Below are positions 1 through 37,955 of a stretch of 37,955 bases of DNA, piece by piece. The notes beneath the pieces were generated by a model. The model searched no databases. It was not told the DNA's origin and worked only from the letters and a program-made list of their open reading frames with translations. The stretch covers positions 1 through 37,955 of the forward strand of contig CANRAG010000012.1 of assembly GCA_947628515.1 (NCBI GenBank), given 5' to 3'. Position numbers and translations under genes: made by a program. Source of the DNA: an uncultured Clostridia bacterium (GTDB lineage: Bacteria; Bacillota; Clostridia; UBA1381). The first letter of the stretch is position 1. The number at the start of each line of letters is the position of its first letter.

Positions 1-57
1 AAAACCGAATAAGTCTCCGCATTATCGATTTTATCAACTCACTACGGTAAAATCACT

Positions 58-131
58 TGCAATCCATATTCGTAAACACCGCGATATTGATAATATACCG
101 CGTTTGGAATATGGATTGCATCGATTTTTTT
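58..131 (+). terminator. Long hairpin followed by a T-run; possible terminator
   Basis: Positions 58-71 and 107-120 form a perfect 14-bp inverted repeat, and the interior (about 72-106) pairs further with bulges, giving one long imperfect stem. Seven T residues follow at 125-131 on the + strand, so it could terminate a + strand gene lying left of the window. On the - strand, where the pectate lyase ends at 157, only a weak T-stretch follows, so it may act in both directions or be a dispersed palindromic repeat. The rest of 1-156 holds no gene that I can see. Confidence 0.5.
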
Positions 132-156
132 CATTGTGAGTCTGCTATGCTTTTTC

Positions 157-3100
157 TTACTCAACGGTTTTCGCTTCACAAACGGGGCTCATGCCGTCTA
201 TGCTGTCCCATAGCATAACAACGATCCTGTCAGTCTCCTTTTCGACCCCGAATTCGACATCATCACCCTCGTACCTGTCAAAAGAGACTTTCACAAGCGC
301 GTCGTCTTTATATTCCGCACATACAATTGTCCCGTCGCCGCAGCCCACCGGACTGACGGTTACGGTACCGCCGTCGTCAGAGCGACGCGCATCTATACGC
401 GCTTTATCAATAGGCTGCTCCGTAGGCGGCGCGGCGATTGGGATTACGTCCATGCCGCTTATATATCCGCCGTATTGTTTATTGCCTTTGTTTATCTCAA
501 TATCGAGCATCCCGTCTGAAACTTCCGTTTCTGTTTCGTATACCGCCGGACCGGTTGAGAATAGATTTCCGGACGAAACGCCCTCCACGGAATAGTTAAC
601 ACCAAAGCCCTCATTCCAGCTGCCGTAATAAATTATCACCTTATAACTTCCGTTGGGTATATTAGCCTTGAACGCCGTCACGCCGTTAATCTGGTCATTA
701 TACAAATTTTCCATGCCGGACGGAATATTGCCCGGCGCGCGGCTCATGCCGCCCTGTGCCGCGCTCGCAAAACCGAACTCCGTTTCCCCCGAATAAATCA
801 TCGAGGATGTAACGGCAATATACCCTTCCTGCACCGCGCCGTCGCCGAAATCGAAGTGATACGGAAGCGTCGGGAGCGGCTCTATGTCGATGCCGCTGAT
901 ATAACCGCCGTATTGCTTACCGCCCTTGTTTATGCTTACGTCAAGCGAGCCGTCGGCAATCTCAACCTTTACCCTGTGCGCCGCCGCCGATGTAGAAAAC
1001 AGATTGCCCGAAACAATGCCCTCTACAGTGTAGCTCGTGCCGAATCCCTCATTCCAGCTGCCGTAATGAATTGTCACAATATATTTCCCGTTCGGCACAT
1101 CTGCCCTAAAATTTGAAATACCGCTTAATTGGTCGTTATACAGGTTTTCCATGCCGGACGGAATATCGCCCGGCGCGCGCGTCATCGGGTCATAAACGCC
1201 GTCTATATAGCCGTAGCGCGTCATAAGCGAGTACACCGTCGATGAGGTGACGGCGGTATAGCCATCCTGAACCGCGCCGTCGCCGAAATCGAAGTGATAT
1301 ATCGGGTCGGGAGTGTCGGTTACGATTTCAAGCCCGTTTATATATCCTCCGTATGGTTTATCTCCCTTTTTTATCTCCACATCGAGAACGCCGTCGGTAA
1401 TCTCGACCTCCGCCGCGTACTGTGCCGCCGCCGTTGACGCGAGATTTCCGGATGAAACGCCCTCGACGGTATAGTTCACGCCGAAATCCTTGTTCCAGCT
1501 TCCGTAGTGGATTATAACGGTATATACGCCGTTAGGAACCTCCGCTCTGAATTTTGTATCGCCCAGAACCTGGTCGTCATACAAGTTTTCGTATCCGGCG
1601 GCAATACTGCCCGGAGCGCGTGCCATATCGCCGGGGTTTCCTCCCTCAAAGCCGAAGCTGCTTTCAGCGGAATATTTTGTCGCCGCAGTAACCTTCGTAT
1701 AGCCGTTCTGAACCGCGCCGCCGCCGAAATCGAATTTCTTCGGCAGCGCCGGCACCGTTACGGTAAAACCGCGCCTTATCGTAAAATCACCGACGGTCAC
1801 GCTCGCCGTAAGCGTCACCGCCTCATTTGCGCTGTCGGGACGTATCACATCTTTTATTTTATTTCCGCTTATAATGACAGCCGACGAACTGCTGCTCCAT
1901 ATTATCGGAGAACCGTGTAACGCGCCCGTCTGCGGGAGCGTCAAATCTCCGGCTGTCTTTATGACTGTCGGAAAAAGCGTTATCGCGTCAGCATCAGCCT
2001 TAGCTTTGGCGTAGTCCTCGCCCAAATCGACCGTGGTAGGCGATACGGTAACAACACCGGCGGGAAACGCGTTAACGGTCAAATCATTTATATAATACTC
2101 TATATTATTATATCCGCCGTTAAGATAATCGCCCTTCGCGTCGGCGGCGTTATTCGGATTAAGTCCGCGCGCAAGCTCCCATTCGTCGCTCATACCGTCG
2201 TTGTCCGTATCTGTTATGGTTTTTTCCGTGACCGCGCCCGGGTAATATGAATTATAATCACAGTACTCTATACCGTACTTACTGATAGCGTCCTTTACCG
2301 CGCTGTCAGTTACGGTGGAAAAATCGCGTCCGCCGGTGAGCGAGCCCGTGCCGGTGCGCGTCTCATAAAGCACCTGCGCGTCTATTTTCGTGCGAGTGTC
2401 GTCCGCGCCGAAATCATAGCCGCTTTTCGAATTATCAGCCGGATTTATTGACGCGCCCGCGTATGACACGACATTTTCAAACGCGGTATCCGCCGTCTCC
2501 GGCGTTCTTGCCATTGACACGTCCGCGCCCGTTGACGCTTTTATCGGGAAATACGAGTCAACGCGGTAGTCGGCTTCCGCGCCGTGGCTGCCGTAGCTTA
2601 TGCCGCCGTTCCAGTTGTTCGCGTTTACCGCGTCCAGATACGGCGCGCCGTCGGGCTTCATGATTTTATTTCCCGTAAGATAAAACCTGAACAGCTCATA
2701 ATGCGAACCGCTCGACAGATTTATAAACCTCTGACCGCCCTTGGTAGACGGGCCCATTTTAAGGTAATTCCCCACGTAATTCAAGTGTCCCATCGAGCCG
2801 TATGCGGTCTGGTAGCCCCAATCGTAAATCACGTTATTCACAAAATCCATAGGATTTGAGCCGCTCACCTTACCCCGGAAATTGCGCGAGAGCGAGTGGC
2901 ACAGCAGATTGTGGTGCCATGAGTTGTTTGACGCGCCGAACATCACGCCGAAGCCGTGCGCGCCCTTGGAATGGTACGACACACAGTTTGACGGGCCCAC
3001 AATCGTGTACTGAACCGTCTGGTTGCTCGCCGAATAAAGGCCGAATTGCTCATCGTTTGCCCAGCCTATGGAGCAATGATCTATTATGGAATTCGAGCCT

Positions 3101-3546
3101 TTCGAGCCGCCCCACGCGTCATAATCCGACTCTGCGCCCTTTTCTCCGGGACGCGAAGAAATAAATCGCGCGATAATATTATCGCCGCCGAAAGCGAATT
3201 TCCCGCCTCTGAGCGTTATGCCTCTGCCGCCGGGAGCGGTCTGTCCCGCTACGGTTACGTTTCCGGCGCAGGAAATATCGGATTTTAAATTTATTGTGCC
3301 GCCCACGTCGAACACGACTATCCTTCCCGTGTGCGATACCGCGTCGCGAAGCGAACCCGCGCCGCTGTCGTTTAAGTTCGTAACGTGAACGACCGTGCCG
3401 CCGCGCCCGCCCGTGGCGTACATGCCCCCGCCCTCAGCGCCGGGAAACGCGGGAACCGCTTCCGCGGCATTCGCGGTTTTCAGTCTTAGCGGCGCGGCGG
3501 ATACAAGAATTAGCAGCGCGAGCGAAAACGAAATTAATCTTCTCAT
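157..3546 (-). CDS. Secreted multidomain pectate lyase (PL1-like) with three tandem beta-sandwich modules
   Basis: Probably an extracellular enzyme cleaving polygalacturonate by beta-elimination. The preferred ATG at 3546 (1129 aa) follows a GGAGG site; an upstream in-frame ATG at 3597 lacks one. Residues 1-28 are a signal peptide. About 30-440 match bacterial PL1-type pectate lyases: an AFPGAEGGG start, GRGG, the VTNLNDSGAGSLR region and a right-handed beta-helix pattern (SIIDHCSIGWA, NSWHHNLL). Around 440-485 is an Asp-rich DTDNDGMSDEWE segment, a likely Ca-binding dockerin/TSP3-like motif often found at the end of such lyases. About 500-600 looks Ig-like. Three repeats of about 145 aa start near 603, 748 and 895 (FDFG.GAVQ.GY, MENLYNDQ, YGSWNEGFG), resembling the galactose-binding-like domain of rhamnogalacturonan-active enzymes. 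The last 85 aa (VMLWDSIDGMSPV) resemble a small C-terminal domain of clostridial carbohydrate enzymes. It is divergent from a rhamnogalacturonan lyase gene. The exact PL subfamily is not certain. Confidence 0.88.
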   Translation of the reverse strand: MRRLISFSLALLILVSAAPLRLKTANAAEAVPAFPGAEGGGMYATGGRGGTVVHVTNLNDSGAGSLRDAVSHTGRIVVFDVGGTINLKSDISCAGNVTVAGQTAPGGRGITLRGGKFAFGGDNIIARFISSRPGEKGAESDYDAWGGSKGSNSIIDHCSIGWANDEQFGLYSASNQTVQYTIVGPSNCVSYHSKGAHGFGVMFGASNNSWHHNLLCHSLSRNFRGKVSGSNPMDFVNNVIYDWGYQTAYGSMGHLNYVGNYLKMGPSTKGGQRFINLSSGSHYELFRFYLTGNKIMKPDGAPYLDAVNANNWNGGISYGSHGAEADYRVDSYFPIKASTGADVSMARTPETADTAFENVVSYAGASINPADNSKSGYDFGADDTRTKIDAQVLYETRTGTGSLTGGRDFSTVTDSAVKDAISKYGIEYCDYNSYYPGAVTEKTITDTDNDGMSDEWELARGLNPNNAADAKGDYLNGGYNNIEYYINDLTVNAFPAGVVTVSPTTVDLGEDYAKAKADADAITLFPTVIKTAGDLTLPQTGALHGSPIIWSSSSSAVIISGNKIKDVIRPDSANEAVTLTASVTVGDFTIRRGFTVTVPALPKKFDFGGGAVQNGYTKVTAATKYSAESSFGFEGGNPGDMARAPGSIAAGYENLYDDQVLGDTKFRAEVPNGVYTVIIHYGSWNKDFGVNYTVEGVSSGNLASTAAAQYAAEVEITDGVLDVEIKKGDKPYGGYINGLEIVTDTPDPIYHFDFGDGAVQDGYTAVTSSTVYSLMTRYGYIDGVYDPMTRAPGDIPSGMENLYNDQLSGISNFRADVPNGKYIVTIHYGSWNEGFGTSYTVEGIVSGNLFSTSAAAHRVKVEIADGSLDVSINKGGKQYGGYISGIDIEPLPTLPYHFDFGDGAVQEGYIAVTSSMIYSGETEFGFASAAQGGMSRAPGNIPSGMENLYNDQINGVTAFKANIPNGSYKVIIYYGSWNEGFGVNYSVEGVSSGNLFSTGPAVYETETEVSDGMLDIEINKGNKQYGGYISGMDVIPIAAPPTEQPIDKARIDARRSDDGGTVTVSPVGCGDGTIVCAEYKDDALVKVSFDRYEGDDVEFGVEKETDRIVVMLWDSIDGMSPVCEAKTVE

Positions 3547-3605
3547 CGTTAAACCTCCGTAACAGTTATATATTATTATATTAACACAGAAAACCATTTT
3601 AGTAA

Positions 3606-3640
3606 ATAGTAAAAATATATAAATGGTATATTTTTACTAT
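3606..3640. promoter_or_regulatory. Perfect 14-bp inverted repeat; candidate operator between divergent pectinase genes
   Basis: Positions 3606-3619 and 3627-3640 are exact reverse complements with a 7-bp spacer. The site lies upstream of both genes: about 26-60 bp upstream of a TATAAT-like -10 for the pectate lyase (3580-3575, - strand, no clear -35), and about 58 bp upstream of the PL11 -35 box. There is no T-run or adjacent gene end, so a protein-binding site fits better than a terminator. The binding regulator is unknown. Confidence 0.5.
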
Positions 3641-3697
3641 ATTATCCCTCGCTTGCTTGTATTTAATAAAATCCTCATTTGTTTTCCTCTTAAGCTC

Positions 3698-3726
3698 TTG
3701 ATTTTTCATGATATAAATGATAGAAT
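3698..3726 (+). promoter_or_regulatory. Sigma-A-like promoter of the PL11 lyase gene
   Basis: The -35 box TTGATT (3698-3703) and -10 box TAGAAT (3721-3726) are separated by 17 bp. The predicted start near 3733 leaves a short leader with an AAAGGAGG ribosome binding site (3738-3745) just before the ATG at 3754. Confidence 0.6.
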
Positions 3727-3753
3727 AAATTATATGCAAAGGAGGGATTTCAA

Positions 3754-6666
3754 ATGAAAACCAGAGTAATTTCAATAGCGGCCGCGGCGGCAATGCTTTT
3801 GCAGCTTACGGCGCTTGCGGCGGACGAAAAGCCCGCCGTGGGAACAAGTCTTTATGTGGGCGGCATGGCGGAAACGGCGGCTGAAACACAGGCGCTGATT
3901 GACGCGCGGGATGACATACAGAGATTTTCCGAAAACCTCGACCGCGGCGTCATCGCCGTTATGGGCGAGGGATACGGCTTTATCTCCTGGCGCTGGCAGG
4001 GCTATGAGTCGCTTGACGTAAAGTATAACCTTTACAAGAACGGAAAGCTTGTGAACTCGGAGCCTATGTCCGTTACAAACTATACGGACGTCAGCGCAAA
4101 ACCGGGCGACAAATACGCCGTCGCCGCCGTCAGTAACGGCGCGGAGGGCGAAAAGAGCGCCGAAGCCGTAATGCAGTCGGATAACTACCTTGAAGTTAAG
4201 CTCGAAACGCCGCCGGCAAATTCAATAAACGGCGAGGACTATACATATTTCCCCGGCGACGCTTCAACAGCGGATTTGGACGGGGACGGCGAGCTTGAAA
4301 TAATTCTTAAATGGGATCCGTCGATTACCCATGACGCGGCACAGGCGGGATATACGGGCGAATGTATAATCGACGCCTATAAGCTTGACGGCACCAGACT
4401 ATGGCGCGTAAACATGGGCAGAAATATCCGTTCCGGCGCGCACGATACGCAGTTTATGGTATATGATTTTGACGGCGACGGAAAAGCGGAAATGATGTGC
4501 CGAACAGCCGACGGCGCGGTTGCGGGCGACGGCACGGTAATAGGCGACGCGGACGCGGACTATGCAAAGGAAAACAACGGCAAGAACCTGACCGGCCCGC
4601 TCTATTTAACCGCGTTTAACGGAGAGGACGGAACAATTATCGATACCGTTCCCTACGACCCGCAGTCATACGGCGACGGCTATGACATATCTGACTGGGG
4701 CGACACCAACGGAAACCGCTCCGAGCGGTATCTCGCGGGCATAGGCTCGTTTGACGGCGACAAGGTGTCGGCGGTGTTCTGCCGTGGCTATTACACAGGC
4801 CCGGAAGGCCCGCTCGGCGGAAGAATTGTTATAGGCGCGTGGACTATTGACGGCGGAAAGCTCAAAGAGGAATGGCGCTTTGACAGCAAGGAGCTCGACA
4901 ACATCTTTATCGGTCAGGGCAATCACTCCCTTTCGCTTGCGGATGTGGACTATGACGGCAAGGACGAAATCATCTACGGCTCGTGCGCAATCGACCACGA
5001 CGGAACGCCGATGTACTCGACCGGTTTGGGACACGGCGACGCGCAGCACGTTGCGGACCTTGACCCGAAAAGACCGGGACTTGAGGTGTATTCCTGCCAT
5101 GAGGATAAAAACGCAAAATACAGCTATGAAATGCGCGACGCCCGCACGGGCGAAATCCTCTACGGCGGCTTGCAGATGGGAATAGACAACGGCAGAGGTA
5201 CGGCGGACGATATTGACCCGAACTATCCCGGCTCGGAAGGGTGGTCGGCGGCGGGCGTGCTGACAGCGGCGGACGGAACGGTAATTTCAACCACCTATTC
5301 CATGGCCGCCAACTTCCTCGCATGGTGGGACGGCGACCTCGGCCGCGAAATACAGAACGACACCTACATCCAGAAATGGAACGCCGAAAAGGATATGTCG
5401 GAAACGATCTTCACAGCAGGCGGATGCACGTCAATAAACGGCACAAAGTCAACTCCGTGTCTTACGGCGGATATACTCGGCGACTGGAGAGAGGAAACAA
5501 TATATCCCGTAAGAGACGGGAGCGCGCTCAGGATATACACGAGCACCATTCCCACAGGTTACAGAATACCGTCGCTTCTTTCGGATACACAGTACCGCAA
5601 CCACGTGGCGCTTCAAAACACCTGCTATAATCAGCCCACACACGTAAGCTACCTGTTGGGTTATGATACAAAGGAGATCCCCGTTCCCCGTATTTATGTA
5701 AATCAAAACGGCGTGAAGCTCACCAATCCCGACCTGGCAAAGAAGGCATGGGATATATCCGATCTCTACTTTGGCGAAAAGGTGGAGCTTGCCATAGATT
5801 GCCCGACGGCGCTTATAAACGGTAAACCGGTAAGAATAGACAATGACGATACAGGCGTCGTCCCCTATCTTTCACCGACAGATAACACGCTTGTACCCAT
5901 ACGCTTTATTTCAGAGGCGTTCGGCGCGGATGTTGATTGGAACAACGATACGCGCCGGATAACGGTAAAGAACGGCGCGGATACGCTTATATTCAATATT
6001 GACGACAGGACATACACATTAAACGGCAATGTCATGGAAATGGAGACGGCTCCCGTTATCGTAGGGGATATAGCAATGGTTCCGCTCCGCGCCGCGGCGG
6101 AAGGACTGGGACTTAACGTGTATTGGAACGACGGTCTTATCACGATAAGCGACGCAAAGCAGACTATAAATCCGTCGGACGCGGCCGCGCGGTTTGACGC
6201 GATAAAGGCCGCGCCGATTCCCGAAAGAATAGTGCCCACGGTTATAAACAGCGGCGAGCGTTTCTATCCCAATCAGCTCGACGTATACGGCGTAAGCTCA
6301 AGCGGAACCGACGGCAACCTTGACACAAACTCCGTTGACCTCGACCTTGCGACGCGCTGGTCCGCAAACGGTCCTAACACGCTTACTCTTGACCTCGGCA
6401 GCGAAAAGACGGTCACGGGCGTAGCGATAGCAATGTGGAAGGGCGCGGAGCGCGAATATCCGTTCCTCATCGAGTATTCAACCGACGGCGAGAACTGGGA
6501 AACGGCTCTGCCCAAAACGAAGAACAGCGTGACGACGGAAGCGTTTGAAGAATACCCGTTTCCGACAGCGGTTACGGCGCGCTATATCCGCTATAACGGC
6601 GACGGCGACACAGTGGAAGGCAAAAATTACTGCCATGTAAGCGAATTTGCCATACTGGGCGAATAA
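3754..6666 (+). CDS. Secreted rhamnogalacturonan lyase, PL11 family, with copper-amine-oxidase-N-like and F5/8C domains
   Basis: A 970-aa protein with a signal peptide (about 1-22, cut near ALA/ADEK). Residues about 50-660 match PL11 rhamnogalacturonan lyases such as Bacillus YesW/YesX: NLDRGVIAV, a YGFISWRWQGYE stretch, and repeated D.DGDG Ca-binding loops typical of the eight-bladed propeller. PL11 enzymes cleave the alternating rhamnose-galacturonate backbone of rhamnogalacturonan I. About 680-800 is a copper-amine-oxidase N-terminal-like domain (LVPIRFISEAFGADVDW, MVPLRAAAEGLG), in clostridia usually a surface or wall module and not an oxidase. About 830-970 is a discoidin/F5-8C (CBM32-like) fold (LDLATRWSANG, YIRYNGDGD), probably binding sugar. 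An AAAGGAGG site precedes the ATG. The divergent pectate lyase would attack homogalacturonan, so the pair is complementary on pectin. Confidence 0.93.
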   Translation: MKTRVISIAAAAAMLLQLTALAADEKPAVGTSLYVGGMAETAAETQALIDARDDIQRFSENLDRGVIAVMGEGYGFISWRWQGYESLDVKYNLYKNGKLVNSEPMSVTNYTDVSAKPGDKYAVAAVSNGAEGEKSAEAVMQSDNYLEVKLETPPANSINGEDYTYFPGDASTADLDGDGELEIILKWDPSITHDAAQAGYTGECIIDAYKLDGTRLWRVNMGRNIRSGAHDTQFMVYDFDGDGKAEMMCRTADGAVAGDGTVIGDADADYAKENNGKNLTGPLYLTAFNGEDGTIIDTVPYDPQSYGDGYDISDWGDTNGNRSERYLAGIGSFDGDKVSAVFCRGYYTGPEGPLGGRIVIGAWTIDGGKLKEEWRFDSKELDNIFIGQGNHSLSLADVDYDGKDEIIYGSCAIDHDGTPMYSTGLGHGDAQHVADLDPKRPGLEVYSCHEDKNAKYSYEMRDARTGEILYGGLQMGIDNGRGTADDIDPNYPGSEGWSAAGVLTAADGTVISTTYSMAANFLAWWDGDLGREIQNDTYIQKWNAEKDMSETIFTAGGCTSINGTKSTPCLTADILGDWREETIYPVRDGSALRIYTSTIPTGYRIPSLLSDTQYRNHVALQNTCYNQPTHVSYLLGYDTKEIPVPRIYVNQNGVKLTNPDLAKKAWDISDLYFGEKVELAIDCPTALINGKPVRIDNDDTGVVPYLSPTDNTLVPIRFISEAFGADVDWNNDTRRITVKNGADTLIFNIDDRTYTLNGNVMEMETAPVIVGDIAMVPLRAAAEGLGLNVYWNDGLITISDAKQTINPSDAAARFDAIKAAPIPERIVPTVINSGERFYPNQLDVYGVSSSGTDGNLDTNSVDLDLATRWSANGPNTLTLDLGSEKTVTGVAIAMWKGAEREYPFLIEYSTDGENWETALPKTKNSVTTEAFEEYPFPTAVTARYIRYNGDGDTVEGKNYCHVSEFAILGE

Positions 6667-6679
6667 AATTTAACATTGT

Positions 6680-6717
6680 AAAATACCGTCGGAAACCGCG
6701 TTTCCGACGGTATTTTT
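6680..6717 (+). terminator. Rho-independent terminator of the PL11 gene
   Basis: A perfect 16-bp stem (6680-6695 with 6701-6716) and a 5-nt loop begin 13 bp after the stop codon and end in a T-run. The A-run at the foot of the stem could let it work on the opposite strand too. Confidence 0.9.
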
Positions 6718-6791
6718 AATAAATGAATTTTAATAAAAAAAATAATTCCCGTGCAGACTAATAGCAATAAAAATGAAAGGAAGCATTATTT

Positions 6792-7493
6792 ATGGACTAT
6801 TTAAAAATTGCGATTTCCAGCCTTGCCTCCATTCTGCTGCTGTTTATAAGCGCGAAAATTATAGGAAACAAGCAAATGTCGCAGCTCAATATGTTCGACT
6901 ATATTAACGGTATAACCATAGGCTCCATAGCCGCCGATATGGCAATTCATTTGGACAATAACGTGTTCTATCCCGTTATAGCAATAGCGGTATACACCGC
7001 CGTAATAGCCATTATCGGGATCGTAAGCGCGAAAAGCGTTGCGGCGAGGCGGGTACTCTCCGGCAAATCGCTTATGCTTATGGACAAGGGCAAGCTGTTT
7101 TACGGCAACTTTAAAACGGCTAAAATAGACCTCAACGAATTTCTTACTCAATGCCGTATTAACGGGTTCTTTAACCCCGATGATATTCAAACGGCCGTGC
7201 TCGAACAGAACGGTATGATTTCATTCATGCCTAAAGCCGACACGCGTCCGGCAAACCCGAAGGACCTGGGCATAAAGCCGCTTACGGAACGCCCTTACCT
7301 CTGCATAGTATCTGACGGCCGCGTGCTCTATACAAATCTTAAAGCCTCCGGCATATCCTATGAAAAGCTGCAAAAGGAGCTGCAAAACAACGATATCAAA
7401 CAAAAGGATGTGTTCGCCGCCATGACGGACGGAACAAAAATAAGCTTCTTCACCAAGGGCGAAGAAGCTCCCAAAAATGACTTTTCCGAATAA
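6792..7493 (+). CDS. DUF421 (YetF/YrbG-type) membrane protein
   Basis: A 233-aa protein with two to three N-terminal membrane segments (about 5-85) and a cytoplasmic C-terminal domain. The opening pattern (ISAKIIGNKQMSQLNMFDYI, then IAADMA) and a later GK.LMLMDKGK..Y.NFK region are characteristic of DUF421 proteins such as Bacillus YetF and YrbG. Family functions are poorly defined; some members are linked to spore or envelope physiology. The ATG follows an AAAGGAAG site. It stands alone between a strong terminator and a convergent gene, and I see no clear promoter in 6718-6790. The last 25 residues are charged and variable. Confidence 0.85.
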   Translation: MDYLKIAISSLASILLLFISAKIIGNKQMSQLNMFDYINGITIGSIAADMAIHLDNNVFYPVIAIAVYTAVIAIIGIVSAKSVAARRVLSGKSLMLMDKGKLFYGNFKTAKIDLNEFLTQCRINGFFNPDDIQTAVLEQNGMISFMPKADTRPANPKDLGIKPLTERPYLCIVSDGRVLYTNLKASGISYEKLQKELQNNDIKQKDVFAAMTDGTKISFFTKGEEAPKNDFSE

Positions 7494-7510
7494 AGCCCGC
7501 GAGGGCTTTA
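7491..7510. terminator. Hairpin at the meeting point of convergent genes
   Basis: An 8-bp perfect stem (7491-7498 with 7503-7510) with a 4-nt loop includes the stop codon of the DUF421 gene and ends 3 bp before the stop of the convergent gene. There is no T-run on either side, so it is a weak candidate for a bidirectional terminator or 3'-end stabiliser. Confidence 0.4.
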
Positions 7511-7513
7511 TCC

Positions 7514-8392
7514 CTACATAGACATTCTTAAAATCATCCGCATAAAAACCATAAAGATGAAAATACATATCATCATCACATACATCGTCTTTGACGCTGA
7601 CTTTGTGTACCACACCGCGCGCAGTACCTCATAGGTCAAAAGCACCGTTCCCACCATACCGCATATCAGCAGCAGGCTAAGCGTGCTTACGGAAAACAAT
7701 CCGAGAAATATTCCCACAATGCCCACTACCGTCATCGGTATCGCCACGAACGCGAAGCGCTTCACGAAATCCCAATACGGAGTAAATTGTTTAAATATCC
7801 ACTTGTTTACTATATAAAAGATACCCGAATACAGGAAGAACACTATAAATCCGGTTACAGCGCCGGATAGAGCCGAAACCAGCCAGCCCAAAAGCACATT
7901 GTAACCCTCCATGCCCTTAAAGCCTGCGAGGTTACCTAAGAAGCTGAACGGGCCTCTCGCGGCGCCGGTAATTATCGAGTACGCGCACAGACCGCCCACC
8001 ACTCCTTCTATAATTACAAACACCATGATTTCCGCTATACCCATCCGACCCGGATTCATTAATGTGTCCACGGGTGATTTTATAAACGCTTTAAAAAGCC
8101 GCCAGACATTTATAAACAAATTCTTTGACGTTTCCCGATTTATACCGCCGGTAAACGCGCCGTTTCCCGACCGGCTGCTTCGCTTTTCCGCCTTTTGCCG
8201 CTGTTTTTCCCGCTTGGCCTTTTCCTTCGCCTGCGCCTTCTGCGCTTTCGCCTCCTGCTTTACTTCCTTTTTGGTTTTGGGTCGGTTTTCGCTCTCGTTT
8301 TTTTCGCGTTCGAGACGCTTTGCAACGCTTAGCGCGCAGTTGCACTTCTCGCCCTTTTCCAGCTGTTTACCGCAATAAATACACTCTCTCAT
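7514..8392 (-). CDS. Zinc-ribbon plus Yip1-like multi-pass membrane protein
   Basis: A 292-aa protein in three parts. The N-terminus has a small zinc-ribbon-like motif (CIYCGK then CNC). Residues about 25-85 are a highly charged Lys/Glu/Ala-rich linker, probably helical. About 110-290 hold five to six membrane segments; the LFKAFIKSPVDTLMNPG start and general layout resemble Yip1/DUF1282 proteins. Function is unknown. It begins 14 bp after the GT-C-like gene and is the last gene of the leftward SNF2 group. It is presumably a small integral membrane factor of trafficking or envelope type, but this is inference from fold similarity only. Confidence 0.6.
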   Translation of the reverse strand: MRECIYCGKQLEKGEKCNCALSVAKRLEREKNESENRPKTKKEVKQEAKAQKAQAKEKAKREKQRQKAEKRSSRSGNGAFTGGINRETSKNLFINVWRLFKAFIKSPVDTLMNPGRMGIAEIMVFVIIEGVVGGLCAYSIITGAARGPFSFLGNLAGFKGMEGYNVLLGWLVSALSGAVTGFIVFFLYSGIFYIVNKWIFKQFTPYWDFVKRFAFVAIPMTVVGIVGIFLGLFSVSTLSLLLICGMVGTVLLTYEVLRAVWYTKSASKTMYVMMICIFIFMVFMRMILRMSM

Positions 8393-8406
8393 CTCTGTAT
8401 CACTCC

Positions 8407-10059
8407 TTACTTAGCGGAATATAAACGGTTCTGATACTCTTTTTCCCGTATCATATCCATATCCTTAACCCTATGATACAATCTCAGCTCCACATCACCT
8501 ATCTTTGCCGAATAGTCCGCTGCCTGTTCAAACACCTGCGCAATATCGGTATTGTTAACAAAGCTGTTAACCGCCTCCGTTACTATGGTCTGTTCCTCCT
8601 TCGCAAGATGAAGCTGGGGCGGAACGGCAATTAATATATACTCCGCGTCATATATCTCATCAAGCCTTGCATAGTCCCTTGCGTCAACATCCGGAAGGGA
8701 AACTATATATCCCTCGTCCCGATCGGCCTTTACGCCAACCGACGGCTCTATATTTCTCAGTATTCCCGCATTTATTGTGGTTGACGACGCAATCACGCCG
8801 CACTTAGCGTCTTCGGGAACCAATTTATCGAGCAGCCGCTTGGCCTTTAAAATTTCCTGTATATCGCCGCGGGTTTCGGGGCGCATCGAAAACGCGGGGA
8901 GCGCCGCCACGGATTTGATCTGACTTATATCCGACGGCTGATCACGCTTTATATACGGACTTACCGCATTTGCCGCCATGAGCAAAATGACCAACGCCAG
9001 CATAACACGGTTGGTTATACAGTTTACCATGAAAATTGCAAGCACCGTAAACGCGGGCGCGTATAGAATAATATTGTACGCGCTGTAGCTGCCCGATATC
9101 ATAAACATACCGCAGCTTAATACGAGCTGAACCCATGCGAAAACAGGCCTATAGTCCCTTTTTCTCACCGCTAAAACAACCGGAACGGCAAACGCTGCCG
9201 CAATAAATATACCGCCGAAATACCTCGCTACAAACCGTAAGTCCTCGCCCGCGCGAAAACCGTACCCGGTAACGCCCCCCACATATCCGTCAGAGAGCAT
9301 ACGCGCCGTAAACGGCATTAATACCGCAAGCAAAACTATCGCTGCGGTAGCTACAGTTATAATCACATTTCTTTTGCTGCGTTTAAAAATAATACAGTCA
9401 ATAATCATGGCGGTCAGAAACGATATTGAAAAGAACTCAAAATATCGTCTGTATGCCGTTATTATCACAAGCAAAACTCCTATACCCACATATCTAAGCC
9501 ATGAGCCTTCATCCTTGTTTTTTGAATAATATAGATTATAGCAAGCGAGCGCGATAAGCATGCCTCCCACATCCGCATAGCCGGATACGGCGGCAAATAT
9601 GGTTGAGGGTATCATAAACACAGCGATTGCAAGGCTCAGCCACGGAGCCTTTGAAAGCTTTGCGGATAGATGATATGTTAATATGACCGAGGGAATAAGA
9701 AACATTACCGTAAGCCCTGCCACATATGACATACGCGTTACCCCGAAAATTTTCATCCACAGAGCCGGCAGCAGCGCCGCCGCATAATTATAATCGCCCG
9801 ATAATATCGACGAGTACACGGAACTGAAAAATTTACCCTTTAATTCACCCGATACTATGGCTCTTGCCATATCCCAATAGGTTGAATTATCCCAGAAATA
9901 TACAGTCTTTGCCGACGCTGTGTAAACCATGGCAGTTATGAATAAAATCAGGCAAATCAAGGCGACGTACAAAACGGCGTGTAATCTTCGGCGGCTTTCC
10001 AGCTCCGCGTTTATGACTTCAATATTCTTTTTCCCTTCTACCCATTCAAGAAGCTCCAA
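8407..10059 (-). CDS. GT-C-like multi-pass membrane glycosyltransferase candidate
   Basis: A 550-aa protein with about ten or eleven membrane segments (about 27-350), a first extracytoplasmic loop containing FWDNSTYWDMA, and a soluble C-terminal domain of about 190 aa (ILKAKRLLDKLVPEDAKCGV). This layout resembles GT-C glycosyltransferases of the GT39/GT83 type, which use polyprenyl-phosphate sugars and keep acidic residues in the first loop. No full family signature can be confirmed by eye, so substrate and sugar are unknown. The start codon is probably TTG at 10059, preceded by a GAGGGTG site. It lies 31 bp after the SNF2 helicase gene, likely on the same transcript. Confidence 0.6.
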   Translation of the reverse strand: MELLEWVEGKKNIEVINAELESRRRLHAVLYVALICLILFITAMVYTASAKTVYFWDNSTYWDMARAIVSGELKGKFFSSVYSSILSGDYNYAAALLPALWMKIFGVTRMSYVAGLTVMFLIPSVILTYHLSAKLSKAPWLSLAIAVFMIPSTIFAAVSGYADVGGMLIALACYNLYYSKNKDEGSWLRYVGIGVLLVIITAYRRYFEFFSISFLTAMIIDCIIFKRSKRNVIITVATAAIVLLAVLMPFTARMLSDGYVGGVTGYGFRAGEDLRFVARYFGGIFIAAAFAVPVVLAVRKRDYRPVFAWVQLVLSCGMFMISGSYSAYNIILYAPAFTVLAIFMVNCITNRVMLALVILLMAANAVSPYIKRDQPSDISQIKSVAALPAFSMRPETRGDIQEILKAKRLLDKLVPEDAKCGVIASSTTINAGILRNIEPSVGVKADRDEGYIVSLPDVDARDYARLDEIYDAEYILIAVPPQLHLAKEEQTIVTEAVNSFVNNTDIAQVFEQAADYSAKIGDVELRLYHRVKDMDMIREKEYQNRLYSAK

Positions 10060-10090
10060 ATTACTTCACCCTCAATCTTAGTGTATCTTA

Positions 10091-13000
10091 TTAGCCTTCA
10101 AATAATGACATTATTTCTTCGTCGGTAAGATTAGCAAGCGTTTCGGTATTGACCCGTATTATGTCCTCCGCAAGCATCCGTTTCCGTTCCTGCAATTTCA
10201 GTATCTTCTCCTCGATCGTGCCCTTTGCGGCAAGCTTTATGACCTGCACGGAATGTGTCTGCCCTATTCTGTATGCGCGGTCCGTGGCCTGGTCCATAAC
10301 GGCGGGATTCCACCATGGATCATAATGTATCACCATGTCCGCGCCTATGAGATTAAGTCCGGTTCCTCCCGCCTTTAAAGAAACCAAAAACAGCCGTCTT
10401 TCTCCGTTGTTAAAATCCTCCGCCATTTGCGACCGCTCCGCCGCGGGGGTTGAACCGTTTATATAGAAAAAGCTTATTCCTTCCCTTTCGAGCGTACCGG
10501 CGATTATGTCAAGCATGGATTTAAACTGCGAAAACACCAATATCCTATGTCCCGAATCGGTTCCGCTGCGTACCAGCTCCATAAGAAGCTCCAGCTTCCC
10601 GCTTTCCGCCCTTGTCTGCCCCTGTGCCATACCGCTATACAGGGACGGATGACAGCATATCTGCCTCAACCTCAACAGCAGCGTAAGAATAACAAAACGG
10701 CTTCCGTTTTCCGAAATAATACCCCGCGCCTGTGTCTTTGCAACATCCAAAAATTCCATATACATGGCCTTTTGCGTGCGGCTGAGCTCCGCGAGCATTG
10801 TCGTTTCGATTTTTTCCGGCAGCTCGGCAAGAACATCACGCTTCATTCTTCGCAGCACGAACGGCTTTATTATAGTCCGCAGCGAGCCTGCCACGTCAAA
10901 ATCGCCCTCGCGCATGGCGGGAATTTCAAACTTATCCCGAAACTCCCGCGCGCTTTTAAGATAACCCGGCATGATAAAATCAAAAATCGACCACAGCTCC
11001 ATGAGCGAATTTTCTATAGGTGTGCCGGTAAGCGCGAACTTGTGCTCGGCGCGAATTCTCTTTACGCTGACCGCGTTCATTGTCCGCGGATTTTTTATAT
11101 ACTGCGCCTCGTCTATAAAACAATAGGAAAACCCGATATTCCTGTAATATGCAAAGTCCCGCCTCAGGAGCGGATACGAGGTTATTACAAACTCATATTC
11201 ATCTATGGTTTTTATAAGCTCCGCGCGTGTTTCCTTCGCGCCGTTTATTATTATTGAACTCGCGTCCGGGATGAATTTGTCCAGCTCGCGCTGCCAGTTA
11301 TATATAAGCGTGCTCGGCGCCACTATAAGCGTCGGTTTTGCCGGACGTATGCTGTGTATATACGCGATAACCTGCAAGGTCTTGCCAAGTCCCATATCGT
11401 CGGCAAGAATACCGCCCATGCCCATTTCCGACATCTGCGCCAGCCACCTTATCCCGTCACGCTGATACGGGCGCAAGATTGCTTCAAGCCCCTTTTCAAT
11501 ACGCACATCCTTAGAACGCACGTTGTCAATATAGGCTTTTATGCTTTCATCCTTCTTTATATCGTCCCGCGCCGCAAGATAAAGCATATGAAACTTCGGC
11601 AGCTTCTTCCTTCCTGAATAAATGTCGATATTTGTAAGGTCAAATCGTTCAAGCATACGCAGTATATCGTTCTTCTTGTTGTCCTTCAAGCTTATATAAC
11701 TGCCGTCATGTACTCTGTAAAACGCGTGCCCCAAATTCATTGCCGCCATTATACCCTTAATCTCATCCGGCGACATATCCGTCTCGAAATTTATTTCCAA
11801 AAAATCTATGTCATTTTTATATGAGACGCCCACGGACAAATTTATATCATTACGTATATTTATCGCCTTAAATCTGTCGGTCATTATCAGCTTTGCATAC
11901 TCGGAAATTTCCTGTAAATCCTCGGTTATGAATTTATATATGGCCGCGTCCCCGTTTAGACTGAACACGGACTTTTCACGGTCAAACCCGTTAAAATACG
12001 ACAGCAGTCTGTTTTCCCGCTCCAAATCACGAATGACGATCTTATCGTTATCCTCGTAGTGCTCACGCGGAATTCTGAACTTAACCGCGCCGTATTTTGC
12101 CACCGCCACCGCCGTCACCGTTCCGGCTATAGAGTCGAGACAGACCTCAAATTCCGGTTTGTTGTTTACTATAAGCTCCTCAACCCCATTTATTACAACG
12201 CCATGCCTGTTCTTTAAGCGAGGGAGCACATTCGCGGCAAAAAGCAGAGTATTGTCGCCCTTAAATATAAGCTGTGTGCGATTTTCGCTCATAAGCGTGC
12301 GATAAATGGGCATAAAATACTCGCGCCATTCATTGGATGTTTTATATATGGTTTCGTTGTGCAAAAACCACTCCCCGTCATGAGTAATCGCAAGACCTGT
12401 TTCCGATAGCGAGAGCACGATCTCCTTGCCGAACGCTTCTATATCTATAACAATATCCGGATCCTCGTCAAGTATCCGCACACCGCTAAGCGCAATGCCG
12501 TCGTAGACAAGCTTGAAATCCGTATTGCCCAGATATGGAAGTATTCTGCGCATTGCCGACGAGCCGAATGACGTCCTGTATGTCGCTTTTTGGTATAACC
12601 CGACGTCTGACGAACGCGTTTCATACACCTCCGCCATGATAGATATTATTTTATCCTCATTCTCAGGGAAATACATAGTATTCCTGTTGTATGTTGTATT
12701 CCTGTCTATTTTAAAATCACGGTAATTAAGATAACAATCGAGAAAATTTTCAATCCCTTGTAAACGCCCGCCACATTCCGGCAATGACATTGACATTTCA
12801 AATACAGCCTCGTTATCCGGACGCGGCTTTATAAAAAGAGTAAATGCCGCCCGTATACGTCTGCGCTCGCTTTTCAGAATAAACTCCCGACACAATGACG
12901 ATGCGAGCTTATCGTTTTCATTCGTATATAGCCCGCCCTGCTCCAATTCGGCCTGACGCTGCTTCAGGACCGCCACAATATGCTTACAGGTGTTCTGCAT

Positions 13001-13216
13001 GGTTTCGTAGTATGGGCATGAACACAGCGCGTCCTTTATTTCGCTGCCGCAAACGGTAACGCGAACATTATAAAGCTCCTCGCCGTCCACTACCGCCGTA
13101 AGCTCATCGTCGGCGCGTTTGCGCATATGAACCCTTCCCTCACGAAAGTATTCAACACCACGCTTATATATCATTGATGAGCATATTTTTTTTATCATGC
13201 CATCGGATATCTTCAT
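10091..13216 (-). CDS. SWIM-finger SNF2-family DNA-dependent ATPase/helicase
   Basis: A 1041-aa member of the bacterial SNF2/RapA-like group that uses ATP to move on or remodel nucleic-acid complexes. A SWIM zinc finger is at 65-79 (CSCPYY then CKH). About 90-590 is the long region typical of bacterial SNF2-associated proteins. The ATPase core starts near 590: LRPYQRDGIRWL, the Walker A ADDMGLGKT (about 603-612), the DEAQ box (about 702) and LTGTPIENS (about 728). The C-terminal helicase domain (about 880-1020) has VFSQFKSMLDII, SLKAGGTGLNL and ATDRAYRIGQ. All expected motifs are intact and length is normal. There is no methylase or nuclease next to it, so nothing here points to a restriction or phage-defence role. 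It leads a group with two membrane-protein genes. Confidence 0.93.
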   Translation of the reverse strand: MKISDGMIKKICSSMIYKRGVEYFREGRVHMRKRADDELTAVVDGEELYNVRVTVCGSEIKDALCSCPYYETMQNTCKHIVAVLKQRQAELEQGGLYTNENDKLASSLCREFILKSERRRIRAAFTLFIKPRPDNEAVFEMSMSLPECGGRLQGIENFLDCYLNYRDFKIDRNTTYNRNTMYFPENEDKIISIMAEVYETRSSDVGLYQKATYRTSFGSSAMRRILPYLGNTDFKLVYDGIALSGVRILDEDPDIVIDIEAFGKEIVLSLSETGLAITHDGEWFLHNETIYKTSNEWREYFMPIYRTLMSENRTQLIFKGDNTLLFAANVLPRLKNRHGVVINGVEELIVNNKPEFEVCLDSIAGTVTAVAVAKYGAVKFRIPREHYEDNDKIVIRDLERENRLLSYFNGFDREKSVFSLNGDAAIYKFITEDLQEISEYAKLIMTDRFKAINIRNDINLSVGVSYKNDIDFLEINFETDMSPDEIKGIMAAMNLGHAFYRVHDGSYISLKDNKKNDILRMLERFDLTNIDIYSGRKKLPKFHMLYLAARDDIKKDESIKAYIDNVRSKDVRIEKGLEAILRPYQRDGIRWLAQMSEMGMGGILADDMGLGKTLQVIAYIHSIRPAKPTLIVAPSTLIYNWQRELDKFIPDASSIIINGAKETRAELIKTIDEYEFVITSYPLLRRDFAYYRNIGFSYCFIDEAQYIKNPRTMNAVSVKRIRAEHKFALTGTPIENSLMELWSIFDFIMPGYLKSAREFRDKFEIPAMREGDFDVAGSLRTIIKPFVLRRMKRDVLAELPEKIETTMLAELSRTQKAMYMEFLDVAKTQARGIISENGSRFVILTLLLRLRQICCHPSLYSGMAQGQTRAESGKLELLMELVRSGTDSGHRILVFSQFKSMLDIIAGTLEREGISFFYINGSTPAAERSQMAEDFNNGERRLFLVSLKAGGTGLNLIGADMVIHYDPWWNPAVMDQATDRAYRIGQTHSVQVIKLAAKGTIEEKILKLQERKRMLAEDIIRVNTETLANLTDEEIMSLFEG

Positions 13217-13341
13217 AATGCATTACCCCATATATATTACAGTTCACCTATCCGGCTAAGTTAAAATCTTACAAACGGTATAATAACGCGCAGTAATCGC
13301 TTCATAGCCAAATAGCAGCGTAAATATTTCTATAATAATTT

Positions 13342-13370
13342 ATTATACCACTATTTATTTACAAATACAA
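13342..13370 (-). promoter_or_regulatory. Possible promoter of the SNF2 gene
   Basis: On the - strand, TTGTAT (13370-13365) and a perfect TATAAT (13347-13342) are 17 bp apart. The leader would be about 120 nt. The rest of 13217-13423 is AT-rich, and I see no gene in it. Confidence 0.45.
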
Positions 13371-13423
13371 TATACATTACCAAAATTCATTGTTAATTTT
13401 CTTTAAACAAATACGCGTTGGCG

Positions 13424-13456
13424 AAAAAACGGCAGAGCGTGCCTGCTCTGCCGTTT
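13424..13456 (-). terminator. Rho-independent terminator of the SLH protein gene
   Basis: A perfect 12-bp GC-rich stem (13427-13438 with 13445-13456) with a 6-nt loop lies 36 bp beyond the stop codon. On the - strand it runs into six T residues (complement of 13429-13424), three of them inside the stem. Confidence 0.8.
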
Positions 13457-13492
13457 GCGATAACTTTTTTTAATTATTTAAGCTGCGGTATA

Positions 13493-15136
13493 TCAGATAT
13501 TGTTCCAATCCGGCGAAGCTATAATACCGGTCCACTTCTCAACCGCGCCTATTCTCTCACGCTCGTACGAGTGTGAATTCGTAGCCTCCTGAACATCTGC
13601 GTAATACCACGCGTCTGTGTCGAGGTTATCACTGAACTTAGTCATATGCTCTGTGTCAAGGTTGTTCTTATCAACAATTCTGTAGAGTATTCTGTTAATA
13701 AGAGTCATAGCCTCCGCACGTGTGATGCTGTTGTCAGGTCTGAATGTTCCGTTATCATAGCCGTTAATCCAGCCTGTTTCCACAGCTTTGTTGATGGAGT
13801 CAGCCGCCCAGTGACCCTTTATATCCGGGAACTTATCCTCGCCGGTGTATTCAACCGAGCTAAATCTCGCCGCTATTGTCGCAAACTCAGCTCTTGTTAT
13901 TGCATCGTCCGGACCGAAGTTTCCTGTATCGTAACCGTTTACAAGACCGGCATTTGCCGCTGTCGAAATAGCGTTATTGTACCATGAATCCGCCGGAACA
14001 TCCGGGAAATCATTGGTTGTCGAGAAGAGCTTATCTCTTGACTCCTGTGTAAGCAATCTTACAAAGATTGTAGCTACCTCCGCGCGTGTAATGTTAGCGT
14101 TAGGTCTAACCGCAACATAACCGTTCTCATCCACGCCTTCACTCTCCGGATAGCCTACTACATAAGCATAGTGATCGCTGTAGTCAAGCTGCGCGCCTGA
14201 CGGAAGCGGCTTTGTCTGGAGCTTATCCTCCGGAATAGGCGTAGCTGTTACAACCGGCTCTGATGTGGGTGCCTCTGTGGGCTCCGCTGTCTGAGTGGCT
14301 GCCGGAGTAGCTGTCGGTCTGCTGGCGCCACCGCCGCCGCCTCCGCCGCCGCCGGAACGTCTGTACAGCTTATAATATTCCCTATCGGTACCTGAGAAGG
14401 TAACCTTGCTAAGCTGTCTATCCGCAAGACCTACCGTTACGGTACCGGTGATGCTGCCTGTAATGTTATGATATTCACCACTCGTTGTAAGTGACGACTG
14501 CGCCTGTACTGTTGTATTCGGAACAGTAAACATAAGCGCATTTGATGAAGCGGTACCGTCATTCAAGCTTGTGAAATATGTATCGAAGTCCTGGTTCGAA
14601 CCACTAACCTCCATAACAATGGTAAGCTTGTTTGTCGCCGCGTCATAGCTTGCGGACTTCTGACGGAAAAGCTTCATCGTCATTTCGTCCCATGTCCAAC
14701 CCGCCGGCGTATCGGCTGATACGGACTCATTTGAAATGGCTGAATCACTGGCTGTGGCTTCAACCGTAAACTCACCCGAAATCTTTGCCCGGGCTATGGC
14801 ACTGGATTTTTCTATCCCCGAATTTACAGCCGCGTCAATATATGCCTCCCACTCCTTCGCAACATTTGACATGTCAAGCGATGCCTGGGTATTGAAAACC
14901 ATTGATGTTGAAGTTGTGGATAAAGCCGTAGCTTGCGATGCATGGTTTGTATACACCGCTGTCCTGCTCGCGTCGTGTGACTGCATATCAAGCGTCACTT
15001 CAACAGTATCCTCGGCAGGTACATTGGAGAGATTTCTGTCTTCCTTTGCATGGTCTTCAAAATAAGGAGCTGCAAAGGCACTTAAAGATGTAATTGCTAC
15101 AGCCGCCGCCGATGCAATTGATATAAACTTTTTCAT
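13493..15136 (-). CDS. Secreted SLH-domain cell-surface protein with unknown N-terminal region
   Basis: The chosen ATG (15136, 547 aa) follows an AAAGGAGA site; an upstream in-frame ATG (15172) has none. A signal peptide (1-22, ending SAFA/AP) is followed by an unrecognised Ser/Thr-rich, probably beta-rich region (about 25-255). A run of nine glycines and a Thr/Pro/Glu linker (about 258-302) lead to three SLH repeats (about 322-540; ITRAEVATIFVRLL, ITRAEFATIAARF, ITRAEAMTLINRIL). SLH repeats bind secondary wall polysaccharide, so this should be a surface-anchored protein. It has its own consensus promoter and its own terminator, so it is a single-gene unit, probably highly expressed. Location after a polysaccharide-control operon fits a wall-related role. 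Confidence 0.9.
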   Translation of the reverse strand: MKKFISIASAAAVAITSLSAFAAPYFEDHAKEDRNLSNVPAEDTVEVTLDMQSHDASRTAVYTNHASQATALSTTSTSMVFNTQASLDMSNVAKEWEAYIDAAVNSGIEKSSAIARAKISGEFTVEATASDSAISNESVSADTPAGWTWDEMTMKLFRQKSASYDAATNKLTIVMEVSGSNQDFDTYFTSLNDGTASSNALMFTVPNTTVQAQSSLTTSGEYHNITGSITGTVTVGLADRQLSKVTFSGTDREYYKLYRRSGGGGGGGGGASRPTATPAATQTAEPTEAPTSEPVVTATPIPEDKLQTKPLPSGAQLDYSDHYAYVVGYPESEGVDENGYVAVRPNANITRAEVATIFVRLLTQESRDKLFSTTNDFPDVPADSWYNNAISTAANAGLVNGYDTGNFGPDDAITRAEFATIAARFSSVEYTGEDKFPDIKGHWAADSINKAVETGWINGYDNGTFRPDNSITRAEAMTLINRILYRIVDKNNLDTEHMTKFSDNLDTDAWYYADVQEATNSHSYERERIGAVEKWTGIIASPDWNNI

Positions 15137-15174
15137 TTTGAGTTCTTCTCCTTTTTTTATTTTGATATACATTA

Positions 15175-15203
15175 ATTATACTACGTTACAGCTCGTTTGT
15201 CAA
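15175..15203 (-). promoter_or_regulatory. Perfect-consensus sigma-A promoter of the SLH gene
   Basis: The - strand carries TTGACA (15203-15198) and TATAAT (15180-15175) with exactly 17 bp between them. The start point would be near 15168, about 32 nt before the ATG. Confidence 0.85.
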
Positions 15204-15241
15204 GCAAAAATTAGTCAAAAAGTATTATTTATTGCAGTAAT

Positions 15242-16000
15242 TTATTTACTTAAAAACGATTTCTTCTTAAAAGACATTAAATCCCTGTAATACAGTTCTT
15301 CGCCTTCAAGAATTATGTCCGCGTTTCTCATAAGATAACTCCAGCACTCCGCGCCGTATCTCTTTATAATGTATTTTTTCGCCTTGTCCATATTGGGATG
15401 CCGGGTATTGAGATTGTGCATGTCCGTTCCTATGATATGTATCATCTTATTCTTCATCATATTATCTATGAATTTTTTAAGCGGCGCCGCGCCAAAGCTT
15501 TCCGCGTTAATCTGAATGAGTATATCCAAGGTATATAACGCGCTTAAAAGCTCTGATTTCTGCGCGATATTCCGCTCCGCATGCGCGATTATCGGTTTTA
15601 TTCCGCTTATTGACAGCTTATATATATAATCTATCGTATTGTCGTTCCAATTTGACGAGGGCATCTCAACAAGCATATAACCCGTTTTGTCTATACACAG
15701 TTTTTCTATACCCCTAAGCCGTGTAAGATCACATGTCAAATGCACCTCGCATCCGAGCCTTATTTCCGGCATATCTACACCGGAATTCTGCGCTGCGGCC
15801 ATGAGCTCGTCATATGCGCGTTCGCGCTCCGACAGAAATTTATCTATGTCCGCCGATGAGCAGGGATAGCAATGCGAGGTCGAAACAATGGTATTAACGC
15901 CCATATCGCGGCTCAATTTTATCATTTTAAGAGAGGTATCCGCGTCGGATGCGCCGTCATCAAACGCGGGCATAATATGTGAATGAAAATCAATCATCAT
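15242..16000 (-). CDS. PHP-domain tyrosine-protein phosphatase, CpsB/CapC/YwqE type
   Basis: A 252-aa metal-dependent phosphatase of the polymerase-and-histidinol-phosphatase fold. Visible metal-site motifs are DFHSHI (H6, H8), FDDGASD, STSHCYP, GCEVH, IAHAERN and GTDMHN, in the order seen in Streptococcus CpsB and Bacillus YwqE. These enzymes dephosphorylate the tyrosine tail of the partner BY-kinase and so tune export of capsule or other polysaccharide. The kinase and adaptor are encoded upstream on the same strand. The start is the first of two adjacent ATGs, spaced best from an AAGGGGGC site. It is the last gene of the operon; no clear terminator was seen before the next promoter. Confidence 0.92.
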   Translation of the reverse strand: MMIDFHSHIMPAFDDGASDADTSLKMIKLSRDMGVNTIVSTSHCYPCSSADIDKFLSERERAYDELMAAAQNSGVDMPEIRLGCEVHLTCDLTRLRGIEKLCIDKTGYMLVEMPSSNWNDNTIDYIYKLSISGIKPIIAHAERNIAQKSELLSALYTLDILIQINAESFGAAPLKKFIDNMMKNKMIHIIGTDMHNLNTRHPNMDKAKKYIIKRYGAECWSYLMRNADIILEGEELYYRDLMSFKKKSFLSK

Positions 16001-16013
16001 GTATCGCCCCCTT

Positions 16014-16511
16014 TTACCGGTCCGATTTATAAATTGCCGGTTTATTGTACTTTTTCTTAAAAATATATCTTATGGCAGCCAAAACAGCCGCTCCCACGGC
16101 AGCGCCCGCGGTATCTATCAATACATCCGCAGGTCTCCCTGCACGTCCGGATACAAGCAGCTGGTGAAGCTCATCCGTTACGGCATAGAGAAAACAAAAT
16201 GCGATTGTATAAACATAAGCATACGAAAACCGCACTCTTGTGATAAGCTTAACCGATATAAGCGCCGAAAGTCCGAGCGATGCGTATATGGTAAAATGCG
16301 CCGTTTTTCTTACGTAAAACTCAAGTATTTCCCTTAAATTCAGCTCCGCCTCGCGGCTTTTATGCAAAACTCCCGCGACAATATGTGAAATCTGCTCTGT
16401 TATGTGACCCGAAACCGCACCTGACTCGGTACTGTTTTGGGATGAAAAAAAGAAAATCAAAGTCATAATGCCCAATGTTATTAAACAGGATATGACTTTG
16501 ATTTTTCTCAT
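16014..16511 (-). CDS. VanZ-like membrane protein
   Basis: A 165-aa protein with four or five membrane segments and the VanZ family signature: FFFSSQNS near the N-terminus, RKTAHFTIYASLGL, then DELHQLLVSGRAGRPADVLIDTAG. VanZ-type proteins are small envelope proteins of unclear mechanism; the founding member gives low teicoplanin resistance, but most relatives are unrelated to resistance. Here it lies 23 bp after a lipoprotein gene and 13 bp before the CpsB-type phosphatase, a position suggesting a part in surface polysaccharide handling. A GAGGT site lies 9 bp before the ATG. Confidence 0.9.
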   Translation of the reverse strand: MRKIKVISCLITLGIMTLIFFFSSQNSTESGAVSGHITEQISHIVAGVLHKSREAELNLREILEFYVRKTAHFTIYASLGLSALISVKLITRVRFSYAYVYTIAFCFLYAVTDELHQLLVSGRAGRPADVLIDTAGAAVGAAVLAAIRYIFKKKYNKPAIYKSDR

Positions 16512-16534
16512 AATATTTTACCTCACATATATCA

Positions 16535-17545
16535 TCAGCCGCCGAACATATAAACCTCCGGCGTCGCTGTAGGTCTATTCGGCACAGCGGTAGGCTGCGG
16601 CGCCGGTCTTGCCGGAGCGGCTGTCGCCGGTGCACGTGTAACGGGCGCGGGCGTAGTCGGCACTGTCGTAACCGGCGCGGGCTCCTCCGTTATTTCAGGC
16701 TCCTTTGTCGGTTCCGGAGTCTCTGTCGGCTCCGGCGTAGGCGTAGGCTCGCCCAACTGATACATAAGCGTATCTATATCCTCCTCCGAAAGATCGTTGT
16801 CCTCCTCAAGCAGCTTCCTCACAAGCGTAACATTAGCCTCCGTTACCGGTTCGGCATATTCCGACGGGATTCCGCCGTACACAATGTTAAGAGCCTTAAT
16901 AAGCTCATTGTTCATTAATATGTATTTATTAAGGCTTTCCGTTTCCCGCGAATTGCTGGTGATTTTAGCCACCGCGCTTTTAATGAATTTATATTTATTT
17001 TCTTCCATAAACCTGAACGCCAGAATATTGGATCGCTCATAGAATGTTGTGAGTATGGCGCAAGCCGCGTCATCATCTCCGTCCGTGAGCATATAATCCG
17101 CATAATAATCATAAAAATTCACGGCGTCATAGTTTACTCTGTTTAAATATGCCTCTATATTGTCACAGTCTTTGACTGACTTAACCATCATATATATATT
17201 ATCGCTGAGCTTCGTCGCGATATCGAGCTGAAGATCCTTTCTTCTGCTGTTGCAATAGTATGCGATTTTATCCTTGCCAAGACTGTCCTCATATTCATCA
17301 AAAAAATCCGAGGATCTTGTCAAATCATACGCTTCGTAATACATTTCGCATGCCGCTATCTGTTGTTCATATACCGCGTCGTCCGCATCCTCAAGGCGTT
17401 TGCAGTCGGTTATTTTTACAGACGGCAGCGAGTTTGTAAGCTCAATTCCCTCAAGCTCCGCCGTAAGCTCCGACTTCCTGCCGCAGCCCGAAATGAGAAG
17501 CAGAAAAACAGCGCATATGACAGAAAGCTTAATCTTCTTATACAT
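16535..17545 (-). CDS. Lipoprotein with Thr/Pro-rich C-terminal tail
   Basis: A 336-aa protein of no family I recognise. The N-terminus is a lipoprotein signal (KKIKLSVICAVFLLLISGC) with the lipobox LISGC, so C21 should be lipidated. About 30-265 is acidic, mainly helical and tyrosine-rich. About 266-330 is a low-complexity Thr/Pro/Glu then Ala/Pro tail that could span the wall. The end is VYMFGG. The start overlaps the stop of the BY-kinase gene by 8 bp, with GGAGG inside the kinase gene, implying translational coupling. By position it could be an extracytoplasmic partner of the Wzz-like adaptor and kinase, but this is inference. Confidence 0.75.
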   Translation of the reverse strand: MYKKIKLSVICAVFLLLISGCGRKSELTAELEGIELTNSLPSVKITDCKRLEDADDAVYEQQIAACEMYYEAYDLTRSSDFFDEYEDSLGKDKIAYYCNSRRKDLQLDIATKLSDNIYMMVKSVKDCDNIEAYLNRVNYDAVNFYDYYADYMLTDGDDDAACAILTTFYERSNILAFRFMEENKYKFIKSAVAKITSNSRETESLNKYILMNNELIKALNIVYGGIPSEYAEPVTEANVTLVRKLLEEDNDLSEEDIDTLMYQLGEPTPTPEPTETPEPTKEPEITEEPAPVTTVPTTPAPVTRAPATAAPARPAPQPTAVPNRPTATPEVYMFGG

Positions 17546-18545
17546 TATCCGATGCCTCCGAAGTATTCACCTGGTTATCATTTGCCACATCATTTACCGC
17601 CTCATTTGCCGCGGGCTCCGCAATAGCATCCTTTGATTTAGCGGCGCCCTTTTTCGATTTTGACGAGCGTCTTGACTTCCTGTCACTGTAGCTGTATCCG
17701 TAACCGTAGCCATAACCATATCCGTAACCATAGCCATAACCGTAGTTTCCGTAACCGTAGCCCTTCCTTCTGCGGCCGTAACCGTATCTTCTGCGTCCGT
17801 ACGCGCTTCTGTAGGAGCCGTAGTTCATGCTCATGGTGTCAATATCGTTTACGAAAAATCCGAGAATTTTAGCCTCCGCGATATTGAGCAGTTTAAGCGC
17901 CTGAACTATACTCTCATGGTTCGTATAGCCCTCTCGCACAACCAGCATTATGCCCGTTACCCATCTCGAAAGAGCAACCGCGTCCGTAACAACCGTTACG
18001 GGAGGCGTGTCTATCAAAATGTAATCATATAATCCCTTGAGCTTGTCAATAAGCTCGTGCATTGCATCCGACGCGAGCAACTCCGCCGGGTTGGGCGGTA
18101 TCGAACCCGATGTAACGCAATCGAGTCCCGGTCTAAGATTATGGTATACAACGTCCTCAAACATCTTCTGCTTTGATAATATCGTTGTAATACCGTCCGT
18201 TTTTACAACTCCGAGATATTGATGTATTCTCGGCTTACGAAGGTCACAGTCCATTAGAAGCACCTTTGAGCCTGTCTGTGCAAAGGTTATTGCAAGATTA
18301 AGCGTTGTGGTTGTCTTACCCTCGCCCGCATTGGCGCTGGATACGCATAAAACCTTACAATCATCCTCGCCGCCCGCCAATGAGAACATTATATTGGTTC
18401 TCGCCGTTCTGTATGCTTCCTGTATGATGAACGGTGTCCTTTTATTTAAAATTGCTTCCTGACTCTGTTTAAGTCTTTGCTGACGCGCTTCGCTCGGATC
18501 TGTCTTTTTTGAAAACATCTTCACGTTTATCTTGTTTTCCGCCAT
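17538..18545 (-). CDS. Bacterial tyrosine kinase (CpsD/CapB/YwqD type) with Tyr-Gly repeat tail
   Basis: A cytoplasmic BY-kinase, 335 aa from the ATG at 18545 (AAAGGTG site 11 bp before); a TTG at 18569 is possible but less well placed. Motifs: an activator-like EAYRTARTNI (43-52), Walker A SSANAGEGKTTT (69-80, K77), Walker A' LLMDCDLRKP (96-105) and Walker B ILIDTPP (176-182). These kinases autophosphorylate a C-terminal tyrosine cluster when docked to a Wzz-like membrane adaptor. Here the tail is extreme: 17 tyrosines between 242 and 286, including (YG)8Y at 268-284, framed by Arg/Lys-rich stretches. The final about 35 residues are Ala/Asn/Asp-rich. The adaptor gene precedes it by 32 bp and the phosphatase lies three genes downstream. 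Confidence 0.93.
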   Translation of the reverse strand: MAENKINVKMFSKKTDPSEARQQRLKQSQEAILNKRTPFIIQEAYRTARTNIMFSLAGGEDDCKVLCVSSANAGEGKTTTTLNLAITFAQTGSKVLLMDCDLRKPRIHQYLGVVKTDGITTILSKQKMFEDVVYHNLRPGLDCVTSGSIPPNPAELLASDAMHELIDKLKGLYDYILIDTPPVTVVTDAVALSRWVTGIMLVVREGYTNHESIVQALKLLNIAEAKILGFFVNDIDTMSMNYGSYRSAYGRRRYGYGRRRKGYGYGNYGYGYGYGYGYGYGYGYSYSDRKSRRSSKSKKGAAKSKDAIAEPAANEAVNDVANDNQVNTSEASDNV

Positions 18546-18577
18546 TCTTTCTCTCACACCTTTTTTCAATAATGCAT

Positions 18578-19309
18578 TTAATTAAGTTCCAGATTCGGTA
18601 TCTCGCCCAGTATCGGCAAATTATATTTGCTCACAAGCTCCTCCTTGCTCTTTACGCGAGTATCAAATATGTTAACCATAAATATAATAAGCATCGCGAC
18701 AACCGCGCCCGCAAGAAAACCTATAATAGCGTTCCTCGCAGTGTGCATCGGTTCGGCTTTGTCCGCTTCTTCGGGATATTCCGTAAGCTTTGTGCTGCCG
18801 CCGCCGAATACTCTGGCAATCTCGCCCGGAGCATTGTTTACAATACTCGAGCAGACCAGATATGAAATGTGAGCGTCCGCGTTTGTTATCGTTATTTTAA
18901 TTATATTGGTGTCTGTAACAGCCTCCAATTCCATCATGCCCGTAATATCCTCTACGGAATACTTGTTATCCAAATCATCGCTTACGGTATTAAGGAATGT
19001 CTTGCTGTGCAATACCTCTATATATGTCGGAAGAAGGTTCTGCGCGCCCGTGAGAGCGTTTGTATTTACATCCGTTGATGTCTGCTGCGCCTCCGTGTTT
19101 ATAAGAATTCTTGAAGTTGATTTATACTCCGGAGTCGCCGTAATCTTAAAATATGTATATGTAGCACCGCCTACAAGCACTGCAAGTATCACAATGAACC
19201 ACCAGAAGGTAAGCATCATGTTAATAATATCGACTATGCTTATCTCCGATTCTTCCTTGCCGTTTACGTCCTGAGTGCCCTGTGCAGCCTGTGTCTCTTG
19301 TGTTTTCAA
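18578..19309 (-). CDS. Wzz/CapA-type polysaccharide chain-length and kinase-adaptor membrane protein
   Basis: A 243-aa protein with a short hydrophilic N-terminus, a first membrane segment about 32-55 (WWFIVILAVLVGG), an extracytoplasmic Wzz-like domain (YKSTSRILI to NNAPGEIARVF) and a second membrane segment about 192-213, then NPILGEIP-like cytoplasmic end (LPILGEIPNL). This is the layout of the CpsC/CapA/YwqC adaptors that activate BY-kinases and set polymer length. Start is probably TTG at 19309: an AAAGGATG site lies 8 bp upstream and the nearby ATG is out of frame. It is the first gene of the operon behind a perfect promoter. Confidence 0.9.
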   Translation of the reverse strand: MKTQETQAAQGTQDVNGKEESEISIVDIINMMLTFWWFIVILAVLVGGATYTYFKITATPEYKSTSRILINTEAQQTSTDVNTNALTGAQNLLPTYIEVLHSKTFLNTVSDDLDNKYSVEDITGMMELEAVTDTNIIKITITNADAHISYLVCSSIVNNAPGEIARVFGGGSTKLTEYPEEADKAEPMHTARNAIIGFLAGAVVAMLIIFMVNIFDTRVKSKEELVSKYNLPILGEIPNLELN

Positions 19310-19343
19310 CTAAAAAACATCCTTTCTGACTGTTATCGCATAG

Positions 19344-19372
19344 ATTATATCATAATTATATTTTTTTGTCAA
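19344..19372 (-). promoter_or_regulatory. Perfect-consensus sigma-A promoter of the BY-kinase operon
   Basis: On the - strand TTGACA (19372-19367) and TATAAT (19349-19344) are separated by 17 bp of A/T-rich DNA. The start point near 19337 gives a leader of about 28 nt before the TTG start codon. Confidence 0.87.
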
Positions 19373-19432
19373 GATAATATATCCCCCTGATATGTCTGTT
19401 TTTACATTGCCATCCTCATTGCAAATTCGCGG

Positions 19433-19471
19433 TAAAAAACACGGCGGCTTCGATTATGAAACCGAAGCCGC
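19433..19471 (-). terminator. Rho-independent terminator after the CD1247-type gene
   Basis: A 9-bp GC-rich stem (19444-19452 with 19463-19471) lies 6 bp past the stop codon and is followed on the - strand by GTG and a T6 run. Confidence 0.82.
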
Positions 19472-19477
19472 TAAAAG

Positions 19478-19975
19478 TTATTTACCGCTGTCCTCGCCAT
19501 CCTCGTCCTCGTCAATGTCAAACTCCAATTCAATGTCGTGATGACAGTTGGGGCATACTATATTGTTTTCATCATCAAGCATGTCGAAATCGACTATTAC
19601 ATCCTCGCCGCATTCCGGGCACCTGATTTCAAACAAATCGTCCTTATCCTCGTCATATGCGTCGAAAAGATCGTCGTCCTCATCGTCCCCGTAATAGCGC
19701 TCGTCGTCCTCGTCCAACGATAAGGAGTCGTCGGCATCGATATAATTCAAAAGCTCATCCATGCTCATATTGAGGTCAATGTTTTCCTCATTTAACTCCT
19801 CTATGGCGGTATCGGTTTCATCGCAGCGCGCCGACAGCTTTTCAATCTCCTCCGCCGCTGCCTCCAACGCGTCGATAAGCTTTGTAATCAAAGCTCCCTC
19901 ATCGGATTTTTCCGAGATTTTCATACCGTCTGACAAGCCCTTTAAATAGGAAATTTTATTTGTTAAATCGCTCAT
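19478..19975 (-). CDS. CD1247-N-terminal-domain protein with acidic linker and zinc ribbon
   Basis: A 165-aa protein. The N-terminal ISYLKGLSDGMKI opening, with a following acidic helical segment, resembles the small clostridial family named after C. difficile CD1247. Residues about 25-75 look coiled-coil. About 80-112 are almost all Asp/Glu. A zinc ribbon follows (CPECG at about 118-122, CPNCH at about 141-145), and an acidic tail ends the protein. Function is not known. It starts 33 bp after efp, with AAAGGAGG, and is followed by a terminator, so it shares the efp transcript. Joint transcription with a translation factor may suggest a ribosome- or nucleic-acid-linked role, but nothing in the sequence proves it. 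Confidence 0.8.
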   Translation of the reverse strand: MSDLTNKISYLKGLSDGMKISEKSDEGALITKLIDALEAAAEEIEKLSARCDETDTAIEELNEENIDLNMSMDELLNYIDADDSLSLDEDDERYYGDDEDDDLFDAYDEDKDDLFEIRCPECGEDVIVDFDMLDDENNIVCPNCHHDIELEFDIDEDEDGEDSGK

Positions 19976-20008
19976 TCTGTAGGCCTCCTTTCAAGGGGTA
20001 CCCGTGAT

Positions 20009-20572
20009 TTATTTTGTTACACGCTCCATATACTCGCCGGTTCTTGTATCAACTCTTATTATGTCCGAGCCGTCTACAAATAACGGAACCTGAATTACCG
20101 CGCCGGTTTCAAGCGTTGCGGGTTTTGTGGCGCCCGTAGCGGTGTTTCCGGCAAAGCCCGGCTCCGTCTCCGCTATTGCAAGCTCAACAAAGGTCGGCGG
20201 CTCGATATCGAACACCTTACCCTTGTATGAAAGGATTTTGCATATATCGTTTTCCTTGACAAACCTCATCTTCCCCGCAATTTCGCTCATTGCAATCGGG
20301 ATCATGTCGAATGTTTCCTGATCCATAAAATAATAAAGATCGCCGTCATTATATGAATACTGCATATCCTTTCTCTCGACAAAAGCGTTTTCAAACTTCT
20401 CGGTCGGTCTGAACGACTTTTCGATAACGCTTCCGTTAATAACGTTCTTCATCTTTGTTCTTACGAACGCGGCTCCCTTGCCCGGCTTTACGTGTTGGAA
20501 TTCAACGACCTGCCAAACTCCACCGTCCATCTCAAATGTTACGCCGTTTCTGAAATCTCCTGCGGTTACCAT
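20009..20572 (-). CDS. efp: Translation elongation factor P
   Basis: A 187-aa protein (family about 185) that binds the ribosome E-site region and relieves stalling on polyproline stretches. The three beta-barrel domains are complete: [17 protein letters not shown] at the start, the conserved loop [10 protein letters not shown] with the modifiable lysine at K32, and the signature near the end ([27 protein letters not shown]). Its own promoter is visible upstream. The many Pro-rich linkers in the surface proteins of this window would be natural clients. No EF-P lysine-modifying gene lies nearby. Confidence 0.98.
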
Positions 20573-20674
20573 AATATCTTGTTCCTTTCCACCCGCAAAG
20601 CCGCGGGGTTTAAATCTTAAAATTCTTAATGAAACAGCACGGGTAAATCTGCCGTCTGTTATGCATATATATTT

Positions 20675-20703
20675 ATTCTATCAAAAAACTCCGTAAATTG
20701 CAA
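20675..20703 (-). promoter_or_regulatory. Promoter of efp and the CD1247-type gene
   Basis: On the - strand TTGCAA (20703-20698) and TAGAAT (20680-20675) are 17 bp apart, giving a leader of about 95 nt. I found no convincing terminator for the upstream M24 peptidase gene in 20573-20722, so read-through into efp is possible. Confidence 0.6.
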
Positions 20704-20722
20704 GGGTTTTTTAAAAAATATG

Positions 20723-21772
20723 TTATATTGCAATCAAATTCTTATCCGAGGATGTAAGATTTACCACCTCGCCGTCTATGACGGCTATTAAATCCTCTAT
20801 ACGCACGCCGCCCCAACCATCGATATATATTCCCGGCTCGACGCTCATAACGTTGCCGCTTACCAGCGTATCCTTGCTGTTTGGCGAAAAGCACGGCATT
20901 TCATGGATTTCGACACCGACGCTGTGCCCCAAAGAATGTCCGAAATTTTTCCCGTAGCCCGCTTCCGATATAATGCCGCGCGCTATCCTGTCGGCGTCGG
21001 CGCATCCTATACCCTCATATATTCCGCCGATTGCCGCGGTCTGCGCCTTGAACACCAAATCATATATTTCCTTCTGTCGCCCGTCCGGCGCTCCGAACAC
21101 AACTGTTCTTGTCATATCCGAGCAGTACCCCTTATAAACGCAGCCGAAATCCAGCGTGAGCAGCTCGCCTCTTTTCACAATTTTATCGCTCGCGACTCCG
21201 TGCGGCATGGCAGAGCGCACTCCCGACGCGGCGATGGTCGCAAAGGAAAGCCCGGACGCGCCGTGCTTTTTCATAAACATTTCAAGCTCCAGCGCAATCT
21301 CCCGCTCCGTCATTCCCGGACGCATAAATTCAAGCATATGCGAAAAAGCCATATCGCCTATATGCTCCGCGTCGGCGATGAGCTTAAGCTCCGCGCTGTC
21401 CTTTATCCGCCGCGGCGCGTCAATCTCTCTTTGCGCCTTATAAAACCGTTTCCCGACCGCGTTATGTTTCAGCTTTTCAAAAAATCCGAAAGTGAGCGCG
21501 TTTTCTTCAAAGCATATCTCCTCTTCTGCCACGGCCTCAAATATTTTCCTCCAGCCCTTCGCGCAATCGACAATCTCAAAATCCGGCGCCTGCTCCCTCG
21601 CCTGAACCGTATAGCGCGAATCGGTCACAATCAGGCGCGTATCCTTTGATATTATGAGCCACGCGTCCTCCGACGTGAAACCGCTGTAATAGAAAATATT
21701 CGGATAGCCTGAGACGAATACCGCTCTGCCCTCCTCTATATTGTCAAATAGCCTTTCAATTCTCGACCGCAT
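20723..21772 (-). CDS. M24-family Xaa-Pro aminopeptidase (PepP/YpdF/YqhT type)
   Basis: A cytoplasmic dimetal peptidase, 349 aa from the chosen ATG at 21772, which follows GGAGG; the longer frame to 21814 lies inside aroQ and lacks a site. The N-terminal creatinase-like domain (about 1-120; YYSGFTSEDAWLII, TDSRYTVQA) is followed by the pita-bread domain. Metal-site motifs are present: LTLDFGCVYKGYCSDMTRT (two Asp), GHSLGHSVGVEIHEMP (His), SVEPGIY (Glu) and GGVRIEDL (Glu). It probably removes N-terminal residues before proline in peptides. The start overlaps the end of aroQ by 17 bp. The neighbouring order aroQ, M24 peptidase, efp is common in Firmicutes. Confidence 0.93.
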   Translation of the reverse strand: MRSRIERLFDNIEEGRAVFVSGYPNIFYYSGFTSEDAWLIISKDTRLIVTDSRYTVQAREQAPDFEIVDCAKGWRKIFEAVAEEEICFEENALTFGFFEKLKHNAVGKRFYKAQREIDAPRRIKDSAELKLIADAEHIGDMAFSHMLEFMRPGMTEREIALELEMFMKKHGASGLSFATIAASGVRSAMPHGVASDKIVKRGELLTLDFGCVYKGYCSDMTRTVVFGAPDGRQKEIYDLVFKAQTAAIGGIYEGIGCADADRIARGIISEAGYGKNFGHSLGHSVGVEIHEMPCFSPNSKDTLVSGNVMSVEPGIYIDGWGGVRIEDLIAVIDGEVVNLTSSDKNLIAI

Positions 21773-22193
21773 CGCAAAGCGCCTCCAGGGCAAGCTCATA
21801 GCCTTTAAACCCAAGCCCGCAAATCTGACCGATACACTCCGGCACCGTTACGGAGTGGTGGCGGAATTTGTCGCGTTTATGTATATTCGAAATATGCACC
21901 TCGATTGCCGGCAGCTTTACCGAGCCGAGCGCGTCGCGTATGGCGTACGAATAGTGCGTGAATGCACCGGGATTTATAATGATACCGTCAAAAACGCCTA
22001 ACGCCTTCTGTATTTTCTCGCAGACCGCCCCCTCGTAATTACTCTGAAAAAACTCGACCTCGCAGCCAAGCTCTCCTGCTTTTTGTGCAATCTGTTTTTC
22101 AAGTCCTTCAAGCGTGTTTGTTCCGTAAATATCCGGCTCGCGCACACCGAGCATATTGAGATTTACTCCGTTTATTACCAAAAACCTTTTCAC
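21756..22193 (-). CDS. aroQ: 3-dehydroquinate dehydratase, type II
   Basis: A 145-aa shikimate-pathway enzyme converting 3-dehydroquinate to 3-dehydroshikimate. Expected motifs: an NGVNLNMLG opening (usually NGPNLN), REPDIYG with the catalytic Arg/Tyr loop, FQSNYEG (usually QSNHEG), NPGAFTHYSYAIRDA, and EVHISN with the catalytic His. The C-terminal FRHHSVTVPECIGQICGLG fits the family. The substitutions are outside the core catalytic residues as I know them. The start is GTG and overlaps the ispG stop (GTGA, 4 bp); AAGGAG lies 11 bp upstream. Coupling to ispG is likely. Confidence 0.95.
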   Translation of the reverse strand: MKRFLVINGVNLNMLGVREPDIYGTNTLEGLEKQIAQKAGELGCEVEFFQSNYEGAVCEKIQKALGVFDGIIINPGAFTHYSYAIRDALGSVKLPAIEVHISNIHKRDKFRHHSVTVPECIGQICGLGFKGYELALEALCDAVEN

Positions 22194-23239
22194 AGCTTTT
22201 CTATCTCCTTCATTAATTCGTCTATTATTTCCGTTTCGGGCACCTTTCTTAAAACTTCGCCCTTTTTAAATATCATGCCCGTGCCTTTGCCGCCCGCGAT
22301 GCCTATGTCCGCGTCCCGCGCCTCGCCCGGCCCGTTTACTATACAGCCCATAACGGCGACCTTAATATGCTTGTCCACATTCATAAGCCGCCTTTCGACC
22401 TCCGACGCGATACCTATCAAATCTATTTCCGTCCTGCCGCAGGTAGGGCATGACACGAACTCGATACCGTCGCCTCGCAGACCGCATACCCGCATAATAT
22501 CCTTCGCGGCATATATCTCGCGCACCGGGTCGGCGGTTAACGATACCCGAAGCGTATCGCCTATTCCCTCATTTAAAAGAGTGCCTATGCCGATGCTTGA
22601 TTTTATTGTGCCCATGCGCTCCGTTCCCGATTCGGTCACGCCTATATGCAGTGGAATATCGCACCTTTCGGAAAATTTACGGTACGCGTCAATCATAACC
22701 GGCACGTTTGAAACCTTTATCGAGACGACAATATCGCTGAAATTAACATCGTCAAGGATTTCAATGTGTTCCATTGCGCTCTCTACGAGCGCGTCGGCGG
22801 TCACGCCGCCGTATTTTTCAAGCAGCCTCTTATCGAGCGAGCCGCCGTTCACTCCTATTCTTATGGGTATTCCGTTGGCCTTTGCCGCGTCCGCTACAAG
22901 CTTGACCCTGTCGCGGCTGCCTATATTGCCCGGATTTATCCTGACCTTGTCAATACCGTTTTCAATACACCTTAAAGCGAGCCGGTAGTCAAAATGAATA
23001 TCAGCCACAAGCGGAATGTGAATTTGCTTCTTTATTTGCGCAATCGCCTCCGCCGCTTCCATATCCGGCACCGCAACGCGGATGATTTCACATCCCGCCT
23101 CCTCAAGCCTTAGTATCTGCTCCGCCGTGGCCGCCGCGTTTCGCGTGTCCGTATTGCACATCGACTGAATAACAACGGGGTTTCCTCCGCCGATTTTCAC
23201 GCCGCCCACGTTTACCTCTCTTGTGCTTTTTCTGTTCAT
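22190..23239 (-). CDS. ispG: 4-hydroxy-3-methylbut-2-en-1-yl diphosphate synthase
   Basis: A 349-aa iron-sulfur enzyme of the MEP isoprenoid pathway (GcpE) that reductively converts the cyclic MEcPP intermediate to HMBPP. The N-terminal TIM barrel shows VQSMCNTDTRN, GCEIIRVAVPD and VRINPGNIG. The 4Fe-4S ligands are in SCPTCGRTE and GCIVNGPGEA, followed by ADIGIAGGKG. The length is normal for the short bacterial form. It lies 13 bp after rseP, with a GAGGGCG site, and overlaps aroQ. With dxr in the same run of genes, two MEP-pathway steps are made together here. Confidence 0.98.
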   Translation of the reverse strand: MNRKSTREVNVGGVKIGGGNPVVIQSMCNTDTRNAAATAEQILRLEEAGCEIIRVAVPDMEAAEAIAQIKKQIHIPLVADIHFDYRLALRCIENGIDKVRINPGNIGSRDRVKLVADAAKANGIPIRIGVNGGSLDKRLLEKYGGVTADALVESAMEHIEILDDVNFSDIVVSIKVSNVPVMIDAYRKFSERCDIPLHIGVTESGTERMGTIKSSIGIGTLLNEGIGDTLRVSLTADPVREIYAAKDIMRVCGLRGDGIEFVSCPTCGRTEIDLIGIASEVERRLMNVDKHIKVAVMGCIVNGPGEARDADIGIAGGKGTGMIFKKGEVLRKVPETEIIDELMKEIEKL

Positions 23240-23252
23240 AACATCGCCCTCG

Positions 23253-24407
23253 TTATTTAGTTATCAGTTTCACTATATCGTTATATGATATAAATATGAT
23301 AAGTCCTATCAGCAGCATAAACCCGATTGCGTGAACAAGTCCTTCCTTTTCCGGCGGAATTCGTTTCCTTGTGATTAGCTCGATGAGCATGAAAAACAGT
23401 CGGCCTCCATCGAGAGCCGGTATCGGCAGGAGATTAAACACGCCGAGGTTTATAGTAAGCAGCGCCGTTAAATTCAGCACATACAGCCAGCTTCGGCTGC
23501 CGCTTGAAACGGCGTTATGCACCTCGGAGACAACCCCGACCGGACCGCTCATCTCTTTAACACCTATTCTGCCCGTAACCATCTGCCACAACGAGTTATA
23601 GACAAGCTTTACCACAAACCTTGTCTCATTCCACGCCTCGCCCCATATATTGAGAGCGTTCACCGCCTCCTCGGCCGGACGGAAGCCTATAATAAGTCTG
23701 TCTACCGTTTCGGTTGTGCCGACCTTTTCCTCATCTTTCGGCTCCTCCTCCGAGTACGGATAGAAAATCGGCTCGCTCGCCTGTCCGTTAATGGAACCTG
23801 TTACCTCTATGCCGTCCTCCGTATAGTTGTAATTAATAATATCCCTTGACGGCCTGAAATTAAAATGCAGCTTTTCTCCGCCGCGCTTTATAACAAGATC
23901 ACATTCCTCGTCCGCGGAAAAATCCTGCGTGTACAGGGTTATATCGTTATAAAAGCTAACGCTCTTTCCGTTTATGCCCACAATTTTGTCGCCGGGAAGT
24001 ATTCCGGCGCTCTCTATATAGCTTCCGGGAACAACCTCCTCGATTACGTTTGTTCTTATAGGTGAGGTGAACGCCACAATCACAATAAACAGTAAAAACC
24101 CGAGAATGACATTAAATACCCCGCCCGCAGCTACAACTATAATCCGCTGCCAGCACGGACGGTTTGAAAACGCCCTCGGATCGTCTGACTGTTCGTCCTC
24201 TCCCTCAAACTTACAATAGCCTCCGAAGGGAATACACCTTAACGAGTATTTTATTTCGGATTTGCGGCTGTGCCATATCGCCGGCCCAAATCCTATCGAA
24301 TATTCAAGAATTTTAAAATTCATCAGCCTTGCGGTAATGAAATGTCCGAACTCGTGAAGCGAAACCATCACAAGAAACATCAAAATTGTTACAATAGCTG
24401 TTACCAC
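23253..24407 (-). CDS. rseP: RseP/RasP-type site-2 intramembrane metalloprotease
   Basis: A 384-aa membrane protease. The zinc site HEFGH (H18, E19, H22) lies in the first membrane segment; the second conserved motif NLLPIPALDGGR supplies the Asp ligand in the third. A PDZ domain (about 110-175; VVPGSYIESAGILPGDKIVGINGK) sits between them. Site-2 proteases cut membrane-bound anti-sigma factors and remnant signal peptides. A GTG start follows AAGGAGGCA that overlaps the end of dxr. An acidic stretch around 205-220 (YSEEEPKDEEK) looks like a lineage-specific insertion. The substrate is unknown; no anti-sigma factor is encoded here. Confidence 0.96.
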   Translation of the reverse strand: MVTAIVTILMFLVMVSLHEFGHFITARLMNFKILEYSIGFGPAIWHSRKSEIKYSLRCIPFGGYCKFEGEDEQSDDPRAFSNRPCWQRIIVVAAGGVFNVILGFLLFIVIVAFTSPIRTNVIEEVVPGSYIESAGILPGDKIVGINGKSVSFYNDITLYTQDFSADEECDLVIKRGGEKLHFNFRPSRDIINYNYTEDGIEVTGSINGQASEPIFYPYSEEEPKDEEKVGTTETVDRLIIGFRPAEEAVNALNIWGEAWNETRFVVKLVYNSLWQMVTGRIGVKEMSGPVGVVSEVHNAVSSGSRSWLYVLNLTALLTINLGVFNLLPIPALDGGRLFFMLIELITRKRIPPEKEGLVHAIGFMLLIGLIIFISYNDIVKLITK

Positions 24408-24421
24408 AAAAAACTGCCTCC

Positions 24422-25585
24422 TTATTTAACAAACTTGCTCCGTATTATTTCTCTGGCCTCTCTGTCCGCCGCATATATTTCATCCAATGTGGGATTAATT
24501 ATGCTCTTATGTCCCGACATAGCCTCGGCAATCGCATCCGTTATGCCGGGATATGACAATCCGCCCCGCATAAAAAGCTCCACAGCGGCCTCGTCCGCAC
24601 TGTTAAAAACGGTCGCGAGCGTGCTTCCCTCCGCGCCTCCGTCGCGTCCCGCTTCTCTTGCAAGCTCTAAAGCATAGAATGTCTCGGTATCGGGCTTATC
24701 AAAGGTGAGTAAACCGCATGCAAATAAGTCAAGCTCGTTGCCGGGTATTGATATGCGCTCCGGATATGTCAGGGCAAACTGTATCGGCAGACGCATATCC
24801 GGCGCGCCGAGCTGCGCTATAACCGCGTTATCCACAAACTCCACCGCCGAGTGCAGTATGCTTTGGCGGTGCACAAGCACCTTTATATTATCGACCGGAA
24901 CATCAAATAACCATTTTGCCTCAATCATTTCCAGCCCCTTGTTTACCAAAGTTGACGAGTCAACCGTGACCTTCGCGCCCATATCCCAGTTCGGATTATG
25001 CATAGCCTGAGCCGGAGTGACGTTTTCAAGCTCCCCGCGCTTCTTGCCGAAGAACTCTCCGCCGGACGCGGTCAAAATAATACTCTTTATCTCCTTGGGA
25101 TTATCCATACCCAGCATCGACTGAAATATCGCGCTGTGCTCGCTGTCAACGGGGATGACGCGCTTTCCGTATTGCGTCTCGCATTGCTTTATTATATTCC
25201 CCGCCGCGACAAGGGTTTCCTTGTTTGCGAGCGCGACTCTCTTTTGCGCCTTTATAGCCGCAATCGTAGGCTCAATTCCCGCCATTCCCACCACGGAAAC
25301 AACGGTCGTGTCCGCCGACGGAAGCTGTGCGGCTTCGGTTACGCTCCCGCTCCCGCCCAGAACCTTTACGGGCGTGTCGGCAAGACGCACTTTCAGCTCT
25401 GCCGCGCACTTTTCATCGGCCGCGCATACAAGCTCCGGCCCAAACTCCCGCGCCTGTTCCTCAAGCAGCTTTATATTTCTGTTTCCGGTAATTGCCGCGA
25501 CCTCAAATCTGTCGGAATGGTCGCGCACAATCTCAAGAGTCTGTGTTCCTATAGACCCCGTCGAACCCAGAATTGATATTTTCAT
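24422..25585 (-). CDS. dxr: 1-deoxy-D-xylulose 5-phosphate reductoisomerase
   Basis: A 387-aa enzyme making 2-C-methyl-D-erythritol 4-phosphate, the committed MEP-pathway step, using NADPH and a divalent metal. Motifs: ILGSTGSIGTQTLEIV (cofactor binding), ALANKETLVAAG, PVDSEHSAIFQ with metal ligands, ILTASGGEF, MGAKVTVDSSTLVNKGLE, and LVHRQSILHSAVEF. The ATG at 25585 is preferred, 10 bp after an AGGGGG site; an in-frame TTG at 25594 is too close to it. It lies about 65 bp after cdsA and 14 bp before rseP. Confidence 0.98.
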   Translation of the reverse strand: MKISILGSTGSIGTQTLEIVRDHSDRFEVAAITGNRNIKLLEEQAREFGPELVCAADEKCAAELKVRLADTPVKVLGGSGSVTEAAQLPSADTTVVSVVGMAGIEPTIAAIKAQKRVALANKETLVAAGNIIKQCETQYGKRVIPVDSEHSAIFQSMLGMDNPKEIKSIILTASGGEFFGKKRGELENVTPAQAMHNPNWDMGAKVTVDSSTLVNKGLEMIEAKWLFDVPVDNIKVLVHRQSILHSAVEFVDNAVIAQLGAPDMRLPIQFALTYPERISIPGNELDLFACGLLTFDKPDTETFYALELAREAGRDGGAEGSTLATVFNSADEAAVELFMRGGLSYPGITDAIAEAMSGHKSIINPTLDEIYAADREAREIIRSKFVK

Positions 25586-25650
25586 TAATTGCAATCCCCC
25601 TATATTATATTGGATAAATACATTAAATTATTCCGCGGCCGTTCTGTTAA

Positions 25651-26472
25651 TCACCGGGAAATATAAAACAAGATAGCGTAGAATATCGGGAAATAGTATA
25701 TTACCGGAGCAATGTAGAGCACGCTGTCAAAACGATCCATAAATCCGCCGTGGCCGGGGAATATCTTTCCGTAATCCTTTATGCCCGTGTCTCGCTTTAT
25801 CACAGACGCCGCAAGATCTCCGATTTGAGACATCGCGGACGCTATTACTCCCAGCACCGCTGCAACCACATATGCCGAGGCTCCCGTGCCAAGACCGAAA
25901 ATGAGTATGTCAAATCTGCCGAGTATAAACATGTACAGAACGCAGAGCCCCGCTGTAATTATAACCGCGCCTATTGAGCCTTCCACAGTCTTTTTGGGGC
26001 TTACCTTAGGCATGAGCTTATGCTTGCCGAACAGGGTTCCGCAGAAATACGCCGCCGTATCGCTGCCCCACGCTATAATAAATATAAGACCCATCGACGA
26101 AAGACCGCGTCCCGATCTCACAACCAATATGTAGCTCATAAACAGAGTTATATACAATGTCATAAGCACAACCGCAAACAGTTCGCGAAAATTCGCCTTT
26201 TCGTGCAGAAATACGGCGTAAAACATTGTGATTATTATATCCGCCGTAAGCGCGAATTTGAGCTTACCTATAACTATTCCCGCCATAAATACAAGAGCGC
26301 ATAAATATCCGCATGACTTTACCGCGCCCGACTTTGTTATCGCGCCGTATACCTCGTACAGCATGGCTAAAACAACAAGTCCCACCGCAATTTTAAGCGG
26401 CAGCATTCCCGCCATTATTACCGCGAAAAACACCGCAAGTCCCACGATTGCCGTTAAAATTCTTTTGATCAT
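25651..26472 (-). CDS. cdsA: Phosphatidate cytidylyltransferase
   Basis: A 273-aa integral membrane enzyme (about eight segments) making CDP-diacylglycerol from phosphatidic acid and CTP for phospholipid synthesis. Signature regions are SPKKTVEGSIG and GDLAASVIKRDTGIKDYG, then PGHGGFMDRFDS. The ATG at 26472 follows AAAGGCGG; the longer frame to 26538 overlaps uppS and lacks a site. It follows uppS by 17 bp in the usual uppS-cdsA-dxr-rseP order. Confidence 0.96.
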   Translation of the reverse strand: MIKRILTAIVGLAVFFAVIMAGMLPLKIAVGLVVLAMLYEVYGAITKSGAVKSCGYLCALVFMAGIVIGKLKFALTADIIITMFYAVFLHEKANFRELFAVVLMTLYITLFMSYILVVRSGRGLSSMGLIFIIAWGSDTAAYFCGTLFGKHKLMPKVSPKKTVEGSIGAVIITAGLCVLYMFILGRFDILIFGLGTGASAYVVAAVLGVIASAMSQIGDLAASVIKRDTGIKDYGKIFPGHGGFMDRFDSVLYIAPVIYYFPIFYAILFYISR

Positions 26473-26489
26473 TTTAAATACCGCCTTTC

Positions 26490-27233
26490 TTATATTCCGC
26501 CGAAGCGTCTGCCTCTTCCCTGGAAAATTTTTATACATTCATGTAAGTCTTTCGGCTTGAAATCAGGCCATGCCTTATCCACAAAAATCATCTCCGCATA
26601 GCTGACCTGCCATAGCATAAAGTTGGATAACCGCTGCTCGCCGCTGGTGCGTATAAGCAAATCCACATCGGGCTGTCCGGCGGTGTAAAGACCGTCGTCC
26701 ATATCCTTTTCCGTAACGTCCTCCGGGTTCAGCTCGCCCGCCGCCGCCTTGCGACAAAGGGTTTTCGCGGCGTTGACAAGCTCCTCGCGCCCACCGTAGT
26801 TGAGCGCTATATTCATAACAATTCCCGTTCTGTCGCGTGTCAGCTTCTCCGTTTTGATAATCTGCTCCTGCATTTCCTCCGAAAGTTCCTTGCGCGAGCC
26901 GATTGCGCGAATACGCACATTCTCTCCGGCCAACGTCTTTTCCGCGTTTATGAGGTAATCCATAAGCAGGTTCATAAGATAGTCCACCTCCGCCTGAGGC
27001 CTTTTCCAGTTTTCCGTTGAGAACGCGTAAACCGTAATGTACTCTATACCGAGATTATTCGCTTCGGTAACAATCTTTTTAAGGCTCTCCGCGCCCGCCT
27101 TGTGTCCGGCGCTTCTGGGTAAACCCCGCTTTTTGGCCCATCTGCCGTTTCCGTCCATAATAATGCCGATATGTCGGGGCAGGTTATCCATATCTATGCC
27201 GCTCGTTATTGCTTTATTTTTTCTGAAAAACAT
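26490..27233 (-). CDS. uppS: Undecaprenyl diphosphate synthase (isoprenyl transferase)
   Basis: A 247-aa cis-prenyltransferase that builds the C55 lipid carrier used for peptidoglycan and wall polysaccharide. Motifs: HIGIIMDGNGRWAKKRG (catalytic D27), GAESLKKIV, VYAFSTENWKRP, LNYGGREELV and LIRTSGEQRLSNFMLWQ near the end. The ATG at 27233 follows GAAGGGA; a longer in-frame ATG at 27281 lies in the loop of the upstream terminator and is unlikely. Only about 28 bp separate this gene from that terminator, so its mRNA may come from read-through. The carrier it makes links to the wall polymers that SLH proteins bind. Confidence 0.97.
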   Translation of the reverse strand: MFFRKNKAITSGIDMDNLPRHIGIIMDGNGRWAKKRGLPRSAGHKAGAESLKKIVTEANNLGIEYITVYAFSTENWKRPQAEVDYLMNLLMDYLINAEKTLAGENVRIRAIGSRKELSEEMQEQIIKTEKLTRDRTGIVMNIALNYGGREELVNAAKTLCRKAAAGELNPEDVTEKDMDDGLYTAGQPDVDLLIRTSGEQRLSNFMLWQVSYAEMIFVDKAWPDFKPKDLHECIKIFQGRGRRFGGI

Positions 27234-27261
27234 ACCGATAATCCCTTCATGGCATAAATCC

Positions 27262-27305
27262 AAAAACAGCACCGCTCGCATATCCGCGGCGCGGTACTGT
27301 TTTTT
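27262..27305 (-). terminator. Terminator or attenuator between frr and uppS
   Basis: Arms 27262-27275 and 27291-27305 pair with a single C/A mismatch and lie 11 bp beyond the frr stop codon; on the - strand the hairpin runs into T5. As there is almost no space for a separate uppS promoter, it may attenuate instead of fully ending transcription. Confidence 0.75.
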
Positions 27306-27315
27306 CCATCACAAA

Positions 27316-27867
27316 TTAAAGCTCTGTTATTTCCTTTTCTTTGTCAGAGGTTATATTGTCAATTTCCTTTATATATTTGTCGGTAAGCGCCTGAATATCC
27401 TTTTCAATCTTCTTCATGTCATCCTCGGTAATCTCGCCGTCCTTCTTCTGCTTCTTGTACATTTCTATACCGTCACGGCGCGCGTTGCGGATTTGTACCT
27501 TCGCTTCCTCGGCATACTTTTTAACCTGCTTAACAAGCTCCTTACGTCTTTCCTCGGTAAGCGGGGGGAATGAAAGTCTTATTACCTTGCCGTCGTTCTG
27601 CGGCGAAATGCCCAACTCCGACTTGTTTATAGCCTTCTCAATCTCTTTAAGAATACTTCCGTCCCACGGCTGGATAACGAGCAGCTTCGGCTCCGGCGAC
27701 GAAATAGAGCACACCTGGTTTATCGGTGTGGGCGTTCCGTAGTATTCAACCGAAATCTTATCGAGCACGGACGCGTTGGCGCGCCCCGCGCGGATGGTCT
27801 TGAATTCGCTTACAAGTCCGCCGACTCTCTTTTCCATTTTTGCTTCGACTTCAGGATAATTTGCCAT
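27316..27867 (-). CDS. frr: Ribosome recycling factor
   Basis: A 183-aa protein (family about 185) that, with EF-G, splits the post-termination ribosome. The tRNA-shaped fold is complete: [33 protein letters not shown], the PWDGS segment, [18 protein letters not shown] and RNARRDG, ending in a coiled-coil arm. An AAAGGAGG site lies 9 bp before the ATG. It follows pyrH by 27 bp. Confidence 0.98.
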
Positions 27868-27894
27868 TGTTATAGTCCTCCTTTTTTATATAAA

Positions 27895-28611
27895 TTATTT
27901 ACCCTCGTAGTTTACAAGAGTCCCTATCTTGTCACCCTTAACGGCTCTCACTATATTTTCGGGATCGTTTAAGCCGAAAACAAGAATCGGCATCCTGTTA
28001 TCACGGCATAACGACGCCGCCGTTGAGTCCATAACGCCGAGATTTTTTGAAAGTATATCGCTAAACGACAGGTTTGTAAATCTCTTCGCGTTCGGATTTA
28101 TGTTGGGATCGCTGTCATATACGGCGTCAACCTTTTTTGCCAGAAGAATTGCGTCTACTTCCATTTCGACCGCGCGAAGCGCGGCTGCCGTATCGGTTGA
28201 CATGAACGGGTTTCCTGTTCCGCAGCCGAATATTACCACACGGCCTTTGTCGAGATGCCGCATCGCCTTGCCCCTTATATACGGCTCCGCGACCTGACGC
28301 ATCTCAATAGCGGTCTGCACGCGTGTTTCGACGCCCTGCGCTTCAAGCCCGCTGCAAAGCGCGAGAGAGTTTATCGCCGTTGCGAGCATACCCATATGAT
28401 CCGCTCTTGTTCTGTCCATATCATTTGAAGAACGTCCCCTCCATATGTTTCCGCCGCCCACAACTACCGATACCTGACAGCCCAAATCGACTATTTTTCT
28501 GATGTTTTTTGAAATGTCATTGACCGTATCCTCGTCAATACCAAATCCATTGGAGCCCGCAAGCGCTTCGCCGCTTATTTTTAAAAGTACGCGTTTATAT
28601 TTTATTCTCAT
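27895..28611 (-). CDS. pyrH: UMP kinase
   Basis: A 238-aa hexameric amino-acid-kinase-fold enzyme phosphorylating UMP to UDP, the entry to UTP and CTP. Motifs: [61 protein letters not shown] and [12 protein letters not shown]. The AAAGGAG site spans the stop codon of the SLH gene upstream and there are only 12 bp between the genes. The usual rpsB-tsf partners are not here: the position is taken by the SLH gene. Confidence 0.98.
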
Positions 28612-28623
28612 ATGCGCTCTCCT

Positions 28624-29634
28624 TTAATTGCTCTGAAGCATGAGTGATACGAGCGAACCTTCAACGCCCTTATAGAAATCTATCTTGGCAGAGGATGCGT
28701 TAAGATACACGTAAGGAGTGCTTACTCTTACATCATAATATTCGCCGTCAATGGATACATAAGAATCATCCGGAAGAATTTTTCCGTTTGACGAGGGCGA
28801 CGGGGTTTTGTCAACGCCGCCGAGAACGAGCGTTACGCCGTTGACCTTTGAGTTTGAAACGGCCACTCCCGTCTCGTCCACTCCCTGAGCGATTATGAGA
28901 TTTCCGTTGGTGGTAAGACCGTCAATCTTAACACCGCCCTTGCGCACGAGAACAGCGCCCTTAACCTCTTTACCCTTGAGGCTGTCGGCCGAGGCCTGGT
29001 CGTCCACATATGTGTCTACAATCTTGTCCATAACCATTGCGAATTCGCCTCTTGTTATGGCGCTTGTCGGCTTGAGCTGTCCGCCTATGCCTGTCCAGCC
29101 GCCGTTACCTACAATGTACTTTGCGTACGGCTTTGCCCAGTCCTCAACGGCAGCCGCGTCGCTAAACGCGTTAAGAACGCTTTCTTCGCAATCGCTTACC
29201 ATGCCCTTGCTCGACTTGTACGGCTCGAAGCCGAACATTCTCGAAAGAACGGTATATGTCTCCTGGAAGGTTATATTGTCCTCCGGATTGAAATTGTTGT
29301 AATCATCACCCTCAAAAGCGCCCATGGCCGCGGCCTTTGACACATATTCGGCGTACCACTCGTCCGCCGGAACATCCGAAAACTTTGTATCCGACAATGC
29401 CGAAGCACCAAACGCCCTTACAATAATTGTAGCCATCTCCGCCCTTGTGATATTGTCATACGGCGCAATGCTGTCGTCGGTTACGCCGTCCATAAGCTTT
29501 GCGTCCACCGCATGCTGAAGCGCCGTGCCCATTTCGCCGTCCGGCATATCCGAAAACGCCATTGCCGACACGCCCATACCCATAGTTACCGTTATTGCTG
29601 CTGTAGCCAAAACAATTTTTTTGATTGTATTCAT
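28624..29634 (-). CDS. Secreted protein with three N-terminal SLH domains, upstream of pyrH
   Basis: A 336-aa surface protein. The ATG at 29634 follows GAAAGGAAAC; the ATG at 29652 overlaps that site and is rejected. A signal peptide (about 1-26; VSAMA/FSDM) is followed at once by three SLH repeats (about 27-205; ITRAEMATIIVRAF, ITFQETYTVLSRMFG, ITRGEFAMVMDKI), the second with a weaker motif. The last about 115 residues (GAVLVRKGGVKIDGL, NGNLIIAQGVDETG) look like beta-strand repeats of unknown function and could be a short beta-helix. SLH repeats bind wall polymer. A strong promoter precedes it and no terminator separates it from pyrH, so it very likely heads the pyrH-frr transcript. Confidence 0.92.
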   Translation of the reverse strand: MNTIKKIVLATAAITVTMGMGVSAMAFSDMPDGEMGTALQHAVDAKLMDGVTDDSIAPYDNITRAEMATIIVRAFGASALSDTKFSDVPADEWYAEYVSKAAAMGAFEGDDYNNFNPEDNITFQETYTVLSRMFGFEPYKSSKGMVSDCEESVLNAFSDAAAVEDWAKPYAKYIVGNGGWTGIGGQLKPTSAITRGEFAMVMDKIVDTYVDDQASADSLKGKEVKGAVLVRKGGVKIDGLTTNGNLIIAQGVDETGVAVSNSKVNGVTLVLGGVDKTPSPSSNGKILPDDSYVSIDGEYYDVRVSTPYVYLNASSAKIDFYKGVEGSLVSLMLQSN

Positions 29635-29672
29635 AATTAAGTTTCCTTTCATAAAATAATACTTGTGGTTAC

Positions 29673-29701
29673 ATTATACACTATTTTTTTTAAATTGTCT
29701 A
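29673..29701 (-). promoter_or_regulatory. Strong sigma-A promoter of the SLH-pyrH-frr unit
   Basis: On the - strand TAGACA (29701-29696) and a perfect TATAAT (29678-29673) are 17 bp apart. It is back to back with the promoter at 29731-29759, with about 30 bp between the two -35 boxes, so a regulator bound there could act on both. Confidence 0.78.
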
Positions 29702-29730
29702 TATTTTTTATAAAAGTTCTTTAAAATATC

Positions 29731-29759
29731 TTGCTTTTTTACTGCATTTTGTGTATAAT
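29731..29759 (+). promoter_or_regulatory. Sigma-A promoter of the HprK-like/PqqD/folA operon
   Basis: TTGCTT (29731-29736) and perfect TATAAT (29754-29759) are 17 bp apart. The start point near 29766 gives a leader of about 72 nt. Confidence 0.72.
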
Positions 29760-29781
29760 ATTGTTACGGTTCGCAGCAGTA

Positions 29782-29841
29782 ATGCAATGTTTACCGAATT
29801 CAGTTTTATATAATTACATGGCAGGAAGGAACACCGTATGA
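29782..29841 (+). CDS. Possible 19-codon leader ORF overlapping the kinase start
   Basis: A short frame starts at ATG 29782, encodes 19 residues (MQCLPNSVLYNYMAGRNTV), and stops at TGA 29839-29841, so it overlaps the kinase start as ATGA. It lies wholly inside the predicted mRNA leader. There is no good ribosome binding site before it and its length is easily reached by chance. It could be a coupling leader or a tiny precursor; it is listed because of the exact stop-start overlap. Confidence 0.15.
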   Translation: MQCLPNSVLYNYMAGRNTV

Positions 29842-30545
29842 GATACAATATAGCAGGAATTATCGTTGATATGAACGTACGCTTTCCGAGGCTCGGAAGT
29901 CAGAGTCGGGATTATGAATATGACGGTGAACGCGAAACAAACGTAAAAATACGCTTGTCCGAGCAGTTCTATAATGACCGTCTGGAGGAAAACCCGCATC
30001 TTGACTATGAAATGATTGAATACATATGGATGGGTTCGGAGTTCTATAACGCGCTTATTCATTTCAACGGAATGTTGCTCCATTCCTCATGCATAGTATA
30101 TGAGAACAAGGCGTATCTTTTCAGCGCGCCGTGCGGAACGGGCAAATCGACGCACACGCAGTTATGGTTAAAACGCTTCCCCGGCTCATATATATTAAAT
30201 GATGACAAGCCCGCAATACGCATAAACAACGACGGCACGGTGTACGCGTTCGGGACCCCGTTTTCGGGCAAGACCAATCAGAACGTGAACAAGGCCGTAC
30301 CCATAGCGGGCATATGCATATTGGAAAGGGACACAACCAATCACATTGAATCCGTTACGCCGGACGACGCCCTGTTTAACATTCTGAACCAGACGGTGCG
30401 TCCGCCACAGGAGGACTGTATGGACATGGTGCTCCAAACGCTCGACAAGGTGCTTGGCAAGGTGCCGGTATACCGCTTGTACTGTAACATGGATTTGGAA
30501 GCGGCAGAGGTGTCATATAACGGGATGAAACCCGATGATGAGTAA
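29838..30545 (+). CDS. HPr-kinase-like P-loop protein, peptide/protein kinase candidate
   Basis: A 235-aa protein with a P-loop LFSAPCGTGKSTHTQLW (Walker A about 96-105, K103) and a LNDDKPAI motif (D122, D123) that matches the acidic pair of HPr kinase/phosphorylase and its relatives. The N-terminal about 85 residues are a separate small domain. Relatives occur beside PqqD-like proteins in peptide-modification clusters; in lasso-peptide clusters of the paeninodin type, such kinases phosphorylate the precursor C-terminus. Here a PqqD-like gene follows 17 bp downstream. An AGGAAGGA site lies 7 bp before the ATG. The HPr substrate itself is unlikely because the classical N-terminal HprK domain is absent. 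The target is unknown. Confidence 0.75.
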   Translation: MRYNIAGIIVDMNVRFPRLGSQSRDYEYDGERETNVKIRLSEQFYNDRLEENPHLDYEMIEYIWMGSEFYNALIHFNGMLLHSSCIVYENKAYLFSAPCGTGKSTHTQLWLKRFPGSYILNDDKPAIRINNDGTVYAFGTPFSGKTNQNVNKAVPIAGICILERDTTNHIESVTPDDALFNILNQTVRPPQEDCMDMVLQTLDKVLGKVPVYRLYCNMDLEAAEVSYNGMKPDDE

Positions 30546-30562
30546 ACAGGAGGAAAGATAAC

Positions 30563-30832
30563 ATGAAAACAAAAAAAGGATTTATGCTCCGCTCGGTCGC
30601 GGGCAGACATGTGGTAGTCGCGGTCGGCAAGGCGTCGATTGAATTTAACGGGCTTATCACTCTTAACGATACGGGCGCGTATATATGGGAGAAGCTTTCA
30701 AATGGCATAACCTATGACGAGCTTTTAAAGGATATGCTTTCAGACTATGAGGTCGATGAAAAGACCGCAAGGGAGGGGATTGACGGCTTCCTTGCAACCG
30801 CGAGGGAAGCAAATCTTCTGGACGAGGACTGA
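30563..30832 (+). CDS. PqqD-family (RiPP recognition element-like) protein
   Basis: An 89-aa protein with the PqqD pattern: a beta-rich start (FMLRSVAGRHVVVAVG), then FNGLITLNDTGAYIWEKL and a helical half with YEVDEKTAREGIDGFLATA. PqqD-type domains bind leader peptides and present them to modifying enzymes. AGGAGG lies 8 bp before the ATG. Neighbours are the kinase-like gene upstream and folA 6 bp downstream; no radical SAM, protease, cyclase or ABC exporter is visible. It could serve the kinase as a substrate-binding partner. Confidence 0.85.
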   Translation: MKTKKGFMLRSVAGRHVVVAVGKASIEFNGLITLNDTGAYIWEKLSNGITYDELLKDMLSDYEVDEKTAREGIDGFLATAREANLLDED

Positions 30833-30838
30833 TACATT

Positions 30839-31330
30839 ATGAAGCTTATTGTAAATGTCGATAAAAACTGGGCGATAGGCAAAGACGGCAAGCTCCTTTT
30901 CCGTTTGTCGCAGGATATGAAGTTTTTTAAAGCCCATACCGTAAACAATATTGTTGTAATGGGCAGAAAAACGCTCGATTCACTGCCCGGCGGCAGACCG
31001 CTTACGAACAGGACAAATATAGTTCTTTCAAAAGATACCTCTTTTAAAAGAGACGGCGTTACGGTATGCAACAACGGCGGCGAGCTGGCGCTGCTGCTGC
31101 GCGACGTTACGGAAGACGTGTATGTCATAGGCGGCCAATCGCTTTATCGCGACCTGCTCCCGTTCTGCGATACGGCATATGTCACAAAGGTGGATGCGGC
31201 GGTTGAAAACGCGGACGCTTTCATGGTGAACCTTGACAAATCGCCCGAATGGACGGTTTGCGAAAAATCGGAGCAAATGGAAGAAAACGGTCTGAAATTC
31301 AGATTTGTTACATATAAAAGGAATATATAA
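30839..31330 (+). CDS. folA: Dihydrofolate reductase
   Basis: A 163-aa enzyme making tetrahydrofolate with NADPH. Motifs: IVNVDKNWAIGKDGKLL, the catalytic acid D26 in RLSQDMKFF, VVMGRKTLDSLPGGRPL, RTNIVLSKD and YVIGGQSLYRDLL. The position usually held by Trp in the LPW motif is Phe (LLF), a variant I believe occurs in clostridial enzymes. It lies 6 bp after the PqqD-like gene, with GAGG in the end of that gene, so it is in the same operon. No thyA gene is next to it. A bidirectional terminator follows immediately. Confidence 0.95.
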   Translation: MKLIVNVDKNWAIGKDGKLLFRLSQDMKFFKAHTVNNIVVMGRKTLDSLPGGRPLTNRTNIVLSKDTSFKRDGVTVCNNGGELALLLRDVTEDVYVIGGQSLYRDLLPFCDTAYVTKVDAAVENADAFMVNLDKSPEWTVCEKSEQMEENGLKFRFVTYKRNI

Positions 31331-31355
31331 AAAAAGCTGCGACGCAGCTTTTTTT
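31329..31355. terminator. Bidirectional terminator between folA and the fumarase gene
   Basis: A7 (31329-31335) plus GCTGC pairs with GCAGC plus T7 (31349-31355) around a 3-nt loop. The symmetric A and T runs suit termination of both convergent genes. The folA stop (31328-31330) and fumarase stop (31354-31356) lie at its edges. Confidence 0.9.
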
Positions 31356-31905
31356 ATATCTCTCTGTATTCCGACTGACCTATTTCGTAAAGGTCGTTGC
31401 CCTCCGCGTCCATAAGCACAAACGCCGGGAAGTCCTTGACCTCCAGACGCCTTATCGCCTCCGTGCCCAGATCATCGTAGGCTACGACCTCCGACTTTTT
31501 TATGCTGCCGGCAATTAGCGCGCCCGCGCCGCCGATTGCGCCGAAATAAACAGCCTCATTCCGCTTTATCGCGTCAACAACCGCCTTGTTTCTAACTCCC
31601 TTGCCTATCATAGCGCCCAGTCCGGCGTCGAGCAGCTCCGGCGTGTACGCATCCATTCTTCCCGCCGTTGTCGGTCCGCATGAGCCGATTACCTCGCCCG
31701 GCTTTGCCGGACACGGGCCCGCGTAGTATATCACTTGGTTTTTCAAGTCTATAGGATACTCCCCGCCCGCGGCATGCAGTCTTGTCATCCTCTCGTGCGC
31801 CGCGTCGCGTGCGGTGTATATAACGCCTGAAATAAGCACGCTGTCTCCCGCTTTAAGCTCCTTTAACGCTTCCTTTGTAACAGGCGCGGTAATTCTTTTT
31901 TCCAT
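31354..31905 (-). CDS. Fumarate hydratase class I, beta subunit (TtdB/FumB-type)
   Basis: A 183-aa protein matching the C-terminal half of class I fumarases and tartrate dehydratases: the IDLKNQVIYYAGPCP region, GEVIGSCGPTTAGRMD, GLGAMIGKG, VYFGAIGGAGALIAGSI and LGTEAIRRLEVKDFPA. In two-subunit enzymes the alpha subunit holds the 4Fe-4S cluster. No alpha gene lies within this window, although the pair is normally adjacent. CGGAGG lies 9 bp before the ATG. It is 20 bp after the HAD gene and may belong to the same transcript. It could act with an alpha subunit encoded elsewhere on fumarate, tartrate or a related hydroxy acid. Confidence 0.88.
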   Translation of the reverse strand: MEKRITAPVTKEALKELKAGDSVLISGVIYTARDAAHERMTRLHAAGGEYPIDLKNQVIYYAGPCPAKPGEVIGSCGPTTAGRMDAYTPELLDAGLGAMIGKGVRNKAVVDAIKRNEAVYFGAIGGAGALIAGSIKKSEVVAYDDLGTEAIRRLEVKDFPAFVLMDAEGNDLYEIGQSEYREI

Positions 31906-31925
31906 GGCCGATTACCTCCGTATTA

Positions 31926-32936
31926 TTATAGTAAGTCCGCAGCCGAGTTTAATATATAGGTTGCGTTGAGATTTTCAAAATATCCCTTCGCGGCTCTGCC
32001 GCTTACGCCCGTAAGCACCGCGCAAAAGTCAGCGCCCATAGCCTGCGCCGCGAGTATGTCCGCTCCGGCGTCGCCCACAACAAGAGTTCTCGGTATTTTC
32101 GATTTATCATAGTCCCCCGTTATGAGTCGGCTGTCGCTGTAGTCCGTTCCGTACAACGCCTTTAAAAACATATACGGATGCGGTTTTGTAAGATTTTCGC
32201 CCGTCGCGGCCTCCGCCTTTATAACATAATCATAATGGCATATTCCGTCGGGCGCGAAATATTTCATCACGTTCCAGCCGCGCAGCGGTTCCGTAATCTC
32301 CGTCCCCGGCCGGCCCGTCCCTATGGCTACTCTCTTTGTTTCCGAAAGTTCGCGAAGCAGATTTCTTAAATCCGCCATGGGTATTATCGGTCTCTCGCTG
32401 TATACCAGTCCCGGTTTGCCGGGTATTACCGGCGGCATGCCTTGTTCCGCCGCCAGAGTGTCGCCCAGAAACCAGCCCTGGAATATAATGTGCATGGTCT
32501 GCCACATCAAGCCGTTGCGCTTAACAAATTCAAAATCAAACCCCGTTCTTTCCGAAGCTCTTTCGGCGAGAACGTCATATACGTCGAGTATGTTTTCCGG
32601 CAGCTCTGCGGCATATTCTACCAGAGCCTTAAAATCTCCGATTTTATCACTGCCGTACAGTATCCACGAAAGCAGAACCGTCACATAGCCCAAATCCCAA
32701 TTGGAATTTACGCCCCTGCCCTTCAGCTCGGATATAAGCGCGTCGCCGCAAAAAACCGTTTCCCTGATTTCTTTGAGGTTTTTCATGCACTCGGCGCTGT
32801 CTGTGAAAATACCCATATTGTAATGCAGATATTCCCATACCGTCAGAGCCGCGCAGTTCCAGTAGTTCTGTTCGCTCGTTATAACCCCGTCCATATCAAA
32901 TATGACGGTATCATATTTATCTAAAAATCTTTTCAT
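31926..32936 (-). CDS. Large HAD-superfamily phosphatase, linked to HisB/HisD-like genes
   Basis: A 336-aa member of the haloacid dehalogenase superfamily with complete catalytic motifs: FDMDGV (nucleophile D14, acid D16), IGTGRPG (T207), TKPHP (K251) and GDAGAD (D289, D293). The very long insert after motif I (about 20-200) is the cap that sets substrate choice and is far larger than in the HisB-N histidinol-phosphate phosphatase. Its start overlaps the stop of the HisB-like gene by 4 bp (ATGA), so the two are translationally coupled. A phosphomonoesterase acting on the product of the HisB-like step is the natural proposal. Substrate unknown. Confidence 0.85.
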   Translation of the reverse strand: MKRFLDKYDTVIFDMDGVITSEQNYWNCAALTVWEYLHYNMGIFTDSAECMKNLKEIRETVFCGDALISELKGRGVNSNWDLGYVTVLLSWILYGSDKIGDFKALVEYAAELPENILDVYDVLAERASERTGFDFEFVKRNGLMWQTMHIIFQGWFLGDTLAAEQGMPPVIPGKPGLVYSERPIIPMADLRNLLRELSETKRVAIGTGRPGTEITEPLRGWNVMKYFAPDGICHYDYVIKAEAATGENLTKPHPYMFLKALYGTDYSDSRLITGDYDKSKIPRTLVVGDAGADILAAQAMGADFCAVLTGVSGRAAKGYFENLNATYILNSAADLL

Positions 32937-33553
32937 TCCGTCTCGACTACCCAGTTGATTTTTCCGGCAACGCCCGACGTCCTGCCTTTTCGGCTTTCAT
33001 CCGTCGTTACTGCCGCTTTTAACGCCGAGCCGACCGCGCGGTAGATCGCCTCCCAGATGTGATGCCCGTTATGTCCCTTATACAAGTCAATGTGCATCGT
33101 GCACATCGCGCCCTGTACAAATCCGTCAAGGAAGGTTTCGAGATCCTCGCTGAGCATACCCTCTGTTTCCGTCGGCACGTCAATGCCGTGATAGTCCCAA
33201 TCTATATACGCGCGCGACTCAAAGCTCACCGCGCACTGCGCCTTTGCCTCGTCGATTATGCCTATAGCGTCGCCATATCCGTAAGCGCCGTCGGCGGTAT
33301 CTATGTACTCCTTAACCGCCTTGCCCATGGCGATACCCAAATCCTCCGCAATAACATGCGTAAGCGTAAAATCCGCAAGCTTTATCCGCGTTTTTATGTT
33401 GAACCCGCCGCGGTACGCGATATGTTCAATCATGTGGTTGAGAAACGGAATGGGCGTCTGTATGTCCTTTCGGTAGTCCGACCCCAGGCCGGCAAAATCA
33501 ATTACCACACCCATTTCCGATTCTGTTGTCGTTCGTATTGCTTTAACCTTCAT
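32933..33553 (-). CDS. Divergent imidazoleglycerol-phosphate-dehydratase-like protein (HisB paralogue)
   Basis: A 206-aa protein from the ATG at 33553; GAGAG lies 7 bp upstream, whereas the longer frame begins with TTG too near it. The IGPD pattern is clear: R..T.E at the start, FLNHMIEHIAYRGGF, HVIAEDLGIAMG, IIDEA, TMHIDL and GHNGHHIWEA. The second HHxxE metal motif (H164, H165, E168) is intact, but the first is HVxxE (H66, V67, E70), the usual FxDHML is FLNHM (N39), and the His of HGGF is Arg (R48). The usual C-terminal STKG-type ending is replaced by RTSGVAGKINW. True IGPD uses both HHxxE motifs to hold two Mn ions. So it may be an altered dehydratase, not histidine-pathway HisB. Two bp follow the HisD-like gene. 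Confidence 0.8.
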   Translation of the reverse strand: MKVKAIRTTTESEMGVVIDFAGLGSDYRKDIQTPIPFLNHMIEHIAYRGGFNIKTRIKLADFTLTHVIAEDLGIAMGKAVKEYIDTADGAYGYGDAIGIIDEAKAQCAVSFESRAYIDWDYHGIDVPTETEGMLSEDLETFLDGFVQGAMCTMHIDLYKGHNGHHIWEAIYRAVGSALKAAVTTDESRKGRTSGVAGKINWVVETE

Positions 33554-33555
33554 AA

Positions 33556-34854
33556 TCAATCTCTCTCTTTTACCGCGAGCGCGTGGGTTTCAAAACCCTC
33601 AACGGTCGCAAAATTATACGCGTGCTCTCTTACCTTTCTAAAGCCCTCTTTTGACGCGTAGCCCACCGAGGAACGCTTCAAAAAGTCCATGACGGATACA
33701 GATGAATACGTCTTTGCAAAGCCGCCCGTGGGAAGAATTGCGTTGGGGCCCAATACGAAGTTACAAAGCGTAACCGGCGTGTAATCGCCCAATAGTATTT
33801 CGCCCGCGTTCTTTATAAGCGGCAGCACGTCAAACGGTTTCTCCGTCATAACCTCCATATGCTCCGGCGCGTAATCGTTCACAAACCGGATTGACTCCTC
33901 AAGCGAATTTGTAAGAATAATACCGCCATAGGTCGTAAAGTTTGTTTCAATCCAGCTCCTTCTTCTGTCCGAAAGCTTTTCGAGCTGCGCGTTCATTATC
34001 GGGATAACCTTATTGACAAGCTCCCGCGAATGTGTGACGAGCAGCGCCGCGCTGTCCGGGCCGTGCTCCGCTTCGATCATCCAGTCGCGCGCCGCCTTTT
34101 CCGGATCCGCATGCTCGTCGGCAAGAACTATGATCTCCGACGGACCCGCCGGAAGCCCCGCGTCAATATTATTCGCCAGAACCCGCTTTGCGGCCGTAGC
34201 ATAGCTGTTGCCGGGGCCTAAAATCTTGTGGCATTTGGGTATCGTCTCCGTGCCGTACGCAACCGCCGCAACCGCCTGAATACCGCCGACCTTATATATC
34301 TCGGTTATGCCTATAATCTTTGCCGCGCACAAAATAGCGTCGTCCACCTCGCCTTTCTCGTTCGGCGGCGTTACGACAACTATTCTCGGAACCTTCGCGA
34401 CGACGGCCGGAATACCCAGCATACACAACACCGACGGGAACGAGCCTTTGCCGTGCGGAACATACAAACATACGTCAACAATCGGAGTCGTCTTTTCCCC
34501 GACCATCAAACCGTCGTCAACCATTGTGAACCACATTTCCTCCGGAAGCTGTTTTTCATGGAAGTCATAAATATTTTTATACGCATACTCGATCGACTTG
34601 CGTGTTTTTTCGTCAAGTCTCGCGTAGCCCGCGTCGATTTCCGCCTGAGTAACCTTCATAGTATCGGCCGTAAGCTGCACACGGTCAAACTTTGCCGTAT
34701 ACTCCAATACGGCCTCGTCGCCCCTGACGCGGATGTCGTCCGAGACTTCCTTGGCAATCTTCATCTGCTCCGTAATGTCCTGCTCGGCGCGGCGCATTAT
34801 CACGTCGTACTGCTCCTTGGTCATTTTGTCAAGCTCGTAAATATTCGGTGTCAT
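33556..34854 (-). CDS. Divergent histidinol-dehydrogenase-like enzyme (HisD paralogue)
   Basis: A 432-aa protein of normal HisD length with Rossmann-type motifs (YVPHGKGSFPS, KVGGIQAVAAVAYGT, ILGPGNSYATAAKR, DAGLPAGPSEI), AEHGPDS (H264) and APEHM (E331, H332). By remembered numbering of the E. coli enzyme, the zinc ligands Q259, H262, D360 and H419 correspond here to E261, H264, N365 and H424, and the His of the GTNHVLPT motif is Ala (A372). Two of four zinc ligands are thus changed. NAD-linked oxidation of an alcohol, possibly other than histidinol, is likely; a few HisD relatives (for example sulfopropanediol dehydrogenase HpsN) act on other alcohols. It starts 17 bp after dnaJ with a GAGGGG site and no terminator between. 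Confidence 0.82.
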   Translation of the reverse strand: MTPNIYELDKMTKEQYDVIMRRAEQDITEQMKIAKEVSDDIRVRGDEAVLEYTAKFDRVQLTADTMKVTQAEIDAGYARLDEKTRKSIEYAYKNIYDFHEKQLPEEMWFTMVDDGLMVGEKTTPIVDVCLYVPHGKGSFPSVLCMLGIPAVVAKVPRIVVVTPPNEKGEVDDAILCAAKIIGITEIYKVGGIQAVAAVAYGTETIPKCHKILGPGNSYATAAKRVLANNIDAGLPAGPSEIIVLADEHADPEKAARDWMIEAEHGPDSAALLVTHSRELVNKVIPIMNAQLEKLSDRRRSWIETNFTTYGGIILTNSLEESIRFVNDYAPEHMEVMTEKPFDVLPLIKNAGEILLGDYTPVTLCNFVLGPNAILPTGGFAKTYSSVSVMDFLKRSSVGYASKEGFRKVREHAYNFATVEGFETHALAVKERD

Positions 34855-34871
34855 TACTGTATAATCCCCTC

Positions 34872-36005
34872 TTACTTAAAAATTTTTTTCATTTTCTCTG
34901 TAAAGCTCGTTTTCTTTACGTAATTCTCGTCCTCGTCAAACTCGCGCAGCATCTCTTTCTGCCTCGCGCTCAAATTCTTGGGCACCTCAACGGTTACGGT
35001 CACGTACTCGTCGCCGTTGCCGCGCCCGTTAAGTATCGGCACGCCCTTACCCCGAAGCTTAAACCGCGTATTGGTCTGGGTTCCTTCGGGTATGTCATAT
35101 TCAACAACCCCGTGGATGGTTGGAACCTTCAGCGTTGAGCCGAGCGCCGCCTGTACAAATGTTATCGGGAACGTCACGTTTATATCGTAGCCGTCGCGGC
35201 GGAATATCTCGTGCGGCTTAACGCGTATATAAAGCTGCAAATCCCCGCTCGGCCCTCCGTTTGCGCCGGCGTTGCCCGCTCCGGAAATTCGCATTACATG
35301 CTCGTTATCAATTCCCGCCGGAATGTCAACCTCCACGGTCTTATTCTGCCTTACGCTGCCCGTGCCGCGGCACACGGGACAGGCCTCCTTTATAACCTTG
35401 CCCTTACCGTGACATGTCGGACACTCGGAAATAACATTCGAGAAGCCGAACATGGTCTGACGTCTCTGCTGTATCTGACCTGTGCCGTTACACTGCGAGC
35501 AGGTAACGGGCTGTGTTCCCTTTTTCGCGCCGCTTCCGCCACATTCGGAACAGGTATCGTTCTTTGTAATATTAATCTTCTTCTTGCATCCGAACGCCGC
35601 CTCTTCAAATGAAAGGTTGATATACTGGCAAAAATCGCTGCCGCGTCTGGGCCCGTTGCGTCTTTGCCGTCCTCCGCCAAAGCCGCCGAAGCCGCCGCCG
35701 AATATGTCGCTGAATATATCGCCTATATCCCCCATATCGAAGCCGCCGAAGCCGCCGCCGCCAAAGCCGGCATTGCCGTCAACGCCCGCATGACCGAACT
35801 GGTCGTATCTCTGACGCTTTTCATCATCGGAAAGCACCTGGTATGCCTCGTTTATTTCCTTAAATTTTGCTTCCGCCTCTTTATCGCCCGGATGAAGATC
35901 CGGATGATACTTCTTGCTCATTTTGCGGAAAGCCTTTTTTATTTCGTCGCCCGAAGCGCCCTTACCGACGCCTAAGACCTCGTAATAATCACGTTTATCA
36001 GCCAT
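34872..36005 (-). CDS. dnaJ: Chaperone protein DnaJ
   Basis: A 377-aa co-chaperone stimulating DnaK ATPase. The J domain has HPD in [13 protein letters not shown] (about 33-40). A Gly/Phe-rich region (about 75-115) follows, then four CXXCXGXG zinc repeats ([32 protein letters not shown] at about 145-205), and the C-terminal peptide-binding domains. The Gly/Phe DNA is repetitive. It follows dnaK and precedes the HisD-like gene. Confidence 0.98.
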
Positions 36006-36103
36006 ATAATAACAGCTCTCCTTTCGATATGCAAACGCATATTGTAATTATACTATATATTAACTGATTTGTAAATAGTCAAATTGCCAAAAACACGCAT
36101 ATA

Positions 36104-36128
36104 GGCGGGGCGCACCTTGCGCCCCGCC
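36104..36128 (-). terminator. GC-rich hairpin in the dnaK-dnaJ gap
   Basis: A perfect 10-bp stem (36104-36113 with 36119-36128), loop of 5, lies 20 bp beyond the dnaK stop. The nearest T-run on the - strand (complement of 36089-36093) lies about 10 bp beyond the stem, so it may be an attenuator or mRNA-processing/stabilising hairpin instead of a full terminator. Confidence 0.5.
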
Positions 36129-36148
36129 CTTTAACCACATAATACCGA

Positions 36149-37955
36149 TTAATTCTTATCGTCGTCAACCTCTCTGTAGTCGGCCTCGTACACGCCGTCC
36201 GCGCCGGGAGCCTGCTGTCCGCCCGCCTGAGACGGATCAAATCCCGCGCCGGGAGCGCCCTGCGGATTGGCCTGCTGGTACATCTTCTCGGAAATCTTGT
36301 AGAACTTCTGCGTAAGTCCTTCCGTAGCGGCCTTTATCGCCTCGGTGTCGGTACCCTTAAGGGCCTCCTTAACCTTGTCGATCTCAGCCTGAACCTCCGC
36401 CTTTTCATCGGCAGAAACCTTATCGCCCAAATCATTTAACGCCTTTTCGCACTGGAATACCATTGAGTCCGCGCCGTTTCTGATTTCGACCTCTTCCTTA
36501 CGCTTTTTATCCTCTTCCGCATACTTCTCCGCTTCCTTTATCGCCTTGTCTATATCCTCGTCCGAAAGATTTGACGAAGCCGTAATGGTAATCTTCTGCT
36601 CGTTACCCGTGCCGAGATCCTTCGCCTTTACGTTTACTATACCGTTGGCGTCTATATCAAAGCTTACCTCGATCTGCGGAACGCCCCGCGGAGCCGGAGC
36701 TATGCCGGTGAGGTTAAAGCGGCCGAGAGTCTTGTTGTACTGCGCCATCTCGCGCTCGCCCTGGAGCACGTGGATTTCAACCTGCGTCTGACCGTCAGCG
36801 GCTGTTGAGAACACCTGCGACTTGCTTGTAGGAATTGTTGTGTTTCTCTCTATAAGCTTGGTGCATACGCCGCCGAGCGTTTCAATACCTAACGAAAGCG
36901 GAGTTACATCGAGAAGAAGAACGCCTGTTTCCTCTCCGCCCAGAACGCCCGCCTGTCTTGCCGCGCCTACCGCAACGCACTCGTCGGGGTTTATACCCTT
37001 ATGCGGCTCCTTACCCATCTCGCGCTTAACCGCGTCCTGTACCGCCGGTATTCTTGACGAGCCGCCGACAAGCAAAACCTCGTCTATCTGTGACGATGAC
37101 AGACCCGCGTCGTTCATTGCGTTTCTTATCGACACAAGCGTTCTGTCCACGAGATCCGATGTAAGCTCGTCAAACTTTGCTCTTGTAATGTCAAGATTTA
37201 TATGCTTCGGGCCTGTCGCGTCGGCTGTGATATACGGCAGATTTACCGATGAGGTTGTGGTTGTTGAAAGCTCAATCTTTGTCTTTTCCGCAGCCTCCTT
37301 TAGTCTTTGCATTGCCATCTTATCGTTTGTAAGATCCACGCCCTCCTGCTTCTTAAATTCCGAAACAAGATAGTCTATAATTCTCTGGTCGAAATCGTCG
37401 CCGCCCAGATGTGTATCGCCGTTTGTCGAAAGAACCTCGAACACGCCGTCGCCTATTTCAAGGATTGACACATCGAATGTGCCGCCGCCGAGGTCGTATA
37501 CCATGATTGTCTGATCCTTATCGCTCATGCCGTACGCAAGCGCGGCGGCTGTCGGCTCGTTTATTATACGCAGAACCTCAAGACCGGCAATCTTGCCCGC
37601 GTCCTTTGTCGCCTGACGCTGTGAGTCGTTGAAGTATGCCGGAACCGTGATTACTGCCTGCGATACCGGTTCGCCCAGATAGGCTTCCGCGTCGCCCTTG
37701 ATCTTAGAAAGAATCATCGCCGAAATCTCCTGCGGCGTGTACGCCTTGCCGTCTATTGTAATTCTCTCCGTTGTGCCCATTTTTCTTTTTATTGACATGA
37801 TGGTTCTGTCCGCGTTTGTAACGGCCTGACGCTTAGCGACCTGACCTACTATTCTTGAACCGTCCTTCTGGAACGCAACTACCGACGGAGTCGTTCTCGA
37901 ACCCTCGCTGTTTGTGATGACATTCGGATTACCGCCCTCCATAACCGCTACGCAG
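36149..37955 (-). CDS. dnaK: Chaperone protein DnaK (Hsp70), 5' end outside window
   Basis: The partial gene encodes about 601 residues; the frame stays open to the window edge and reads [13 protein letters not shown], so about 19 residues of the usual start, including the first phosphate loop, are missing. ATPase motifs: [42 protein letters not shown] and [12 protein letters not shown]. The substrate-binding domain shows [17 protein letters not shown]. The C-terminus is Gly/Gln/Ala-rich, ending VDDDKN. It folds and protects nascent and stressed proteins with DnaJ and GrpE. The promoter and any CIRCE/HrcA site lie outside the window. Confidence 0.98.

Follow-up and report, generated by a model that had tools for sequence, protein, structure and literature searches.

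A divergent HisD-HisB-HAD cassette replaces canonical hisB and hisD in a group of Clostridia and may end histidine biosynthesis by an altered route

To our knowledge, histidine biosynthesis is regarded as following essentially the same route wherever it occurs. Two enzymes of this route are the imidazoleglycerol-phosphate (IGP) dehydratase HisB (EC 4.2.1.19, PF00475) and the histidinol dehydrogenase HisD (EC 1.1.1.23, TIGR00069). The di-Mn ligand set of HisB comprises H47, H74, H169 and E173 together with H73, E77, H145 and H170, and its phosphate contacts are Q51, H55, R99, R121, K177, S199 and K201 (PMC4509728), while in plant histidinol dehydrogenase the equivalent of E414 holds the imidazole and the equivalents of Q259 and D360 are Zn ligands (PMC5585171). 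A relative of HisD, the DHPS 3-dehydrogenase HpsN, oxidises a diol in which a hydroxyl replaces the amino group (PMC11382572). Several protein families that are unrelated to each other are known to provide the histidinol-phosphate phosphatase (HolPase) (PMC5516325), and in GapMind this step is left as a gap more often than any other (PMC7311316).

We analysed a stretch of 37,955 nt (hereafter the window) from an uncultured Clostridia bacterium (UBA1381; GCA_947628515.1, contig CANRAG010000012.1), in which positions 31926-34854 hold, all on the minus strand, genes for divergent relatives of HisD and HisB (HisD' and HisB') and for a HAD hydrolase. These genes and their neighbors are as follows:

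34872..36005, minus strand: dnaJ, 17 bp upstream of HisD'
33556..34854, minus strand: HisD', 432 aa, histidinol-dehydrogenase family (Histidinol_dh PF00815, 493.6 bits, E 6e-148)
32933..33559, minus strand: HisB', IGP-dehydratase family (IGPD PF00475, 119.7 bits, E 1e-34)
31926..32936, minus strand: HAD hydrolase with a large helical cap, 336 aa, predicted phosphatase of the cassette (PF13242/PF00702)
31354..31905, minus strand: Fe-S hydro-lyase beta subunit, FumA C-terminus/TtdB family (PRK06842, 293 bits vs a cut-off of 238)

The tight packing described in the initial annotation was confirmed: HisB' can start at an in-frame TTG at 33559 (208 aa) or at an ATG at 33553 (206 aa), the ATG leaving a gap of 2 bp to HisD', and its gene overlaps that of HAD by 4 bp. 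It was also correct that the window contains no further his genes, with hisZ, hisG, hisA and hisIE being found on other contigs of the same genome. The three-gene order, whose recurrence in other genomes had been proposed as a check, is indeed widespread, with HisD' adjoining HisB' in 68 of 71 loci and HAD coming next in 60 of the 67 loci that have room for it (it is missing from the remaining 7). In three loci (L037, L051 and L052) HisB'-HAD-FumB occurs without an adjoining HisD' and is flanked by a ligA-like and a radC-like gene, both assigned by eye, and in two others a gene that by eye is acetyltransferase-like replaces HAD after HisB' (L063, 6645-7178; L075, 6597-7169).

The initial annotation omitted a conserved fourth gene of the cluster, that of the Fe-S hydro-lyase beta subunit, which starts 20 bp beyond HAD and is present in 57 of 71 loci, including that of Petroclostridium; no alpha subunit was recognised beside it in the two neighborhoods scanned. 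The dnaK-dnaJ-hisD order was restricted to loci of the same genus and of near relatives, making dnaJ a local neighbor that lies outside the system in distant relatives. Within the window's genus, the short distance of 17 bp between dnaJ and HisD' suggests that the cassette may be co-transcribed with the dnaK-dnaJ heat-shock genes.

HisB' resembles HisB in its fold and length, in being the sole family member per genome and in keeping the catalytic E21 and six of eight metal ligands (H47, H73, E77, H169, H170 and E173); the best 29 PDB fold matches of its AF2 model (pLDDT 93) were all IGPD. It differs from HisB in sequence (~27% identity), reaching at most 118 bits against any NCBIfam HisB equivalog and thus missing every cut-off (189 to 443), and it forms a clade outside canonical HisB with a separation support of 100/100. 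Residue tables over 88 HisB' sequences, using the metal-ligand and phosphate-contact assignments of PMC4509728, demonstrated that E21, H47, H73, E77, D108, E109, R121, H169, H170 and E173 are kept in all 88, whereas the Mn1 ligand H74 is V, L or I in every one of them (V69 in the window's protein). Position 145 varies among T, V and A within the clade (T142 in the window's protein) and is H in Arabidopsis HisB and already E in 10/10 canonical kin, leaving H74 as the only clean metal-ligand loss. Six of the seven phosphate contacts are altered and R121 alone is retained: none of the 88 sequences keeps Q51, H55, K177, S199 or K201, and all of them have G or S in place of R99, with the window's protein carrying Q51H, H55R, R99G, K177R, S199G and K201A. 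Q51 calls for caution as well, being unconserved in canonical kin.

HisD' passes the TIGR00069 equivalog-domain cut-off (461.4 bits vs 243.8) and keeps the NAD residues and, in 82/82 sequences, the E326/H327 catalytic pair, the Zn ligands H262 and H419, and the imidazole contact E414 (H264, H424, E331, H332 and E419 in the window). Unlike HisD, it carries Q259E, D360N with the neighboring G359C, and H367A in 82/82 sequences (E261, N365 and A372 in the window for the first, second and last), such that the Zn-ligand positions Q259, H262, D360 and H419 read E, H, N, H throughout, and in the tree it forms a clade apart from canonical HisD. The changed metal sites that the initial annotation had seen in both proteins are therefore fixed across relatives (HisB' H74 in 88/88, HisD' Q259E and D360N in 82/82), and the family trees it had called for place both proteins outside the canonical clades. 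HpsN offers a precedent for a four-electron oxidation by a HisD fold of a diol bearing a hydroxyl instead of an amino group, but it keeps Gln248 and Asp352 (equivalent to Q259 and D360) and a G-R-Y-A/S-H motif where HisD' has GKGSF; as this motif is absent, membership of HisD' in the HpsN family was rejected. Since HpsN keeps the Q and D ligands despite its amino-free substrate, loss of the amino group alone fails to explain Q259E and D360N. Both HisB' and HisD' thus retain their imidazole-binding portion and have a rebuilt portion near the remainder of the substrate.

The HAD protein keeps its catalytic motif residues (D14/D16, T207, K251 and D289/D293, in an alignment of 33 orthologues). The best fold match of its AF2 model (pLDDT 95.5) is 1qyi (TM 0.85), which is no known HolPase, in agreement with the initial annotation's view that this enzyme is unlike the known ones, and its similarity to TIGR01656 is weak and local (22.9 bits, below the cut-off of 84.15). 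Like the HAD-type (HisB-N), PHP-type and HisN-type HolPases, it is a probable phosphatase within a histidine cassette, and canonical kin carry a PHP protein in that place; unlike them, it belongs to the structural group of 1qyi (S. aureus ZR25), with a large helical cap. A PHP protein encoded upstream of the genome's own hisZ (L077, 12633-13283, 216 aa) was considered as a HolPase and rejected, having only 39.9 bits to hisJ_fam against a cut-off of 90.2.

We compared 61 genomes (the window's own and 60 relatives), 52 of which have HisB. Each HisB was either canonical (~202-219 bits, 10 genomes) or divergent (105-137 bits, 42 genomes) and no genome held both types, although one of the 61 carried two divergent copies. 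HisD splits likewise, into canonical (582-604 bits for full-length copies) and divergent (483-510 bits), and pairs by type with HisB. The exception is the HisD of one genome (G022; L151 / L257), which scores 507.8 bits yet has canonical residues: it represents a third HisD type, which shares ~35% identity with HisD' and sits on a very long branch, and its genome encodes HisC as well as canonical HisB. In the window's own genome the cassette HisB' and HisD' are the sole PF00475 and PF00815 matches, and so the second, canonical pair for which the initial annotation had proposed a search does not exist there. In 15/15 additional genomes, which include the complete Petroclostridium sp. X23 chromosome and two isolates (Ructibacterium gallinarum and Lachnospiraceae MD329), a single HisB was present and was of the divergent type; 13 of the 15 had strong HisA and HisF matches. 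The host group is one of Clostridia devoid of canonical hisB, a hisC-containing operon, hisD and the PHP phosphatase.

The remaining his genes of the window's genome (2.9 Mb, 99.6% complete, 224 contigs) were located by family searches, which placed hisZ-hisG-hisA together on one contig (C2) and hisIE on another (C82) and found no hisF in the assembly; given that most genomes of the same genus have strong HisA and HisF matches, hisF was probably lost to an assembly gap. Two canonical kin (G017 and G023) have a single operon, hisZ-G-D-C-B-H-A-F-IE-PHP. The main operon of Petroclostridium, hisZ-G-H-A-F-IE, lacks precisely B, C, D and the phosphatase, while HisD'-HisB'-HAD lies elsewhere in the genome, so that the cassette supplies three of the four functions missing from the operon. 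In one locus (L046) the cassette lies a few kb from hisZ, hisG and hisA, with hisZ and hisG fused in a 551-aa frame (10675-12330) and hisA next to it.

The HisR operator has the consensus cacTTTAnnnnnnTAAAgtg (PMC9413887), and HisR-like sites scoring at least 19, a score reached in 0.4% of random 400-bp stretches, preceded 9 of 16 hisZ genes, in canonical and cassette genomes alike. These include the window's own genome, in which the HisR-like operator CGCTTTAAACAGCTAAAACG lies 152 bp upstream of hisZ (L077). Sites of at least this score also preceded 3 of 36 stand-alone cassettes, a sample that does not include the window's dnaJ-linked cassette, vs ~0.14 expected, a result that is no more than suggestive. 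No T-box or His-leader RNAs were found near the cassette in 26 sources.

The fourth missing function is that of the aminotransferase HisC. The TIGR01141 cut-off was passed in 9/9 genomes with canonical HisB vs 11/48 cassette genomes (Fisher p 2e-5, with genomes that are phylogenetically non-independent and canonical operons that physically carry hisC), and an over-cut-off match was also missing in 4 of 14 control genomes. The best match of the window's genome reached 150.9 bits, short of the cut-off of 276.6. Two intermediate HisC-like matches of 200-240 bits were examined and rejected as substitutes, both being CobD amid cobalamin genes, and a phmmer search (E 1e-5) of the listed his operon neighborhoods of cassette genomes found nothing similar to E. 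coli HisC. Where cassette genomes do encode HisC, it sits outside the his operons, adjoining DAHP synthase in Petroclostridium and, in most members of one family (f2), having a purE-like gene on one side and a miaB-like gene on the other (assigned by eye); none of the 11 cassette-genome hisC genes has a HisR-like site upstream.

The gene content, the mutual exclusivity, the conserved order, the clade structure, the residue changes and the absence of HisC were all observed directly. They indicate that the cassette is very probably part of late histidine biosynthesis and not a separate pathway. With rebuilt active sites and without the gene for the usual aminotransferase, the final steps probably follow another chemical route, and the joint change of tail-binding residues, taken with the loss of HisC, is best explained by amination coming last. 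We give an even chance to an altered, HisC-independent ending that leads to imidazolepyruvate in either order of reactions. The fuller scheme, to which we assign slightly less than an even chance, is that HAD, HisD' and HisB' take IGP to imidazolepyruvate in some order and a general aminotransferase then yields histidine, histidinol phosphate and histidinol never being formed. HisZG, HisIE, HisA and HisFH would produce IGP by the usual route. In the most probable order, HAD would then dephosphorylate IGP, HisD' with NAD+ would turn the terminal CH2OH of imidazoleglycerol into a carboxylate, and HisB' would dehydrate the resulting imidazoleglycerate, giving imidazolepyruvate for a general aminotransferase to convert to histidine, such that amination would move to the final step and HisC become dispensable. 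Only slightly less likely is a variant of the same logic that starts with HisB', continues with HAD and has imidazole acetol as the substrate of HisD'. All substrates, the reaction order and prototrophy are inferred.

The strongest competing explanation, which we consider a serious but minority possibility, is that the chemistry is canonical and the enzymes merely divergent: HisB' would dehydrate IGP, an unrecognised aminotransferase would stand in for HisC, HAD would be the HolPase and HisD' would oxidise histidinol, the residue changes reflecting drift or a different metal. That HisB' and HisD' take the place of the canonical pair one for one speaks for this explanation, as do the TIGR00069 score of HisD' and the retention of most catalytic residues in the two enzymes, and a HolPase from yet another family would be unremarkable given the variety and the annotation gaps noted above. 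Furthermore, the eleven cassette genomes that retain a HisC-family protein could perform canonical amination with the same HisB' and HisD', and a missing TIGR01141 match would still allow imidazole acetol phosphate to be aminated by a different enzyme. Drift, however, poorly explains why tail-binding residues changed in both enzymes together and are invariant over 82-88 sequences, and HisC is missing from most cassette genomes, phmmer having detected nothing HisC-like around those of their his operons that were examined.

The initial annotation favored a pathway unrelated to histidine that acts on a vicinal-diol phosphate, an improbable reading in light of the distribution of these genes. The active-site changes, the position of both proteins outside the canonical clades and the conserved Fe-S hydro-lyase beta subunit after the cassette would fit such a pathway, as would two genomes (G044 and G053) that have the cassette without strong HisA or HisF matches. 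These two genomes nevertheless have hisG, and as hisA and hisF are adjacent in that family, one lost contig accounts for the gap. (In G053, divergent HisB and HisD are present in two copies each, adjacent on two contigs, and HisA and HisF matches are absent from the assembly.) A non-histidine pathway is left unsupported by the sole hisB and hisD in genomes that hold the remaining his genes, by the one-for-one replacement of the canonical pair and by upstream his genes with HisR-like operators; the imidazole-contact residues are kept as well, and a few loci have HisR-like sites ahead of HisD'. The associated proposal of a substrate other than IGP fares better, in that a non-textbook intermediate is a live possibility given the non-canonical clades, the changed metal and tail residues and the mostly missing HisC, though one still inside histidine synthesis.

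That these organisms are instead histidine auxotrophs, with a catalytically dead HisB' and with the upstream genes and cassette being relics or serving another imidazole product, would accommodate the lost metal ligand, the missing HisC and the still putative prototrophy, but is very improbable given the 71-97% identity of HisD' in all loci but one, the 47 invariant columns among 25 HisB' sequences, the intact HAD motif residues and the full hisZGHAFIE of Petroclostridium.

Returning to a HisC-independent ending with amination last, we found no earlier description of it or of the cassette in the literature searched, most subscription journals being outside reach. If true, many gut and rumen Clostridia would possess a second ending to histidine biosynthesis, a basic metabolic finding. 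Automated predictions, which score these organisms as histidine auxotrophs or take their HisB and HisD annotations at face value, would need correcting too, and two metalloenzymes would be seen to have been re-tuned jointly for altered substrates.
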